Shown: piece after piece, positions 1-64,000 of the stretch
Position numbering within the stretch: the stretch's first letter is position 1
Layout: the number at the start of each line of letters is the position of its first letter
Assembly: GCA_031432545.1 (NCBI GenBank)
Contig: JAVKGX010000001.1
Span: forward strand, 62,001 to 126,000
Direction of reading: 5' to 3'
DNA: 64,000 nt
Source: Armatimonadota bacterium
Lineage (GTDB): Bacteria; Sysuimicrobiota; Sysuimicrobiia; Sysuimicrobiales; Sysuimicrobiaceae
The notes under the pieces: model-generated
What the model saw: only the letters and a program-made list of their open reading frames with translations
The model's database searches: none
What the model was told of the DNA's origin: nothing
Translations under genes and position numbers: made by a program

Positions 1-864
1 GTTCGAGTCCGCTCTGACCACCAGCACGTCACCGCTTTGGAGCGGCTCCGTCCGACGCGGGGTGGGGATTCGCCTGCCCCCGCGCACGATCTCGAGCACG
101 TCCACCTCGAGCTCGTCGATGGATTCGAGGTCGCCGACGCTATGCCCGGTCATGTTGGATCCTTCGGGCACGCGCAGTTCGGCGACGTAGTCCCGTACGT
201 GGAACTCGTTGGCTGCGACCTGGCCCTTGCGCTGCGGGATCAGGCGCCAGCCCACCAGGACCACGAACGCGATGCCCGCCAGCGCCACCCCAGCACCCAC
301 CGGCGTGAAGTCGAACATCCCGAACGGACGCCCTGCGACGTCGGCACGGAAGGTCGCGATGATGATGTTGGGCGGCGTGCCGATCAGCGTGGTCATCCCC
401 CCGAGCAACGATCCGAAGGCGAGCGGCATGAGGAACATCGACGGCGGTGCGCCGGCCTGCCGTGCGAGGCGGACGGCCACGGGCATCAGCAGGGCGAGCG
501 CGCCGACGTTGTTCATGAACGCCGACAGGAAGGCGACCAGGACGGTGACCCCTGCCAGGTGCACCAGCGGACGATTGCCGATCCGAAGGATGCCGCCGGC
601 GATCGCGCCGACGGCGCCGGAGTGCATCAGTCCCCGGCTGAGGATGAGCACCGCGGCGACGGTGACGACCGCCGGATGCCCGAATCCGCCGAACGCCTGA
701 CCCGCCGGCACGATCCCGACGAGCGTCAGCGTCAGCAGGGCGAGCAGCGCAACGAGGTCGTAGCGCCAGTGCCCGACGAGGAACCCGACCAGGGCGGCGA
801 CGAGCACGACGAACACCACGAACTCGGCCGCCCCTTCCGACAGGACCACCATCGAGGGTCGCAT
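1..864 (-). CDS. SLC13/DASS-type permease with TrkA-C domain (partial)
   Basis: Reading the minus strand from an ATG at 864 gives 288 uninterrupted codons that run off the left edge, so the C-terminal half is missing. The N-terminal part is strongly hydrophobic, with several membrane segments. It holds the pore signature MTTLIGTPPNII near residue 165, shared by SLC13/YfbS-type sodium-coupled anion transporters. It is followed by a soluble stretch that looks like a TrkA-C/RCK-C regulatory domain (VPEGSNMTGHSVGDL, then GDVLVVRADS). The substrate cannot be told from the sequence; sulfate and dicarboxylates are usual in the family. An in-frame ATG at 852 is an alternative start. It is transcribed divergently from the threonine dehydratase. 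Confidence 0.85.
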   Translation of the reverse strand, partial: MRPSMVVLSEGAAEFVVFVVLVAALVGFLVGHWRYDLVALLALLTLTLVGIVPAGQAFGGFGHPAVVTVAAVLILSRGLMHSGAVGAIAGGILRIGNRPLVHLAGVTVLVAFLSAFMNNVGALALLMPVAVRLARQAGAPPSMFLMPLAFGSLLGGMTTLIGTPPNIIIATFRADVAGRPFGMFDFTPVGAGVALAGIAFVVLVGWRLIPQRKGQVAANEFHVRDYVAELRVPEGSNMTGHSVGDLESIDELEVDVLEIVRGGRRIPTPRRTEPLQSGDVLVVRADSN

Positions 865-928
865 TTGGCCGACGACCCGAGGACTCCTGCCGCAGGTCGC
901 CATGGTATACACTCTCAACCGGAACGCC

Positions 929-1858
929 ATGCACACGCCCACCCTGCAGGACGTCCTCGATGCCGAACGGCGCATCGCCCCCTACGTACTGCGCACCCCG
1001 CTCGCGCAGATGTGGAGCGCGGGGATCCGCGCCAAGCTGGAGTCGCTGCAGGTCACCGGGTCGTTCAAGCCCCGGGGAGCCTTCCACCACCTGCTGCGCC
1101 GCCTCCAGGTCTGCCGCAACGGCGTGATCACGGCCTCGTCGGGCAACCACGGGCAGGCGGTCGCCTACGCTGCCCGCGAACTCGGGCTGAAGGCGACCGT
1201 CGTCGTGCCGGAGGACGTCGTGGCCGTCAAGGCCGAGGCGATCGAGCGCCTGGGCGCGGAGTTGATCCGACATGGTCTGACCACAGCGGACAGGATGGCC
1301 TTCGCGCTGCAGTTGGCCCACGAGCGTGGGCTGCACTACGCGCCGCCCTACGACGACGCCGACGTGATCACCGGTCAGGGCACGATCGGCCTGGAGGTCC
1401 TCAACGAGTTCCCCGAAGTCCAAGTCGTCTACGTCCCATGCGGCGGGGGCGGCCTGATCTCCGGCGTCTCACTGGCGATCAAGACGCTGCGTCCGGACGT
1501 ACGGGTCGTCGGCGTCGAACCCGAGGGCGCCGCGTGCTTCTGTGCCTCCTGGAAGGCCGGACGTCGCGTCCGCCTGGACCGCGTGCACAGCATCGCCGAC
1601 GGGCTGCGAGCGGTCGAGCCCGGGGAGTTGACCTGGGCCTGTGCGTCGAGGTACGTGGACGAGTTCGTCACCGTGAGCGAGGAGGACATCCGCGCGGCGA
1701 TGCGCCGCCTGCTCACAGAAGTCAAGGTCCTGGCAGAACCCTCCGGCGCCGTCGCACCCGCCGCGGCCTTCGCCGCCCCAGACCCCCGCCGCGCGGTCGC
1801 CATCGTCAGCGGCGGCAACATCGACCCGACCCTCTTGCGTGACATCGCAGGACCCTGA
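929..1858 (+). CDS. threonine dehydratase, catabolic (no ACT domain)
   Basis: Pyridoxal-phosphate enzyme of the tryptophan synthase beta fold type, expected to deaminate L-threonine (or serine) to 2-oxobutanoate. It shows the Schiff-base lysine motif SFKPRGA, the substrate loop SSGNHGQAV, and the phosphate-binding glycine loop CGGGGLISG. At about 309 residues it has only the catalytic domain, like TdcB, and lacks the C-terminal ACT-type regulatory domain of biosynthetic IlvA. An in-frame ATG at 902 would add nine residues. The 929 start is preferred because it matches the usual family N-terminus and lies downstream of a TATACA element at 906-911. Threonine/serine dehydratase is the best call; a serine racemase-like role cannot be excluded. 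Confidence 0.85.
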   Translation: MHTPTLQDVLDAERRIAPYVLRTPLAQMWSAGIRAKLESLQVTGSFKPRGAFHHLLRRLQVCRNGVITASSGNHGQAVAYAARELGLKATVVVPEDVVAVKAEAIERLGAELIRHGLTTADRMAFALQLAHERGLHYAPPYDDADVITGQGTIGLEVLNEFPEVQVVYVPCGGGGLISGVSLAIKTLRPDVRVVGVEPEGAACFCASWKAGRRVRLDRVHSIADGLRAVEPGELTWACASRYVDEFVTVSEEDIRAAMRRLLTEVKVLAEPSGAVAPAAAFAAPDPRRAVAIVSGGNIDPTLLRDIAGP

Positions 1859-1883
1859 GCCCACCGCCCTGTTCCAAGAAATT

Positions 1884-1897
1884 CGTACGTACGTTCG
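1884..1897 (+). promoter_or_regulatory. upstream LexA (Cheo-type) box
   Basis: CGTAC-N4-GTTCG differs by one base from the Gram-positive SOS consensus CGAACNNNNGTTCG. It uses exactly the same half-sites as the second box inside the lexA promoter, 101 bp downstream. It lies in the intergenic space between the threonine dehydratase and lexA. Confidence 0.55.
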
Positions 1898-1975
1898 CAG
1901 ATAGGAAAACACGAGCAATCGAGTGATCCAAGAAGCCGCGCGGGTGTGGTGCCCTTTCGCCGGCCCAGGGGTGAC

Positions 1976-2005
1976 TTGCAGAGGCGTACGCTTGTTCGCT
2001 ATTAT
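1976..2005 (+). promoter_or_regulatory. lexA promoter
   Basis: A -35 TTGCAG (1976-1981) and a -10 TATTAT (2000-2005) are separated by 18 bp. The expected transcription start near 2012 would leave a very short leader that begins at the GGAGGT ribosome binding site (2012-2017) before the ATG at 2023. Confidence 0.6.
1985..1998 (+). promoter_or_regulatory. LexA box inside the lexA promoter
   Basis: CGTAC-GCTT-GTTCG lies between the -35 and -10 elements of lexA. It matches CGAACNNNNGTTCG with one mismatch. This position is what autorepression by LexA requires. Confidence 0.65.
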
Positions 2006-2022
2006 GCAGCCGGAGGTGTGGT

Positions 2023-2658
2023 ATGACCCGGCTCAGCAGACGGCAAAGGCAGGTCCTCGACTTCCTGAGGAGTTCGATCGAACGGAGCGGCATCGTCCCA
2101 AGCGTACGAGAGGTGGCCTCCGCGCTGGGCCTGCGGTCGGCGGCCACCGCCCAGCAGCACATCGACGGTCTAATCCGCAAGGGCTACCTCCGACGCCTGC
2201 CAGACCGCATGCGGGCGCTGGAGATCCTGCACCCCCACTTCGCGGTCGCAGGGACGGCCGTAGTCCGACTGCCTGTCCTGGGGCGGGTGACAGCCGGCCG
2301 GGGCGCGGTGGCGGACGACGCCGTCGAAGAATTCCTGCCCGTCCCGCGGCACCTGGGCTGGCAGGAAGGGTGCTTCATCCTGCGGGTGCGGGGCGACAGC
2401 ATGATCGGGGCCGGCATCTTCGACGGCGACATGGTCATCGTCAGGCGGCAGGACAGCGTGCCCGCCGGTCGGGTCGTCGTCGCCCTGATCGGGGAAGAAG
2501 CGACCGTCAAGCGCCTGCACCTAGAGGACGGCACGCCGGTCCTGGTGGCGGAGAATCCCGCCTACCCGCCGATCCGCGAGGAGTTCTCGATCCTCGGCCA
2601 GGTCGTCGGTCTCATCCGCCGATACGACGGATTCAGGCATCGAGGGCCGGTGTCGTGA
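2023..2658 (+). CDS. lexA: LexA repressor
   Basis: SOS-response repressor and self-cleaving serine peptidase of 211 residues, a normal length. Residues 1-65 form the winged helix DNA-binding domain, starting LSRRQRQVLDFL. The C-terminal S24 domain has the Ala91-Gly92 cleavage bond in GRVTAGRG, the nucleophile Ser126 in GDSMI, and the general base Lys163 in ATVKRL. The start is fixed by GGAGGT six bases upstream. Two LexA-type boxes precede it, one within its own promoter, so autoregulation is expected. The next gene overlaps its stop codon. Confidence 0.97.
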   Translation: MTRLSRRQRQVLDFLRSSIERSGIVPSVREVASALGLRSAATAQQHIDGLIRKGYLRRLPDRMRALEILHPHFAVAGTAVVRLPVLGRVTAGRGAVADDAVEEFLPVPRHLGWQEGCFILRVRGDSMIGAGIFDGDMVIVRRQDSVPAGRVVVALIGEEATVKRLHLEDGTPVLVAENPAYPPIREEFSILGQVVGLIRRYDGFRHRGPVS

Positions 2659-2834
2659 GCTTGACGCTGCCCGCACATGCCGTATCGGCGCAGCCGGCCC
2701 CGCGAGGCCGCTCCGCCAGCACCCGGCCGACCCTGTGGCGCAAACTGCGGGACGACCGCAGCCTGATCCGGTTGAAGCTCATCGCGCTCGGACTGCTGTT
2801 CGTGGTGGCCGGAGTCCTCGAGCGGGCCGTCTGA
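2655..2834 (+). CDS. small membrane protein coupled to lexA
   Basis: This open frame of 59 residues starts with a GTG that overlaps the lexA stop (GTGA), so it should be translated by coupling and be under LexA control. The first half is basic and proline-rich. The C-terminus is one hydrophobic segment, LIALGLLFVVAGVLE, ending in a short tail. I do not recognise the family. A small membrane protein tied to lexA recalls SOS cell-division inhibitors such as YneA, but YneA is differently built (N-terminal anchor plus LysM), so that role is only a hypothesis. Confidence 0.55.
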   Translation: MSLTLPAHAVSAQPAPRGRSASTRPTLWRKLRDDRSLIRLKLIALGLLFVVAGVLERAV

Positions 2835-2923
2835 TCGACGGGGGCGACGGGAAGCGGGCGTCAAGGGTCCAGCAGGGCTGTTGCGGGAACTCCGCGGTGC
2901 TGGCGGGCGTTCAGGTAACGGAG

Positions 2924-3376
2924 ATGGCTCGGCGATCCACAGTCCACATCCTAATCGGCGCCATCCCGATTCCGGGTGGCACTGCCTACGGGGTCGTCTT
3001 CCGCGACGGTGCGGGTAGGACGCTGCACCAGCTGGCCCGCCGAACCGCCCATACCGACCCCCGCGGGGCGGTGCTCGCGGCGATGTTGCGCGCGCTGTGG
3101 GTCGCACGCCGGTTCGGCCGCACCGTGCGCGTCGCCGCGGATCAGCCTGAGGTGGTGGACTGGCTCAACCGGAGGGCCGAACCGGACGATGGGTTCCTCG
3201 CAACCTTCGTGCAGATCCGCGCGCTCGCCCACTCGTATCGCAGGGTCGAGATCGCACAGGCGACCGAGGAGGAGCACCGGGCCGTCCGGGCGGTCGCCGA
3301 ACGCCGGGCGTCTCCCGCGCAGGTCGGTGCACAAGAGGCGGACAGCCTCCTGCCTTTGTGGAGCGGTGCCGGCTGA
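2924..3376 (+). CDS. RNase H-like fold protein, probably catalytically inactive
   Basis: About 150 residues. The opening strand pair (TAYGVVFRDGAGRTL), a helix rich in alanine and leucine, then VRVAADQPEVVDWLN follow the order of an RNase H/reverse-transcriptase-associated fold. The first strand lacks the usual catalytic aspartate, having GAIPIPGG instead, and the helix glutamate is not evident. Only the Asp of AADQ remains, so nuclease activity looks unlikely. The start at 2924 is chosen because the conserved part begins there; the frame is open further upstream. It is the third gene after lexA and may share its transcript. Fold assignment is by eye and tentative. Confidence 0.55.
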   Translation: MARRSTVHILIGAIPIPGGTAYGVVFRDGAGRTLHQLARRTAHTDPRGAVLAAMLRALWVARRFGRTVRVAADQPEVVDWLNRRAEPDDGFLATFVQIRALAHSYRRVEIAQATEEEHRAVRAVAERRASPAQVGAQEADSLLPLWSGAG

Positions 3377-3405
3377 TCCGGCTGCCTCGTTCCGTCACGG
3401 GCGGC

Positions 3406-3906
3406 TCACCGGCGCGCGGCGCCGAGTGGCCGTGCCATCACCAACGCCCAGTACGTCTCGTACCTGCCTCCCGTCACACGCGCCGCTCCGGCCTCGCTGA
3501 ACCGCGCGTCCATGATGATGCGGCAGTGGCCCGGACTGCCCAGCCAGGCCGCCACCGTCTCGGCGGCACCCGGATACCCGGCGGCGATGTTCTCCCCCAC
3601 CAGGGTCCAGATGTAGCCGGTGCGCGTGACCCTCTCGCGCGGGTCACTGCGATCCGATCCGATGTGGGAGAAAAAGCCGTTTTTGGCCATGTCCGCGGCG
3701 TGCCCCTCCGCGGCGCGGGCCAGCCGGGGTTCGGCCGTCACCGCACTCGCCGGTCCGAAGTGCCCGTGGCCGCACGGGCGCGGCCGCGATCGGGCCTCGT
3801 TGACAAGCACGATCACCCGGGACGCCTCATGCCCGGGGTGTGCGAGCACCGGGGCGCCCAGGCCCGCCGCGAGCAGGGACGTTGCGAGCAGCAAGGTGGC
3901 CTTCAT
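3406..3906 (-). CDS. secreted CAP/SCP-domain protein
   Basis: 166 residues with an N-terminal signal peptide (MKATLLLATSLLAAGLGAPVLA) and then one CAP (SCP/PR-1) domain. Recognisable blocks are VNEARSRP, HAADMAKNGFFSHIGSD, VGENIAAGYPGAAETVAAWLGSPGHCRIIMD and a closing YWALVMA. The two domain histidines, in FSHIG and SPGHC, are present. Bacterial CAP proteins are exported and of mostly unknown function. It lies convergent to the RNase H-like gene and divergent from the next small gene. Confidence 0.9.
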   Translation of the reverse strand: MKATLLLATSLLAAGLGAPVLAHPGHEASRVIVLVNEARSRPRPCGHGHFGPASAVTAEPRLARAAEGHAADMAKNGFFSHIGSDRSDPRERVTRTGYIWTLVGENIAAGYPGAAETVAAWLGSPGHCRIIMDARFSEAGAARVTGGRYETYWALVMARPLGAARR

Positions 3907-4026
3907 GGCTTCCTGGATTCTTGGAGCAAGCGGCGGGCCACCGGACCCTCGACCGTGCCAGCTGACAGGGACACGGGCACCACGGACCGAACCCCCGTCC
4001 TCAGGACAGCCATAAGGAGGTCACCC

Positions 4027-4251
4027 ATGGCCGGAAGCTGGGATCGGATCGTCGGGATTCGGGACCTGATCCACAAGGCCGGGCTCGACCCGGACAACCC
4101 GGACGACTTCGGGCGGGCCGTCAACTGGTTGAGGACGCGCAAGATTCCCTTCGCGTCCATCGGCAAGGCGACAAAGGGCCGACGCCGCGGTATCCTGCTT
4201 TTGGCCGAGCACGTCGAGGCAGCAATCGCCAGCAAGCGTCGCGCCGATTGA
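4027..4251 (+). CDS. small orphan protein, possibly DNA-binding
   Basis: 74 residues with a very strong ribosome binding site, AAGGAGGTCA, ending just before ATG 4027. The C-terminal half (WLRTRKIPFASIG, then a basic turn GRRRG and ILLLAEHVEAAI) resembles the excisionase-like winged helix, in which a recognition helix is followed by a basic wing and a final helix. No partner gene, phage gene or toxin is nearby. I do not recognise a named family. It stands alone between two exported proteins that are transcribed from the other strand. Confidence 0.6.
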   Translation: MAGSWDRIVGIRDLIHKAGLDPDNPDDFGRAVNWLRTRKIPFASIGKATKGRRRGILLLAEHVEAAIASKRRAD

Positions 4252-4283
4252 CGCCACGTTCCCGCAGCGGCCGCGGGTTCGGC

Positions 4284-5108
4284 TCAGGGCAGCGTGACGA
4301 AGTTCGCCAGAAACGCCCGCGCAGCCGGCGTGTCGACGCGATGGGTCTTGTTCGTCGCCAGGCACATCGCGTCGCCGGTCACCGTGATCGCGGCAACGAT
4401 ATTGGTCTCGTCCGCGCCGGCCCCCAAAAAGTTCGGGCCTCCCGAGTCCCCGTAGCAGGTCCCGCCATCACCGGTGTGCGCGTTCTGCGACAGCGTCAGC
4501 CATGCCGGCTGCAGCGAACGGAACTCCGACACCGACCGCCTGCGCTCACCAGAGAACGGGAACGTCGGCGGGCCACCTCCCAGTTGGGGTTCCTGTACGC
4601 CGTAGCCGACGGCGGTGAACTTCTTGCCGCGCAGCCCGTTCTTGTCGTTCAACAGATCGAGCAATCCCGCCGCGGGGAGCGCGGCGGGCGCAATTCCCCC
4701 GACGGGCGCGTCGAGCACCACGACCGCGATGTCGCCGGGGTCGTCCTGGCGGAATGTGTAGTTCGGGTTCGTGTGCATCGTCCCCGATTGCAGCGCCGAC
4801 TCGGGCGTCGTCTCGTCGTATCGCGAAACGAACGTCACCCAGACCTGGGTGATGCCCCGGGATTCCAGGAACGCGGTGCAGTGCGCCGCGGTCAGAAAGA
4901 CATTCTGGGAGATCAGAGTGCCCGAGCACAGGATGTCCTTCTTGCCGGCCTGACGCCACTCTGCGACCAGCGCGCCGACGAAGGGATGCCCGTCGTCGTC
5001 GGGAGTGCCGTAGGTGATCTGGCTGGTCACCCGCGATACGGTCCCCGCACCACATCCCGCCGCGAGGAAGACCACGAGCACGCATGCCACCGCGCCCAAC
5101 CCGCGCAT
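4284..5108 (-). CDS. trypsin-like serine protease (S1), exported lipoprotein
   Basis: 274 residues. The signal sequence GLGAVACVLVVFLAAGC contains a lipobox, so the protein is probably anchored through that cysteine. The S1 catalytic triad is complete: His in FLTAAHC, Asp in GDIAVVVLD, and Ser in CYGDSGGP. The start at 5108 is supported by GGAGGGGG nine to ten bases upstream; the open frame extends further but has no signal peptide there. The substrate is unknown. It lies just downstream of trpA in the same direction but appears to be its own unit. Confidence 0.88.
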   Translation of the reverse strand: MRGLGAVACVLVVFLAAGCGAGTVSRVTSQITYGTPDDDGHPFVGALVAEWRQAGKKDILCSGTLISQNVFLTAAHCTAFLESRGITQVWVTFVSRYDETTPESALQSGTMHTNPNYTFRQDDPGDIAVVVLDAPVGGIAPAALPAAGLLDLLNDKNGLRGKKFTAVGYGVQEPQLGGGPPTFPFSGERRRSVSEFRSLQPAWLTLSQNAHTGDGGTCYGDSGGPNFLGAGADETNIVAAITVTGDAMCLATNKTHRVDTPAARAFLANFVTLP

Positions 5109-5132
5109 CCCAACACCCCCTCCCGTGGAGCT

Positions 5133-5160
5133 CTTCGACGCACCTACTTCGACGCACCTA
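5133..5160 (-). repeat. 14-bp perfect tandem duplication
   Basis: The unit cttcgacgcaccta occurs twice head to tail (5133-5146 and 5147-5160). It lies between the end of trpA and the start of the protease gene, where the protease promoter would be expected. Confidence 0.8.
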
Positions 5161-5193
5161 CAGAGTTTGTCGACCGGTCGGAGGTCTCCTGCG

Positions 5194-5994
5194 CTACGGT
5201 CTCCGGTCGGCCCGTAGGGCCTGTGCGAACGGCCGCAGGAAGGCCACCGCCGCCTCCACCGGGTCGCGTGCGTTCTCAAGCGCCTGATACAACGCGCTGG
5301 CGACGATGACTCCGTCGGCGATCCGGGCGACGGTGCGGGCGTGATCGGGCGTCGAGATCCCGAAGCCGACGACCGCGGGCAGGTCGGTCACCTCGCGCAC
5401 CCTCCCGATCAGTTTGCCGACCTCGTCGCCGAGGTGCTCGCGCGCGCCCGTGACCCCGGTCACCGACACGCAGTACAGAAAGCCCGTCGTCGCCTCGACG
5501 ACGACCCGCAGTCTCTGCTCGGTGCTCGTGGGTGCCACGAGGAAGATCGTGTCGAGCCGGATCTCCCGCGCGGCCGCGATCAGCGAACCGGCCTCGTCGG
5601 CGGGGATGTCCGCGGCGATCACCCCGTCCACACCCGCGTCGGCGGCGTCCCGGACGAACCGTTCCACGCCGTAGGAGAGCAGCGGATTCGCGTACGACAT
5701 CAGCGCGATCGGTACGTCGACCCCCACCCGCAGCCGGCGGACCAGATCGAGCGCGTCGGCCAGCCTCACGCCACGACGCAGCGCACGGAAGGCGGCCCCC
5801 TGCATCGTGGGCCCGTCGGCGATGGGATCCGAGAACGGCACACCCAGCTCCACGGCGTCCGCGCCGGATGCGACGATCGCCGGAACCATCTGCTCGATCG
5901 TAGGCAGGTCGGGGTAGCCCGTCTGGAGGAACGGCATGAGTGCCGCGCGGCGCTGCGAGCGGAGGGCGCAAAACATCTCCGAGAATCGGCTCAT
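5194..5994 (-). CDS. trpA: tryptophan synthase alpha chain
   Basis: 266 residues. It cleaves indole-3-glycerol phosphate to indole and glyceraldehyde 3-phosphate, passing indole to TrpB. Signature blocks are the catalytic Glu in [15 protein letters not shown] and [12 protein letters not shown] followed by the phosphate-binding GFGISTPDH. It is the last gene of the operon, and its ATG overlaps the trpB stop (ATGA). Length and motifs are normal. Confidence 0.97.
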
Positions 5995-7220
5995 GGCTCC
6001 CCGGCGTCAGCGCCCTTCGCCGGGGCAGCCTCGTGCCTGCGCACCGTTTCGACGTCCTTGTCGCCACGCCCGGACAGCCCCAGGAGGACGACGGCGTCTT
6101 GCCCCAGTTGCGGGGCCAGGGTTTCAAGGTAGGCGACGGCGTGCGCAGGCTCGAGCGCCGGGAGGATGCCCTCCAGCCCGGCCAGCAGGTAAAACCCCCG
6201 CAGCGCCTGCGCGTCGCTCACCGCCACGTACTCCGCCCGGCCGTTGTCCTTGAGGTAGGCGTGCTCGGGGCCCACGCCGGGGTAGTCGAGTCCAGCCGAG
6301 ACGGAATGCGTGCCGAGGACCTGCCCGGATTCGTCCTGCAGCAGATACGTGTATGCGCCGTGCAGCACGCCCGGTGACCCCGCGGTCAGGCTGGCGGCGT
6401 GGCGGCCGGCTCCGAGGCCCGCCCCACCAGCCTCCACGCCGATCAAGCGGACTCTTTCATCCTCCACGAACGCCCTAAACAGCCCGATCGCGTTGCTGCC
6501 TCCGCCCACGCACGCCACCACCGCGTCGGGCAGCCGGCCTTCCCGCGCGAGGATCTGCTGTCGCGCCTCGCGTCCGATCACCGACTGGAAGTCGGCCACG
6601 ATCCGCGGATACGGGTGCGGCCCCACCGCCGACCCGATGACGTAGAACGTGTCACGGACGTTGGTGACCCAGTCACGCAGCGCCTCGTTGATCGCGTCCT
6701 TCAATGTACGCGTGCCCACATCCACCGGGATCACGCGGGCGCCCAGAAGCTGCATCCGATAGACGTTGAGCGCCTGCCGCAGGGTGTCCTCACGCCCCAT
6801 GTAGACCTCGCACGGCAGCCCCACCGTCGCCGCCGCGGTAGCCGTCGCCACGCCGTGCTGCCCTGCGCCCGTCTCGGCGATGATCCGCCGCTTGCCCATG
6901 CGCCGCGCGAGCAGCACCTGGCCCATGGCGTTGTTGATCTTGTGGGCACCGGTGTGCAGCAGGTCCTCGCGCTTGATGTACACTCGGACGCCGACGCGCT
7001 CGCTGAGCCTGCGGGCGAAGTACAGAGGCGTGGGACGGCCGCAGTAGTCCCGCAGCAGCGCCGTCAGTTCGTCCTGAAACCGGGGATCGACCGACAAGCG
7101 CGCATAAGACCGCTCCAGTTCCTCCAGCGCCGGGATGAGCGTCTCCGGTACGTAGCGGCCCCCAAACGGCCCGAACCGTCCTCGGGCGTCGGGAAGCGGA
7201 TGCGAGTGCGCCGCTTTCAT
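5991..7220 (-). CDS. trpB: tryptophan synthase beta chain
   Basis: 409 residues. PLP enzyme that joins indole and serine to make tryptophan. It starts with the TrpB1-type N-terminus [15 protein letters not shown] and has the cofactor lysine in HTGAHKINN and the phosphate-binding GGGSNAIG. The start at 7220 overlaps the trpF stop (ATGA), typical of this operon; a longer frame up to 7262 is open but lacks family similarity. It is TrpB1, the partner of TrpA, not the stand-alone TrpB2. Confidence 0.97.
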
Positions 7221-7951
7221 CCCAGCGGCCTCCGACTCGGCGGCACGCCGCCCGGAGCCCAAGCCGCAACCGCGTCGGCGGCTCGGACCGCGGCGACGAA
7301 CGCCGCGATCTTGGCGGGGTCTTTCTGGCCGTCTGTTTCCACCCCGCTGCTGACGTCCACCGCGTATGGCCGCACGCGGCGGATCGCGTCCCCGACGTTG
7401 GCCGCGGTCAGCCCGCCGGAGAGGATCAGTGGTCGACCCACGTCACCGGCCAGCGACCAGTCAAAGCTCCGACCGGTGCCCCCGACCATCCCCTCCAGGT
7501 AGGTGTCGAGCAAGATCGCGGCAACGTCGTAGTCGCGGGCTTGCTGCACCACGGTGCCGTCGCGCACCCGGAGGGCCTTGATCACCCGGCCGCCGATCCG
7601 CGCGCACACCGCAGGTGGCTCGTTCCCGTGAAGCTGGAGCGCATCCAGCCCGACGTCCCGGCGGATCCGGTCGATCCATTCGGGGTCCCCGTCGACGAAC
7701 ACGCCCACTCGCACGACAAACGGCGGCAACACCCGCGCGATCGCGGCCGCTTCCTCGGGAGACACCCTGCGGCGGCTACCCTCCCAGAAGACGAAGCCCA
7801 CCGCGTCCGCCCCCGCGTCCGCCGCGGCCAGCGCGGCTGCGACCGTTCGGATGCCGCAGATCTTCACCCTCGTCCAACGGCCCCGCGGCAGCCGGGGGCC
7901 CAGCGGGATCGGCTGAGGGGGGACGGCATGTGCGGCGTCGTTCGGGATCAC
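7217..7951 (-). CDS. trpF: phosphoribosylanthranilate isomerase
   Basis: 244 residues. A TIM-barrel enzyme catalysing the Amadori rearrangement of phosphoribosylanthranilate. The family motif [11 protein letters not shown] with the catalytic Cys begins near residue 27, later come the Asp strand ILLDTYLEG and the C-terminal [11 protein letters not shown]. It has an N-terminal extension of about 25 residues. A GTG start overlaps the trpS stop (GTGA); a start nearer the ICGIRT motif is possible. Confidence 0.95.
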
Positions 7952-8994
7952 AGACCGCGCAGCCCCATGCGGGCCCGCACCTCGTCCATCGTCGCCTCCG
8001 CAATGGGGCGGGCCCGGCGGGCGCCCTCGGCGAGGACGTCGCGAACGACGTCGGGCGAACGCATCAACTCCTCGTAGCGCTGCCGGATGGGTGCGAAGGC
8101 CCGGATCATCGCCTCGGCCAGCACATCCTTCATCTCGCTGTACCGGATGGTGCCCTGCCGGTACGCATCCACGAACTCCGCGTGGCGCTCCGGCGCGAAG
8201 ACTTCCAGCAGCGTGAAAAGGTTGGCAATGCCCGGGCTCGCATCCTCGATCTTCGAGCCCTTGGCCGGCGGACCGGGATCGGTGACGGCTGCCCGGATCT
8301 TCTTGCGGATCGCCTCCGGTGGTTCCACCAACGCGATCACGCTGCCCGGCACGCTCTTGCTCATCTTCTTCGTGGGGTCGTTGAGCGCCATGACCCGGGC
8401 ACCTTTAACCAGTCGGACCTCGGGCAGGGGGAACGTCTCCCCGAACTGCTTGTTGAATCGCTCTGCAATGTCCCGCATCAGCTCGATGTGCTGCACCTGG
8501 TCTTCGCCCACGGGCACCAGCCTCGCCTTGTAGAGCAGGACGTCCGCCGCCTGCAGGACCGGATAGTTCAGCAAACCGGCCATCACCCCTACCTTGCCGC
8601 CGAGCTGACGCGCCTTCTCCTTGTACTGCGTCATCCGCTCGAGCTGACCGACCGGTGTGACCGTGTTCAGCAGCCACATCAGCTCGCAGTGCTCGGGGAC
8701 GTGCGACTGTACGAACAGCACCGAGCGCGCCGGGTCGATGCCGGCCGCAATGTTGGCCACGGCCGCGTCCAGGACCCGACGGGGAAATTCCTGCGGCTCG
8801 TAAGGCACGGTGATCGCGTGCAGGTCCACGATGCAGAAAAAGGACTCGTAGTCGCGTTGGAGCTCGGCCCACTGCCGGATCGCTCCGACGTAGTTGCCCA
8901 CGTGGACGACGCCCGTAGGCTGAATGCCGGAGAAGACCCGCACGCCGACACCCGCCGGCGTCGTCGCCGCCGACCTCGTCGCCGTCCGTTCCAT
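7948..8994 (-). CDS. trpS: tryptophanyl-tRNA synthetase
   Basis: 348 residues, class I synthetase charging tRNA-Trp. The HIGH-type motif appears as PTGVVHVGNYVG and the KMSKS motif as KKMSKSVPGS. The gene sits inside the tryptophan operon between trpC and trpF, overlapping trpC by one base (TGATG) and trpF by GTGA. It is therefore under the same Trp T-box as the biosynthetic genes. Placement within a trp operon is uncommon. Confidence 0.97.
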   Translation of the reverse strand: MERTATRSAATTPAGVGVRVFSGIQPTGVVHVGNYVGAIRQWAELQRDYESFFCIVDLHAITVPYEPQEFPRRVLDAAVANIAAGIDPARSVLFVQSHVPEHCELMWLLNTVTPVGQLERMTQYKEKARQLGGKVGVMAGLLNYPVLQAADVLLYKARLVPVGEDQVQHIELMRDIAERFNKQFGETFPLPEVRLVKGARVMALNDPTKKMSKSVPGSVIALVEPPEAIRKKIRAAVTDPGPPAKGSKIEDASPGIANLFTLLEVFAPERHAEFVDAYRQGTIRYSEMKDVLAEAMIRAFAPIRQRYEELMRSPDVVRDVLAEGARRARPIAEATMDEVRARMGLRGL

Positions 8995-9815
8995 CAGACC
9001 CTCCTCAGCGCCCGCAGCGTGGCCGCGGGGTCGGTGCTTGCCATCAGCGCCGTCCCGATCAGGACCGCATGCACACCGGCCTGCCGAACGCGTGCGAGGT
9101 CCACCGGGCTCCCGATGCCGCTCTCGCTCACCACCAGCACGTCGTCCGGGATGAGGGGCCGCAGCCGCAGGGTCGTCTGCAGATCCACGGAGAAGGTCCG
9201 CAGGTCGCGGTTGTTGATGCCCACGATGCGGGCACCGGCACCGATCGCCCGCCGCACCTCTGCCTCCGTGTGGACCTCGACGATCGCCGCCATCCCCAAG
9301 GACTCCGCGAGCTGTCGGAGTCTCAGCAGCGATCCGTCGTCGAGGATCGCCGCGATCAGCAACACAGCATCGGCGCCCAGAGCCCTCGCCTCGTACACGT
9401 GGTAGGGCGCCAGCGTGAAGTCCTTGCGCAGAACCGGCAACGACACTGCCCGGCGCACCTGCATCAGATGCTCCGGCGCTCCGTCGAAGAACCTTCCGTC
9501 CGTCAGCACCGAGATCGCCTGCGCGCCCCCCTCCTCGTACGCGCGCGCCAGCGCAACCGGATCCGCTCCGGCACGGAGGACGCCGGCCGACGGCGAGGCC
9601 GCTTTGATCTCACCGATCACGGCGACCGACCCGGTGCGCAGGGCGGCGGCGAAGTCGCGCGGTGCGGGTGCCTGCAGCGCGCGTGTGCGCACGATGGCCT
9701 CCGGTACGTCCGCGGCCGCCCGGCGGAGTTCCTGCCGCTTGTGCGCGACGATCGCCTCCAGCACCCAGAACCCGCGGGGCGCCGTTTGGGCGCCGTGCCT
9801 TCGCCTCGCCGTCAT
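8994..9815 (-). CDS. trpC: indole-3-glycerol phosphate synthase
   Basis: 273 residues, TIM-barrel enzyme. It shows the N-terminal IVAHKRQELRRA, the catalytic Lys of GEIKAASPSAG, LRKDFTLAPYHVYEARALGADAVLLI split over two strands, the GINNRDLRTFSVD block and VSESGI. It is a free-standing enzyme, not fused to TrpF. ATGA overlap with trpD upstream and TGATG overlap with trpS downstream. Confidence 0.97.
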   Translation of the reverse strand: MTARRRHGAQTAPRGFWVLEAIVAHKRQELRRAAADVPEAIVRTRALQAPAPRDFAAALRTGSVAVIGEIKAASPSAGVLRAGADPVALARAYEEGGAQAISVLTDGRFFDGAPEHLMQVRRAVSLPVLRKDFTLAPYHVYEARALGADAVLLIAAILDDGSLLRLRQLAESLGMAAIVEVHTEAEVRRAIGAGARIVGINNRDLRTFSVDLQTTLRLRPLIPDDVLVVSESGIGSPVDLARVRQAGVHAVLIGTALMASTDPAATLRALRRV

Positions 9816-10831
9816 GCCGTCACCGAAGGGGCCAGAAAGGCCCGCAGAGCCTCGAGCTTGCCGTACGCCGCTCCCGTCTCGATCGCCTCCGCCGCACGGG
9901 CCACGCCCTCCCGAAGGTCCGCAGCCTCCCCGGCGACCATCAGCGCCGCCGCGGCGTTGAGCACGACGACGTCGCGGTACGGGCCCCGCTCACCCCGCAG
10001 CACGCGCACCGCGATGTCGGCGTTGTCCGACGCGTCTCCGCCGCGAATGGCTTCCGGAGGATACCGCGGCAGATCGGCGTCGTCCGGCGACAGCACGAGG
10101 GTTCGAATCGTATCCCCGCGCACTTCCGCCGCCAGCGAAGGGCCGCTGATCGAGATCTCGTCGAGTCCTCCCCCGTGCACCACCAGCGCATGCTCGGCCT
10201 GCAGGGCCCGCAGGACCTCCGCGATCCGTCCCACCAGCGAGGAAGCGTACACCCCGACGACCTGACGGCGCGCGTGGGCCGGATTGGTGAGCGGCCCCAG
10301 CACGTTGAACACCGTCCTCAGTCCGATCTCCCGCCGCGGTCCCACGGCGTGCCTCATCGCGGGGTGGAATCGGGGGGCGAACAAGAAGCCGATGCCGATT
10401 TGCTCGATCGCCTCGGCCACACGCGCCGGAGCGGCGTCGACCCGGATCCCCAGAGCCTCGAGCAAATCCGCGCTGCCGCACCGGCTGCTGACTGCTCGGT
10501 TGCCGTGCTTGGCGACGTGCACACCCGCGCCTGCCACGACGAACGCCGCGACGGTCGAGATGTTGAAGGTGCCGGCGCCGTCGCCCCCGGTGCCGCAGGT
10601 GTCGACCACGAGGGGCACGCGGGGTCGGATCGTCTCGGCGCGCGCCCGCATCGCGGTGGCGAATCCGGCGATCTCCTCGGGCGTCTCCCCCTTGATCCGC
10701 AACGCGGTGATCAGCGCGGCGATCTGCGCCGCAGTCGCCTCTCCATCCATGATCTGACCCATGACCCGGGCCGCTTCGTCACGACCCAGCGACCCGCCGT
10801 CTGCCACCTTCTGTATGGCCTCTCGAATCAT
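9812..10831 (-). CDS. trpD: anthranilate phosphoribosyltransferase
   Basis: 339 residues. It transfers phosphoribose from PRPP to anthranilate. The glycine-rich PRPP loop CGTGGDGAGTFNIST, HGNRAVSSRCGSADLLEALG, and the metal-binding DE pair in GLDEISI are all present. It is separate from TrpG, from which it is spaced by about 40 bases, and overlaps trpC by ATGA. Confidence 0.97.
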   Translation of the reverse strand: MIREAIQKVADGGSLGRDEAARVMGQIMDGEATAAQIAALITALRIKGETPEEIAGFATAMRARAETIRPRVPLVVDTCGTGGDGAGTFNISTVAAFVVAGAGVHVAKHGNRAVSSRCGSADLLEALGIRVDAAPARVAEAIEQIGIGFLFAPRFHPAMRHAVGPRREIGLRTVFNVLGPLTNPAHARRQVVGVYASSLVGRIAEVLRALQAEHALVVHGGGLDEISISGPSLAAEVRGDTIRTLVLSPDDADLPRYPPEAIRGGDASDNADIAVRVLRGERGPYRDVVVLNAAAALMVAGEAADLREGVARAAEAIETGAAYGKLEALRAFLAPSVTA

Positions 10832-10873
10832 GTCCCGCCTCAGGCAAACAACCTCCCCCGGCGCGGTGGTCCT

Positions 10874-11515
10874 CTACCCGCGTCGCGGCCTCCCCTCCAC
10901 CCCGACAGGGCCTGCGTGCGCGCCCCACACACCCGTCGCGTGCCACCGACGCACCAGCTCGAGGAAGTTGCGCAGCAGGTCACGTCCGCCTTCTGTGAGG
11001 ATCGACTCTGGGTGGAACTGCACGCCCTCCACCGGCAGCGTCCGGTGGCGAAGCCCCATGACCAGACCGTCAGGCGAGCGCGCGGACACCTCGAGATCCG
11101 CCGGCAGTCCGTCGTCTTCCACCACGAGCGAGTGGTAGCGCGTCGCAGCAAAGGGGTTGGGCAGGCCCGCGAAGATCGTTCGCCCGTCGTGTCGGATCTG
11201 CGACGCCTTGCCGTGGACCTCGCGTGGCGCCAGCCCCACACGCCCGCCGAAGACCTGCCCGATGCACTGGTGCCCCAAGCAGATGCCCAGAACCGGCACG
11301 CGGTGCGCCAGTTGCCGCAGCACGTCGTTGGACACGCCCGCCTCGTCCGGGGTGCACGGACCCGGCGACAGCACGACCGCCTCCGGTTGCATCGCGCCGA
11401 CCGATTCGGCCGTGATCGCGTCGTTTCGGAACACACACACCTCCGCCCCCAGCTCGCCGAGGTACTGGGCGACGTTGTAGACGAACGAGTCGTAGTTGTC
11501 GATCACGACGACCAC
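10874..11515 (-). CDS. trpG: anthranilate synthase glutaminase subunit
   Basis: 213 residues, class I glutamine amidotransferase. It has the N-terminal VVVIDNYDSFVYN, the nucleophile Cys in GICLGHQCIGQ, and the His-Glu pair in VQFHPES. The GTG at 11515 is chosen because GGAGCGGAG precedes it and the conserved fold begins at once; this leaves 37 bases after trpE. A short non-conserved tail follows the domain. In many bacteria TrpG also serves folate synthesis (PabA), and no second copy is seen here. Confidence 0.95.
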   Translation of the reverse strand: MVVVIDNYDSFVYNVAQYLGELGAEVCVFRNDAITAESVGAMQPEAVVLSPGPCTPDEAGVSNDVLRQLAHRVPVLGICLGHQCIGQVFGGRVGLAPREVHGKASQIRHDGRTIFAGLPNPFAATRYHSLVVEDDGLPADLEVSARSPDGLVMGLRHRTLPVEGVQFHPESILTEGGRDLLRNFLELVRRWHATGVWGAHAGPVGVEGRPRRG

Positions 11516-11552
11516 GGCTCCGCTCCCATCACCTTCTCCCTTCGGTCGTCGA

Positions 11553-13040
11553 TCACAGGCTGCCCGACCCCGCCAGTTCCACGGCACCGAGCAATGCCTT
11601 GGCCTTGTTCACCGTCTCCTCGTACTCGCGGTGGGGATCCGAGTCGGCGACGATGCCGGCGCCGGCCTGCACGTAGGCCGTGCCCCCGTGGATCACGAAG
11701 GTGCGGATCGCCAGGCAGGTGTCCATCGTCCCGTCGAATCCCACGTACCCGACCGCCCCCGCGTACGGGCCCCGGGCGACCGGTTCCAGTTCGTCGATAA
11801 TCTCCATCGCGCGGACCTTGGGCGCCCCGGTGACGGTGCCGTGGGGGAAGACGGCCTGGAGCACGTCGAACGCATCCCGCCCCGGCTGCGGCTCGCCTCG
11901 TACCGTGCTGACCATGTGCATCACGTGCGAGTACCTCTCGACGACCATCAGCTCCGTGGTTCGCACGCTTCCGTACCTGGAGATCCGCCCGAGGTCGTTG
12001 CGGGCCAGGTCCACCAGCATGACGTGTTCGGCCCGTTCCTTTTCGTCCGTCCGCAGACCGTGCTCCAGCGCCGCGTCTTCGGCGAAGTCGGCTCCGCGCG
12101 GCCGTGTGCCCGCGATCGGGCGCATGCACACCTCGCCATCGGCCATCCGCACCAGCAGCTCCGGAGACGACCCAGCCAGGCGGGCGCCGCCGAACTCGAG
12201 GTAGAAGAGGAACGGCGAGGGGTTGATCGCCCTGGCGGCCCGGTACAGGAGAAAGGAGTCCAGCGCGCCGATGTCGGCCGCGAACCGCTGCGAGAGGACC
12301 ACCTGGAACACGTCGCCCGACCGGATGTAGCGCTTGCAGCGCAACACCCGCTCCGCGAACGCCGTGCGCGTCAGGTTCGATGTCACCGCCGCCGGCGGAG
12401 CACCGGCGGCGGGTTGCGGGGTGAACGGACGGTGCAGCCGCTCCAGCATTTCGTCGATGCGCTCGCAGGCGGCGCGGTAGGCAGCCGCGGCGCCCTCCTC
12501 GGCGAACGCATGGGCGACGATCCGGATGCGCCGGCGCACGTGATCGAAGGCCAGGACCGTGTCGTACAGCCCCATCTCCGCGATGGGAACGCCCAGGTCG
12601 TCGGGCGGGCGGGCCGGGAGGTGCTCCCAGTCGCGTACGAGGTCGTAGCCCAGGTAGCCGACCAGGCCACCGGCAAAGCGCGGCAGGTCAGCACCCGCCA
12701 CTGCGCGGTACGGCCGCAGCACCTCCCGGACGGCCGTCAAGAACGGGCCGGGCCGCGTGCGGCTGCCGGCACCCTCGATGCGCACCGACTGTCCGTCGTA
12801 CGTCAGCCTCTCCCGGGGGCGGGCACCCAGGAACGAATACCGACCCAGCCGCTCCCCACCTTCCACGCTTTCCAGCAAAAACGGTTCGGGCAGGTCGCGG
12901 ATCTTGAGAAACGCCGAGACGGGCGTTTCCAGGTCGGCGACGATTTCGCGCGACACTGGCACCAAGTTGCCTTCGCCCAGCGCCGCCTCGTAGGCGCGCG
13001 GCGTCGGCATTACCTCGTGCACCCTCGTGCGGATCCTCAT
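11553..13040 (-). CDS. trpE: anthranilate synthase component I
   Basis: 495 residues. It makes anthranilate from chorismate with ammonia from TrpG. The feedback motif LLES followed by YSFLG is intact near the N-terminus, so allosteric inhibition by tryptophan is likely. The chorismate-binding half has IAGTRPRG, DLARNDLGR, VSTVRGE and GTVTGAPKVRAMEII. Its ATG overlaps the tyrA stop (ATGA). Confidence 0.97.
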   Translation of the reverse strand: MRIRTRVHEVMPTPRAYEAALGEGNLVPVSREIVADLETPVSAFLKIRDLPEPFLLESVEGGERLGRYSFLGARPRERLTYDGQSVRIEGAGSRTRPGPFLTAVREVLRPYRAVAGADLPRFAGGLVGYLGYDLVRDWEHLPARPPDDLGVPIAEMGLYDTVLAFDHVRRRIRIVAHAFAEEGAAAAYRAACERIDEMLERLHRPFTPQPAAGAPPAAVTSNLTRTAFAERVLRCKRYIRSGDVFQVVLSQRFAADIGALDSFLLYRAARAINPSPFLFYLEFGGARLAGSSPELLVRMADGEVCMRPIAGTRPRGADFAEDAALEHGLRTDEKERAEHVMLVDLARNDLGRISRYGSVRTTELMVVERYSHVMHMVSTVRGEPQPGRDAFDVLQAVFPHGTVTGAPKVRAMEIIDELEPVARGPYAGAVGYVGFDGTMDTCLAIRTFVIHGGTAYVQAGAGIVADSDPHREYEETVNKAKALLGAVELAGSGSL

Positions 13041-13891
13041 CGATTCCTCTCGACGGTGCGCCCCAGATGGTGCGCGCGTTCCAGCAGCGGGCGCAGCGCG
13101 TCTTGCGCGATCCCGTCCTCGATCTCGTCCAGGCGCGCGCGAACCCCGCGCAGGGCGCGGACGACCTCATCCCGGTTCATGCGCGTGATCGCGTCCCACA
13201 TCGCCACCGGGTTGCGCGCCATGCGGGAGAGGTCTTCGAACGCCGGCCCGGCCATCCGGAACGACTCCGGCTCGTCCCCCGCGGACAGCACCACCGCACA
13301 GGCCACCAGGTACGGCGCATGGCTGATCAGCGCCGCCAGCCTGTCGTGCACCTCGGGCTGCATCACGACCGGCGTCATCCCGATCGCACGCACCACCTCC
13401 GCGAGTTCCGACACGGCCTGACGATCCGTGAAGCCCGTCGGCGTCAACACGTACGGACGCCCCCGCAGGAAGTCCGGGTCTGCCGCCTCGATGCCCGCTC
13501 CCTCGCTTCCAGCCATGGGGTGCCCTCCCACGAATCGCACCGGCGGGGCAAGGCGCTCCACCGACGCCACGATCGGCGCCTTCACGCTGCCGACATCCGT
13601 CAGGATGGTGCCCGCCGGAAGGTAGGACAGCAGCGCCTTGCACACCGCGACGATCTGCTCGAGAGGGACCGCGACGAACACGATCTGCGCGTCTGCCGCC
13701 TCGCGGAGATCCGAGGTCGCTGCGTCGGCGGCTCCCCGCTCGACGGCACGGACCGCTGCCGTGGGGTCGCGGTCGACCGCGGTCACCCGCCGTGCCAGAC
13801 CTCCCCGCCGCAGCGCCATGCCCAGGGCCCCGCCGATCAGCCCGGTGCCGACCACCGCCGCGTGCCCGAAGCGTGCGCGCCGCCCCGACAT
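13037..13891 (-). CDS. tyrA: prephenate dehydrogenase
   Basis: 284 residues. It oxidises prephenate to 4-hydroxyphenylpyruvate for tyrosine. The NAD-binding fingerprint AAVVGTGLIGGALGMAL opens the protein; VGSVKAPIV and FVGGHPMAGSEGAGIEAA hold the active-site histidine. No C-terminal ACT domain follows. The start ATG at 13891 lies eight bases after the aroF stop. Its presence in a Trp-controlled operon is odd, because TyrA competes with TrpE for the chorismate branch. Confidence 0.95.
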   Translation of the reverse strand: MSGRRARFGHAAVVGTGLIGGALGMALRRGGLARRVTAVDRDPTAAVRAVERGAADAATSDLREAADAQIVFVAVPLEQIVAVCKALLSYLPAGTILTDVGSVKAPIVASVERLAPPVRFVGGHPMAGSEGAGIEAADPDFLRGRPYVLTPTGFTDRQAVSELAEVVRAIGMTPVVMQPEVHDRLAALISHAPYLVACAVVLSAGDEPESFRMAGPAFEDLSRMARNPVAMWDAITRMNRDEVVRALRGVRARLDEIEDGIAQDALRPLLERAHHLGRTVERNR

Positions 13892-13899
13892 GGTCGTCG

Positions 13900-14934
13900 C
13901 TACACCGGTGCGGCCACCGGCCGCCCGATCGCGGCGCCGATCTGCTGCACGTGCTTCATCATCGCGGCGAACTCCACCGGCCGCAGCTGCTGGGGGCCGT
14001 CGCTGAGTGCACGCTCCGGGTCGGGGTGGACCTCGACGATGAGCCCGTCGGCTCCCGCGGCAACCGCCGCGCGGGCCAGCGGAGGCACGATGTCGCGCTT
14101 GCCGGCGGCCTGGCTCGGGTCGACCAGCACCGGCAAGTGCGTCAGACGCTTGAGAACCGGGACGGCGCTGATGTCCAGGGTGTATCGCGTGTGCGTGTTG
14201 TCGAACCCGCGGATGCCGCGCTCGCACAGCACGACGTTGGGATTGCCCTCCGACACGATGTACTCGGCGGCGAGCAGCATCTCTTCGAGCGTCGCGCTGG
14301 GTCCGCGCTTGAGGAGCACGGGGTGACCCGATCGCCCGACGTCGCGCAGCAGCGTGTAGTTCTGCATGTTGCGCGCGCCGATCTGCACCATGTCGGCGTA
14401 GCGCACGACGAGTTCGAGTTGGCGCGCGTCCATGGCCTCGGTCACCACGGCCAGGCCGGTCGCCTCGCGTGCCTCGGCGAGCAGCCTCAGACCCTCTTCC
14501 TCCAAGCCCTGGAAAGAGTACGGCGACGTCCGCGGCTTGAACGCACCGCCGCGCAGCATCACCGCACCGGCCGCACGGACCGCGCGCGCGGTCGCCATCA
14601 GCTGCTCCCGGCTCTCGACCGAACACGGGCCGGCGATGACCGCCAGCTCCGCGCCCCCGATGCGGGCCGCCCCCACCCGCACGACGGTGTCCTCGGGCTG
14701 GAAGTCACGGCTGACGAGTTTGAACGGCTGCAGGACCTTGACGATGCGCTCGACGCCCTCCATCGCACCCAGCATGCCGCGCAGTTGCTCCTTGGTGCTG
14801 TCGTCACCGATGACCCCGATCACGGTCCGCAGGACGCCCTCGGACAGGTGCGCCCCCAATCCGGCCTCGCGTACGCGTGCGACCACGGCGTCCACCTGCT
14901 CGCGGGTCGCCTTCGATCGCATGATGATGATCAT
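13900..14934 (-). CDS. aroF: DAHP synthase, type I-beta with N-terminal regulatory domain
   Basis: 344 residues. It condenses phosphoenolpyruvate and erythrose 4-phosphate, the entry to the shikimate pathway. Residues 1-75 form the ferredoxin-like domain seen in Thermotoga-type enzymes (IIIMRSKATREQVD). The barrel shows AGPCSVES, LRGGAFKPRTSPYSFQGL, LLKRGPSATLEEML and LVDPSQAAGKRD. The ATG at 14934 is taken because the conserved domain begins there. It is the first gene behind the T-box leader and heads the aromatic operon. Confidence 0.95.
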   Translation of the reverse strand: MIIIMRSKATREQVDAVVARVREAGLGAHLSEGVLRTVIGVIGDDSTKEQLRGMLGAMEGVERIVKVLQPFKLVSRDFQPEDTVVRVGAARIGGAELAVIAGPCSVESREQLMATARAVRAAGAVMLRGGAFKPRTSPYSFQGLEEEGLRLLAEAREATGLAVVTEAMDARQLELVVRYADMVQIGARNMQNYTLLRDVGRSGHPVLLKRGPSATLEEMLLAAEYIVSEGNPNVVLCERGIRGFDNTHTRYTLDISAVPVLKRLTHLPVLVDPSQAAGKRDIVPPLARAAVAAGADGLIVEVHPDPERALSDGPQQLRPVEFAAMMKHVQQIGAAIGRPVAAPV

Positions 14935-14970
14935 CGCCGTCGCCCCCTGGCTTCGCGCCCGTTCTGCCTC

Positions 14971-15008
14971 AAAATGCAAAACCTCCCGTCCCCGTTGGGA
15001 CGGGAGGT
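14971..15008 (-). terminator. intrinsic terminator of the Trp T-box leader
   Basis: On the minus strand, ACCTCCCGTCCC and GGGACGGGAGGT (14981-14992 and 14997-15008) form a perfect 12-bp stem with a four-base loop, followed by TTTTGCATTTT. It lies directly after the T-box sequence and before aroF. Confidence 0.9.
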
Positions 15009-15309
15009 TCAGATCCTTCCCGCGGTGCCACCCGACTTCCCGACGGCCGTCGCCCGACCGGCCGCCCGGCTCTGTTCGGAACGGGGCACGTGCCCGATTC
15101 CGCCTGCTGTGATCACGGGCCAGGAACCCCGTCGGAGCCTACTCGCGCCGCATCCCGCAAACCCGCCGCGCAAAACGGTCGGCGGTCGGCAGCCTTTCGG
15201 TCCGCCCCTCCCGGGCCCATTCCGCCGGCTTGGCGCTGCCGCACTCCCACCCGTGCGCGGCTCTCTGCGAGCCCACCACCGGCGTACTCGCCCCGGTCAT
15301 CGGGTTTGT
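14981..15309 (-). promoter_or_regulatory. T-box leader (tRNA-Trp sensing)
   Basis: The minus-strand RNA contains the hallmark GGGTGGCACCGCGGG at about 15017-15031, whose UGGC can pair with the 3' end of uncharged tRNA, followed by the terminator stem. The upstream Stem I region has the AGTA element, the AGAGAGCC segment, and the specifier side GGCGGAA-UGG. The UGG at 15217-15219, next to the GAA of the loop E motif, is a tryptophan codon, which agrees with the trp genes downstream. Low charged tRNA-Trp should favour read-through into aroF-tyrA-trp. The leader fills the 424-base gap between the LysR gene and aroF. Confidence 0.92.
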
Positions 15310-15315
15310 GCGCGC

Positions 15316-15345
15316 ATCATACCACGCCCGTCAAGACGGCGACAA
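15316..15345 (-). promoter_or_regulatory. promoter of the aromatic/trp operon
   Basis: Minus-strand -35 TTGTCG (15345-15340) and -10 TATGAT (15321-15316) with an 18-bp spacer, placing the start of the T-box leader near 15309. Confidence 0.65.
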
Positions 15346-15358
15346 TCCGTCGGTTCCG

Positions 15359-16264
15359 TCAGCCCGCCACACCCGAACCGACGGCTGACAGGAACTTCTC
15401 CTCCACAGATCCCTCAGGCACCTGCCCACGCCAGATGACGTAGACCCGACGGAAAAGGGGCGGCAGATCGGTGATGTGGATGCGCGCCAGCTGCCCGGCC
15501 TCTAGCTCGTGGCGCACCGTGCTCTCTCCGAGGAACGTCAGCCCGACACCTTGGAGGACCATGCGCTTGGCCGCCTCCGCAGGATCCACCTGCACGGCGG
15601 GTGAGAACTCCTCACCCAGTCGCGTGCGCAGCGCCTGCTGGAGCGGTTGGAAGCCCTCTCCCCACCGCGCGAGCAGCACGAGCTCCCGGCTCAAAGCCTC
15701 CAAGGGCACCTGCCGGCCGGCCAGCTCGTGCGTCGGCGGTCCCACGAGGGTCACCGGGTCTTCGAGGATCAACCGGCTGGAGATCTCCTCGTGCTGGGGA
15801 CGGACGACCACAAAGCCGACTTGGATCGTACCCTCAAGCAGCATCTGCGCCACGGCACGGGAGTGCCCCGTCCGCATGACGACGTGGACCTGCGGGTGGC
15901 GGGCGTGGAACCGATCCAGGATCGTCGGCAGCATGTCCAGACTGACCGACACCACCGTTCCGACGACCAGCGTCTGCACCGCCCCGTCTGCACGCACTTC
16001 CGCCAGACCGTCTTCGATCGCGGCCAGGCCGCGTTCGACGTGGGCGAGCAGAGCCTCCCCGGCGGGTGTGAGCTCGACGCCCCGTCCCGTCCGACGGAAC
16101 AAACGGTGCCCGACCTCGCGCTCGAGCGCTCTGATCTGCGCTGAGACGGCGGGCTGAGACAGAAAGAGGGCCGCGGCCGCGCGCGTGATGCTGCGCTCGT
16201 GTGCCACCCGCCGGAACGTCCACAGGCGCTGGAGGTTGAGTGAGGCGTTCCCACCCACAGGCAT
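15359..16264 (-). CDS. LysR-type transcriptional regulator
   Basis: 301 residues. The winged helix-turn-helix lies at the N-terminus (ERSITRAAAALFLSQPAVSAQIRALEREVGHRLFRR, broken here only by normal spacing), followed by the LysR substrate-binding domain from about residue 95. It is divergent from the M24/ABC peptide-type locus. A palindrome GTTAG-N11-CTAAC in the gap fits a LysR operator, so regulation of that locus is likely. Its 3' end is close to the trp operon promoter but points the same way and is not part of it. The inducer is unknown. Confidence 0.93.
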   Translation of the reverse strand: MPVGGNASLNLQRLWTFRRVAHERSITRAAAALFLSQPAVSAQIRALEREVGHRLFRRTGRGVELTPAGEALLAHVERGLAAIEDGLAEVRADGAVQTLVVGTVVSVSLDMLPTILDRFHARHPQVHVVMRTGHSRAVAQMLLEGTIQVGFVVVRPQHEEISSRLILEDPVTLVGPPTHELAGRQVPLEALSRELVLLARWGEGFQPLQQALRTRLGEEFSPAVQVDPAEAAKRMVLQGVGLTFLGESTVRHELEAGQLARIHITDLPPLFRRVYVIWRGQVPEGSVEEKFLSAVGSGVAG

Positions 16265-16291
16265 AAGCCGTTTTTATAGGGCCCATTGCGA

Positions 16292-16312
16292 GTTAGTATT
16301 AGACATTCTAAC
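16292..16312. promoter_or_regulatory. LysR-type operator
   Basis: GTTAG (16292-16296) and CTAAC (16308-16312) form a perfect inverted repeat around 11 bases, the T-N11-A architecture of LysR boxes. It sits in the divergent space between the lysR gene and the first M24 peptidase, in a locally AT-rich stretch. Confidence 0.6.
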
Positions 16313-16397
16313 AACGCCTCCGTAAACTGTCGCGCAAACCTCTTTGCGGGCGCGGCTTGGCAGCCTGTCGCCGGCTTTCGAGTTTGGAGGGACTCTC

Positions 16398-17537
16398 GTG
16401 GACGTTCGTCTCCGGCTCCAGGCGATCCGGCAGGCGATGGACGGCGAGGCCATCGACGCGCTCTACCTGCGCCCCGGTGCCAACCTGACCTACCTGACCG
16501 GGATCCGGCGCCAGCAGCCCCATCACACCGACACCAACGCCTACGCGGACTGGATCGAGGGCGTCTACCTCGGGGCCCACCGTGCGGTCCTCGTCGCCCC
16601 CCGGATGGGTTCGGAGTTCTTCCTGCAGCAAGCGCGGGGCAAGCCGTGGATCACCGACGTCCGGGTCGTCCTGGAAGGCGAAGATCCCACCGCGGTGATG
16701 CGCGACGTGCTCCAGCAGGTGGCCCCCGGCGCCCGCCGGGTGGCCGTGGACGACCGGGCCTGGGCCCCAGTGGTTCAAGCCTTGCACGCCGCGGGCCTCG
16801 AGGTGTCCGCGGCCCGTCGTCTGATCGATCCCATGCGGATGGTCAAGTCGGCGGAGGAACTCGACGCGATGCGCAAGGCTGCCCAACTGGCCGACGACGT
16901 GTACGCTCAGGCCCTGGCGGTGCTGCGCGAAGGCGCCAGCGAGCTGGACGTCGCCCACGAAATCGACTACCGGTTCGCCCTGGGGGGAGCCGACTACCCT
17001 TCGTTCGTGACCGGCGTCCGGTTCACCCGCCCAAACAGCGACCGCCCGCACGCCCTGCGGCACGGCGCCCGGACGCTGGCGCCGGGGGACGCGGTGACGT
17101 TCGACTTCGGCTGCGTGCATGAAGAGTACTGTTCGGACTTCGGCCGCACCGCATTCGTGGGTGAGCCGCCCCGCGAGTTCACGACCATGTTCGATGCGGT
17201 GCTCGCGTCCCAGCACGCGGCGATGGCCGCGATGCGCGCCGGAGCCGTTACCGCGGAGGACGTCCACCAGACGGCACGACGCGTGCTGCAGGAAGCCGGC
17301 TACGCCGACTACTTCACCCACCGCACGGGCCACGGCATCGGCATGACCGTGCACGAGCCGCCCTACCTGGACAGCGGGGACCGCACCGTCTTGCTCGAAC
17401 ACATGACGTTCACCGTGGAACCCAGCAGCCGCGTGCCCAACGGGTATGCCTGCCGCATAGAGGACGTGGTCGTCGTGACCCCGCAGGGCGCGGAGCCGTT
17501 GACGACTGCGCCCCGTACCCTGGCGGTGATCGAATGA
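16398..17537 (+). CDS. M24 family metallopeptidase (Xaa-Pro peptidase/creatinase-like), first copy
   Basis: 379 residues. The N-terminal creatinase domain begins VRLRLQAIRQAMDG; the C-terminal pita-bread domain has all five metal ligands: two Asp in TFDFGCVHEEYCSDFGR, His in TGHGIGMTVHE, Glu in FTVEPSSR and Glu in CRIEDVVVV. The GTG start at 16398 follows GGAGG at about eight bases. Members hydrolyse Xaa-Pro peptides, creatine or ectoine-type amides, and the exact substrate is unknown. It is the first gene of the locus opposite lysR, and its stop overlaps the second M24 gene (ATGA). Confidence 0.9.
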   Translation: MDVRLRLQAIRQAMDGEAIDALYLRPGANLTYLTGIRRQQPHHTDTNAYADWIEGVYLGAHRAVLVAPRMGSEFFLQQARGKPWITDVRVVLEGEDPTAVMRDVLQQVAPGARRVAVDDRAWAPVVQALHAAGLEVSAARRLIDPMRMVKSAEELDAMRKAAQLADDVYAQALAVLREGASELDVAHEIDYRFALGGADYPSFVTGVRFTRPNSDRPHALRHGARTLAPGDAVTFDFGCVHEEYCSDFGRTAFVGEPPREFTTMFDAVLASQHAAMAAMRAGAVTAEDVHQTARRVLQEAGYADYFTHRTGHGIGMTVHEPPYLDSGDRTVLLEHMTFTVEPSSRVPNGYACRIEDVVVVTPQGAEPLTTAPRTLAVIE

Positions 17538-18730
17538 TCGAGCGCCCCGACCCGACGGTCTACGAGGCACGGGTGGACCGCTACCGGGCGGCGATGGACC
17601 GCTGGGGCGTCGACCTGTTGTTCTTGAACTTCGGGCCGGATCTGTACTACCTGTCCGGGGTGCTCACGCCGCGCTACTACTTCATCCTCAAGAGTGCGGC
17701 CGACTGGGTGAGCGGACTGTGGCTGCCGCGCGACGGTGCCCCGTTTTTGACGTTGTCCCGCTCGATGGCCGTCGACGCCGCGGAGCAGACGTGGATCTCC
17801 GACCTCCGCGTGATCGGCGGACCCGGCGGGCGGGACTTCAACGAACTGCGCACCGACGAGGATCCGGTCGCGTTCTTCAACGCGGCCGCCCGCAGCGTCG
17901 GCTCAGTCCGCTCGATCGGCACGACAGACAAAGTGTGGGCACAGACCGCCCACCACCTGCGGGAGGCGTTCCCGCAGGCCCAGCCGGTGATCCTCACGCC
18001 GTCGATGATGGACGGCCTGCGCATGATCAAGGACCCCTTTGAACTGCGGATGATGGCCAAAGCCGCCGAGATCACAGACCTCGCGATGGGGGCGACGCTG
18101 AGGCAGCTGCGCCCCGGCATGACCGAGCGGGACGTCGCCGTCGAGGTAGAGTACCAGATCCGCCGGTTCGGCGGGGACGGCTACTCCTTCCAGCCCGGCA
18201 TCATCTGCGTGAAGCCGGGCAGCGAGACGCACCGCAGCGTCCTGACCCGCAACACGGACCTGGTGCTGACGCCGGGGACGTCGATCGCCTTCGACTTCGG
18301 TGTGCTCTACCAAGGTTACTGCTCGGACTTCGGCCGCAGCGCGTTCGTCGACCCGCCCGACCCGGAGGCGCTGCGCGCGTACGCGGTGATCACCGAGGGT
18401 GTTCGGGAGGCCTGCGCCCTGTTCAAGGACGGCGCGATGAGCCCGGCCGGGATGTGCGAGTGGTTCAACGAATATGTCGGCGCACGGGGGTTCGGCGACG
18501 CGTACTGGTACCTGGGGCTGGGGCACGGCATCGGCCTAGAGGTGCACGAGGACCCGCGCATTCGACCCGGATTCGACAAGCCGGTGCGCACGAACATGTG
18601 CTTCACGCTGGAGCCGAAGATCTGGCGCCACGGACGGTACTACGTCCGCAGCGAGGACGTCGTGGTCGTGGGTCCCGAGGGCAGCACGCCCCTGACGCGG
18701 TTCACCTACGCTCCCCTGGTGATTGCATGA
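17534..18730 (+). CDS. M24 family metallopeptidase, second copy
   Basis: 398 residues, a diverged paralogue of the preceding gene with the same domain order. Metal ligands are again intact: Asp-Asp in AFDFGVLYQGYCSDFGR, His in LGHGIGLEVHE, Glu in FTLEPKIW and Glu in VRSEDVVVV. Tandem M24 genes suggest a heteromer or two related substrates. It overlaps its neighbours on both sides by ATGA, which argues for one transcript and coupled translation with the ABC permease. Confidence 0.9.
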   Translation: MIERPDPTVYEARVDRYRAAMDRWGVDLLFLNFGPDLYYLSGVLTPRYYFILKSAADWVSGLWLPRDGAPFLTLSRSMAVDAAEQTWISDLRVIGGPGGRDFNELRTDEDPVAFFNAAARSVGSVRSIGTTDKVWAQTAHHLREAFPQAQPVILTPSMMDGLRMIKDPFELRMMAKAAEITDLAMGATLRQLRPGMTERDVAVEVEYQIRRFGGDGYSFQPGIICVKPGSETHRSVLTRNTDLVLTPGTSIAFDFGVLYQGYCSDFGRSAFVDPPDPEALRAYAVITEGVREACALFKDGAMSPAGMCEWFNEYVGARGFGDAYWYLGLGHGIGLEVHEDPRIRPGFDKPVRTNMCFTLEPKIWRHGRYYVRSEDVVVVGPEGSTPLTRFTYAPLVIA

Positions 18731-19620
18731 GCACCCGGGCGACGTCGCTGACCGCAGCGGTCGTGTCCGAACGCCCGCAGACGTACGCCGCGATCGTGCG
18801 GGCGCAGTTGCTGCGCAATCGCGGCGCGGTGGGTGGTTTGGTGCTGCTGGTCTTTGCCATCGGCGTAGCCGTGGGCGCGCCCTGGCTGGCGCCGTACGAT
18901 CCGACCTACCAGGATCTGTTGGCACCGTTGGAGCCTCCGTCTCGCAAGCACCCGTTCGGCACCGACGAGGTCGGGAGGGACATCCTCAGCCGGGTCATCT
19001 ACGGCTCCCGCATCTCGCTGAGCGTGGGCCTCATCTCCGTCAGCATCGGCGGCACCGCCGGCGTCACGCTGGGGCTGGTCAGCGGGTTCTACGGCGGCCG
19101 ACTGGACGACGTCATCCTGCGCGTGATGGACCTCATGCTGGCGTTTCCGGGCATCCTGCTGGCCCTGGCCATCGTCGCGGTCCTGGGCCCAGGCCTGTTC
19201 AACGTGATGATCGCGGTCGGCATCGCGGCGACGCCCTCCTTCACACGGGTGACGCGCGGACAGACCCTCAGCGTGCGCGAGATGGACTACGTCGTCGGCG
19301 CGCGCGCCATCGGCTGCACGAACGCGCGGGTGATCTGGCGTTACGTGCTCCCCAACGTGCTGCCCTCCATCATCGTGTTGGCGACGTTGGGGCTGGCGTC
19401 CGCCATCCTGGCGGCGTCGGGCCTGTCGTTCCTGGGTCTGGGCGCACAGCCGCCGACACCGGAGTGGGGCGCGATGCTGTCGTCAGGCCGTGCCTATCTG
19501 CGCCAGGCATGGTGGATCACGACATTCCCCGGACTCGCGATCATGCTGACTGTGCTCGGCATGAACATGCTCGGAGACGGTTTGCGCGACGCGCTCGACC
19601 CGAAGCTGCGGCGGGCCTAG
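18727..19620 (+). CDS. dipeptide/oligopeptide ABC permease, DppC/OppC type
   Basis: 297 residues. One N-terminal membrane helix is followed by HPFGTDEVGRDILSRVIYGSRISL, split here from the EAA loop region GARAIGCTNARVIWRYVLPN, and the C-terminal GLGAQPPTPEWGAML of the DppC family. About six membrane helices. It belongs with the binding protein and DppB-type permease just downstream; the order C-A-B is unusual. No ATPase is encoded in the locus. Confidence 0.92.
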   Translation: MSTRATSLTAAVVSERPQTYAAIVRAQLLRNRGAVGGLVLLVFAIGVAVGAPWLAPYDPTYQDLLAPLEPPSRKHPFGTDEVGRDILSRVIYGSRISLSVGLISVSIGGTAGVTLGLVSGFYGGRLDDVILRVMDLMLAFPGILLALAIVAVLGPGLFNVMIAVGIAATPSFTRVTRGQTLSVREMDYVVGARAIGCTNARVIWRYVLPNVLPSIIVLATLGLASAILAASGLSFLGLGAQPPTPEWGAMLSSGRAYLRQAWWITTFPGLAIMLTVLGMNMLGDGLRDALDPKLRRA

Positions 19621-19650
19621 CCGCCGGATCACATGGAGGAGGTGGAAACG

Positions 19651-21279
19651 ATGCTTCGCGACCTACGGACCGGGCGCCGCGGGCAGATCGCCGGGCTCGC
19701 GGCGGGACTTCTGGCGGTAGTGCTGAGCCTACCCGCGCCGGCGCAGGAAGCCCGCGGGACGCTCATCCACGCCCAGGGCACCGTGTGCGCCGACACGCTG
19801 AACCAGCACCTGTCGAACAACACACCCTGCCGGATGGTGGCACGGCACGTGCTGGACAACCTGGTGGCCGTCAACCCCGCCGACGGCACGGTGCACCCGT
19901 GGCTGGCGGAATCGTGGGAGATCACGGCCGGGGGCCGCATCTACACGTTCCGGCTGCGCCGCGGCGTGCGTTTCCACGACGGCACCCCGTTTAACGCCGA
20001 AGCGGTCCGGTTCAACTTCGAGTGGACGATGTCCCCCGACCGGCCGCGGCGGGGGTTCCGCTACCTCGCGATGGGCGGCCCTCGATACATCCGCACCGAG
20101 GTCGTCGACGAGTTCACGGTGCGCGTGGTCTTCCGCGAACCGCACGGGGGATTCCTCACCTACCTCAGCGACGGCGGACTGGGCATCGACTCGCCCGCCG
20201 CGCTGCGCCGGCTCGGGGACGACTACGGTTCCCGAGAGCTGGTGGGCACCGGGCCGTTCCGGCTCGTGAGCTGGACGCGCGGCGCCGAAGCCGTGCTCGA
20301 ACGGAATCCGGACTACCGGTGGGGCGCCAGGGTGTTCGGCCACACCGGCCCCGCCTTCGTCGAACGGCTCGTCTACCGGCAGGTGCCGGAGGCCGCCACG
20401 CGCGCGGCGGTCGTGGAGACCGGACAGGCCACCAGCAGCCAAATCACGCCGCCGGACATCGCCGTGCTGCGCGGCAAGCCGGGGGTACGCATCGTCCTCG
20501 TCCCGAAGGCCGGGACCGCACGGATGATGCTGCTGAACACCAAAGAGAGCCCGACCAACGACATCCGCGTCCGGAGGGCCATCAACCACGCGATCAACAA
20601 GCCGCTGCTAATGCGGCTGCCCGCGTGGAGCGGTACGGGACGACCGGGATTGGGTCCGCTGCCCACGAACATGGTGCCCCGGGCCTTCCAGGGGCTGTAC
20701 CGGAGCCAGCTCCAGCCGGTGGACCTCGAGTACAACCCGGACCGTGCGCGGCAGCTGCTGGAGGAAGCGGGCTGGCGGGTCGGCCCCGATGGCATCCGGG
20801 TGCGGGGATCCGAACGGCTGGTCCTCGACCACGTCATCCCCGAGGGGACAGCCGTGCGCGAGTCCGAGCCGCTGCAGGCGATGCTGCGGCAGGTCGGCAT
20901 CGAACTGCGCTTCCGGATCGGAGACTTCAACTTCTGGATCGGGACCGTGAGCAAGGGCGAATACCGGTCCACGATCATGAGCGACTCCGGGTACGAGAGC
21001 GCGGGCATCCTGTCCTCGTTCTTCCGAACCGGGTCGGTCTACAACTGGTACGGGTTCAGCTCACCTGAACTTGACCGGATGCTGGACACCGCGGTGGCTT
21101 CCGCCGACCCGGAGACGCGGTGGCGCAACCTGATCGGTGCCATGCGGATCATCCTCGCGAATGCCGTCGGGGTGATGGGCTGGGAGGAGGACTACGTCTT
21201 CGCGGCCCGCGCCAACGTCGAAAACCTGCAGTTCAACGAGGTGGCGTTCCCTTACTTCTACGCGACGCGGTTGCGGTAG
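19651..21279 (+). CDS. ABC transporter substrate-binding protein, family 5
   Basis: 542 residues. The signal peptide ends near LPAPAQEA without a lipobox. SBP_bac_5 blocks are present: HVLDNLVAVNPADGTVHPWLAESW, FRLRRGVRFHDGTPFNAEAV and GTGPFRLVSWTRG. The ATG at 19651 is preferred over one at 19633 because GGAGGTGG lies just before it. These proteins bind peptides or other small solutes for uptake. Lack of a lipid anchor in a possibly monoderm cell would be odd; in a diderm it would be periplasmic. Confidence 0.92.
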   Translation: MLRDLRTGRRGQIAGLAAGLLAVVLSLPAPAQEARGTLIHAQGTVCADTLNQHLSNNTPCRMVARHVLDNLVAVNPADGTVHPWLAESWEITAGGRIYTFRLRRGVRFHDGTPFNAEAVRFNFEWTMSPDRPRRGFRYLAMGGPRYIRTEVVDEFTVRVVFREPHGGFLTYLSDGGLGIDSPAALRRLGDDYGSRELVGTGPFRLVSWTRGAEAVLERNPDYRWGARVFGHTGPAFVERLVYRQVPEAATRAAVVETGQATSSQITPPDIAVLRGKPGVRIVLVPKAGTARMMLLNTKESPTNDIRVRRAINHAINKPLLMRLPAWSGTGRPGLGPLPTNMVPRAFQGLYRSQLQPVDLEYNPDRARQLLEEAGWRVGPDGIRVRGSERLVLDHVIPEGTAVRESEPLQAMLRQVGIELRFRIGDFNFWIGTVSKGEYRSTIMSDSGYESAGILSSFFRTGSVYNWYGFSSPELDRMLDTAVASADPETRWRNLIGAMRIILANAVGVMGWEEDYVFAARANVENLQFNEVAFPYFYATRLR

Positions 21280-21351
21280 CCGCCCAACCGCACGACGGCG
21301 GCGGGGGCCGGGGCCCGATCCCCGATCCCCCGCCGCACCGGTCAACACGTC

Positions 21352-22278
21352 ATGTCCAAGTACATCCTCCGCCGCGTGCTGACGGCCATCCCTGTGCTGG
21401 TCGGGGTCACCGTCTTGACGTTCTCGATGCTGCACTTCGTGCCGGGCGACCCCGTACTGGCGATGTTCGTCGAAAGCGGCGGTGTCACGGCCGAGCAGGT
21501 GGAGGCCATCCGCAGGAACCTCGGTCTCCACGAGCCGCTGCCGGTGCAGTACGGTCGGTTCCTCGTCCGCCTGCTGGAGGGCGACCTGGGTCGGTCCATC
21601 TGGGGCAACCATCCGGTGGCCGAGTTGATCCTCGAACGGTTCCCACCGACCTTCCAGCTGGCGGTGGCGGCCATGGGGACGGCGATTTTCATCGGCACGA
21701 CCCTGGGCGTGCTCGCGGCGATCCACCGCGGGCGTCTGGCCGACAACGTGACGATGCTGGTGGCGCTGCTGGGTGTGTCGATCCCGTCGTTCTGGTTGGG
21801 CTTTTTGCTCATCTACGTGTTTGCGATCTGGCTGGGGCTGCTCCCGGTGACCAGCGGACCGGGACTGCAGGGGTTGATCCTGCCGGCCGTCACCCTGGGA
21901 TTCGGCGCGGCGGCAATCATCGCCCGCATGGTGCGCAGCAGCCTCGTGGAAGTCCTCAGCGAAGACTACGTGCGCACGGCGCGGGCGAAGGGTCTGGGCC
22001 CGTGGAGCGTGATCGTGCGCCACGGGTTGCGCAACTCGCTCATCCCTGTGGTGACGATCCTGGGCCTGCAGTTCGGCGGGCTGCTTTCCGGCACGGTCAT
22101 CGTGGAGTCGGTCTTCGCCCGGCGCGGCGTGGGCCGGCTGCTCGTCGAAGCGATCCAGAGCCGCGACTTCCCGGTCGTCCAGGGCGGCGTCCTGTTCATT
22201 GCGGCGATCTACGTGATCGTCAACCTGACCGTCGACCTGCTGTACGGCTACCTCGATCCGCGCATCCGGTACGACTGA
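21352..22278 (+). CDS. dipeptide/oligopeptide ABC permease, DppB/OppB type
   Basis: 308 residues, about six membrane helices. It begins with the DppB-type MSKYILRRVLTAIPVLVGVT and carries FVPGDPVLAMF, the EAA loop RTARAKGLGPWSVIVRHGLRN, and a C-terminal YLDPRIRYD. A 72-base gap separates it from the binding protein; its stop overlaps the next gene by one base (TGATG). Confidence 0.93.
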   Translation: MSKYILRRVLTAIPVLVGVTVLTFSMLHFVPGDPVLAMFVESGGVTAEQVEAIRRNLGLHEPLPVQYGRFLVRLLEGDLGRSIWGNHPVAELILERFPPTFQLAVAAMGTAIFIGTTLGVLAAIHRGRLADNVTMLVALLGVSIPSFWLGFLLIYVFAIWLGLLPVTSGPGLQGLILPAVTLGFGAAAIIARMVRSSLVEVLSEDYVRTARAKGLGPWSVIVRHGLRNSLIPVVTILGLQFGGLLSGTVIVESVFARRGVGRLLVEAIQSRDFPVVQGGVLFIAAIYVIVNLTVDLLYGYLDPRIRYD

Positions 22279-23594
22279 TGCCGACGACCCCGCCTTCTGG
22301 GTCCACGTCCCGGCTGGTCGCGTTCTGGCTGCCGCTGGCCCTGTCGTGGCTGATGATGTCGCTCGCACAGCCGATCGTCGCCGCGGGCATCGGCCGCCTC
22401 GCGAACGCCGAGGTCCATCTGGCCGCCTACGGCGTCACGCTGGACTTGGCCGTGCTCATCGAGAGTCCGATCATCATGCTCTTCTCGGCGTCCGTCGCCC
22501 TGACGAAGGACGAGGCGACCTACCGGCTGCTGCGCCGATTCATGCTGATCTTCGCGGTGGGGCTGACGGCGCTGTTCGCGGTCGTCGCCTTCACGCCCCT
22601 CGCCGACGCCGTGCTGTCCGGCCTCATCGGCGTGCCGCCGGCGGTGGCGGCCGAAGCGCGCACCGCGCTGCGTTGGCTGCTGCCGTGGGTGCCGGCGATC
22701 GCGTGGCGGCGGTTCTACCAGGGTCCGCTGCTGCGGGCGGACATGCCCCGATGGATCGGCTACGGCACCGCGTTCCGGCTGGCCGCCCTCGCCGGTGCGG
22801 TCGTCGCCGGCACGGCCGCAGGGTTGCCCGGAGCGACGATGGGCGCGATCGCGCTGTCGGCCAGCGTCGTTGTCGAGGCCCTTGTCGTCACCGTGTGGGC
22901 GCTGCCGGTGGTGCGCGCCCTCCCGGCCGGCGCGCGGGAGACCCTGACGATGGGCGACGTGGCGCGGTTCTATGTGCCGCTGGCCACCACCGACGTGATG
23001 CGCGTGGTCTCGCGCCCCATCGTGACGGCTGGGGTCGCCCGCGCGGCGCTGCCGGACATTTCGCTGGCGGCGTGGCCGGTGACGAGCGGGTTCGTCCACC
23101 TGTTGACCGCGGCCGTCATGGCGTTCCAGGAGATGGTGGTGGCCGTCCGGGACACCGCCGGCTACCGAGCCGTGGCCCGGTTCGTCACGCGCACCGGTGT
23201 GATTTTCTCCGCGGTGCTGGCGCTGGTCGCGTTCACGCCCCTGGCGGACGTCTACGTCGTGCGGATCCTCCAGCTGTCAGCCCCGCTGCGCGACGCGGTC
23301 GTCACCGCATTGCGCACCCTGGTGGCCCTGCCGGCCTTGCTCGCCCTGCGGAACCTGTTCCGCGGGGCGCTCATCGCCGGCCGGCGGACCGCGCGCGTGC
23401 AGCAGGCCATGGCCGGCAACCTGGTCACGCTGGCGGTCGTACTGATTGTCGGGGCCGCAGCGGCGGTGCCGGGGATCGTGCTCGCAGCCTGGGCGACGCT
23501 CATCGCGCAGGCCGCCGAGGTGGCCCTCCTGGTGGCCTTCTTGCGGATGGATCCATCGCCCGGCGTGTCGCTCCCGGAGGCGGCGGGGCGATGA
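22278..23594 (+). CDS. MOP-superfamily (MATE/ANKH-like) membrane protein, first copy
   Basis: 438 residues, almost wholly hydrophobic, with about twelve membrane segments by eye in two similar halves. The start of each half has a similar pattern (LPLALSWLMMSLAQPIVAAGIGRL; VPLATTDVMRVVSRPIVTAGVARA). This resembles MATE or ANKH-type flippase/exporter folds more than any ABC subunit. It overlaps both neighbours, so it is co-translated with the dipeptide permease and its own paralogue. The substrate is unknown; export of a peptide-related metabolite is a guess from context. Confidence 0.7.
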   Translation: MPTTPPSGSTSRLVAFWLPLALSWLMMSLAQPIVAAGIGRLANAEVHLAAYGVTLDLAVLIESPIIMLFSASVALTKDEATYRLLRRFMLIFAVGLTALFAVVAFTPLADAVLSGLIGVPPAVAAEARTALRWLLPWVPAIAWRRFYQGPLLRADMPRWIGYGTAFRLAALAGAVVAGTAAGLPGATMGAIALSASVVVEALVVTVWALPVVRALPAGARETLTMGDVARFYVPLATTDVMRVVSRPIVTAGVARAALPDISLAAWPVTSGFVHLLTAAVMAFQEMVVAVRDTAGYRAVARFVTRTGVIFSAVLALVAFTPLADVYVVRILQLSAPLRDAVVTALRTLVALPALLALRNLFRGALIAGRRTARVQQAMAGNLVTLAVVLIVGAAAAVPGIVLAAWATLIAQAAEVALLVAFLRMDPSPGVSLPEAAGR

Positions 23595-24907
23595 CGCCGG
23601 TGTCGTGGCGCTCCCTGCTGGCCTTGTACGTCCCGCTGATGCTCAGCGGCCTTTTGATGACCCTCGAGGCACCGCTCATCGTCGCCGGCATCGCACGCCA
23701 GCCCGCCGCGGAGCTGTTCCTCGCCGCGTTCGGCGTCGCCTTCGCGATCGCGCTGATCTACGAGGCGCCCGTCATCATGGTCCTGGAGGCCTCCATCGCC
23801 CTCACCGACGGTTGGGCGGCCTACCTGCGGTTGCGGCGCGCCTACCTGCTGCTGGGGGGCGCGCTGACGGCGCTGGGGATCGCGGTCTTCTTCACCCCGG
23901 TCTACGATCTGCTCACCGCGCACCTGATGGGCATCCCCGAGCCCATCGCCCGCGCAGCACGGCCGGCGCTGATGATCCTAACGTTCTGGCCGCTGCCGAT
24001 CGGCTGGCGCCGGCTGCATCAGGGCGTGCTGATCCGCTACGAGCGCGCGGGCATCATTTCGGTGGCGACGGGCATCCGACTGCTCATCCTCGCCGCTGTC
24101 CTGTTCAGCGGCGTGTTCCGCACGGCTGACGGCGCCGTGCTGGGGGCGTTGGCGATGGTGGTCGGCGTCACGGTAGAGGCGGTCGTCGTCACGATCCCGG
24201 CTCTGACGCTGCTGGGGCCTCGCCCGGGGGCAACGGGGCAGCGCCCCTGGCGCGCGCTGTGGTCGTACTACTGGCCGCTGGCGGGCACCACGCTCCTCCA
24301 GCAAACCAGTCGGCCGTTGATCACCACCGGCGTCGCCGCGGCCCGGGACGGCGCCCTGTCGCTGGCTGCGTGGCCGGTGGTGCTCAGCATATCGATGTTC
24401 AGCTGGGGGCCGCTCAACGCGCTGCAGCAGGTGATCATCGCCGTGGCCGACCACGAGGCGAACCGTCGCCGTGTGCTGCGGTTCGTCCTGGCCATCGGGG
24501 GCGGACTGACTGCGACCCTCGTGCTGGTCACGCACACCGCGCTGCTGGACGTGCTCTTTCGGCAAGCGTTCGGCATCTCGTCGGCGCTGGCAGCGCTGGC
24601 GACGCCCGCAGCGAGGTTGCTCTCGGTGATCCCTCTGGTGATGGCCCTGCAGTCATACTTCCGCGGCCGGCTGATCCGCGACGGACGCACCCGCGTCGTG
24701 CAGCGCGCGATGCTGGCGAACCTGGCGGTCGTGGCCGGCGCGGTGGCGGGGGCGTTGACGTTCGGCCCCCTGTCGGGGGCGGTCTTCGGTGCCTTGGCGA
24801 TCCTGTCGGGGGGCGTGGCCGAGATGGGCGCGCTGTGGTGGGGTGGACGCACCGCGGCGGCGCCGGCGCCGACACCCGAGATGGTGGAAGTCAGCAGACC
24901 GCTGTAA
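23591..24907 (+). CDS. MOP-superfamily (MATE/ANKH-like) membrane protein, second copy
   Basis: 438 residues, the same length as the preceding gene and clearly its paralogue: VPLMLSGLLMTLEAPLIVAGIARQ matches the opening of the first, and WPLAGTTLLQQTSRPLITTGVAAA the opening of its second half. About twelve membrane segments. ATGA overlap with the first copy suggests equal production, perhaps as a heterodimer. No known partner protein is recognised. Confidence 0.7.
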   Translation: MTPVSWRSLLALYVPLMLSGLLMTLEAPLIVAGIARQPAAELFLAAFGVAFAIALIYEAPVIMVLEASIALTDGWAAYLRLRRAYLLLGGALTALGIAVFFTPVYDLLTAHLMGIPEPIARAARPALMILTFWPLPIGWRRLHQGVLIRYERAGIISVATGIRLLILAAVLFSGVFRTADGAVLGALAMVVGVTVEAVVVTIPALTLLGPRPGATGQRPWRALWSYYWPLAGTTLLQQTSRPLITTGVAAARDGALSLAAWPVVLSISMFSWGPLNALQQVIIAVADHEANRRRVLRFVLAIGGGLTATLVLVTHTALLDVLFRQAFGISSALAALATPAARLLSVIPLVMALQSYFRGRLIRDGRTRVVQRAMLANLAVVAGAVAGALTFGPLSGAVFGALAILSGGVAEMGALWWGGRTAAAPAPTPEMVEVSRPL

Positions 24908-24920
24908 CGAGGAGGCCAAT

Positions 24921-26852
24921 ATGGACCGGGCAGCAAGTCCCCAAACAGCGACGCACGCCGGACCGCCACTCAGCATCGACCAGCTCCTGGCCATCCGACC
25001 GGCGGTGCTGCCGGAGGCACCCCAGTGGGCGCCGGACGGCTCGGCGATTCTGTTCGTGTCCGCGATGTCGGGCGAACCGGATCTGTGGACGGTGTCCCCG
25101 TCGGGCGGACTGCCGACCCGCCTGACGACCGGGATGGGCGAGATCCCTTTCTTGGGCGCGCGGATGCCGCAGTGGTCGCCCACCGGTGATTGCATCGCTT
25201 ACATCTCCGCCAAGAGCGGGACGCCGGAGATCTGGCTTTGGACCGGCCGCGGTCCGGACCGGCGGCTGACGCGTCTGGGTGCTGCGATCGAGGCCTTCCG
25301 CTGGGCCCCCGACGGGCGTGCGATCGTGCTGGCCGGCAACCGCTACGGCCAGTACGACATCTACCGCGTGGCCGTCCCCTCGGGCGAGGCGACCCGTTTG
25401 ACGCGCGATCCGCGTTACGAGGTGTACCCTGCGTTCACTCCCGACGGCCGCATCGTCTACGTACGGCTCAATGAGGCGTGGACCGATCACGACGTGGTGC
25501 TGATGGATGCCGACGGAGGCAACGCTCGCGTCGTGGTGCGCGACACGGATATGTTCGACTACCACTACGGCCGTACCTTCGGAACGCCGCAGCCATCGCC
25601 GGATGGAACCCACCTGCTGATCCGCTCCCAGCGGTCGGGTTGGTTCAACTACTACATCGCACCGCTGGCCGGCGGAGACCTGCGCCCCGTGGCCGCGGCC
25701 GCCGCCGATCAGAGCGACGCCGTCTGGTCGCCCGACGGGAGGTCGGTGGCCTACGTCGAGAACCACGACGGCACGCTGCAGATCCGGATCGCTCCGGCCT
25801 CCGGAGGCGAACCGCGGGTGCTGGTCGATCCCGACGAGGGCGTGTGTTCGTTTCCGCAGTGGTCGCCCGACGGTGCCCGGATCTGCTACCTCTTCCAGAC
25901 CACGACGGCTCCGCAGGACCTGTGGGTCGTGGATGTGGACAGCGGACAGACCCGTGCGCTGACCACGTCGGTGCCGGCCTGGGCCGCCCCAGCGCTGGTG
26001 CGACCGAAAAAGGTCCGCTATCCGACCGACGACGGGCTGACGATCTCGGCCTATCTGTACCCCGGCCGGGGTCTGGGACCGGGCGAGAAGAGTCCGGGAA
26101 TCCTGTGGATCCACGGCGGTCCCACCTCGCAGTTCCTCGACACCTTCCAGCCGTCGGTGCAGTTCTTCGCCGGCCAGGGCTACTCGGTGCTGCTGCCCAA
26201 CATCCGCGGCAGCTCCGGCTACGGGCGCGCGTTCGAGGACCTCAACAACAGGGACTGGGGCGGAGGTGACCTGCGCGACGCGATCGCCGGAAAACGGTAC
26301 CTGGCCACCTTACCCGAGGTGGACCCCGACCGCACCGGCATCACGGGCACCAGCTACGGCGGCTGCCTGACGATGTCGGCGGTCTGCTACGCGCCGGAGG
26401 AATTTCAGTGCGCGGTGGCGTGTTCGGGCTATGCGAACTGGGTGCGCCACTACCGCGAACTGGAACTGCGGCACATCAAACTCCTAGAGTACGAGTTCGG
26501 TGGACCGCTTCAGGGCAACGAGGACGTCTACTACCGGTGCTCGCCCATCTACAAAGTCTCGCAGGCGACGACGCCGTGCTTCGTCCTGCACGGGGAAGGG
26601 AAGTGGCCGTGGAGCGACGCCGGGTTGGAGTTCGCCCGGGCGCTGGAGCGGGAGTACAAGACCTTTCGATACAAGGTCTACCCGAACGAGAACTACTACG
26701 TGCTCTCCACACCCAACGTCCGGCAGATGCTGCTGGACATGCTGGAGTGGTTCGACCTCTACCTCCGCGACCGCGCACCCGCCGGAGGCGGACACGGCGG
26801 CCAGCGAACACGCGGATGGACCGGCCCGGTCAGTCGGGATGTGGCGGAGTGA
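24921..26852 (+). CDS. S9-family peptidase-like protein with altered catalytic triad
   Basis: 643 residues. Residues 30-370 are TolB/WD-like propeller repeats (several WSPDG and WAPDG blocks); residues 390-640 are the prolyl oligopeptidase alpha/beta hydrolase domain. The nucleophile Ser478 is present in GTSYGG. The usual Asp after HGE and the usual His after the YP strand are not in place: the sequence reads VLHGEGKWPWSD and then YPNENYYVL. Either other residues serve, or the protein is not a standard peptidase. AGGAGG nine bases before the ATG at 24921 fixes the start. It closes the M24/ABC locus, where acylpeptide or Xaa-Pro peptide handling would fit. Confidence 0.88.
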   Translation: MDRAASPQTATHAGPPLSIDQLLAIRPAVLPEAPQWAPDGSAILFVSAMSGEPDLWTVSPSGGLPTRLTTGMGEIPFLGARMPQWSPTGDCIAYISAKSGTPEIWLWTGRGPDRRLTRLGAAIEAFRWAPDGRAIVLAGNRYGQYDIYRVAVPSGEATRLTRDPRYEVYPAFTPDGRIVYVRLNEAWTDHDVVLMDADGGNARVVVRDTDMFDYHYGRTFGTPQPSPDGTHLLIRSQRSGWFNYYIAPLAGGDLRPVAAAAADQSDAVWSPDGRSVAYVENHDGTLQIRIAPASGGEPRVLVDPDEGVCSFPQWSPDGARICYLFQTTTAPQDLWVVDVDSGQTRALTTSVPAWAAPALVRPKKVRYPTDDGLTISAYLYPGRGLGPGEKSPGILWIHGGPTSQFLDTFQPSVQFFAGQGYSVLLPNIRGSSGYGRAFEDLNNRDWGGGDLRDAIAGKRYLATLPEVDPDRTGITGTSYGGCLTMSAVCYAPEEFQCAVACSGYANWVRHYRELELRHIKLLEYEFGGPLQGNEDVYYRCSPIYKVSQATTPCFVLHGEGKWPWSDAGLEFARALEREYKTFRYKVYPNENYYVLSTPNVRQMLLDMLEWFDLYLRDRAPAGGGHGGQRTRGWTGPVSRDVAE

Positions 26853-26881
26853 GCGGGGGGCCCGCGGCCCCGCGAACCGGA

Positions 26882-28834
26882 TCACTCGGCGCCCTCGTCA
26901 GTGCACAGCCGCTCGAGCCGGTCGAGTTGATCGCCGCTGCCGATCGCCAGCAGGCGGTCTCCGCGCCGGAGCGGCTGCTCAGGCTCGGGGTTGATGACCT
27001 CGCGGCCCTCGTGCACCACGCTGACGACCACCGCGCCCGTGCGCTCCGGGATCCGGGCCCGCCACAGCGGACGGTCGGCGACCTGCGGGCTGCGGATCAC
27101 GATCTCCCGCGCCTCCAGCCGCCCCGCGGGCTCCGGCCCATCACCCTCGTCCGCCCCCGGCCACCTGCTGCGGGCCTGCTCCAGATAATGGCGGACCTGC
27201 GGGCGGTCCACCCCCAGCCGCACCAGGCTGTGGCCGACGATCGTGAGCGCCGCCTCGACCTCGGGCTGGATGACTTCGGTGGCGCCGGCTTCGACCATCG
27301 ACGCCCGATGCCGCTCCTGGTGGACCCGAGCAAGGATCGGCAGGTCCGGGCGCATCTGTCGCGCCGCTCGCACACACCGGTGAGCAGTCTGGAACTCCGG
27401 GATCGCGACGACGAGGAGTTCGGCGCGGTCGACTGCGGCCCGCTGCAGGACCGCGGGATTGCCCGCGTCGCCGAAGACCGCGCCCGCACGCCGCGCACGG
27501 GCCGCCCGCAGGGCCTCCGGATCCAGATCCACGACGACGTAGGGTAGGCCGAAGGCGTCGAGTGCGTCGGCGACGCCCCGCCCGACCCGCCCGAAGCCGC
27601 AGACGACCACGCGCGGGCTGGCCGTCACCGCGGCCGATGGCGCCTCCCGCGCGGGCTCCAGACCCGCGATCCGACGCTCCAGCCAGGAGGGCACGCGCCG
27701 GAAGAGCAGCGCGTTCAGCAGGATCGTCAGCAGCGAGGAGGCCAAGACGGCCTCGTACACCGCTGTGCTGACCAGACCCTGAGCGCGGCCCAGACCGGCG
27801 AGGATGTAGGAGAACTCACCGATCTGGGTGAGGCCCAGACCCGCCAGGATGGCCGTGCGCGCGCCGTATCCGGCGGCCCGGACGATGACGGACCACACCA
27901 AGAACTTGCCGACAGTGATCAGCACGACCAGCAGGACGACCACCTGCGCCTCTGCGAGCAGGGAGGCGGGGCGGACGAACGTCCCGATCGAGACGAAGAA
28001 CACCGCCACGAAGATGTCGCGCACGGGCAAGATCCGCGCGAGGGCCTCGTGCGCGAACTCGGACTCGCTGATCACCAGTCCGGCCAAGAAGGCCCCCAAA
28101 GCCAGAGAAAGCCCCAGGCCCGCGGTCAGCGTCGCGGTACCGATGGCCATCGCGAGGGTGACCATCAGGAACAGCTCCATGTTGCGCGTGCGCGCGACCC
28201 GCGCCAGCACCTTGGGGACGACCCGGCGGGCCAGCCACAGCAGCGGGATCAACAGCAAAGCCGCCTGCAGCAGGCCGCGGCCGAACAGCGCCAGCCGGTG
28301 CTCGCCGCCGAGCGCCAGCACCGGCAGCAGGATGGTCATCGCGACCACCGCCAGATCCTCAACCAGGGTGATGCCGACGGCGACGCGGCCGTGCGGGGCA
28401 CCCAGCTCGCCGCGCTCCTGGAGGAACTTGATGAGGACCATGGTGCTGGCCACGCTGATCGCACCGCCCACGACGAGCGACTGGGCAAGCGGCCAGCGCA
28501 GCAGCCAGCCGACACCCACGGTCAGCAAGACGGTCAGCGCGATGCCTGCAGGACCCCCCAGCAGGGCCACACGCCGCACGCGGAACAGTTCGCGGATCGA
28601 GAACTCGACACCCGCCGAAAACAACAGCAGCACGACGCCGATCTCCGCGAACAGTTCGAACGCGCGGACGTCCGTGACCGTAGGACCCGGCGTGAAGGGA
28701 CCGACCGCAATACCCCCGAGGATGTAGCCGACGATCAGCGGCTGCCGGAGCGCATGGGCCAGCAGTCCCCCACCGAGGGCGGCCAGCATGAGCAGCCCGA
28801 GATCGGCAAACAGCCGGGCGGCATGGGCTTCCAC
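26882..28834 (-). CDS. Kef-type monovalent cation/proton antiporter with TrkA domains
   Basis: 650 residues. Residues 1-385 are a CPA2 antiporter domain with about twelve helices (LRQPLIVGYILGGIAVGPF; LLLFSAGVEFS; SVASTMVLIKFL). A TrkA-N nucleotide-binding domain follows (VVVCGFGRVGRGVADAL near residue 410), then a TrkA-C domain to the end (RGDRLLAIGSGDQLDRLE). It probably exports K+ or Na+ against protons. It starts with GTG at 28834 and is divergent from the Mrp operon, giving an ion-homeostasis block. Confidence 0.93.
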   Translation of the reverse strand: MEAHAARLFADLGLLMLAALGGGLLAHALRQPLIVGYILGGIAVGPFTPGPTVTDVRAFELFAEIGVVLLLFSAGVEFSIRELFRVRRVALLGGPAGIALTVLLTVGVGWLLRWPLAQSLVVGGAISVASTMVLIKFLQERGELGAPHGRVAVGITLVEDLAVVAMTILLPVLALGGEHRLALFGRGLLQAALLLIPLLWLARRVVPKVLARVARTRNMELFLMVTLAMAIGTATLTAGLGLSLALGAFLAGLVISESEFAHEALARILPVRDIFVAVFFVSIGTFVRPASLLAEAQVVVLLVVLITVGKFLVWSVIVRAAGYGARTAILAGLGLTQIGEFSYILAGLGRAQGLVSTAVYEAVLASSLLTILLNALLFRRVPSWLERRIAGLEPAREAPSAAVTASPRVVVCGFGRVGRGVADALDAFGLPYVVVDLDPEALRAARARRAGAVFGDAGNPAVLQRAAVDRAELLVVAIPEFQTAHRCVRAARQMRPDLPILARVHQERHRASMVEAGATEVIQPEVEAALTIVGHSLVRLGVDRPQVRHYLEQARSRWPGADEGDGPEPAGRLEAREIVIRSPQVADRPLWRARIPERTGAVVVSVVHEGREVINPEPEQPLRRGDRLLAIGSGDQLDRLERLCTDEGAE

Positions 28835-28859
28835 ACTTCTTTCATATCACGGCGCTGGT

Positions 28860-28889
28860 TTGACGGCCTTCGGCGGCGTCCGGTAGCCT
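28860..28889 (+). promoter_or_regulatory. candidate mrp operon promoter
   Basis: TTGACG (28860-28865) and TAGCCT (28884-28889) are separated by 18 bp. The -35 is good and the -10 weak. It lies in the 80-base gap between the divergent Kef and mrpA genes. Confidence 0.4.
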
Positions 28890-28914
28890 GAGGACGATCC
28901 GGTTCGTCGCGCAG

Positions 28915-31113
28915 ATGTCCACCGCTCTTCTTTGGGTCCCTCTGATTCCGATCGTCGGCGCCGCGTTCATCGCCCCGCTGTCGAGGCGGGCGGCCGCTGC
29001 GGGGGCGCTGGGGGTCTGCGCCGTCACCCTGGCCCTATTGGGTGCCCTCTCGCGACAGGCTCTGCCGGTTTCGGCGGGCGCACAGTGGTTGCCCGCCCTC
29101 GGCGTGCGCTACGCGCTGGCCTTGGACGGGCTGGGGTCGGTGTTCTCGCTGCTCATCGCGGGCGTGGGCATCCTCATCGTCGCGTACGCGATCGGCTATC
29201 TGCCCAAGGAAGCGCGGCTGGGCACGTTCTTCGCGTTCTTGATGCTGTTCATGGGATCGATGCTGGGGCTGGTGCTGGCCGACGACCTGATCGTCCTGTA
29301 CGTCTTCTGGGAGCTGACGTCGGTCGCGTCGTTTTTGCTCATCGGCTTCCACCACGAAGACCCCGAAAGCCGCCGGTCGGCGATCCGTGCGCTGGTCGTC
29401 ACGGTCCTGGGCGGTCTCGCCATGCTCGCGGGAATCGTGCTGATGGGTACCACCGCCGGCACGTTCGCCGTCTCGGCGCTCGTCGGGCGGGCCGACGCGG
29501 TGCAGGCCAGCACGGTGTACCCATGGATCGTCGGCCTCCTGCTGGCCGGCGCGTTCACGAAGTCGGCGCAGGTTCCGTTTCACTTCTGGCTGCCCTCCGC
29601 GATGGTCGCACCCACTCCGGTGAGCGCCTACCTGCACTCGGCCACGATGGTCAAAGCCGGAGTGTTCCTGCTGCTGCGCCTGGGCCCCGTACTCGGCGGA
29701 ACCCAAACGTGGAGCGCCTGGGTGGTCCCGGTCGGGATGGCCACGTTCCTGTTCGCCGCTGCGGTCGCCGTCTTCCAGGACGACCTGAAGGCGCTGCTGG
29801 CCTATGCGACGGTGAGTGCGCTCGGCCTGGCGACGGCACTGGCCGGGACGGGCACGGTCGCCGGCCGCGACGCGGCGTTGCTGGTCTTGCTCACGCACGC
29901 CGCCTACAAGGGCACCCTGTTCTTGGTGGCCGGCGCCGTGGAGCACGAAACCCACAGCCGTTCGATCCGCCGGCTCGGTGGCCTGGCCCGGACGATGCCG
30001 ATCACCGCCGTGCTGTCCGGCGCAGCGGCGATGTCGATGCTGGGGATCCCGGGGTTTGGGGGGTTTTGGGCCAAGGAAGCCGCGTCTGCAGCTCTGCCGA
30101 CCGTCGAGGCCGCGCTGCTGTCGGCGGGGTCGGTCTTCACCGCCGCGTACGGCTTCCGGTTTTTGTCCATCTTCTGGAGGCCGCCGGACGCCGAGCCGGG
30201 CGCCCACGACGCGCCGACGCTGTTGGCGCCGGCCGCCGTGCTGGCGGCGACCGGTGTGCTGTTCGGGTTGTGGCCCGCGTCGCTGGAGCAGGTCGTCGCG
30301 CCCGTTGCGGGGACGGTGAACCTGTGGCATGGCCTCAAGCCCGACAAGCTCGGTCTGACGATCCTCACGCTGGCGTTGGGGGCCGCGCTCGCGCGGTGGG
30401 GGAGCGCGCCGGCGCTGCCCGTCGAAGGCGGCAGGATCTTCGATCGCTGGATGGACATGCTGATGGCGTTCGCAAAGTTCCTCGCCCGGCGGACGATCAC
30501 CGGTGTCCTGCGCGACTACCTCGCCGCGGTGCTGGTGACCGCGATCGCCGGGGCGGGCTTCGCACTGTGGCGCTTCGGGGACTGGTCGGGCACGGATCCC
30601 TTCCGTCCCTTTCCCCACGAGGTCATGGTGGTCGTCCTCGCCATCGCGGCGGTCGTCACCGCGACGGTCGTGCGCAGTCTCGTGGCCGTCGTGATCGCGC
30701 TGGGCGCGGTCGGCTACACCGTCGCGCTGCTGTTCCTCTCCTTGCTGGCACCCGATCTGGCTCTGACGCAGGTCCTCGTCGAGACCGTCACCTTGGTCCT
30801 GTTCCTGACCGTCGTGACGCACCTGCTCACCCCCGACGAGCCCAACCGCCACCCGGGGATGGCGGTCGACGCGCTGCTGGCGGTGGGAGCCGGACTGACC
30901 GCCGCGGGCCTGGCATCCCAGATCCTACGCCGGTCCGAAGACACGCGGCTGGCGACGTTCTTCGCGGAACACGCACAGGCCGCCGGCGGCACGAATCTGG
31001 TGAATCTGATCCTCGTGGACTTCCGCGGTCTGGACACGCTCGGCGAGATCACCGTCTTGGGCATCGCGGCGCTGGGGGTGTTCGCCCTGGCGCAACGGCG
31101 GAGGCCGAGATGA
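28915..31113 (+). CDS. mrpA: Mrp antiporter subunit A
   Basis: 732 residues. The NADH dehydrogenase ND5-like proton channel (GFHHEDPESRRSAIRAL; SAQVPFHFWLPSAMVAPTPVSAYLHS split over a loop and helix; HAAYKGTLFLVAGAVEHET) is followed by the DUF4040/MbhD-like segment (LVETVTLVLFLTVVTHLL) and an MbhE-like end. It is the large subunit of the seven-protein Na+(Li+)/H+ antiporter. No clear ribosome binding site precedes the ATG. Overlaps mrpB by ATGA. Confidence 0.93.
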   Translation: MSTALLWVPLIPIVGAAFIAPLSRRAAAAGALGVCAVTLALLGALSRQALPVSAGAQWLPALGVRYALALDGLGSVFSLLIAGVGILIVAYAIGYLPKEARLGTFFAFLMLFMGSMLGLVLADDLIVLYVFWELTSVASFLLIGFHHEDPESRRSAIRALVVTVLGGLAMLAGIVLMGTTAGTFAVSALVGRADAVQASTVYPWIVGLLLAGAFTKSAQVPFHFWLPSAMVAPTPVSAYLHSATMVKAGVFLLLRLGPVLGGTQTWSAWVVPVGMATFLFAAAVAVFQDDLKALLAYATVSALGLATALAGTGTVAGRDAALLVLLTHAAYKGTLFLVAGAVEHETHSRSIRRLGGLARTMPITAVLSGAAAMSMLGIPGFGGFWAKEAASAALPTVEAALLSAGSVFTAAYGFRFLSIFWRPPDAEPGAHDAPTLLAPAAVLAATGVLFGLWPASLEQVVAPVAGTVNLWHGLKPDKLGLTILTLALGAALARWGSAPALPVEGGRIFDRWMDMLMAFAKFLARRTITGVLRDYLAAVLVTAIAGAGFALWRFGDWSGTDPFRPFPHEVMVVVLAIAAVVTATVVRSLVAVVIALGAVGYTVALLFLSLLAPDLALTQVLVETVTLVLFLTVVTHLLTPDEPNRHPGMAVDALLAVGAGLTAAGLASQILRRSEDTRLATFFAEHAQAAGGTNLVNLILVDFRGLDTLGEITVLGIAALGVFALAQRRRPR

Positions 31114-31502
31114 CCTCCCCGATCCTGCAGACGGTCACCCGCTGGGTCACGCCCGCGATCGTGGCCTACTCCTGGTACCTCCTGCTGTCGGGGCACTACA
31201 GCCCCGGCGGCGGGTTCGTGGCGGGGTTGATGACGGCGCTCGCCGTGATCGTCTGGACCCTCGCGTTCGGCCCGGACGTGTTCCGCAGACGGTGGCTGCG
31301 CGGCGTGTCGGCTGGGCTGCTGCTCGCGGCGGGAACGGGCATCGGGGCGATCCTGGCGGGCGAACCCTTCCTGACGCACGCGCTGGTGTCTTTGGGAGGC
31401 CTGAAACTGTCGACCTCGTTGCTGTTCGAGATGGGCGTCTACCTCACCGTGGCGTCCGCCGTGCTGGCCGCAGTACAGGCCCTGACCGGGGTCCGGCGGT
31501 GA
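31110..31502 (+). CDS. mrpB: Mrp antiporter subunit B
   Basis: 130 residues, about four membrane helices, with the MnhB signature GHYSPGGGFVAGL. ATGA overlap with mrpA and GTGA overlap with mrpC. Part of the membrane Na+/H+ antiporter complex. Confidence 0.93.
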   Translation: MTSPILQTVTRWVTPAIVAYSWYLLLSGHYSPGGGFVAGLMTALAVIVWTLAFGPDVFRRRWLRGVSAGLLLAAGTGIGAILAGEPFLTHALVSLGGLKLSTSLLFEMGVYLTVASAVLAAVQALTGVRR

Positions 31503-31801
31503 GGATCCTCCTGCCGGCGCTCATCGGGCTGCTGGTCGGCTCCGGCGTCTGGTTGCTGCTCGGGCGTCAGCTCCTGCGTCAAGTGATCGGGTTGGTGCTG
31601 ATCAGCCACGCCGCCAACCTCATGCTCCTCGCCGCCGGCGGCGTCCGGCGCGGCAGTCCGCCGATCCTCGGCAACCCCGCGCCGCTGGCCGACCCGCTGC
31701 CGCAGGCGCTGATCTTGACCGCGATCGTGATCGGCTTCGGTGTGATCGCCTTCGTCCTGGCGCTGGGGTACCGCATGCACGCGTTCGAGGAGGAGCCGTG
31801 A
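31499..31801 (+). CDS. mrpC: Mrp antiporter subunit C
   Basis: 100 residues, NuoK-like with three membrane helices. Diagnostic stretches are GLVLISHAANLMLLAAG and PLPQALILTAIVIGFGV. The GTG start overlaps the mrpB stop. Confidence 0.93.
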   Translation: MRILLPALIGLLVGSGVWLLLGRQLLRQVIGLVLISHAANLMLLAAGGVRRGSPPILGNPAPLADPLPQALILTAIVIGFGVIAFVLALGYRMHAFEEEP

Positions 31802-33252
31802 ACGCCCCCGTGGTCCCGGTCGTCCTCCCGCTGCTCACAGGTGCCATGCTCGCCGCGGTCGGGCGGCGGCGGCTGCGGTGGACAATCAGCCTGGCGTCAG
31901 CCGCCTTGACGCTGGCGGCGTCGGTGCGACTCGTCGGAGCCGTGAGGGAAGCCGGCATCCACGTCGTGCCGCTGGGGAGCTGGCCGCCCCCGTTCGGCAT
32001 CCCGTTCGTCGCGGACATGCTGGCCGCCTTGATGTGTGCCATCGCCAGCTTCGTGGCGCTCGTCACGCTGCTGTTCGTGGCCGCCGAACCCGATCCGCGG
32101 CGGGAGCGCTTCCTACACGCCGGTTGGCACCTGCTGCTGGCGGGGATGAACGGCGCGTTTCTGACCGGCGACCTGTTTAACCTGTACGTGTTCTTCGAGA
32201 TCATGCTGCTCGCATCGTACTTCTTGCTGACGCTCGGCAACACGCGCGCACAGGCCCGCGAGGCGTTCACCTACGTGGCCATGAACCTCACGGCCTCCGC
32301 CTTCTTCCTCATCGCGGTCGCGCTGCTGTATTCGGCGACCGGCACGTTGAACATGGCCGACCTGGCGCGCCGCCTGCCCGAGGCTCCCCCGGCGACCGCG
32401 CGCGCCGGACTCGCCCTGCTGGCCACGGCGTTCGGTGTCAAGGCGGCGGTCTTCCCCCTGTACTTCTGGTTGCCACACGCCTACGCGATCCCCCCCGGCG
32501 GCGTCGCCGCATACTTCGGCGGCATGCTCACGAAGGTCGGCGTGTATGCGCTGTTCCGACTGTTCACGACGATCCAACCGTTGGGGGGGGCCGATCCGCT
32601 GCTGCTGGTGGTCGGGGGGTTCACCATGACACTGGGTGTGCTGGGAGCGCTGGCGCAGGAGGAGATTCGGAGGATCCTGTCTTTCCACATCGTCAGCCAG
32701 ATCGGCTACATGGTGATGGCGCTGGGGCTGCAGACACCGCTGGCCCTGGCGGCCGGGATCTTCTTCGTCTTGCACAACATCGGAGCCAAGACGTCTTTGC
32801 TCCTCGTCGGCGCCGCGGTCGAGCGCGCCTACGGCAGTGGGAAACTGGAGGCGGTGGGGGGTCTGGCCGGACGGCACCCGGCCCTGGGCATCTTGTTCGT
32901 CGTCGCGGCGCTCTCGCTGGCGGGCGTACCGCCCTTCAGCGGTTTTTTGGGCAAGTTCGCGCTGGTGCGGGCGGGCCTGGAAGCCGACCAGGCCCTGGTC
33001 ACCGCCGTGGCGATCGCCGTCAGCTTGCTCACGTTGCTGTCGATGGTGAAGATCTTCGTGAACGTCTTCTGGGGAGCGCCGGTCGCTCCCCGGAGGCCCG
33101 TGCGCTTCCCCACACTCGCGCCCGTGGCCGCCATCGCGGCGCTGTCGGTCGCCTGGGGCCTGGGTGGGCAGAGTCTGTTCGACCTGACCGAGATCGCCGC
33201 GCGGCACCTGCTGGATCCGGCCGAGTACGGCGGCGCGGTGCTGGGGCGCTAG
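31798..33252 (+). CDS. mrpD: Mrp antiporter subunit D
   Basis: 484 residues, ND2/ND4-like proton channel with about fourteen helices. Key stretches are FNLYVFFEIMLLASYFLL (with the conserved Glu), FGVKAAVFPLYFWLPHAYA (with the conserved Lys) and SFHIVSQIGYMVMALGL. The GTG start overlaps the mrpC stop. Confidence 0.94.
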   Translation: MNAPVVPVVLPLLTGAMLAAVGRRRLRWTISLASAALTLAASVRLVGAVREAGIHVVPLGSWPPPFGIPFVADMLAALMCAIASFVALVTLLFVAAEPDPRRERFLHAGWHLLLAGMNGAFLTGDLFNLYVFFEIMLLASYFLLTLGNTRAQAREAFTYVAMNLTASAFFLIAVALLYSATGTLNMADLARRLPEAPPATARAGLALLATAFGVKAAVFPLYFWLPHAYAIPPGGVAAYFGGMLTKVGVYALFRLFTTIQPLGGADPLLLVVGGFTMTLGVLGALAQEEIRRILSFHIVSQIGYMVMALGLQTPLALAAGIFFVLHNIGAKTSLLLVGAAVERAYGSGKLEAVGGLAGRHPALGILFVVAALSLAGVPPFSGFLGKFALVRAGLEADQALVTAVAIAVSLLTLLSMVKIFVNVFWGAPVAPRRPVRFPTLAPVAAIAALSVAWGLGGQSLFDLTEIAARHLLDPAEYGGAVLGR

Positions 33253-33261
33253 GAGGGTTCG

Positions 33262-33588
33262 ATGCGCAGGGTCTGGGCGTTCGCGCGCCTCGTACTGACC
33301 GTCACCGTCCAGATGATCCGGGCCAACCTGATCATGGCAGCGATCATCCTCAATCCGCGACGGCGCATCCGTCCCGGGCTGATCCGCCTGCCCCTGGAGG
33401 TCCGTACGGACCTCGCCATCACCACCCTGGCGAACATCATCACCCTGATCCCGGGCACGATGACCGTGGATCTCACGGCCGACCGCAGAGCCCTGATCGT
33501 CCACGTCTTCGACCTCCCCGATGCGGACGCCGAGGTCCGGACGATCAAGCGGAATCTGGAGGCCGTCGTCCGGGAGGTCTTCGAGTGA
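33262..33588 (+). CDS. mrpE: Mrp antiporter subunit E
   Basis: 108 residues, one or two membrane helices then a small soluble domain. Family blocks are LEVRTDLAITTLANIITLIPGTMTVDL and LIVHVFDL. AGGAGG precedes the ATG; ATGA-type overlap with mrpF. Confidence 0.9.
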   Translation: MRRVWAFARLVLTVTVQMIRANLIMAAIILNPRRRIRPGLIRLPLEVRTDLAITTLANIITLIPGTMTVDLTADRRALIVHVFDLPDADAEVRTIKRNLEAVVREVFE

Positions 33589-33854
33589 TCGCAGAGATGG
33601 CCTCGGTGGCCCTCGTGGCCCTGCACGTCGCCGTTGCGTGCTGTGTGGCCGTGCTGGCCCTCGGTCCGGACTTCGCAGACCGCGTCGTCGCGACGGATAC
33701 TCTGGTGCTGGCCTTGATCAACATCGTCGTCACCGTGGACGTCCTGGTGGGCACCCGCCACTTCCTGGACGTAGCGGTCGTGCTGGCCGCGCTGAGCTTC
33801 GTCGCCACGATCGCGGCCGCGCAGTTCATCCATCGCGGAGGACCCCTTGCCTGA
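33585..33854 (+). CDS. mrpF: Mrp antiporter subunit F
   Basis: 89 residues, three membrane helices, with the conserved Asp-containing RVVATDTLVLALINIVV. GTG start overlapping the mrpE stop; overlaps mrpG by eight bases. Confidence 0.9.
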   Translation: MIAEMASVALVALHVAVACCVAVLALGPDFADRVVATDTLVLALINIVVTVDVLVGTRHFLDVAVVLAALSFVATIAAAQFIHRGGPLA

Positions 33855-34152
33855 CTTCGTCGCGGGTGTGTTCTTGCTGGCCGGCGCCGCGTTCACCCTC
33901 ATCGCCAGCTTCGGCCTGCTGCGGTTTCGTGACACGTTCAGCCGGTTGCAGGTCTCCAGCAAGGTGGCCACGCTGGGGACCGCGTGCGCGCTGATCGGCT
34001 CGCTGGCGAACTTCGGCTGGGGGTTGAAGGAAGTCGCGGTGATCGTCTTTCTGTTCCTGACCGTCCCGGCGGGGGCTCACATCCTGTCCAAGGCCATCTA
34101 CCGGGCAGAAGGAGAACCGGCGGAGGAGGGCGGTGTTGAGCAAGATGGATGA
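33847..34152 (+). CDS. mrpG: Mrp antiporter subunit G
   Basis: 101 residues, three membrane helices. Family blocks are LLAGAAFTLIASFGLLRFRDTFSRLQ and VPAGAHILSKAIYR. The start codon is TTG at 33847 (the next in-frame codons read PDFVAGV). It completes a full A-G set in canonical order. Confidence 0.9.
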   Translation: MPDFVAGVFLLAGAAFTLIASFGLLRFRDTFSRLQVSSKVATLGTACALIGSLANFGWGLKEVAVIVFLFLTVPAGAHILSKAIYRAEGEPAEEGGVEQDG

Positions 34153-34723
34153 AGAAGTCCTCGTCGTGCCGCGCAACACCCTCCTCGCGGAGGGGACGTT
34201 TTGCGGGATGCGCCCACCTCTGCCGGTCTACCTGGAGCGCATCCGCTCCGGCGCTTTCTTCCGACGGCGCGGCGCGGTCGAAGACGACCCGTCCCTCAAG
34301 CAGATCATCCCCTACGTCGTGGTCCGGCGCGGCGAGACGATCTTTCTGTTCCGGCGCACGGATCGGGGTGGCGACGTGCGGCTCCACCACCGCTATTCAA
34401 TCGGCATCGGCGGCCACGTCAACCGCTCCGACGTCGCCGGCGTGGACCCGATCGAGGCGGCGCTTGCGCGCGAGGCCGAAGAGGAACTCGTCTTTCAACG
34501 GCCTTGGACGGCGCGTCTGGTCGGCGTGCTGAACGACGACCGCAACCCGGTGGGGCGGGTCCACTTCGGGCTCGTGTACGAGGCGCATACCGACGGGGAG
34601 GTGTCGGTGCGGGAGACGGACGTGCTTGCCGGCGCGTTCGTGCCGGTGTCGGTCGTCCGGGAGCAGTACGACCGGATGGAGACGTGGTCGCAGCTCGTGA
34701 TGGAGGGCATGGGGTGGCGGTGA
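34133..34723 (+). CDS. Nudix-fold phosphohydrolase
   Basis: 196 residues. The Nudix region reads GIGGHVNRSD then EAALAREAEEELVF, matching the REUXEE core, though the spacing after the first Gly is longer than in a textbook Nudix box. The N-terminus (VPRNTLLAEGTFCG) and overall length fit the MutT-like predicted phosphoesterase group. The GTG at 34133 has GGAGGAGGG upstream and overlaps mrpG; an ATG at 34145 is an alternative. It overlaps the glycosylase gene downstream, hinting at a shared role in nucleotide damage. Confidence 0.75.
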   Translation: MLSKMDEEVLVVPRNTLLAEGTFCGMRPPLPVYLERIRSGAFFRRRGAVEDDPSLKQIIPYVVVRRGETIFLFRRTDRGGDVRLHHRYSIGIGGHVNRSDVAGVDPIEAALAREAEEELVFQRPWTARLVGVLNDDRNPVGRVHFGLVYEAHTDGEVSVRETDVLAGAFVPVSVVREQYDRMETWSQLVMEGMGWR

Positions 34724-35604
34724 GACCGCCGATTGCCGACCATGAAGCCACGACCTTTGAGGGAACCTCCTTCTCGCTGCCGCGGCGCGGCCTCGACCTG
34801 CGGCGTACGCTGGAGTGCGGGCAGGTGTTTCGCTACCGGTGGGCCGACGGCACCGCGGTCATCGTCGCCGGCGCCGCGGTGCTGCGCGTCCGTTCGGACC
34901 GATGGCGTCTGCACGTACGAAGCCGCATGCCGGCGGAGCACGTCGAGCGCTACCTGTGGGGTTGGGGCCCGATTCGGCCGTTGGAACGCGACCTCGCGCG
35001 CGATCCGGTCCTCGCGGCCGTCCTGCCGCACACCCGGGGCATCTCCATTCTCGGGCAGGATCCGTGGGAGACGCTGGCCACCTTCGTGATCTCTCAGAAC
35101 AACAACATCCCCAAGATCCGCCTCAGCGTGGACCGGCTGTGCGCAGCGCTGGGCGAGCCCTCGGGGACGGGGCAAGACGCCTACTTTGCGTTCCCGGATC
35201 CTGCTCGCCTGGCGGATGCTCCGGAGCGGTTGCTGCGCGATGCGGCCGTCGGCTACCGCGCCCCGTACCTTCGCGCATTGGCACGTCGCATCGCCGAGGG
35301 CGATCCGACCCTGGAGGACCTGGCGGCCGCACCGTTCGACCGGGCGCGCGCGGCGCTGCTGGACCTGCCCGGCGTTGGCGAGAAGGTCGCCGAGTGCGTA
35401 CTGCTGTTCGGGCTGGGACACCGCCAGGCGTTCCCGGTCGACGTGTGGGTGCAGAGGGCGGTCGAATCCCTCTACTTCGGCGGGCACCGGCGGAGACCGC
35501 GGGACATCCAGACCTTCGCCCGGGACCGTTTCGGTCCGCTGGCCGGACTAGCCCAGCAACACCTATTCCACTTCGCGCGGATCGTCCGCCGTAGCGCTGT
35601 CTGA
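34714..35604 (+). CDS. 8-oxoguanine DNA glycosylase, OGG1 type
   Basis: 296 residues. The N-terminal OGG domain (LDLRRTLECGQVFRYRW) is followed by the SQNNNI loop that matches the OGG1 SSNNNI motif, then a helix-hairpin-helix GPD domain. The catalytic Lys lies in LPGVGEKVAEC and the catalytic Asp in PVDVWVQRA. It would excise 8-oxoguanine and nick the strand. The GTG at 34714 follows GGAGGG by six bases and overlaps the Nudix gene; a second GTG at 34720 is possible. Confidence 0.88.
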   Translation: MAVRPPIADHEATTFEGTSFSLPRRGLDLRRTLECGQVFRYRWADGTAVIVAGAAVLRVRSDRWRLHVRSRMPAEHVERYLWGWGPIRPLERDLARDPVLAAVLPHTRGISILGQDPWETLATFVISQNNNIPKIRLSVDRLCAALGEPSGTGQDAYFAFPDPARLADAPERLLRDAAVGYRAPYLRALARRIAEGDPTLEDLAAAPFDRARAALLDLPGVGEKVAECVLLFGLGHRQAFPVDVWVQRAVESLYFGGHRRRPRDIQTFARDRFGPLAGLAQQHLFHFARIVRRSAV

Positions 35605-35672
35605 CCTGCGCGCGTGCTCGCGCTGCGGGGGCCGGCTCGAAGTCCGGGCATTCGGTCGCTCCCGCCACCCCG

Positions 35673-36140
35673 GTGTGTGCGGGATGCGGGTTCGTCCTGT
35701 GGCAGAACCCCAAGCCGTGCGTGAACGCCCTCATCGTGCGGGATAGCGCCGGATCGGGGGGCGGAACCCGCCACAAAGTGCTCCTGACGCGGCGGGCGGT
35801 GGAGCCACACAAGGGCATGTGGGACACCCCCGGCGGCTTCGTCGACATCGGAGAGCTGACCGAAGAGGCAGTGATCCGCGAGTGCGCGGAAGAACTCGGC
35901 GTCGAGGTGCGAATAAGGGGGCTGGTGAGCATCTCGGCCGACACCTACGGCGGCGAGCACACCCTGGTGCTGTCGTACTGGTGCGAGCTGGGCTCCGGCG
36001 AGCCGCATCCGGCTGACGACGTGGACGCGGTCGCCTGGTTTCCCGTCAGCTCCCCGGCCCCGCTGGCCTTCCGCAACGGGCAAGAAGCGATCCGCGCGTT
36101 GCGCGGTCTGCTGGACGATCCGCAGACCGCCCCCCGTTAA
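35673..36140 (+). CDS. Nudix hydrolase with zinc-ribbon N-terminus (apparent frameshift)
   Basis: The Nudix box is complete: GGFVDIGELTEEAVIRECAEELGV. The intact frame starts at a GTG at 35673 and opens CAGCGFVLWQNPKP, the second half of the zinc ribbon common in NADH pyrophosphatase/ADP-ribose-type enzymes. The first half (ACSRCGGRLEVRAFGRS) is encoded at 35612-35660 in another frame, so one base appears lost or gained near 35655-35675. The true gene probably begins just after the glycosylase stop at 35604. The substrate is likely an ADP-ribose or NADH-type nucleotide. Its TAA overlaps the stop of the convergent usp gene. Confidence 0.8.
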   Translation: MCAGCGFVLWQNPKPCVNALIVRDSAGSGGGTRHKVLLTRRAVEPHKGMWDTPGGFVDIGELTEEAVIRECAEELGVEVRIRGLVSISADTYGGEHTLVLSYWCELGSGEPHPADDVDAVAWFPVSSPAPLAFRNGQEAIRALRGLLDDPQTAPR

Positions 36141-36601
36141 CGAGCCGCCCTGTGCCGCACCGTCAGGACCGGCACGTCGCTGTGGCGCACGACGTGTTCG
36201 GCCACGCTGCCAAAGAGCACGCGGGCCAGTCCACTCCGCCCGTGCGTGCCCATCACAATCACGTCCGCCCGTTCGTGCGCAGCCACCTCCACGATCTTCG
36301 GGCCCGGGGTCCCGTCCACGAGGAGAGTGCGGGCGTGACGGAATGCGGCGCTGACGCGCGCGATCTCGCCCTCGGCCTGCCGGCGAACCTGCTGGAGGAT
36401 CTCTGTGACCGCCTGGGGGTCTGCCCCGGCGGCCGGCACCGGGCCGAGGGGAGGCACGGCCGGTGCGACCGCCACCGTGTCGATCACGTGGAGCACCAGC
36501 GCCTCCGCGCCGAACGCCTCCTGGAGCGTTCGGGCCCACTCGAGCGCCGCCGACGATGCCTCCGAGAAATCCGTGGGAACGAGGATCCGCGAAATCTTCA
36601 T
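36137..36601 (-). CDS. universal stress protein, UspA family
   Basis: 154 residues. It opens KISRILVPTDFSEASSAALEWA and closes with the ATP-binding signature GTHGRSGLARVLFGSV, so it belongs to the ATP-binding class. The ATG at 36601 is preceded by AGGAGG at about eight bases. It follows selD by 29 bases on the same strand and may share its transcript. Confidence 0.93.
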   Translation of the reverse strand: MKISRILVPTDFSEASSAALEWARTLQEAFGAEALVLHVIDTVAVAPAVPPLGPVPAAGADPQAVTEILQQVRRQAEGEIARVSAAFRHARTLLVDGTPGPKIVEVAAHERADVIVMGTHGRSGLARVLFGSVAEHVVRHSDVPVLTVRHRAAR

Positions 36602-36630
36602 CCCTTTGCCTCCTGGGTGCTTCTGCACGC

Positions 36631-37683
36631 CTACGCCACGACCTCGATCCATCCCTCCCCCGAATCCAGGACCTCACCCACCTCCGCGGCCACGCGGACG
36701 CCGCGCGCGGTCAGTGCCGCCCGCAACGCCCCGATACGCTCGGGCGCCACGGCGATGAGCAGACCCCCGCTTGTCTGCGCATCGCACAGGAGCACACGGG
36801 CTTCCTCGGACACGGCATCGCTCCAGCGCACGTAGCCTTCGGCCGCGGCACGGTTGCGCTGACTGCCGCCGGGCACCACGCCCGCCCGCGCCAGCACCCA
36901 CGCCTCCTCCAGAACCGGCACGGCCCCTACCCGCAGCCGTGCGGCCACCCGCGACGCCTCCGCCATCTCCCGCAGATGCCCGATCAGACCGTACCCGGTG
37001 ACGTCGGTGCACGCGTGCACGCCGACTGCGAGCATCGCGGCAACCGCGGGCCCATTGAGCTGGAGCATGACCTGCGTTGCGGATTCCACCGTCTCCTCCG
37101 ACGTGCGTCCGTACTTGATGCCGGTCGTGACGACGCCGAGTCCGATCGGCTTGGTGAGCACCAGGCGGTCGCCCGGTCGAGCGCCGGCGTTCGTCACGAT
37201 GCGATCGGCGGCTGTGAACCCGGTCACCGCATACCCGAACTTCACCTCGCGGTCTTCGATCGAGTGACCGCCGCCGATCACCACGCCCGCCTCGGTCATC
37301 TTGTCCGCACCGCCCCGTACGATCTGAACGACGACCTCCCGGGACAGGTGCGCCCGCGGGTACGCCAGGAAGTTCAGGGCGAGCGCCGGATCCGCTCCCA
37401 TGGCGTAGATGTCGGACAGGCTGTTGGCCGCAGCGATCGCCCCGTAGGCGTACGGGTCGTCCACGAAGGGGGTGAAGATGTCGAGGGTCTGTACCAGCAC
37501 CCGATCCCCGCTCACGCGGTAGACGGCCGCGTCGTCGCGTGTGCGCAGTCCGACCAGCGGCCGCGAATCGGCCGCGGCCGGCAGGTTGGCCAAGATGGCG
37601 GCCAGGTCCTCCGGACCCAGTTTCGACGCTCAGCCGGCGCAGTCCACCAGGCTGGTGAGCCGCACCCGCTCCCGCTCGGTCAC
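36631..37683 (-). CDS. selD: selenophosphate synthetase, itself a selenoprotein (in-frame UGA)
   Basis: 350 residues if the TGA at 37630-37632 is read as selenocysteine. It makes selenophosphate from selenide and ATP. From the GTG at 37683, preceded by AAGGAGG, the frame reads VRLTSLVDCAG-Sec-ASKLGPEDLA. This places Sec at position 18, where other SelD proteins have the catalytic Cys or Sec followed by Lys. The rest is standard: TRDDAAVYR, QTLDIFTPFVDDPYAYG, GGGHSIEDREVKFG and LCDAQTSGGLLIAV. An 8-bp hairpin follows the UGA. A start after the TGA would lose the active site, so read-through is the natural interpretation. Confidence 0.93.
37602..37632 (-). promoter_or_regulatory. candidate bacterial SECIS hairpin in selD
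   Basis: Nine bases after the UGA, CUGGGUCC and GGACCUGG pair into an 8-bp stem (two G-U pairs) with the loop GGA. The distance and size fit bacterial SECIS elements bound by SelB. Confidence 0.6.
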
Positions 37684-37764
37684 CGTCCGTTCCTCCTTTC
37701 GCAGACGCACTCCCATTGTACGGCCTGCTGCGGCGGCACGACCGGGGCGCCGTGGGCGGGAGGC

Positions 37765-37793
37765 TTGGGGCGACCCGCGCGGCCAGGTATAGT
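37765..37793 (+). promoter_or_regulatory. promoter of the selD-linked lysR gene
   Basis: TTGGGG (37765-37770) and TATAGT (37788-37793) with a 17-bp spacer. The ATG follows only ten bases after the -10, so the message should be leaderless or nearly so. Confidence 0.6.
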
Positions 37794-37802
37794 GGATGTG
37801 GA

Positions 37803-38732
37803 ATGCTCAACGTGCACCAGCTCAAGATCTTCCACACGGTGGCGCGGGCGGGATCTTTCTCCCGCGCGGCGGAAGAGTTGCGCATCACGCAGCCGTCCGT
37901 GAGCATCCAGGTGCGCGAACTGGAACGGACGTTGGGCGTAGAGTTGTTCGACCAGATCGGCAAGCGGATCTTCTTGACCGAGGCCGGGCGCGTGCTGGAC
38001 GAGTACGCGGTACGCGTGCTGGGCCTGCTGCAGGAAGCCGAGGCCGCGATCCGCGATCTCCGGGGGCTTGCTGGAGGGACCCTGCGCGTGGGTGCCAGCA
38101 ACACGCCGGGTACGTACCTGCTGCCCCCGCTGCTGGGCGAGCTGCGCCGGCGCGTCCCCGACGCGGAGATCACGCTCGACATCGCCGGTACCCGGCGCGT
38201 CCACGAGCGCATTCTGCGCAACGAACTCGACGTCGGTGTCGTCGGCACGGGCATGCGGCACGATTCCCTGGTCGCCTTCCCCTACCGCAGCGATGAGATG
38301 GTGACCATCGCCGCCCCCGACAGCCCGTTGGCGCATCGCGGGGAAGTCCGCGCGGCCGACGTCCTCCGCGAGCGGCTGATTTTGCGCGAGCGCGGCAGCG
38401 GCACGCGCGAGGCGGTGGAGCAGGCGTTCCGCTCGCTCGGTCTCGTTCCCTCGCCCGCCATGGAGATTTCGAGCAACGAGACGATCGTCAATGCCGTGGC
38501 CGCCGGCTTGGGGGTCGGGATCGTCTCACAACTCGCCGTCGAGGACACCCAGCGTGCCGGGCGCGTCCGGGTCATACCGGTGGCCGACCTGAGGGCCGTG
38601 CGCACGCTGTGGGTCGTGCGACACCGCGAGAAGCGGCTGACGTCGCTGCTGCGGGCCTTCCTCGAGATGCTGGGCGACCCGCAGCTCGTACAGGCGGCCG
38701 GGTCCGGCCTCACCGACGCGGGCCTGCGCTAG
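37803..38732 (+). CDS. LysR-type regulator, candidate selenium-linked
   Basis: 309 residues. The N-terminal helix-turn-helix (GSFSRAAEELRITQPSVSIQV) is followed by a CysB/CysL-like effector domain opening LRVGASNTPGTYLLPPLL. That opening closely resembles LysR regulators known to accompany selenium metabolism genes, and selD is the divergent neighbour. The link is inferred. No ribosome binding site precedes the ATG; the promoter -10 ends ten bases before it. Confidence 0.9.
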   Translation: MLNVHQLKIFHTVARAGSFSRAAEELRITQPSVSIQVRELERTLGVELFDQIGKRIFLTEAGRVLDEYAVRVLGLLQEAEAAIRDLRGLAGGTLRVGASNTPGTYLLPPLLGELRRRVPDAEITLDIAGTRRVHERILRNELDVGVVGTGMRHDSLVAFPYRSDEMVTIAAPDSPLAHRGEVRAADVLRERLILRERGSGTREAVEQAFRSLGLVPSPAMEISSNETIVNAVAAGLGVGIVSQLAVEDTQRAGRVRVIPVADLRAVRTLWVVRHREKRLTSLLRAFLEMLGDPQLVQAAGSGLTDAGLR

Positions 38733-38736
38733 GGTC

Positions 38737-39150
38737 TTGCCGTTCGAGATCCTCGAGCACACCGCCGAGGTCGGCCTGCGGGCCGAGGCTCCCACGCTGC
38801 CCGCGCTGCTGGCCGACCTGGGCATGGGCCTGTTCTCCCTGATCACCGACGTGCAGACGGTGCGCCGCGTCCGGACTTGGGATGTCGAGGTGGCTTCCCC
38901 GGACCTGCCGTCTGTTGTGGTGGACTGGCTGAATGAGTTGCTGTTTTTGCATGCGCGGGACGGCGCGCTGGCCGCAGAGGTCTGCGTCCACGAGGTCTCG
39001 CCGACCCACCTGCATGCCACACTGCACGGGGAGCCCTTCGACCCGCAGCGTCACCCGCGCGGCATCGAGGTCAAGGCTGCCACCTACCACCAGCTCCGGG
39101 TCGACTCCGTTGACGGGACCTGGACGGCGGTGGTCTATCTGGACATCTGA
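38737..39150 (+). CDS. archease
   Basis: 137 residues, a metal-binding activator of the RNA ligase RtcB. The whole archease pattern is visible: LEHTAEVGLRAEAPTLPALL, WLNELLFLHA, GEPFDPQRH, EVKAATYHQL and a terminal VVYLDI. The usual HTAD aspartate is replaced by Glu (HTAE). It starts with TTG at 38737, four bases after the lysR stop. No rtcB is in the window. Confidence 0.92.
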   Translation: MPFEILEHTAEVGLRAEAPTLPALLADLGMGLFSLITDVQTVRRVRTWDVEVASPDLPSVVVDWLNELLFLHARDGALAAEVCVHEVSPTHLHATLHGEPFDPQRHPRGIEVKAATYHQLRVDSVDGTWTAVVYLDI

Positions 39151-39184
39151 CAGGCAGCCACGGTATCGTACGGAATAACCCGGC

Positions 39185-39456
39185 CGCGTGGCCCTTCAGA
39201 CGAACGCGACGAAGGGGACGGGTTCGCGGCGGCCGCAAAGCGAGCCGGCGGTGGGTGCGAGCCGGCCGGTGGCTGCGGACGTTTCCATCCTCCGAGCTCC
39301 GGCGAGAGCCGGCGGGCGCGCCCGTGACAGCGACAAAGAGCGCCGTGGTCGGGTCGACGGCAAAGCGCGAGCCATCGCGGGACCGTCGCCCGATCCCGGA
39401 AGCAGAGTGGCACCGCGGGAGGCCTCCCGTCTCTGAGCAGACGTCGGAGGCATTTT
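39185..39456 (+). promoter_or_regulatory. T-box leader of the serine operon
   Basis: The core CAGAGTGGCACCGCGGGAGG lies at 39403-39422, with TGGCACCGCGG at 39408-39418 as the tRNA-acceptor-binding bulge. Upstream GC-rich stems (about 39190-39300) include a GCGAGCCGGCGGTGGGTG segment like the distal part of Stem I. I could not fix the specifier codon with certainty; a UCC within TTTCCATCC near 39280 is a candidate, and the genes downstream make Ser the expected amino acid. The leader occupies most of the 380 bases between archease and the aminotransferase. Its exact 5' end and promoter were not identified. Confidence 0.82.
39422..39456 (+). terminator. intrinsic terminator of the serine T-box
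   Basis: GCCTCC-CGTCT pairs with AGACG-TC-GGAGGC (a two-base bulge), followed by ATTTTCG. It lies right after the T-box sequence. Confidence 0.8.
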
Positions 39457-39530
39457 CGTTGGGGGCAGGAGGACCCAAGATGGCTTCCTGCAGCGGGCGG
39501 CAACCCGCCGCAGGTCTACGGAGGTGCACC

Positions 39531-40688
39531 GTGGATGAGTTGTTGCTGATTCCCGGACCGACGCCCGTTCCCCGGTCCGTGCGCGAGGCGCAGGCACGCC
39601 CGATGATGAACCACCGCAGCGAGCCGTTCGCCCAGATCCTGCGCGAGGTGCTCGACGGGTTGCGGTGGCTGTGCGTCACACAGCAACCCGTGCTGCCGTA
39701 CGCATCCTCCGGCACGGGCGCCCTGGAGGCGGCGGTGACGAACGTGCTCTCGCCCGGCGATCGCGTGCTGGCGCTGGTCTGCGGCGCGTTCGGAGACCGC
39801 TTCGCCCGCATCGCCCAGGCGTACGGCGCCGAGGTTCGGAGGATCGACACAAAGTGGGGCACGGCGGTTCCGCCCGAACGGGTCGGTGACGCGCTGGAAC
39901 GGGACGAATACCGGGCCGTGCTCGTCACGCACAACGAGACGTCCACCGGCGTGCAGAACGATCTGGCGGCCATCGCCGCCGCCCGCAAGGACCATCCAGC
40001 CCTGCTGCTCGTGGACGCGGTGTCATCGCTGGGGGCGATCCCGCTGGAGATGGACGCCTGGGGTGTCGACGTCGTCGCCAGCGCGTCGCAGAAAGCGCTT
40101 CGGTGCCCGCCGGGTGTGGCCTTCGTCGCAGCGAGCGAACGGGCCTGGGCGGCGCACCGCCAAGCCCGCATGCCCCGCTACTACTGGGACTTCTCGATCA
40201 CGCGCAACGCCCTGGAGCAGCGCCTCACGCAGACGCCCTTCACGCCCCCGGTCTCCCTCTTCTACGCGCTTCAGGAGGGGCTGCGCCTGATCCGCGACGA
40301 GGGCCTGCCCGAGGGCTTCGCGAGGCACCGTCTGCTCAGCCGGGCCACCCGCGCGGGCATCGAGGCGATGGGGCTGCGGCCGGTCGCCGAAGCCGGCTGC
40401 GCGTCGTGGGCGGTCACCGCGGTCTGGCTCCCAGAGGGTATCTCCGCCGGGCAGGTCGTCGGCCCCATGCGCGACCGATACGGCATCGTCCTGGCTGGCG
40501 GGCAGGGCCAACTGGAGGGCAAGGTGTTCCGCATCGGCCATCTCGGCGCTGTCTACCCCGCCGACATCCTGCGGTGCATGGAGGCGCTCGAACGCGTGCT
40601 GCGCTCTCTCGGTCTAGCGGTGCCGGAGGCAGCCGGCGTGCGTGCCGCCCAACGGGTTTTCGACGAGGAGGCCGCGGGGGTCGCGTGA
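39531..40688 (+). CDS. class V aminotransferase (serine/phosphoserine or alanine-glyoxylate type)
   Basis: 385 residues, PLP enzyme. It opens LLLIPGPTPVP, with YASSGTGALEAAVTNVL, the Asp in LLLVDAVSSLG and the cofactor lysine in ASASQKALRCPPG. The family includes alanine-glyoxylate, serine-pyruvate and some phosphoserine aminotransferases; beside serA and serS the most likely job is the SerC-type step. The GTG at 39531 has GGAGGTG upstream. It overlaps serA by GTGA. Confidence 0.88.
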   Translation: MDELLLIPGPTPVPRSVREAQARPMMNHRSEPFAQILREVLDGLRWLCVTQQPVLPYASSGTGALEAAVTNVLSPGDRVLALVCGAFGDRFARIAQAYGAEVRRIDTKWGTAVPPERVGDALERDEYRAVLVTHNETSTGVQNDLAAIAAARKDHPALLLVDAVSSLGAIPLEMDAWGVDVVASASQKALRCPPGVAFVAASERAWAAHRQARMPRYYWDFSITRNALEQRLTQTPFTPPVSLFYALQEGLRLIRDEGLPEGFARHRLLSRATRAGIEAMGLRPVAEAGCASWAVTAVWLPEGISAGQVVGPMRDRYGIVLAGGQGQLEGKVFRIGHLGAVYPADILRCMEALERVLRSLGLAVPEAAGVRAAQRVFDEEAAGVA

Positions 40689-42322
40689 AGACGGCACACC
40701 GCTTTGCGCCCATCGCGGATCGACCGCTCACGTCCGACGGCGAGCCTTTCCGCGTGCTCGTCACCGACGACATCGGGCAGGCCGGGCTGCAGCATCTGCA
40801 GGCCCGCACCCACCTCGAAGTCCGTTCGGATCTGGAAGAAGACGCGCTCATCGCGCACATCGGCGGTCGCGACGCGCTGGTCGTCCGCAGCCGGACGCGC
40901 GTCACGCAGCGCGTCATTGAAGCCGCAGACCGCTTGCGGGTGATCGTACGCGCCGGCGTGGGCACCGACAACATCGACCTCGATGCGGCCACGCGGGCCG
41001 GCATCTTGGTGATCAACACCCCGGACAGCAGCGTACGCGCGACGGCCGAGCACACGATCGCGATGCTGCTGGCGCTTTGCCGCAACATCCCGCAGGCACA
41101 CGCCTCCGTCGTCCGTGGGGAGTGGCAGCGCGAGCGCTTCGTGGGCACCGAGATCTACGGCAAGACCCTGGGCGTCGTCGGCCTGGGACGCATCGGCGGG
41201 CAGGTGGCGCGCCTTGCCGGTGCGCTGGGCATGCGCGTGATCGCCCACGATCCCTACGTGACCGAAGATCGCGCCGCGCAGTCGGGCGCCACCCTCGTCC
41301 CGCTCGATCGGCTGTGGGCGGAATCCGATTTCATCACCCTCCACCTGCCGCTCAACACCCAGACGCGAGGGACGATCGACCGCCACGTGCTGTGGAACAT
41401 CAAGCCGGGCGTGCGGATCGTCAACTGTGCGCGTGGCGGCCTGATCGACGAGGCAGCGCTGCACGAGGCCCTGGAGGACGGGCGGGTCGCAGGTGCCGCC
41501 TTGGATGTCTTCGAATCCGAGCCACCTCTCGACCGGAGGCTGATCGACCACCCCCGTGTGATCGCAACCCCGCACCTGGGGGCGTCCACGCGCGAAGCCC
41601 AGGAGGCCATTGGCCTGGACGCGGCCGAGCAACTCCTCCAGGCGCTGGAGGGCCGACTTCCACGGGGGACCGTCAACGTCGCCGCGCTGCGCCCCGAGGC
41701 CTGGGAGCGCCTGGCCCCGCACCTGGAGCTGGCGCGGGTGCTCGGCGCCCTCGCGCGCCAGCTCGGCCCCGGGCCGGCTGAGGTCGTGGAGGTACGCCTG
41801 GAGGGTGAACTCGCCTCCGCCGAGCCGTCGCTGCTCACCTCGTCCGTGCTGGCTGGCCTGCTCGGAGGCGTCACCGCTCAGACCGTCAATCTCGTCAACG
41901 CACCGCTGGTGGCCTCCGAGCGCGGGCTGCGCGTCGTCGAGAGCCGACAGGACAGCAGCGACGACTTCGCCAGCCTCATGGTCGTCACCGCGCGTACGGG
42001 CGTGGGGGAACTCTCGCTGGCCGGGACCCTGTTCGGCCACCGCGAGCCGCGCATCGTGCGCATCGGAGAGTATCGCATCGACCTGGCGCCGGCCGCGCAC
42101 ATGCTGTTCGCCTGGAACACCGACCGCCCCGGCATGATCGGGCGCGTCGGCACGATTCTGGGGCGCTTCGGCGTCAACATCGCGGGGATGCACCTGGGCC
42201 GCCAGAACCCGGGAGGCGTCGCCGTGATGGTGCTCACCCTGGACGACCCCGTGCCGGCGGCGGCGGTCGCCGAGATCCAGTCCGTAGACGGGATCTACGA
42301 CGTCAAGGTGGCGCAACTGTAG
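40685..42322 (+). CDS. serA: D-3-phosphoglycerate dehydrogenase, long form
   Basis: 545 residues. It is the first step of serine synthesis. After a 20-residue extension come the substrate domain (VRAGVGTDNIDLDAATRAG), the NAD loop (GVVGLGRIGGQVARLA), the catalytic Arg in VNCARGGLIDE, Glu in DVFESEPP and His in ATPHLGASTREA. An intervening (ASB) domain and a C-terminal ACT domain (WNTDRPGMIGRVGTILGRFG) follow, so serine feedback is likely. GTG start overlapping the aminotransferase stop. Confidence 0.96.
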   Translation: MKTAHRFAPIADRPLTSDGEPFRVLVTDDIGQAGLQHLQARTHLEVRSDLEEDALIAHIGGRDALVVRSRTRVTQRVIEAADRLRVIVRAGVGTDNIDLDAATRAGILVINTPDSSVRATAEHTIAMLLALCRNIPQAHASVVRGEWQRERFVGTEIYGKTLGVVGLGRIGGQVARLAGALGMRVIAHDPYVTEDRAAQSGATLVPLDRLWAESDFITLHLPLNTQTRGTIDRHVLWNIKPGVRIVNCARGGLIDEAALHEALEDGRVAGAALDVFESEPPLDRRLIDHPRVIATPHLGASTREAQEAIGLDAAEQLLQALEGRLPRGTVNVAALRPEAWERLAPHLELARVLGALARQLGPGPAEVVEVRLEGELASAEPSLLTSSVLAGLLGGVTAQTVNLVNAPLVASERGLRVVESRQDSSDDFASLMVVTARTGVGELSLAGTLFGHREPRIVRIGEYRIDLAPAAHMLFAWNTDRPGMIGRVGTILGRFGVNIAGMHLGRQNPGGVAVMVLTLDDPVPAAAVAEIQSVDGIYDVKVAQL

Positions 42323-42335
42323 GGAGTGGCATCCA

Positions 42336-43622
42336 ATGATCGACCTCAAGCGGCTGCGCGAGGACCCCGAGTACTTCCGGTGGGCGCTGCGACACAAGCA
42401 ACGCGACCCGGCCCTGGTGGACCGCGCGCTGGAAGCCGACCGTGCGTGGCGGGCGGCGCTGGCACGCGTGGAAGGACTGCGCGCCGAACAGAACCGAGCG
42501 AACCAGGAGATTCCTCGGCTCGATGGCACCGAACGCCAGCGCCGCATCGACGAGCTCAAGCAGATCGCGGCGCAGATCCGCGCCGAGGAACCCGAAGTCC
42601 GGGCCCTGCGCGAGGCGCTCGACCGGATCCTGCTGCAGATCCCCAACCCCCCCCACCCGGACGTCCCGCCCGGCGAGGACGAGCGCGGCAACGTGCCCGT
42701 GCGTTACTGGGGACATCCCCCCCGGTTCGACTTCCCCACACGGGACCACATCGAACTGGGGACCGCGCTGGGCATCCTGGAGTTCGAGCGCGCGGCGAAG
42801 GTGTCGGGTTCGCGCTTTTACTTCCTGACCCGCGAGGGCGTGATCCTCCAGCAGGCGCTCATGCGGTTCGCGATGGAGTCGTTGGTGCAGGAGGGGTTCG
42901 TGCCGGTCTTCCCCCCGACTCTCGTGCGGCCGCACGTGGTCCTCGGGGCGATGGGCGGGGCCGAGATGGACACCCAGCAGGTCTATCACCTGGCCGACGA
43001 CGACCTGGCACTGATCGGGACTTCGGAACATCCCATCGTCGCGATGCACATGGACGAGGTGCTCGACGCCCGGCACCTGCCGCTGAGGTACGTGGGATAT
43101 TCCACCTGCTACCGACGGGAAGCGGGAACGTACGGGCGCGAGAGCCGCGGGCTGTATCGCGTACACCAGTTCGACAAGGTCGAGATGGTCTCGTTCGCGC
43201 ACCCCGACCGTTCGTGGGAAGAGCACGACCACCTCGTGGCCCTCCAGGAGCGCATCATGCAGCGGCTGGGGATGCCCTACCGGATCGTGAACATCTGCGG
43301 GGGGGACCTGGGCGACCCAGCCGCCAAGAAGTACGACTTGGAGACGTGGATGCCGGGGCGTGCAGACTACGGTGAGACGCATTCGTGCAGCAACTGCACG
43401 GACTTCCAGGCGCGGCGGTTGCGGATTCGCTTCCGCGACGGTGCGCAGGTAGACTTCGTGCACACGCTGAACGGGACCGCCATTGCCGCGACCCGCGCGA
43501 TCCTCGCCATCCTCGAGAACGGTCAGCGCGCCGACGGCAGTGTGGATGTCCCCCGGGCTTTGGTTCCCTACACGGGCTTCGACCGCATCGCTCCGCGGCA
43601 TGCCCCGGGGCGGGAGGGCTAG
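42336..43622 (+). CDS. serS: seryl-tRNA synthetase
   Basis: 428 residues, class II. The N-terminal coiled-coil arm (MIDLKRLREDPEYFRWALRH onward to about residue 105) recognises tRNA-Ser; the catalytic core has GTSEHPIVAMH, GRESRGLYRVHQFDKVEM and the motif 3 region NGTAIAATRAILAILEN. It follows serA by 13 bases, placing charging and synthesis under the same T-box. Confidence 0.97.
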   Translation: MIDLKRLREDPEYFRWALRHKQRDPALVDRALEADRAWRAALARVEGLRAEQNRANQEIPRLDGTERQRRIDELKQIAAQIRAEEPEVRALREALDRILLQIPNPPHPDVPPGEDERGNVPVRYWGHPPRFDFPTRDHIELGTALGILEFERAAKVSGSRFYFLTREGVILQQALMRFAMESLVQEGFVPVFPPTLVRPHVVLGAMGGAEMDTQQVYHLADDDLALIGTSEHPIVAMHMDEVLDARHLPLRYVGYSTCYRREAGTYGRESRGLYRVHQFDKVEMVSFAHPDRSWEEHDHLVALQERIMQRLGMPYRIVNICGGDLGDPAAKKYDLETWMPGRADYGETHSCSNCTDFQARRLRIRFRDGAQVDFVHTLNGTAIAATRAILAILENGQRADGSVDVPRALVPYTGFDRIAPRHAPGREG

Positions 43623-43623
43623 G

Positions 43624-44163
43624 GTGCCGTCGCTCGAGTTCGTTGAGGCGCTGGCGCGCGGGGAGGAACTCCTCGACCAAGACGACCTCCGGCAGGCGGA
43701 AGCCTCGCTGCGCCAGGCCGTGGAGCTCGACCCCAACTCGGCTCGTGCCCGCAGCAAGCTGGGGGTGGCGCTCGCGCGCCAGGGGCGGTACGAGGAGGCC
43801 ATCGAGCAGTTCCGGCGGTCGTTGGAAGCCGATCCCCTGCACGCCCCGGCGTACTCCAACCTCGGCACCGTCTACCAGGAGCAAGGTCGGACCGAAGAGG
43901 CGATGGCCGCCTACCGCAAGGCGATCGAGGTAGACCCGGACTACTGGGTCGCCCACCAGAACCTCGCCGCGCTGTACAAGAGGCAGGGCAACTACGTCGA
44001 GTTCGTCCGCCACATCAAGAAGGCGACCCGGCTCGCCGCCAAGGCCGACCCCAAGCGCCGTTCGCATACAGGCGACGTGCCGCGCCGCACAGGTTGTCTG
44101 CCGGCTGTCGCCCTGCCCGCGGTGATTGCTGCGGCATGGCTCGTGGCGGGCAGGGGCGGATAG
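43624..44163 (+). CDS. TPR-repeat protein with C-terminal membrane anchor
   Basis: 179 residues. At least three tetratricopeptide repeats (ELLDQDDLRQAEASLRQAVELDP; LGVALARQGRYEEAIEQFRRSLEADP; LGTVYQEQGRTEEAMAAYRKAIEVDP) lead to a basic linker and one hydrophobic segment (AVALPAVIAAAWLVAG). The GTG start lies one base after the serS stop. Its role is unknown, and it is probably co-transcribed with serS. Confidence 0.8.
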   Translation: MPSLEFVEALARGEELLDQDDLRQAEASLRQAVELDPNSARARSKLGVALARQGRYEEAIEQFRRSLEADPLHAPAYSNLGTVYQEQGRTEEAMAAYRKAIEVDPDYWVAHQNLAALYKRQGNYVEFVRHIKKATRLAAKADPKRRSHTGDVPRRTGCLPAVALPAVIAAAWLVAGRGG

Positions 44164-44184
44164 CCGGCGGGCTCGCTCGGCCGC

Positions 44185-45309
44185 TCAGGCCGGCACGTCC
44201 GCGCCGAGCTCGGTGCGCAGCCGGATCAGGTGCATGAGGTCACTGCGGGTGAGGATCCCGGCCAGCTCGCCGTCGGCATTGACGACCAGCAGCCGTCCGA
44301 CACCGGCTTGCACCATCCGCGCCAGCGCATCGTAGGCACCCGTACCCGGCCGGACCGTCTTCACCTGGGCGATCGGGGTCATGGCGTCACGCACGCGCGT
44401 CTGGTTCCACCTGTCCCGCGGCACCTGCTTGACGTCGTGCAGGGTCAGGATGCCCACCAGACGGTCGCCCCACGTCACCGGATATCCTCCGTGCTTGTGG
44501 GGCAGGAAGTAGTTCGACACGGCGTCTTCGATGGTCAGGCTGGCGTCGAGCGCGATGACGTCCCTGGTCATGATGTCCTCGACGCGCACGCCGCGCAGGG
44601 CGTTGCGCAGCACCAGTTGCTGGTAGGAGGCACCGGCACCCTGGTCCAGGAACCACCCGATGAGGACCAGCCACAGCCCATTGATCACACGCCCGGTGAA
44701 GATCGCAAAGACACCCAGGACGACGAACGCTGCGGCGGTGGCGTGCCCCAGCGTGGTGGTGACCCTCGTGGCGCGTTCTAGGCCCAGGAAGTTCCACAGG
44801 ATCGCCCGCAGCACCCGGCCGCCGTCCAGCGGAAAGGCGGGGATCATGTTGAACCCAGCCAGCAGCAGGTTGACCCACGACAGATATCCCATCAGGGCGG
44901 TCGCCGGCACCGGTTCGGCGCGGGGCGTGGCGAACCAGAACAGTCCCGCCAGAGCCACGGAGGTGACGGGACCGGCGATCGCCACCCAGAACTCGTGCGC
45001 CGGGCGCTCGGGCTCGCGGGCGATCTGTGCCACGCCACCGAACAAAAACAGCGTGATGCTGCGCGTGGGGATGCCCAGTGTGCGCGCCGTCAGCGCGTGG
45101 CCGAACTCGTGCACCAGCACGGACGCGAACAGCAGCAGTGCGCCCGCCACCCCCATCGTCCAGTAGGTGCCCGAAGGCAGACCCGGGATCTGTTGCGGGA
45201 ACACCCCCTGCGCCAGTGACCAGGAGATGACCCACACCGCGATGAACCACGTGAAGTGGATCTGGACCGCGATCCCGAACAGCCGCCCCAGCCGAATCGA
45301 TCCTCCCAC
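44185..45309 (-). CDS. site-2 protease (M50) with tandem CBS domains
   Basis: 374 residues. Zinc motif HEFGHALTAR in an early membrane helix and the second motif NMIPAFPLDGG are intact. About six helices are followed by a pair of CBS domains (EDIMTRDVIALD; VRDAMTPIAQVKTVRPG). It cleaves membrane-embedded substrates, and CBS domains suggest control by adenine nucleotides. A minus-strand promoter is recognisable upstream. Confidence 0.93.
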   Translation of the reverse strand: MGGSIRLGRLFGIAVQIHFTWFIAVWVISWSLAQGVFPQQIPGLPSGTYWTMGVAGALLLFASVLVHEFGHALTARTLGIPTRSITLFLFGGVAQIAREPERPAHEFWVAIAGPVTSVALAGLFWFATPRAEPVPATALMGYLSWVNLLLAGFNMIPAFPLDGGRVLRAILWNFLGLERATRVTTTLGHATAAAFVVLGVFAIFTGRVINGLWLVLIGWFLDQGAGASYQQLVLRNALRGVRVEDIMTRDVIALDASLTIEDAVSNYFLPHKHGGYPVTWGDRLVGILTLHDVKQVPRDRWNQTRVRDAMTPIAQVKTVRPGTGAYDALARMVQAGVGRLLVVNADGELAGILTRSDLMHLIRLRTELGADVPA

Positions 45310-45397
45310 GGGAACTCCTCCCCGGCGCCCGCCGCGGTGTTTCCGCCAAGCGCCCCTGTGCCCCTGTTCGGTCGCGCGACCATAGGATCCTGTTAGG

Positions 45398-45426
45398 AAT
45401 ATCTCAGGCCGCCGGGCGGTTTACAA
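45398..45426 (-). promoter_or_regulatory. promoter of the site-2 protease gene
   Basis: Minus-strand TTGTAA (45426-45421) and GATATT (45403-45398) with a 17-bp spacer, in the gap divergent to thioredoxin. Confidence 0.5.
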
Positions 45427-45457
45427 AAACATCGACGCGAACGACAGGAGGCTGTGT

Positions 45458-45796
45458 ATGGCGGGCAAGACCGTCGTAGCCACCGACGCCAACTTTCACA
45501 CCGAGGTGCTCGAGTCTCAAACCCCGGTCGTCGTGGACTTCTGGGCCGTGTGGTGCGGCCCGTGTCGCATGATCGCTCCGATCGTGGAGGAACTGGCGGC
45601 GGAGTACGAAGGCAGGGTGAAGTTCGCGAAGCTGGACGTGGACCACAACCCCGGGACCGCGATGCGCTACCAGGTGATGTCCATCCCCACGCTCGGCGTG
45701 TTCAAGGGTGGCCAGATGGTGGACCGCATCATCGGCTACATGCCCAAGCCCGAACTGAAGAGGCGGATCGAGGCGGCCGTCGGCACGCGAGCCTGA
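45458..45796 (+). CDS. trxA: thioredoxin
   Basis: 112 residues. The redox site FWAVWCGPCRM is canonical, with the cis-Pro in SIPTLGVFKGG. ACAGGAGG precedes the ATG. Cytosolic disulfide reductase; the thioredoxin reductase gene is convergent just downstream. Confidence 0.96.
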   Translation: MAGKTVVATDANFHTEVLESQTPVVVDFWAVWCGPCRMIAPIVEELAAEYEGRVKFAKLDVDHNPGTAMRYQVMSIPTLGVFKGGQMVDRIIGYMPKPELKRRIEAAVGTRA

Positions 45797-45806
45797 CCCG
45801 GGCTCG

Positions 45807-46727
45807 CTACTCCTGCGCGGCCAGCCAGCGCTCGGCCTCCATCGCTGCCTGGCAGCCGTAGCCGGCGGCGGTGACGGCCTGCCGGTACGTGTGGTCGTGG
45901 ACGTCCCCGGCCGCGAACACACCCTCGACGCTGGTCATCATCCCCTGCTTGAGCACGACGTAGCCGCCCTCGGTGAGCTCCACCTGCCCACGGAACGGCT
46001 CCGTGTTGGGGAGGTGGCCAATCGCCACGAACAACCCCTCGGCGGGGATTTCGTGCGTTTCGCCCGTCTGCACGTGCCGCAGGCGCACGCCCCGCACACG
46101 GGAGTCCGCGCCGAGCACCTCGTCTATCACGTGGTTCCAGATGAACGAGATCCTGCGGTTGCGGAAGGCCCGGTCCTGCATGATCTTGCTCGCGCGCAGG
46201 GCGTCCCGGCGGTGAACGACCGTGACCGACTCGGCGAGGTTCGCCAGATACAGCGCCTCCTCCATCGCGGTATCCCCGCCGCCGACGACCACGACCCGCT
46301 TGCCCTTAAAGAAGAACCCGTCGCACGTCGCGCAGGTCGAGACGCCGTAGCCCAGGTACCGCTGCTCGGAGGGCAAGCCGAGCATCTTGGCGCGCGCCCC
46401 CGTGGCGAGGATTACCGAGCGTGCCTCGTACACCTCGCCGCTGCTGGCCTTGACCTTGAAGGGCCTGGCATGGAAGTCCACCTCCACCGCGTCGTCGGGC
46501 ACGAACTCCGCGCCCACGCGCTCGGCCTGGCGGCGCATCTGCTGCATCAGCTCCGGGCCCAGAATCCCGTCCGCAAAACCCGGGTAGTTCTCGACCTCCG
46601 TTGTCAACATCAGCTGCCCGCCGGGCTGGGAGCCTTCGAGCACGAGCGGTCCGAGCGCTGCCCGCGCCGCGTAGATCGCGGCCGTCAGGCCTGCGGGGCC
46701 CGATCCCAGAATGATCAGTTTGCGCAT
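45807..46727 (-). CDS. trxB: thioredoxin reductase
   Basis: 306 residues, FAD and NADPH flavoprotein. It shows the FAD loop LIILGSGPAGLTAAIYAARA, the redox pair in CATCDGFFF, the NADPH loop VVVVGGGDTAMEEALYLA, and GVFAAGDVHDHTYRQAVTAAG. The ATG at 46727 is where the conserved fold begins. It is convergent with thioredoxin and divergent from the J-domain gene. Confidence 0.96.
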   Translation of the reverse strand: MRKLIILGSGPAGLTAAIYAARAALGPLVLEGSQPGGQLMLTTEVENYPGFADGILGPELMQQMRRQAERVGAEFVPDDAVEVDFHARPFKVKASSGEVYEARSVILATGARAKMLGLPSEQRYLGYGVSTCATCDGFFFKGKRVVVVGGGDTAMEEALYLANLAESVTVVHRRDALRASKIMQDRAFRNRRISFIWNHVIDEVLGADSRVRGVRLRHVQTGETHEIPAEGLFVAIGHLPNTEPFRGQVELTEGGYVVLKQGMMTSVEGVFAAGDVHDHTYRQAVTAAGYGCQAAMEAERWLAAQE

Positions 46728-46843
46728 CGTCTGTTTCTCCCTCGGCACCCTGACAAACGCCGACGGCGGGCTACCCATTCCATTTGCGGCCAGGGCACCG
46801 GCCGGCAGGGTTTTGCCCCTCCAAGGGCGCATACAATCTTGCG

Positions 46844-47641
46844 ATGAGCGAGCCCTTCCGACGCGACGTCGACTACTACGAAGTCCTCCAGGTCCACCCG
46901 CACGCCCATCCGGCTGTCATCCGCAAAGTCTACCACGTGTTGATGCTCGAGTTGAAAAACCATCCTGACCTGGGGGGGCACATCGAGACCGCACAACTGA
47001 TCAACGAGGCGTTCGCTGTGCTCTCCGATCCGGATCGCAGGCGCGCGTACGACCGGTTCCGCCTGGACGCGGGGCTGCACAGCGAGGCGCCGGGGGCGGT
47101 CCGGACCGGCGCGTCTGCCCCGGCCGCCGACCCCAAGGTGTTCCAGGACCTGATCGTCGAACTCGAGGACGCCATGACCGCCCTGTCGGCGTGGCCGCCG
47201 CGTCGATCCGCCCCGCTGTTCTGCCGCGGTCAGGTCGGCGTGCTGGAAGGCGGTCCGCTGTCGGATCGCTTCGGCTTCCGCTTTACCGGATCGCTGCGGG
47301 ACACCCAAGAGCGGTTCGGGGCGGGGATGGACTTTCGCACGTACGCGCAGCCCCGGACCGACGTGCGGATGCTGGTCGTCGCGGTCGGCAGCACCATCAC
47401 CGCGGGGCTGCTGACCGGTCCCCACAAGGCCATCGAACAGGAAGGGCTAGTCGCTGCGTTCGCGGCGGAGATCTCCGGTGGCGGGCTGGACACCCAGTCG
47501 CTGGCCAGGCTGCTGCATGCGGTCACCTACCTGGACACCGGGGAACCCCGCCGCCGCACCAAGGCCGTGGACCTGTGGCTCGCCTGCGTGACCCGGGAAG
47601 GCGAGCGCACCGGCCTGACCCTCGCCGCCTACCCCCTGTGA
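46844..47641 (+). CDS. J-domain protein with unknown C-terminal domain
   Basis: 265 residues. The N-terminal J domain has the essential HPD in LKNHPDLGG and INEAFAVLSDPDRRRAYDR. Residues 90-265 form a domain I do not recognise (begins DLIVELEDAMTAL), with no DnaJ Gly/Phe region or zinc fingers, so it is not DnaJ itself. A TACAAT at 46832-46837 ends only six bases before the ATG and no ribosome binding site is seen, suggesting a leaderless message. Confidence 0.85.
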   Translation: MSEPFRRDVDYYEVLQVHPHAHPAVIRKVYHVLMLELKNHPDLGGHIETAQLINEAFAVLSDPDRRRAYDRFRLDAGLHSEAPGAVRTGASAPAADPKVFQDLIVELEDAMTALSAWPPRRSAPLFCRGQVGVLEGGPLSDRFGFRFTGSLRDTQERFGAGMDFRTYAQPRTDVRMLVVAVGSTITAGLLTGPHKAIEQEGLVAAFAAEISGGGLDTQSLARLLHAVTYLDTGEPRRRTKAVDLWLACVTREGERTGLTLAAYPL

Positions 47642-47727
47642 CACCCGTTCCGAACGCGGGCGCGACGCGTGACACAACCGTGAAAGTGCCCCGCTACAGT
47701 CTGCGTGTCAGCCAAGGGGGTGATTGT

Positions 47728-48189
47728 ATGCGCGTTGCGGGCACGCTGCTCGCAGTGATCGTCTCGCTCGCGCTGGTCGTGGCGACGGCTCCAGCGCAAT
47801 ACGGCGGAGAGTACTCCTCACCCACGCCACCGCCGCGGGGGGAGGCGGCGTGGCGGGTCCAGGCGCGCACCGCGGCGCAGCACGCCGGCTTCGCGGCCGC
47901 CGCCGACGCCGTCGCCAGCGTCCGGCAGCACCTCGGCCACGCGCTGAACTGCATCGAAGGAGCCCGGGGCAGAAACTTCAACGCGCAGTGGGGGCACGTC
48001 TGCCAGGGACAGGGCAACGGCATCCTGGTCGACCTGCGTGCGGACCGCAACGGGCAACCGTGGCTGCTCGTGGCCGAAGCCGCCGGCGAGCTGGCCGTGG
48101 CGGGTGTGCGCACCCAGGACCTCGCACAGATGAAAAACGCCGCCCGGGGCGTAGGCGAGTTGATGAAGCTGATCGCCGAATCGAGGTGA
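47728..48189 (+). CDS. secreted protein of unknown function
   Basis: 153 residues with a clear signal peptide (MRVAGTLLAVIVSLALVVATAPA), cleaved before QYGGEYSS. The mature part is alanine-rich and helical with a single pair of cysteines (NCIEGARG; HVCQGQG) that could form a disulfide. GGGGGTGA precedes the ATG. No family recognised. Confidence 0.75.
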   Translation: MRVAGTLLAVIVSLALVVATAPAQYGGEYSSPTPPPRGEAAWRVQARTAAQHAGFAAAADAVASVRQHLGHALNCIEGARGRNFNAQWGHVCQGQGNGILVDLRADRNGQPWLLVAEAAGELAVAGVRTQDLAQMKNAARGVGELMKLIAESR

Positions 48190-48277
48190 GTGCGGCGCAA
48201 CGTCCACAGCCCGCTCCCGGTCGCGGCATCCCGACGCTGCTCCCGGCGCGACCCGCCGTGGGATAATGTAGATTGCT

Positions 48278-48859
48278 GTGTCCTCGGTCGCCGGGAGCTC
48301 CACGCGAGGCACGACGACCGCACCGCCCCCCAGCTGCCGCTGGCTGAGGGCCGGCGCGGTCTTTGTCGTCGTTGTGGCGATGATCGTCGCCTTCGCGTAC
48401 GCGATGCGCCCCCGTGCGACAACCCCCGCCCCGTCGCTGGCAGGGCGTCCAGCCCCGGCATTCGTACTCCCGCTGTTCGACGGCGGGGTGCTGTCGTCGG
48501 GGGAGCTGCGCGGCAATGTCGTCGTCGTCAATTTCTGGGCTTCGTGGTGTGTCCCGTGCCGTGACGAGGCGCCGATCCTCCAGGCGCTGTGGCAGTCGGC
48601 CCGACGCGCCGGCCTCGTCGTCGTCGGCGTCAACGTCTGGGACCGCGAGGCGGATGCGCGCGCGTTCATGCGCCACTACGGCCTGACGTTCCCGACCGGC
48701 CCCGACCGCGACGGCCGCGTCGCCGTCGCCTTCGGCGTGCGCGGGATTCCGGAGACGTTCGTCGTCGACCGTGCAGGCCGCATCGTTCACCGGTTCGCCG
48801 GACCCCTCGACCCCGCGCGCCTGCGGGAAGTGCTGGACCCCCTGGGGGTTGCGCCGTGA
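48278..48859 (+). CDS. membrane-anchored TlpA/ResA-like thiol-disulfide oxidoreductase
   Basis: 193 residues. An N-terminal membrane segment (AGAVFVVVVAMIVAFAYA) anchors an exported thioredoxin domain with FWASWCVPCRDEAP and the cis-Pro block GIPETFVVD. In front of ccmF and ccmH it probably keeps apocytochrome c cysteines reduced (CcmG/ResA role). The GTG at 48278 lies eleven bases after GATAAT with no ribosome binding site. Confidence 0.9.
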   Translation: MSSVAGSSTRGTTTAPPPSCRWLRAGAVFVVVVAMIVAFAYAMRPRATTPAPSLAGRPAPAFVLPLFDGGVLSSGELRGNVVVVNFWASWCVPCRDEAPILQALWQSARRAGLVVVGVNVWDREADARAFMRHYGLTFPTGPDRDGRVAVAFGVRGIPETFVVDRAGRIVHRFAGPLDPARLREVLDPLGVAP

Positions 48860-50991
48860 CCGCGCTCGCAGCGGCGGGGGTGTGGATCGCGCTGCTGTCG
48901 GCCGTGTACGCCATCGGAGCGCTGGCCTACGGGCTCGCCGCGCGCAAGCGGACCTGGATCGACAGCGGCATGAACGCAGCCGTCATGCCCGCCGTACTGC
49001 TGACTGTCTCCTCGTCCATTCTGGTGCACGCGCTCGTCACTCACGACTTCAGCCTGGTCTACGTCGCACGCAACAGCAGCCTCGAGACCCCTCTCCTATA
49101 CCGCGTCAGTGGGCTGTGGGGAGGTCAGGCTGGGTCGCTGCTGTTCTGGACGTGGATGATGGCGGTCCTCGCCGCGGTCGTGGTCTACCGGCACCGCCGC
49201 GCGGACCCCGAACTGATGCCGGCTGCCGCCATCGTGCTGATGGCGATCCTGGCGTTTTTTGCGTTCATCGTGGCTGCAGTCGAGAGCCCCTTCCGGACCC
49301 TGCCGTTCCCGCCGACCGACGGCCGGGGACTCAACCCGCTGCTGGAAGATCCCGGGATGGTGATCCACCCGCCTTTGCTGTATCTGGGCTACGTGGGGTT
49401 CGCAGTACCCTTTGCGTTTGCCCTCGCGGCGCTGGCCACCGGGCGGCTGGATCCGGAATGGCTGGCAGCCACGCGGCGCTGGGCGTTGCTCAGCTGGGCT
49501 GCGCTGGGTGCCGGGCTGTTGGTCGGCGGCTGGTGGGCGTACCGCACGCTGGGTTGGGGCGGCTACTGGGGCTGGGACCCCGTGGAGAACGCCGCGCTGA
49601 TGCCCTGGCTGGTGGCCACGGCCTACGTCCACTCCGCGATCATCCAGGAACGCAGGGGGCTGTTCGCTGCGTGGAATGTCACCCTCGTGATCCTGACGTT
49701 TGCGCTGGCGTTCTTGGGGACGTTCCTCACGCGCAGCGGCCTGGTCGTCTCCGTGCACACCTTCGCGCAGTCCGAGATCGGCGCGTACTTTTTGGCCTTG
49801 TTGGCCGTGCTCCTGCTGGGATCGTTCGGGCTGCTCGCATGGCGGTGGGACGACTTGCGGGACCCAGCGCCGCTGGATTCTTTGGCCTCGCGGGAAGGGG
49901 CGTTCCTGTTCAACAACGTCCTGTTCTTGGGATTCGCGTTCGCCGTCTTGGTCGGTACCCTGTTCCCGATCCTCAGCGAGGCGGTGCGCGGCGTGCAGAT
50001 CTTCGTCGGGCCGCCATACTTCCGGCAGATCTCCGCGCCCATCGGGATCGCCCTCCTCGTGCTGATGGGCGTCGGCGTGCTGCTCCCGTGGCGGCGCGCC
50101 ACCGTGCGCACGCTGGTTCAGTTCCGCTTCCCCCTGTTCGTGACGCTGTGCACCTCCGTCGCGGCCGCGGTCCTGCTGCGCAGGCCCGGTGTGGTGCTGG
50201 CGCTGGCCGCCGTCGCCTTCGCACTCGGCGCGACGCTCCAGGAATACCACCGCGGGGCGAAGTCCACGGTTCCTCCGAGGGGGCGTTTCGCGCCTGACTC
50301 TCCCACCGGGGGGGTGGGGGCATACCTCCTGGGCTTGGCCCACCTGTTCGTCCACCAGCGCCGGCGGTACGGCGGGTATCTGGTCCATTTGGCGACGCTG
50401 GTGATCGTCGTCGGCGTCGTCGCCAGCCACGCGTACGTCCGCGAGCGCGAGGTCACCGTACGGCCTGGCGAATCGTTTCGGGTGGGGTCGTACACCGTGA
50501 CCTACCACGGCCTGCGCCGAGGGACTGCTCCCAACGCCACGGCCACCTGGGGTCTGCTCGAGGTCCGCGGCGGTGGGCGCGCCTGGACGGTGGAGCCGCT
50601 GCGCCTGTTCTATCCGAAATGGAACCAGCCGGTCAGCCGGCCGGGCATCCGGTCCACGCTGCAAGACGATGTCTACGCGGTGCTGGCGGCGTTCGAACCG
50701 GACGGGCGCGCCACCTTGCGCGTGTGGGTGAACCCGATGGTGAGGTGGATCTGGATCGGCGGCATCGCGTTCTTGCTGGGCACGGCCGTCGCGGCCTGGC
50801 CCGACCGGCTGCGTGCGGGCACCCGGACACGATGGCCGCTGCAGACACTGCGCGACCTGGAGGCCGACTGGAGGACCGGTAAGCTGTCGCAGCGGGACTA
50901 CGAGCAGACCGTCCCGCAAGCACAGCGCCACCTGCTGCGCGCCGCCGAGGAGGAGCGCGCGGGTGCGTCCGCACAGAAGGAGGGAGGATGA
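48856..50991 (+). CDS. ccmF: cytochrome c heme lyase subunit CcmF
   Basis: 711 residues, about fifteen membrane helices. The tryptophan-rich WWD heme-handling motif reads WGGYWGWDPVENAALMPWL, preceded by HPPLLYLGYVG. A periplasmic loop follows residue 530. The last 60 residues (RDLEADWRTGKLSQRDYEQTV) form a cytoplasmic helical tail like that of CcmI/SHOCT segments. Overlaps tlpA by GTGA and ccmH by ATGA. Confidence 0.94.
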   Translation: MTALAAAGVWIALLSAVYAIGALAYGLAARKRTWIDSGMNAAVMPAVLLTVSSSILVHALVTHDFSLVYVARNSSLETPLLYRVSGLWGGQAGSLLFWTWMMAVLAAVVVYRHRRADPELMPAAAIVLMAILAFFAFIVAAVESPFRTLPFPPTDGRGLNPLLEDPGMVIHPPLLYLGYVGFAVPFAFALAALATGRLDPEWLAATRRWALLSWAALGAGLLVGGWWAYRTLGWGGYWGWDPVENAALMPWLVATAYVHSAIIQERRGLFAAWNVTLVILTFALAFLGTFLTRSGLVVSVHTFAQSEIGAYFLALLAVLLLGSFGLLAWRWDDLRDPAPLDSLASREGAFLFNNVLFLGFAFAVLVGTLFPILSEAVRGVQIFVGPPYFRQISAPIGIALLVLMGVGVLLPWRRATVRTLVQFRFPLFVTLCTSVAAAVLLRRPGVVLALAAVAFALGATLQEYHRGAKSTVPPRGRFAPDSPTGGVGAYLLGLAHLFVHQRRRYGGYLVHLATLVIVVGVVASHAYVREREVTVRPGESFRVGSYTVTYHGLRRGTAPNATATWGLLEVRGGGRAWTVEPLRLFYPKWNQPVSRPGIRSTLQDDVYAVLAAFEPDGRATLRVWVNPMVRWIWIGGIAFLLGTAVAAWPDRLRAGTRTRWPLQTLRDLEADWRTGKLSQRDYEQTVPQAQRHLLRAAEEERAGASAQKEGG

Positions 50992-51479
50992 ACCGACGCC
51001 GACATCCCCTGTCCGGCTCCGCCGTGGCGGCCGTCCTGGCGCTGCTGGTCGGGGTCGGGCCACCCGCGCTCGGCCAGACGCTCGACGACCGGGTTCGGGA
51101 GATCGCGTCCCAGTTGATGTGCCCGGTGTGCGAGGGCCGAACGGTGGCGGACTCGCCCTCCGAACTGGCCGGTCAGATGCGCGAGATCATCCGGCAGAAG
51201 CTGCGGGCGGGTGAGTCGCCGGAGGAGATCGTCGCCTACTTCGTGGACCGCTACGGGCCCGCAGCCCTCGCCGCTCCTGCCCGAAGCGGCTTCGGCCTCC
51301 TGGTCTGGCTGGCGCCGGCCTTCGCCATCGCGGCCGGCGCGCTGTTCTTGTTCTTGCGCTTCCGCACCGATCACGCCCCTGCCCACCTGGTAGGGCCTGC
51401 GCTCAGCAGCGAGGAGGGCCGACACCTTCGGCGTCTGCTGGGGGAGGCCGAGCCCGAAGACGATGGCGTACCAAGCTGA
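50988..51479 (+). CDS. ccmH: cytochrome c maturation protein CcmH
   Basis: 163 residues. A signal sequence ending near PALGQ, then the redox site ASQLMCPVCEG typical of CcmH (LRCPVCQ), the three-helix domain, and a C-terminal membrane anchor (LVWLAPAFAIAAGALFLFLRF). It reduces apocytochrome and delivers it to CcmF. Confidence 0.94.
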   Translation: MNRRRHPLSGSAVAAVLALLVGVGPPALGQTLDDRVREIASQLMCPVCEGRTVADSPSELAGQMREIIRQKLRAGESPEEIVAYFVDRYGPAALAAPARSGFGLLVWLAPAFAIAAGALFLFLRFRTDHAPAHLVGPALSSEEGRHLRRLLGEAEPEDDGVPS

Positions 51480-52443
51480 CAAGGGGCCGCACCCCCTTGC
51501 GGCCCTCGTGGGTGTCCTCGCGACCTCCGTGTTCGCCGCGCATGCCGGCGCCGCGACAGGCGGGGTGGTCGTCACCGGCCACGTCCTGCAGGGAGAGACC
51601 GGCAGACCGGTAGCCGGCGCACAGGTGCGCGTGCTCGGGATGGAGACCGGACAGCAACCCGTCGAGCGCCTCACCCGCACCGGCGCAGACGGACGCTTCA
51701 CGTTGCGCGTGGACGTCTTGCGCCGGACCTACGTGATCCAAACGGAGTACCGCGGCGTGGTCTACACCTCAGGCCCCCATCCCGCAGATCGCCGCACGCT
51801 GGACGCAACGCTCCGCGTATACGAGGTCACCGACGACCCCGGTGGCCTGTACATCGCGCGCCGCGCGTTGTTGGTCGAGCAGGCCGAGCCGCACGCGCTG
51901 GACATACGCGAGGTCGTCGTCGTGGGTAATGCGCTGCCCCGCACCTACGTCGGCCAGCCCGAAGGCGACGGCCGCGCTACCCTGCGTCTGCCCCTGCCCG
52001 CCGGCGCACAGGGCGTCTCGGTGCGCCAGGGCATGGCACCGCTGGGGCTCGATGCCGAGGGCGCGGTGGTGGATTCGCTGCCGATCACGCCCGGCGAACG
52101 GCAGATCGTGCTCACCTACCGCGTCCCGTTTCGCGGGACTCGGGTCGCCCTGCGCATCCCGGTGCAGCTGCCCACGCTGGCCGCGGACGTGTTCGTGGCC
52201 GCACCGCTGTCCGCGCACAGCGACGCGCTCCCACGCCGTGAGGAGCGCACGGTGCAGCAGCGCCGCGTGCTGCGGCTCGCCGGCGCGAATCTCCCACCCG
52301 GCACCACCATCGAACTGCGGCTGTCCGGCCCGACCCGACCGACCGCGAATGTGCTGCCGGCCGTCGGCATCGCCACCCTCGCGCTGCTGGTTTTCTGGGC
52401 TGCGGCCCTTCCCTGGCTGCGCACCCTCCGCACGCCCACCTAA
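51463..52443 (+). CDS. exported protein with carboxypeptidase-regulatory-like domain
   Basis: 326 residues. After a signal-like N-terminus comes a CarboxypepD_reg beta-sandwich (GHVLQGETGRPVAGAQVRVLG; GADGRFTLRV), a beta-rich middle, and one C-terminal membrane helix (VLPAVGIATLALLVFWAAALPWL). The start overlaps ccmH by 17 bases; a GTG at 51511 is possible. Its link to cytochrome c maturation is only positional. Confidence 0.75.
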   Translation: MAYQADKGPHPLAALVGVLATSVFAAHAGAATGGVVVTGHVLQGETGRPVAGAQVRVLGMETGQQPVERLTRTGADGRFTLRVDVLRRTYVIQTEYRGVVYTSGPHPADRRTLDATLRVYEVTDDPGGLYIARRALLVEQAEPHALDIREVVVVGNALPRTYVGQPEGDGRATLRLPLPAGAQGVSVRQGMAPLGLDAEGAVVDSLPITPGERQIVLTYRVPFRGTRVALRIPVQLPTLAADVFVAAPLSAHSDALPRREERTVQQRRVLRLAGANLPPGTTIELRLSGPTRPTANVLPAVGIATLALLVFWAAALPWLRTLRTPT

Positions 52444-52465
52444 GACCTCCTGCGCCCGACGCCGC

Positions 52466-53110
52466 CTACTCCTGGCCGATGACGGCCGGGTCGGTGGATG
52501 GGAGCTTCAGGTAGCAGGTGTCGTTGATCGCCACGACCCTGACACCCACGTCGTCTCGGTACTCCACCAGATTGATGGCGCCGTTGTGCTGCTGCAGGCG
52601 GAAGTACGAGTCCAGCGGCGCGCCCAGAAGCGTGAGGAGGATGAGCTTGTTGACCCCTCCGTGCGCCACGACCACCACCGTCTCATTCGGGTGCGACGCG
52701 AGGATGCGCCGGAAGGCGGCGTAGGCGCGATCGCGAGCGGAGGCCAGCGGTTCCCCCTGTGGGATCACCACGTTGGCGGGATCGCGCCACCAGCGCCGCA
52801 CCACCTCCCCCAGATGCTCTTCCATCTCGTCGATGCGCAACCCATCCAGCAGCCCGTGGTTCAGTTCGATCAGATTCGGCTCGACGACCGGGCGCAACCC
52901 GTGGTGCGCGGCGATGCGCTCCGCGCTCCAGCGGCACCGCTGCAGGGGGCTGGTGTACACCGCGCGCACCGGCTCTGCGGCCAGCGCCGCAGCGAGGCGG
53001 CGCATCTGCTCGCGCCCGAAGTCGGTGAGGGCCGATTCCCTCTGTCCCTGATAGCGGCGCTCGAGGTTCCAAACCGTCTGGCCGTGGCGTACCAGGTAGA
53101 CGCGGGTCAT
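52466..53110 (-). CDS. histidine phosphatase (phosphoglycerate mutase-like)
   Basis: 214 residues. The phosphohistidine motif LVRHGQTVWN opens the protein; a second His lies in VVVVAHGGVN and an acid in IELNHG. Such proteins include GpmB-like phosphatases, alpha-ribazole phosphatase and broad-range phosphatases. Context does not decide which. Confidence 0.9.
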   Translation of the reverse strand: MTRVYLVRHGQTVWNLERRYQGQRESALTDFGREQMRRLAAALAAEPVRAVYTSPLQRCRWSAERIAAHHGLRPVVEPNLIELNHGLLDGLRIDEMEEHLGEVVRRWWRDPANVVIPQGEPLASARDRAYAAFRRILASHPNETVVVVAHGGVNKLILLTLLGAPLDSYFRLQQHNGAINLVEYRDDVGVRVVAINDTCYLKLPSTDPAVIGQE

Positions 53111-53122
53111 GTGGACCCCCGA

Positions 53123-54058
53123 TCAGCGATAGCGTCGACGCTCGCCTTCCTCGGCCTCAGCGAGCAGCGTCAGATAGCTGTCGTACCGCGAGCCTGCGAT
53201 CCGGCCTTCCAAGACCGCCCGCCGCACCGCGCAGCCGGGCTCCTGGCGGTGTCGGCAGTCGGCGAACGCACACTGCGTCCCCACCTCCCGGATCTCCAAA
53301 AACGCCCGGCGCACGGTGTTGGGATCGAGGTGCACCAGCTCCAAGACCTGGACGCCGGGCGTGTCTACGACGAACGCGTCGGCGCCGACCGGCAACAGTT
53401 CGGCGGTGGTGGTGGTGTGGCGCCCGCGGCCGCGGCGACCCACCTCCCCGACCGTTCGACGCGCCTGCGGGGCCAGCGCGTTGACCAGGCTGCTCTTGCC
53501 GACTCCCGAGGGCCCGGCGATGACCGTCAGGTGCCCGGACAGCGCCCGTCGCAGCGCGTCCAGCCCTTCGCCGGTGCGCGTGCTCGTCCGCAGGACCCGA
53601 TAACCGGCCCGCTCGTACAGGGTCGACAGAGGACTCACATCGGCGAGGTCACACTTGTTGAAACAGAGCAGGTGTCCCAGCCCTGAGGCCTCCGCCAGGG
53701 CCAGGAATCGATCGATCGCGTGCGGCTCCGGATCCGGTGCGCGCGCCGCGAACACGACGCAAGCCTGGTCCACGTTCGCCGCGATCACCTGCAGGCGATC
53801 CGGGTCGCCGTGCAGCGGCCGGGACAGCTCGCGACGCCGCGGCAGCGTCTGCTCGATCACGCCCTCCTGCAGCGACAGCGGCGCGAAGCGCACGCGATCC
53901 CCGGGCACGATCTGCGATGTGCGCACGCCGGCCTCCCGGTCACGGCGCCGCAGGCGGCCGCGCGCCACGCACCGGTAGATCCTGCCCTCGTGGTAGACGA
54001 AGAAGAAGCCGCCGAGCACCTTAGTGACGATCCCCGTCAGGCCTTCGCGGTCTGCCAT
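53123..54058 (-). CDS. rsgA: ribosome small-subunit GTPase RsgA
   Basis: 311 residues. OB-fold N-terminus (GIVTKVLGGFFFVYHEGR), then a circularly permuted GTPase with FNKCDLADV (G4) before GPSGVGKSSLVN (G1) and VDTPGV (G3), and a C-terminal zinc knuckle (CAFADCRHRQEPGC). It helps 30S maturation. The ATG at 54058 fits the family start. Confidence 0.95.
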   Translation of the reverse strand: MADREGLTGIVTKVLGGFFFVYHEGRIYRCVARGRLRRRDREAGVRTSQIVPGDRVRFAPLSLQEGVIEQTLPRRRELSRPLHGDPDRLQVIAANVDQACVVFAARAPDPEPHAIDRFLALAEASGLGHLLCFNKCDLADVSPLSTLYERAGYRVLRTSTRTGEGLDALRRALSGHLTVIAGPSGVGKSSLVNALAPQARRTVGEVGRRGRGRHTTTTAELLPVGADAFVVDTPGVQVLELVHLDPNTVRRAFLEIREVGTQCAFADCRHRQEPGCAVRRAVLEGRIAGSRYDSYLTLLAEAEEGERRRYR

Positions 54059-54124
54059 GCCCGACGCAATCTCCCGCTGTGGCGTTGGCGCACCGCACCG
54101 CAGCGCAACCGGCGGCCGCCGCAC

Positions 54125-54538
54125 CTAGGGGCGCCGGGTTGCCTGGCGGCCCACGGCGGCCAGGTAGCGCCGGTAGTAGCGCTCGACGGTGCGGCGGTCG
54201 ATCCGCAGCGACAGCGACCGCTCCGGCCGTATGCCACCGCTGAACGTGGTGGGGATGTGCAGAAGCTCGTGGATGATCACCCGGTCCTGCTGGCCGGGGG
54301 GGAGCCGATCGAACGCCGGTTGGAGGAACTCGATGACGTACACGGCGGGAAGTCCCAGCGCATGCTGGAAGATCGGCGGCAAGCCCCAGATGCGGGCCCA
54401 GGCGTTCGCGCGCGATCCGTACACGCGAACGCAGTGCACCCGCCCGGGATCCACGTGCACGAACTCCAAGGCCGTGGCGATGCGCCTGAGCCGCGCCTGC
54501 AGATCGGGAGCTGGCAGCCAGGTCATCTGGGCAGGCAT
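54125..54538 (-). CDS. putative zinc metallopeptidase (HELLH)
   Basis: 137 residues. The zinc-binding HExxH motif reads VIIHELLHIPTTFSGG, typical of a small predicted metallopeptidase family found mostly in archaea, phages and uncultured bacteria. The rest has no recognisable export signal. Start at ATG 54538; ATG 54526 is possible. Substrate unknown. It is divergent from the oxidase gene. Confidence 0.7.
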   Translation of the reverse strand: MPAQMTWLPAPDLQARLRRIATALEFVHVDPGRVHCVRVYGSRANAWARIWGLPPIFQHALGLPAVYVIEFLQPAFDRLPPGQQDRVIIHELLHIPTTFSGGIRPERSLSLRIDRRTVERYYRRYLAAVGRQATRRP

Positions 54539-54629
54539 CCTGTGTGTTCCCTTCGAAACACACCGCCGCCTTCTCCTGCTGGACGGGAAGGGGGCGGCAG
54601 CCCCGGTGGCCAAGCTGGAGAACCGGGTC

Positions 54630-55826
54630 ATGACCGTATCCTTTTGGCTGGACGAACCCTACACGCCGCGCCCACCGCTGGCGAGCGACCTCACGGCACC
54701 GGTGGCGATCCTCGGGGGCGGGATCAGCGGCGTCGCGACCGCGTACTGGCTGTCGCGGGCCGGCTGCGCCTGCGTCCTCGTGGAACGCAACGTCCTCGCC
54801 GGCGGCGCGACCGGGCGCAACGCCGGGTTCCTCCTGGAGGGCACGGTCCCTCCCTACGACGCGCTCGCAGAACGCTACGGGCTGGATACGGCCTCCGCGG
54901 TGTGGGAGTTCACCGTCGAGAACCGGGAGCGGTTGATCCAGACCTGCCAAGACGAACGGATCGCTTGCGAGTGCATCCGCTGCGGCAGCGTCGTCGCCGC
55001 GTCATCGGCCGCCGAGTTCGAGGACCTGCGACGACACGCACAGACGCTGAACGCCAGCGGTTTCCCGCGCGAGATCTGGGATCGCGCCGCGATGCTGGAA
55101 CGCCTGGAGGGCGTGGGGGGCTTCTTCGGCGCGGTGTACAACCCGCAAGACGCCGGGCTGCATCCGGTGCGGTTCGTGCGCGGCTTAGCCACCGTCGCCG
55201 AGCAGGCGGCGGCACGGATCTTCGAAGGAAGCCCCGTCCGCTCTCTTGTCCGCCACGGGAACCACTGGTCCGTCACAACCCCCTCCGGTTCGGTGCGGGC
55301 CACCTCCGTGGTGCTGGGGTTGAACGCGTACGCCGCGACGGTCGACCCGACGTGGTACGGCCTCATCGAGCCGGTGCGGGGCCAGGCCCTCGCGACGGCG
55401 CCGGTGGGGAGGGAGGTGTTCGCGCACCTCCTCTACGCGAACCGGGGATTCGAGTACTGGCGCCAGCTGCCCGACGGGCGCATCGTGCTGGGCGGGTTGC
55501 GCCATCTCGCACCGGCTGAGGAAGTGGGGACGTTGGACACGCTGCACCCGCGCATCCAGGATGCTCTCACCCGCTACTTGCGGGATCTGGGCATTCCGCC
55601 GCACGTGGGGGTGACCCACCGCTGGAGCGGGATCATGGGATTCGTGCCGGACCGCATGCCGCTGATCGGCCCGGTGGTCGACCGGCCCGGCCTCTACCTC
55701 GCCGGCGGCTACTCGGGGCACGGGCTCGCGTTCGCCTTCCTCGCCGGGCGCATGATCGCCCAGTTGATCGTCGACGGCGACACCGAGTATCCGCGCATCC
55801 TCTTTCCCGAGCGCCTGGTGCCTTGA
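54630..55826 (+). CDS. FAD-dependent amine/amino-acid oxidoreductase (DAO family)
   Basis: 398 residues. FAD fingerprint VAILGGGISGVATAYWLS with the downstream VERNVLAGGATGRNAGFL, and the closing YSGHGLAFAFLAGRMIAQLI. The pattern resembles gamma-glutamylputrescine or glycine oxidases. GGAG lies ten bases before the ATG. No neighbouring gene fixes the substrate. Confidence 0.88.
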   Translation: MTVSFWLDEPYTPRPPLASDLTAPVAILGGGISGVATAYWLSRAGCACVLVERNVLAGGATGRNAGFLLEGTVPPYDALAERYGLDTASAVWEFTVENRERLIQTCQDERIACECIRCGSVVAASSAAEFEDLRRHAQTLNASGFPREIWDRAAMLERLEGVGGFFGAVYNPQDAGLHPVRFVRGLATVAEQAAARIFEGSPVRSLVRHGNHWSVTTPSGSVRATSVVLGLNAYAATVDPTWYGLIEPVRGQALATAPVGREVFAHLLYANRGFEYWRQLPDGRIVLGGLRHLAPAEEVGTLDTLHPRIQDALTRYLRDLGIPPHVGVTHRWSGIMGFVPDRMPLIGPVVDRPGLYLAGGYSGHGLAFAFLAGRMIAQLIVDGDTEYPRILFPERLVP

Positions 55827-55855
55827 ACGCTCCGCCTGTTCCGGCCGCGCCTTCG

Positions 55856-56110
55856 CTATCCGAACCGCAGCCACTGGGGCCCCGCCAGCAGCGTCACGAT
55901 GCCCAGCAGGGCCCACAGGGCACTCTTGGTGCCCTCCACCGGTTCGTGGTAACGGAATTCCCGTGCGGCTTCGACCACCGGAAGGATCGTCATCACCAGC
56001 ACCGACCACGGCCCGATCACCCCGAGCAACTCGGGCAGTCCGCCGCTCAGGCGCCGGTAGATCTCCAACGCCGCGGCCAGTACCCAGAAGGCCGCCAGCC
56101 CCGCTCGCAT
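55856..56110 (-). CDS. small membrane protein
   Basis: 84 residues with about three hydrophobic segments (GLAAFWVLAAALEIY; VIGPWSVLVMTILPVV; ALWALLGIVTLLAG). Its ATG overlaps the dinB-family stop by one base (TGATG), with GGGGGAG upstream, so the two are co-translated. Function unknown. Confidence 0.7.
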   Translation of the reverse strand: MRAGLAAFWVLAAALEIYRRLSGGLPELLGVIGPWSVLVMTILPVVEAAREFRYHEPVEGTKSALWALLGIVTLLAGPQWLRFG

Positions 56111-56568
56111 CAACTCCCCCGGATCAACTTCACGTGCATGCGCAGCTGCCCGTGGTGGTAGGCGTAGTGCGCCAGCGTATGCAGGATCGCGTAGTGCTTG
56201 GAGACTTCCATCGTGCGACCCGCGCGTGTGGTCACCACCTCCTCGTCCAGCGCGGTGTCCGGAAGAGCGCGGAGGATCTCGCGCGTCCGCCGCGCAACAG
56301 CCTCCAACTCCGCCAGGGCAGCGTCCTTGCGGACCGGCGTGGCCGGATCGAACTCCGCGGCGCGGTCTCGCCGGTATGCGTCGCCTCCGACCAGCCGATG
56401 GATCCACTCCCGTTCCGACCCGGCCAGGTGCCGCAGCAGAACTCCGGGCGTGTTCACCAGCCCCCGCGGCTGCGTGTTGAGCTGGGCTTCGTCCAGCGGT
56501 GCGACCGCCTCCCGCACCGCCTCCCGCAGTTCTTCCAGGTAGTCCAACAGCCGTTGTGAGTGGCCCAT
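56110..56568 (-). CDS. DinB/YfiT-family protein
   Basis: 152 residues, four-helix bundle. Metal-binding histidines are visible in LLRHLAGSE and in HTLAHYAYHHGQL near the end. The family includes thiol-dependent transferases (bacillithiol or mycothiol) and damage-inducible proteins; the thiol used here is unknown. Confidence 0.88.
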   Translation of the reverse strand: MGHSQRLLDYLEELREAVREAVAPLDEAQLNTQPRGLVNTPGVLLRHLAGSEREWIHRLVGGDAYRRDRAAEFDPATPVRKDAALAELEAVARRTREILRALPDTALDEEVVTTRAGRTMEVSKHYAILHTLAHYAYHHGQLRMHVKLIRGS

Positions 56569-56587
56569 TCGCTTTTCCTCCGTGCCC

Positions 56588-57495
56588 TCACAGGTCTTTG
56601 CGGACGATCACCATCTCGCCCCATGCCTCGCGGCGGGGGAGGCCAAGCCGGTCCAGGATCCCCAGCAATCGGCGATCCCGGCGCGCGTCCACTTCGGCGC
56701 GGTCCCACCTCCGACCCTCGAACACGGCGCGCAGCAGTGCCCCCACCTCCGGGGCGCCTCCGTCGATCGCACCGATCACCCCCGTGACCTGCCCGCGACG
56801 TCGACCCGCTCCGACCACAGACAGAACGCGCCCGCACCCACCACCAGCGCCCGGCCCTCGCGCACGTACCGCGCCGCTTCCTGTGGCGTTGCCACCAGCG
56901 AATGGTGGCCGTCGTGACCCCGAAGGATCCCCCCGTGTGCGGTGGCGTACACGCTGGCCGACCAGCGACGCCAGAGGTCTTGTGGACAGCCCGCACGGTG
57001 CGGCTGCGGACCGGCGGCCGCCGGAAGCGGCAGACCGCGCTCCCACCGATAGCGCACTGGGAAGGCGACGGCCCGGAATCCGCACGACAAGAACATGCGC
57101 TGCGAAGCCTCGTTGTCGACGTGGGTGGCCGCCAGGGCCCGCTGCGCCCCAAAGCGGCGCTGTGCCTCCGCCGGCCAGTAGCGCGTCAGAGCGCGACCGA
57201 ACCCCCGGCGCTGGAAGGCGCGGTGGACCCGCACACCCATTCCCCACGCATCCTGTGGTGAGACCATGCGCACATGCATCACTGCGACGGGGCGGCCTGC
57301 ATGCTCGGCGACCAGCGTGAAGGCGCGAGGCTGGGCCAGCCAGGTCGAAAACGCCTGCGGCACGTAGTCGTCCGGGTCGATGCTGCGGCAGATCCCGACC
57401 ACCGCGTCCGCGTCGGAGGGCAGGGCTTCTCGCACGGCGATGGTTTCCTCGATGGGATCCGCGCCACCACACCGCATCCCGGACCCCTGCCACAT
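56588..57495 (-). CDS. GNAT acetyltransferase with frameshift near the C-terminus
   Basis: From ATG 57495 the frame gives a GNAT domain (TIAVREALPSDADAVV; FQRRGFGRALTRYW; HVDNEASQRMFLSCGF) and continues to LWSERVDVAG, then stops at 56776. The expected C-terminus (QVTGVIGAIDGGAPE to AWGEMVIVRKDL) continues in the next frame to a stop at 56588. One missing G in the run near 56790 would restore a single protein of about 300 residues. It may be a sequencing error or a recent mutation. It lies five bases after the second GNAT gene. Confidence 0.7.
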
Positions 57496-57500
57496 CCAGA

Positions 57501-58325
57501 TCAACGGACGTCTGTCCGCGCGAACACCGCAAGCCCTTGGGTACACCACTGGTGGGACGCAAACCCCTCCTCCCGCAGCCGTCGGCTCTCTTCGGACTCC
57601 CTCGGCGCGAACGTGGCCACCCGGCCCTCTGCGGGCAGGTCTGCGCAAACCGCATCGAGCAGGCGCCATGGCTGTGCACAGACGAGCACATTCACCACGC
57701 GGTCCACTCCACGCCGCAAAAAGAGCGCCACCCCCGCCGGGTCTCGCTGTGCGAGCAGACGGCTTTCACGGGCGGCACCGGCGGCGATCTCGTCGGCAAA
57801 CCGCCGGAACCTCCACCCCAGCGCCATCAGCCCCCCTGTCCGCTCCGCGAGCTCCTTGCGCAACCACCCGATCCAGGCTGCGCCGTCGTTCCGTCGGACG
57901 ATCTCGACATCCGGCGGCGCCGTCACGGGCGAGGCATCCGCCACCAGGACGTCGAACGCGGCCACCTGCTCGAACCCGTGACGCCGCAGCCACCCGGATG
58001 GGGCGGATGCCGGCGCACAGGCGCGTACGACGAGGGCCCCGTACCGCCGCGCCAGCGCTAGGGCCTCCCGGACCAGCGCGTCCTCGGTCTCCACCTCGCC
58101 CGGCGTGCGCGTGCGCACGCCCTCCACCCACCCTTCCGCACGACCGACCATCGCGACGTGCGCCGCCCCCACGACCTGTCCGCCCCGGACCGCGACGATC
58201 GTGCGGTGCGGTTCGTCGGCCCAGAGGTCCCACTCCGCGGGCAACGCACCCGCGCCCGGACTCCGGTCCAGCTCCGCGAGGTCGGGACCGTCGCCCGGTT
58301 CGGACTCACGCACCCGCAGCCCCAT
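57501..58325 (-). CDS. GNAT-family acetyltransferase
   Basis: 274 residues. N-terminal acetyltransferase-like part (LRVRESEPGDGPDLAEL; IVAVRGGQVVGAAHVAMV) and a second half of related type. The ATG at 58325 marks the usual GNAT opening. Together with the following gene it forms a tandem pair; the substrate is unknown. Confidence 0.75.
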   Translation of the reverse strand: MGLRVRESEPGDGPDLAELDRSPGAGALPAEWDLWADEPHRTIVAVRGGQVVGAAHVAMVGRAEGWVEGVRTRTPGEVETEDALVREALALARRYGALVVRACAPASAPSGWLRRHGFEQVAAFDVLVADASPVTAPPDVEIVRRNDGAAWIGWLRKELAERTGGLMALGWRFRRFADEIAAGAARESRLLAQRDPAGVALFLRRGVDRVVNVLVCAQPWRLLDAVCADLPAEGRVATFAPRESEESRRLREEGFASHQWCTQGLAVFARTDVR

Positions 58326-58350
58326 CGAACGCGACCCTCGCAGATGAAGA

Positions 58351-58417
58351 CGCCCGGAGGAACCCACTCCGGGCGCCGAGGGCGCCGGCGTACTTCCCGG
58401 CGCGTTGGACGGGAAGT
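58351..58417 (-). terminator. two hairpins after the HU gene
   Basis: On the minus strand after HU come ACTTCCCG/CGGGAAGT (8 bp, loop of ten, 58392-58417) and CGCCCGGAG/CTCCGGGCG (9 bp, loop of seven, 58351-58375), the latter followed by TCTTCATCT. They probably terminate the HU transcript, although the T tract is poor. Confidence 0.5.
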
Positions 58418-58450
58418 CGACCGCCTGCGCTGCGACCGAACAGCCCTTGC

Positions 58451-58723
58451 CTACTTGACCGCGTTCCTCAATTCCTTTCCCGCCGTGAACGCGGGGACGC
58501 GGCGCGCGGGGATACGGATCTTCTCTCCGGTCTGCGGGTTGCGGCCCTCGCGCGGCTTGCGCTTGCGCACGACGAAGCTCCCGAACCCGACCAGCGTCAC
58601 CTTCTCACCCTTCTTCAGCGCACCCGTGATCGCCTCCACGATCGCGTCGACCGCCTCGTTGGCCTGCTTCTTGCTCAGGTCCGCCTTCGCCGCCACCCGC
58701 TCGATCAACTGCTCCTTGTTCAT
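58451..58723 (-). CDS. hup: DNA-binding protein HU
   Basis: 90 residues, normal length. MNKEQLIERVAAKADLSKKQ, the VTLVGFGSFVV strand pair and the DNA-contact arm GRNPQTGEKIRIPA are textbook. AGGGGAGAAG precedes the ATG. A TAGAAT element (58771-58766) about 40 bases upstream may be its -10. Confidence 0.97.
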   Translation of the reverse strand: MNKEQLIERVAAKADLSKKQANEAVDAIVEAITGALKKGEKVTLVGFGSFVVRKRKPREGRNPQTGEKIRIPARRVPAFTAGKELRNAVK

Positions 58724-58793
58724 CTTCTCCCCTCCCGCTGTCGTGTGCTCCGTCCGGCCCTTGGGATTCTACGATCCGCGTCCTGACTCCTTT

Positions 58794-61229
58794 TCAGCCC
58801 TCGGACTTCTCGCCCTCGATGACGGCCACCGCCGAGATCCGCTCGCCCGGGTCGAGTTTCATGACCCGTACCCCCTGCGCGGCGCGGCCGACGGTCCCGA
58901 TTTCGCGCACGAGCATGCGGACGATCTTCCCGCTCTGGCTGGCCAGCAGCATCTCGTCGGCGCTGTCCACCGCCCGGATCGCCACCACCTTGCCGTTCTT
59001 GCTCGTCAGCCGGATGTTGCGGACGCCGTACCCGCCCCGTGACTGGAGGCGGTACTCCGAGGCCGGGGTGCGCTTGCCGTAGCCGAGGTCGGTGATGGTG
59101 AGGATCTCGGGCTTTTCGCCCGCCACCGCGACTCCGACGACCTCGTCGCCCTGGCGCAGCCGGATCCCGATCACACCTGCGGCCGTCCGGCCCATCTCTC
59201 GCACACCCGACTCCTTGAACCGGATGCTCTGCCCCTCGCGCGTGCCGAGGATGATCTCCTGACGCCCGTCGGTCAGTCGCACGCCGACGAGTTCGTCTGT
59301 CCCCTTCATGGTGATCCCTACGATGCCCGCGCGTCGGGCATTGACGAACTCCATCAGCCCCGTCTTTTTCACCATGCCGCGCTTGGTGGCCATCAGCAGC
59401 GTCCCCGCGTCCTCGAACGAGCGGATCGGGATGATCGCGTTCACGCGCTCGGCCTGCGAGATCCCGATCAGGTTCATCAGCCCCGTACCCCGGGCTGTCC
59501 GGCCCGACTCGGGGACCTCATACGCCCGCAGCCTGTAGACCTTGCCGCGGTTGGTGAAGAACAGCAAGAACGCGTGGTTGTTCGTAACCACTACGTGCTC
59601 GACGAAGTCCTCTTCCTTCGCCGCCGCTCCGATGATCCCCCGGCCGCCGCGACGCTGCGCGCGGTAGGTGCCCAGCGGCACGCGCTTGATGTACCCCTCC
59701 CGCGTCAACGTGACGACGACGTCGGTGTCGGCGATCAGATCCTCCTCCTCGAACTCCGCCTCGCGACCGGAGATGATCTTGGTGCGCCGTGCGTCCCCGT
59801 ACCGGCGCTTGACGTCCTCCAGTTCCGTGCGGACGATCCCGTCCACCTTGCGCGGGTCCCTGAGCACGTCCTGGTAGTACGCGATGGCCTTCAGCAGCTC
59901 CCGGTACTCCTCGTCCACCCTGCTGCGCTCCAGCGCCGTCAGGCGCGCCATCCGCATCTCGAGGATCGCGTCGGCCTGCCGCTCAGTCAGTTTGAAGTTC
60001 TTGGTCAGGTCGGCGCGCGCTGCGGGAACATCCTTCGACTTCCGGATCAGTCCGATGACCGCGTCTAGGTGATCCAGGGCGATCTTCAGGCCTTCGAGGA
60101 TGTGTGCGCGCTCCTCGGCCCGCGCCAGCTCGTAGCGCGTCCGCCGCGTGACGATCGCTCGCCGGTGATCTAGGTAGTGCGAGAGCATGTCGCGCAGCGT
60201 GAGCTGCCGCGGCACGCCTGCCACCAGTGCCAGCAGGATCACGCCGAAGTTGGCCTGCATCTGCGTGTGCTTGTACAGCTGGTTGAGCACCACCTGCGGG
60301 TTGGCCTCCCGACGCAGCTCGATGACGATCCGCATGCCCTCCCGGTCGGACTCGTCGCGCAGGTCCGCGATCCCCTGGATCTTCTTGTTGCGCACCAGCT
60401 CGGCGATGCGCGCGATCAGTGCGGCCTTGTTGGTCATGTAGGGCAGTTCGGTCACGACGACAGCCGTCCGCCCTCCGCGCAGTTCCTCGAACGCCGCTCG
60501 GGCACGCATCACGATCGACCCGCGGCCGGTCGTGTAGGCCTCCCGGATGCCCTCGCGGCCCAGGATGAAACCACCGGTCGGGAAGTCCGGACCCTTGACG
60601 ATCTTCGCCAGCGCTTCGGCCGGCATTTGGGGTTCGTCGATCAGACCCACCAGCGCGTCGCAGATCTCGGTGAGGTTGTGGGGGGGGATGTTGGTGGCCA
60701 TCCCCACCGCGATGCCACTGGCCCCGTTCACCAGCAGGTTGGGGATGCGCGCCGGCAGCACCACCGGCTCCTTGCGCGTCTGGTCGAAGTTGGGGACGAA
60801 ATCCACCGTGTCCTTGTCCAGATCTGCCAGCATCTCCATGGCGATCGGCGTCAGGCGCGCCTCGGTGTACCGCATCGCGCCCGGTGGGTCGTCGTCCATG
60901 CTGCCGAAGTTGCCCTGTCCGTCCACCAGCGGGTAGCGCATCACCCACGGTTGGGCCAGGCGCACGAGGGTCGGGTAGACGACGGCCTCACCGTGCGGAT
61001 GGTAGTTGCCCGAGGTGTCGCCGCAGATCTTCGCGCACTTCCGGTAGGGGCGGTTAGGCGCCAGCCCCAGGTCGTTCATCGCCACGAGGATGCGCCGCTG
61101 GACAGGCTTCAAGCCGTCGCGCACGTCGGGAAGCGCCCGCGACACGATGACCGACATCGCGTAGTCGAGGTACGCCTCCTGCATCTCCCGCTCGATCGGG
61201 CGTGGGACGATCCGTTCCTCGATGGCCAA
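58794..61229 (-). CDS. gyrA: DNA gyrase subunit A
   Basis: 811 residues. The active-site tyrosine is in AMRYTEARL; the quinolone region [19 protein letters not shown] is intact. The C-terminal beta-pinwheel contains the gyrase-specific box QRRGGRG, which separates it from ParC. It introduces negative supercoils with GyrB, whose gene is 71 bases upstream in the same direction. Confidence 0.98.
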
Positions 61230-61300
61230 GGGGAACCCTCCGGATCAGCGGTCAGCCGCCGCGCGAGGGGTGTGACAGCGCATCGCTGACGGCCGACGCC

Positions 61301-63223
<1,923 letters not shown>

Positions 63224-63308
63224 TTACCCCGGGCGGGGGTTTAGTTGCTCACGACATTCAACGGGCACCCGCCCATCAGAGCGCGTGCCCCTAACCCTAT
63301 ATAGATGA

Positions 63309-63338
63309 AAGATATCACCCAGGTCCGGCGGTCGTCAA
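63309..63338 (-). promoter_or_regulatory. gyrB promoter
   Basis: Minus-strand TTGACG (63338-63333) and TATCTT (63314-63309) with an 18-bp spacer, giving a leader of about 110 bases before gyrB. Confidence 0.6.
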
Positions 63339-63428
63339 CGGCGCAATCCCGCTTGGGAAGCCGATTTGCCGCCGTCGACCGCTACTGGATGCTTGGAGGC
63401 GATCGTATGTTCTACTGCGTACGTTCGG

Positions 63429-63680
63429 CTACATCCCCTGATACAGTTCGCGCACCCGGGTGGCGACGGTCGAGGGCGAGATCTGAGACGGGTACAGGCC
63501 GCGGGTGGTCACGACGACCGAACGGGCGTCGCTGAGGCGTTCCCCGCGCAGCCACCCGGCTGCCGCGGCCCGCTGAAAGAACTCCTGGTTCACCTCAGCG
63601 GTCTGCGCCAGCCGCGCATCGACGATGGCCACAATCTCGTCTGCCCGCACGACCACATCTTCCCCGATGTGCACGTACAC
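63429..63680 (-). CDS. remB: RemB-like (DUF370) regulatory protein
   Basis: 83 residues. MYVHIGEDVVVRADEIVAIVD followed by a C-terminal LYPSQISPSTVATR is characteristic of RemA/RemB proteins. In Bacillus remB (yaaB) lies between recF and gyrB, exactly as placed here. It influences matrix genes in Bacillus; its role elsewhere is little known. Confidence 0.88.
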   Translation of the reverse strand: MYVHIGEDVVVRADEIVAIVDARLAQTAEVNQEFFQRAAAAGWLRGERLSDARSVVVTTRGLYPSQISPSTVATRVRELYQGM

Positions 63681-63686
63681 GGCGTC

Positions 63687-64000
63687 CTACCGCAGCGGTG
63701 GGGCGTCGCTGGCTGGCCGGCAGAACGGGCACACCTCTCGGCGGTGGGGATCCGTGAGCGTTCCACACCTCGGACACGGCCGCCATCCCATAGCCAGCCG
63801 CGCCGCCCGCAACCGCGCCACCCGCATCAGCACCCTGCGTGCGGCCTCCCGGGTGCTGGCGTCCCCGATGCGGGCCACCTGCTGGTCGATCTGCTCGGCC
63901 TCGCCGGCTGCCACGGGCGGCTCGGACGCCCGCGCCCCCTCCGCCGCCCGCCCGACCCCCTCGCCTGTCTCCCATCCATCGGCGCGGTGAGCCACCCGAA
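63687..64000 (-). CDS. DUF721/DciA-like protein with zinc ribbon (partial)
   Basis: The frame is open to the right edge, so the N-terminus is missing; a GTG at 63995 is probably internal. The visible part has an acidic linker, a helical segment and a C-terminal zinc ribbon CPRCGTLTDPHRREVCPFC. DUF721 (DciA, a helicase loader) genes stand between recF and gyrB in many bacteria, and that position plus the tail leads to this call. It ends six bases before remB. Confidence 0.5.
   Translation of the reverse strand, partial: RVAHRADGWETGEGVGRAAEGARASEPPVAAGEAEQIDQQVARIGDASTREAARRVLMRVARLRAARLAMGWRPCPRCGTLTDPHRREVCPFCRPASDAPPLR

Follow-up and report, generated by a model that had tools for sequence, protein, structure and literature searches.

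The selD gene described here is very probably a vestige, a selenocysteine-type gene for selenide, water dikinase that is still open but has been stranded by a recent loss of selenocysteine (Sec) decoding. The gene lies in a window of 64,000 nucleotides, this being the whole stretch of DNA analyzed, from an Armatimonadota bacterium whose genome (G000; 2.19 Mb in 21 contigs, rated 100% complete) is the only one available for its species. The initial annotation of the window had read the gene as a selenoprotein gene and had concluded from it that the organism uses selenocysteine. The first part of that reading stood, with a Sec-type SelD, coding conservation upstream of the UGA, a plausible SECIS and Sec machinery in relatives, but Sec use by the organism is not supported and is probably a wrong conclusion for this genome.

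The selD gene occupies positions 36631-37683 on the minus strand, would encode 350 residues if its UGA were read through, and is intact except for this in-frame TGA. The TGA (37630-37632, minus strand) is codon 18 and lies at the position of Cys17, the catalytic residue of E. coli SelD. Translation with TGA as U gives a single U at residue 18, within the motif VDCAGUASKLGPEDL, and alignment with E. coli SelD (PDB 3u0o) places U18 on Cys17 and K21 on Lys20, in agreement with the earlier assignment of the TGA to the catalytic Cys/Sec site in CAG-U-ASK. The translation scores 376.6 bits against the NCBIfam profile TIGR00476 (selD), for which the cut-off is 125 bits. By this profile score and by the positions of its catalytic Cys/Sec and Lys residues, the predicted product is a member of the SelD family. 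The proposed ribosome binding site and GTG start are likewise in place, the AGGAGG Shine-Dalgarno sequence lying at 37692-37697 (minus strand), 8 nt before the GTG. The expectation that a gene caller would start after the TGA and lose the active site was borne out by the mechanical ORF list, in which selD is called from TTG 37593; the resulting standard-caller ORF (36631-37593, minus strand, 320 aa) starts 3' of the TGA and is without the catalytic residue and the active-site Lys.

A TGA at the catalytic codon, in the motif CAG-U-ASK, is present in all 30 SelD genes of the order that we inspected. In a search of 81 genomes, SelD genes from the same order, where they span this region, have exactly one in-frame TGA, the exception being a divergent second copy in G039. 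The SelD protein sequence is conserved within the order on both sides of the TGA, and upstream of it the inspected genes share a conserved stretch (e.g. VTERERVRLTSLVD), so the relatives do not show the stop without upstream coding conservation that had been named as evidence against a selenoprotein. Because the TGA and its flanking coding sequence are conserved in the order, the TGA is not a product of chance. Its presence in 30 of 30 inspected genes refutes the idea of a Cys-type selD in which the TGA arose by sequencing error or by simple nonsense mutation, and we give this explanation next to no credence. We propose that selD is a selenoprotein gene by descent and its UGA a Sec codon by descent. 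Judged from the locus order selD, LysR, archease, aminotransferase, serA, serS, which is common to the relative G003, selD sits in its ancestral place. TGA is also the commonest stop codon among the gene-like ORFs of the window, ending 24 of 38, and UGA is therefore the ordinary main stop. A codon-composition screen of the window, too strict to pick up selD itself, gave one ordinary gene end and no further UGA genes.

The 8-bp hairpin reported nine bases past the TGA was located at 37602-37620 (minus strand). This SECIS-like element, CTGGGTCC-GGA-GGACCTGG, comprises 19 nt with an 8-bp stem that includes two G.U pairs; it begins nine nt 3' of the TGA, and its loop, in which GG comes first, starts 17 nt past the TGA. 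The 19 nt are identical in the four same-family SelD genes and nearly so in G008, and we regard the hairpin as a plausible candidate SECIS. Its stability is no greater than that of shuffled sequence (z 0.29), and stability was dropped as proof of a SECIS since it was not significant. SelD genes outside the window's family (L026-L049) mostly carry a second, longer hairpin about 27 nt past the TGA (e.g. GGCGCAG-GTC-CTGCGCC), which is replaced in the window's family.

The genes for Sec decoding are in a different state. G000 has one selA and one selB locus, both on contig C12 (40.5-43.6k) and both in pieces across different frames, and no second copy of either gene was found in the genome. In frameshift-aware alignments to the intact G003 proteins, selA shows two frameshifts (-1 and +1) and lacks 15 codons after VNNNAAAV in the enzyme core, and selB shows three frameshifts (-1, +2 and -1) and a gap of ~75 codons through domain II that takes in the GFGTVVTGT region. 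The two deletions, of 45 and ~220 bp, appear only in the G000 row of multiple alignments, which for selA comprised G000 with G001, G003 and G008 (rows G007, G038 and G034 did not align) and for selB comprised G000 with G001, G003, G007, G008, G014 and G036. G001 and G003, both of the same family, have full-length, in-frame selA and selB together with selC. The aligned frames of the G000 genes contain no internal premature stops, which points to recent decay, in genes so GC-rich that only ~2.3% of point mutations would give a stop. As far as its sequence tells, G000 lacks the intact selA and intact selB that mark a Sec-decoding organism. The genome search for selA, selB and selC, which the initial annotation had itself put forward as able to refute it, thus went largely against Sec use, with selA and selB reduced to frameshifted, internally deleted remnants and tRNA-Sec not in the assembly.

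These observations bear on the possibility that SelD is a living Sec protein in an organism that still decodes Sec, with selA and selB broken by assembly error or belonging to a decayed strain variant and with tRNA-Sec in a gap. Such a reading would fit the intact selD, its typical codon-position constraint and the full sel set in relatives. Set against it are five frameshifts and the 45-bp and ~220-bp deletions in selA and selB, with controls that are essentially unbroken, and the lack of a second selA or selB. For the controls we compared sixteen genes of the same contigs and the window with G003 or G001 by one method, which counted three frameshift events in selA and four in selB, each count being one above that of the earlier alignment, which used a shorter reference protein. 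Thirteen of the fourteen other genes, selD included, had no frameshift event, and one event was counted in the aminotransferase gene AT2, the body of which is a single unbroken tblastn match. Since control genes in the same contigs are without frame breaks, the damage reflects gene decay and not noisy sequence, and damage that strikes only two neighboring genes of a single pathway and includes the two deletions does not look like random assembly error. The unbroken control genes and the long deletions thus led us to reject sequencing noise as an explanation for the state of selA and selB. A codon-position ratio was tried as a test of relaxed selection and set aside; the values for selA (0.46) and selB (0.51) fell within the control range of 0.24-0.55, so that it did not separate pseudogenes from fast genes.

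The third component, selC, directly follows selB in G003, G001, G004 and G008, with tRNA-Sec ~40 bp past selB in G003 and G001. In G000 the pre-valS region is reached within ~180 bp of the selB remnant and no tRNA lies between the two. Rfam and selC pattern searches found no tRNA-Sec in the whole G000 assembly; the best Rfam tRNA-Sec match is a tRNA-Ser at 47 bits, compared with 61-84 bits for selC in relatives. This apparent tRNA-Sec, at C1:282371 (47.3 bits), was rejected because it is a tRNA-Ser with anticodon TGA. A 951-bp stretch of G003 containing selC gave only chance-size matches in G000. The G003 sequence 3' of selC matches the very end of G000 contig C7, and the contig ends within this post-selC sequence (locus L110 compared with L111), ~0.7 kb downstream of selC in G003. 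From these matches, the selC locus of G000 appears to be marked by either a rearrangement breakpoint or an assembly break. The syntenic place of selC in relatives is just beyond the end of C7, a point in favor of a living system, and selC might sit in an unassembled gap there; given the post-selC sequence at the contig end and this possible gap, the absence of selC from G000 is supported but falls short of proof. The damage to selA and selB is independent of the selC question. In the same region of C12 (locus L018:4250-4520, minus strand) a valS leader directly follows the selB remnant, with GGGTGGTACCGCGG and then a hairpin. We take this leader to resemble a T-box riboswitch; Rfam gave no family at its gathering score.

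The case for a living system is further weakened by the absence of Sec-type formate dehydrogenase. Genome-wide, two selenoprotein families were searched, FdhA and SelD. G001, G003, G004 and G005 have a Sec-type FdhA (CNRTUHAPS, one TGA), which is absent from G000 and G002, and a search for a syntenic Fdh remnant in G000 (C1:130-250k) gave nothing convincing. With its Sec-FdhA missing and its decoding genes damaged, we consider it unlikely that G000 still makes a Sec-containing SelD. G000 does have a protein of the FdhF/YdeP family (TIGR01701, above cut-off), in which Cys occupies the Sec site (ARVCHAPS). Its gene, at G000:C1:413123-415800 (locus L236), is followed by a gene that we read from its sequence as fdhD-like and by a mobA-like gene. 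A second match at the same threshold is lacking in the four relatives with Sec-FdhA. Six further genomes (G012, G015, G018, G020, G026 and G036) have SelD with TGA, selB and tRNA-Sec and give no Sec-FdhA match; since these relatives are Sec-capable, other selenoproteins probably occur in the order and maintain the Sec trait there.

Selenophosphate can also serve uses other than Sec, and retention of selD for selenouridine or a selenium cofactor was considered. Neither mnmH/ybbB (TIGR03167) nor yqeB (TIGR03309) has a match in G000 or in 42 relatives; this explanation was rejected, and therefore no known pathway in G000 needs selenophosphate after loss of Sec decoding.

The selD gene itself has zero indels and a codon-position pattern of 0.36, like that of the controls. 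One explanation of this state is that Sec decoding was lost and selD was kept by Sec-independent readthrough of its UGA, with a near-cognate tRNA inserting another residue. An intact frame and a preserved hairpin beside broken machinery are what such readthrough would leave, and it has an insect precedent in SPS1-UGA of Hymenoptera (PMC4561486). The loss, however, is recent enough for intactness to arise by chance. With 5-7 disabling events in selA and selB together, a neutral selD would be expected to have taken ~1.6-2.2, and the probability of zero is ~0.11-0.21; the intact state of selD is therefore no proof of use and only weak evidence of it. In an alignment and tree made with trimmed ends, G000 SelD differs at four columns that do not vary among the other 29 SelDs, compared with at most one such change in any other genome. 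These changes hint at relaxed constraint on selD, although the G000 branch is also long. Given also that no known selenophosphate user is left and that the hairpin is not unusually stable, we think readthrough very unlikely.

We favor instead the stranding of selD by loss of its decoders. In the ancestors, SelA, SelB and tRNA-Sec would have allowed the UGA to be decoded as selenocysteine and SelD to be made, as apparently still happens in most genomes of the order. In the G000 lineage this machinery would then have decayed, as is seen directly in the frameshifts and deletions of selA and selB; selC is absent from the assembly and has probably been lost from the chromosome, and the Sec-type formate dehydrogenase appears to have gone as well. 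So far selD would have escaped disabling indels, with its UGA no longer decoded as Sec and most likely a plain stop in G000 today. Translation should halt after 17 residues, and any product from a downstream start, being without the catalytic Sec and the Lys, should be inactive.

The same family includes a genome (G002, 95% complete) with no SelD, tRNA-Sec, selA or Sec-FdhA and no clear selB, which seems to have lost the Sec trait entirely. One family thus offers a snapshot of bacterial trait loss, from the full set in G001 and G003, through decaying selA and selB with an open selD in G000, to no trace in G002. A UGA-containing selenoprotein gene is normally read as a sign of Sec use, but such a gene, even that for SelD, can outlast the machinery, and calls of the Sec trait should therefore rest on intact selB and selC.

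The elements of this case are already known separately, namely a UGA gene stranded by recent loss of Sec, orphan SelD, and a UGA-containing selenophosphate synthetase without Sec decoding; our search of the open-access literature turned up no bacterial SelD-UGA left stranded next to pseudogenes of selA and selB. Sec-containing SelD (TIGR00476) is a common bacterial selenoprotein family (PMC13188914). The present gene shares with it the family assignment, the UGA at the catalytic position, the RLTSLVDCAGUASK motif and the hairpin after the UGA; it differs in that G000 has no intact selA or selB and no detectable selC, leaving the UGA with no known decoder. The selenophosphate synthetase SPS1-UGA of Hymenoptera retains a UGA in insects that do not decode Sec (Mariotti et al. 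2015, PMC4561486). As there, the UGA in G000 is at the catalytic site and the host is without Sec decoding, but the insect case is argued to be readthrough from conservation across many species and here we have one genome and a recent loss. We see little prospect that G000 makes a functional SelD by readthrough of the catalytic-site UGA without selA, selB and selC, which would be a bacterial counterpart of the hymenopteran SPS1-UGA. Helicobacter pylori has lost the Sec trait but retains selA, which was selected for a different function (PMC4607533). There too a single sel gene outlasts the trait, but in G000 the gene that stays open is selD, whereas selA is a pseudogene. In Yersinia pestis CO92 and Mediaevalis, selB is frameshifted and formate dehydrogenase O retains a UGA that can no longer be decoded (Romero et al. 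2005, PMC1273633). The recent loss of Sec decoding, the stranded UGA selenoprotein gene and the presence of a Cys-type formate dehydrogenase are common to both systems. In Y. pestis, however, the damage is confined to selB, with selA, selC and selD still present, and the UGA is stranded in formate dehydrogenase O, whereas in G000 both selA and selB are broken, no selC was found and it is SelD itself that has been stranded. Finally, 'orphan SelD' organisms are known, for which an unknown use of selenium has been raised as possible (Haft and Self 2008, PMC2276186; ISME J 2016, PMC5029168). G000 resembles them in having SelD without intact genes for Sec, selenouridine or selenium cofactor, but in G000 what remains of selA and selB, along with the UGA that selD itself carries, points instead to loss of the trait.
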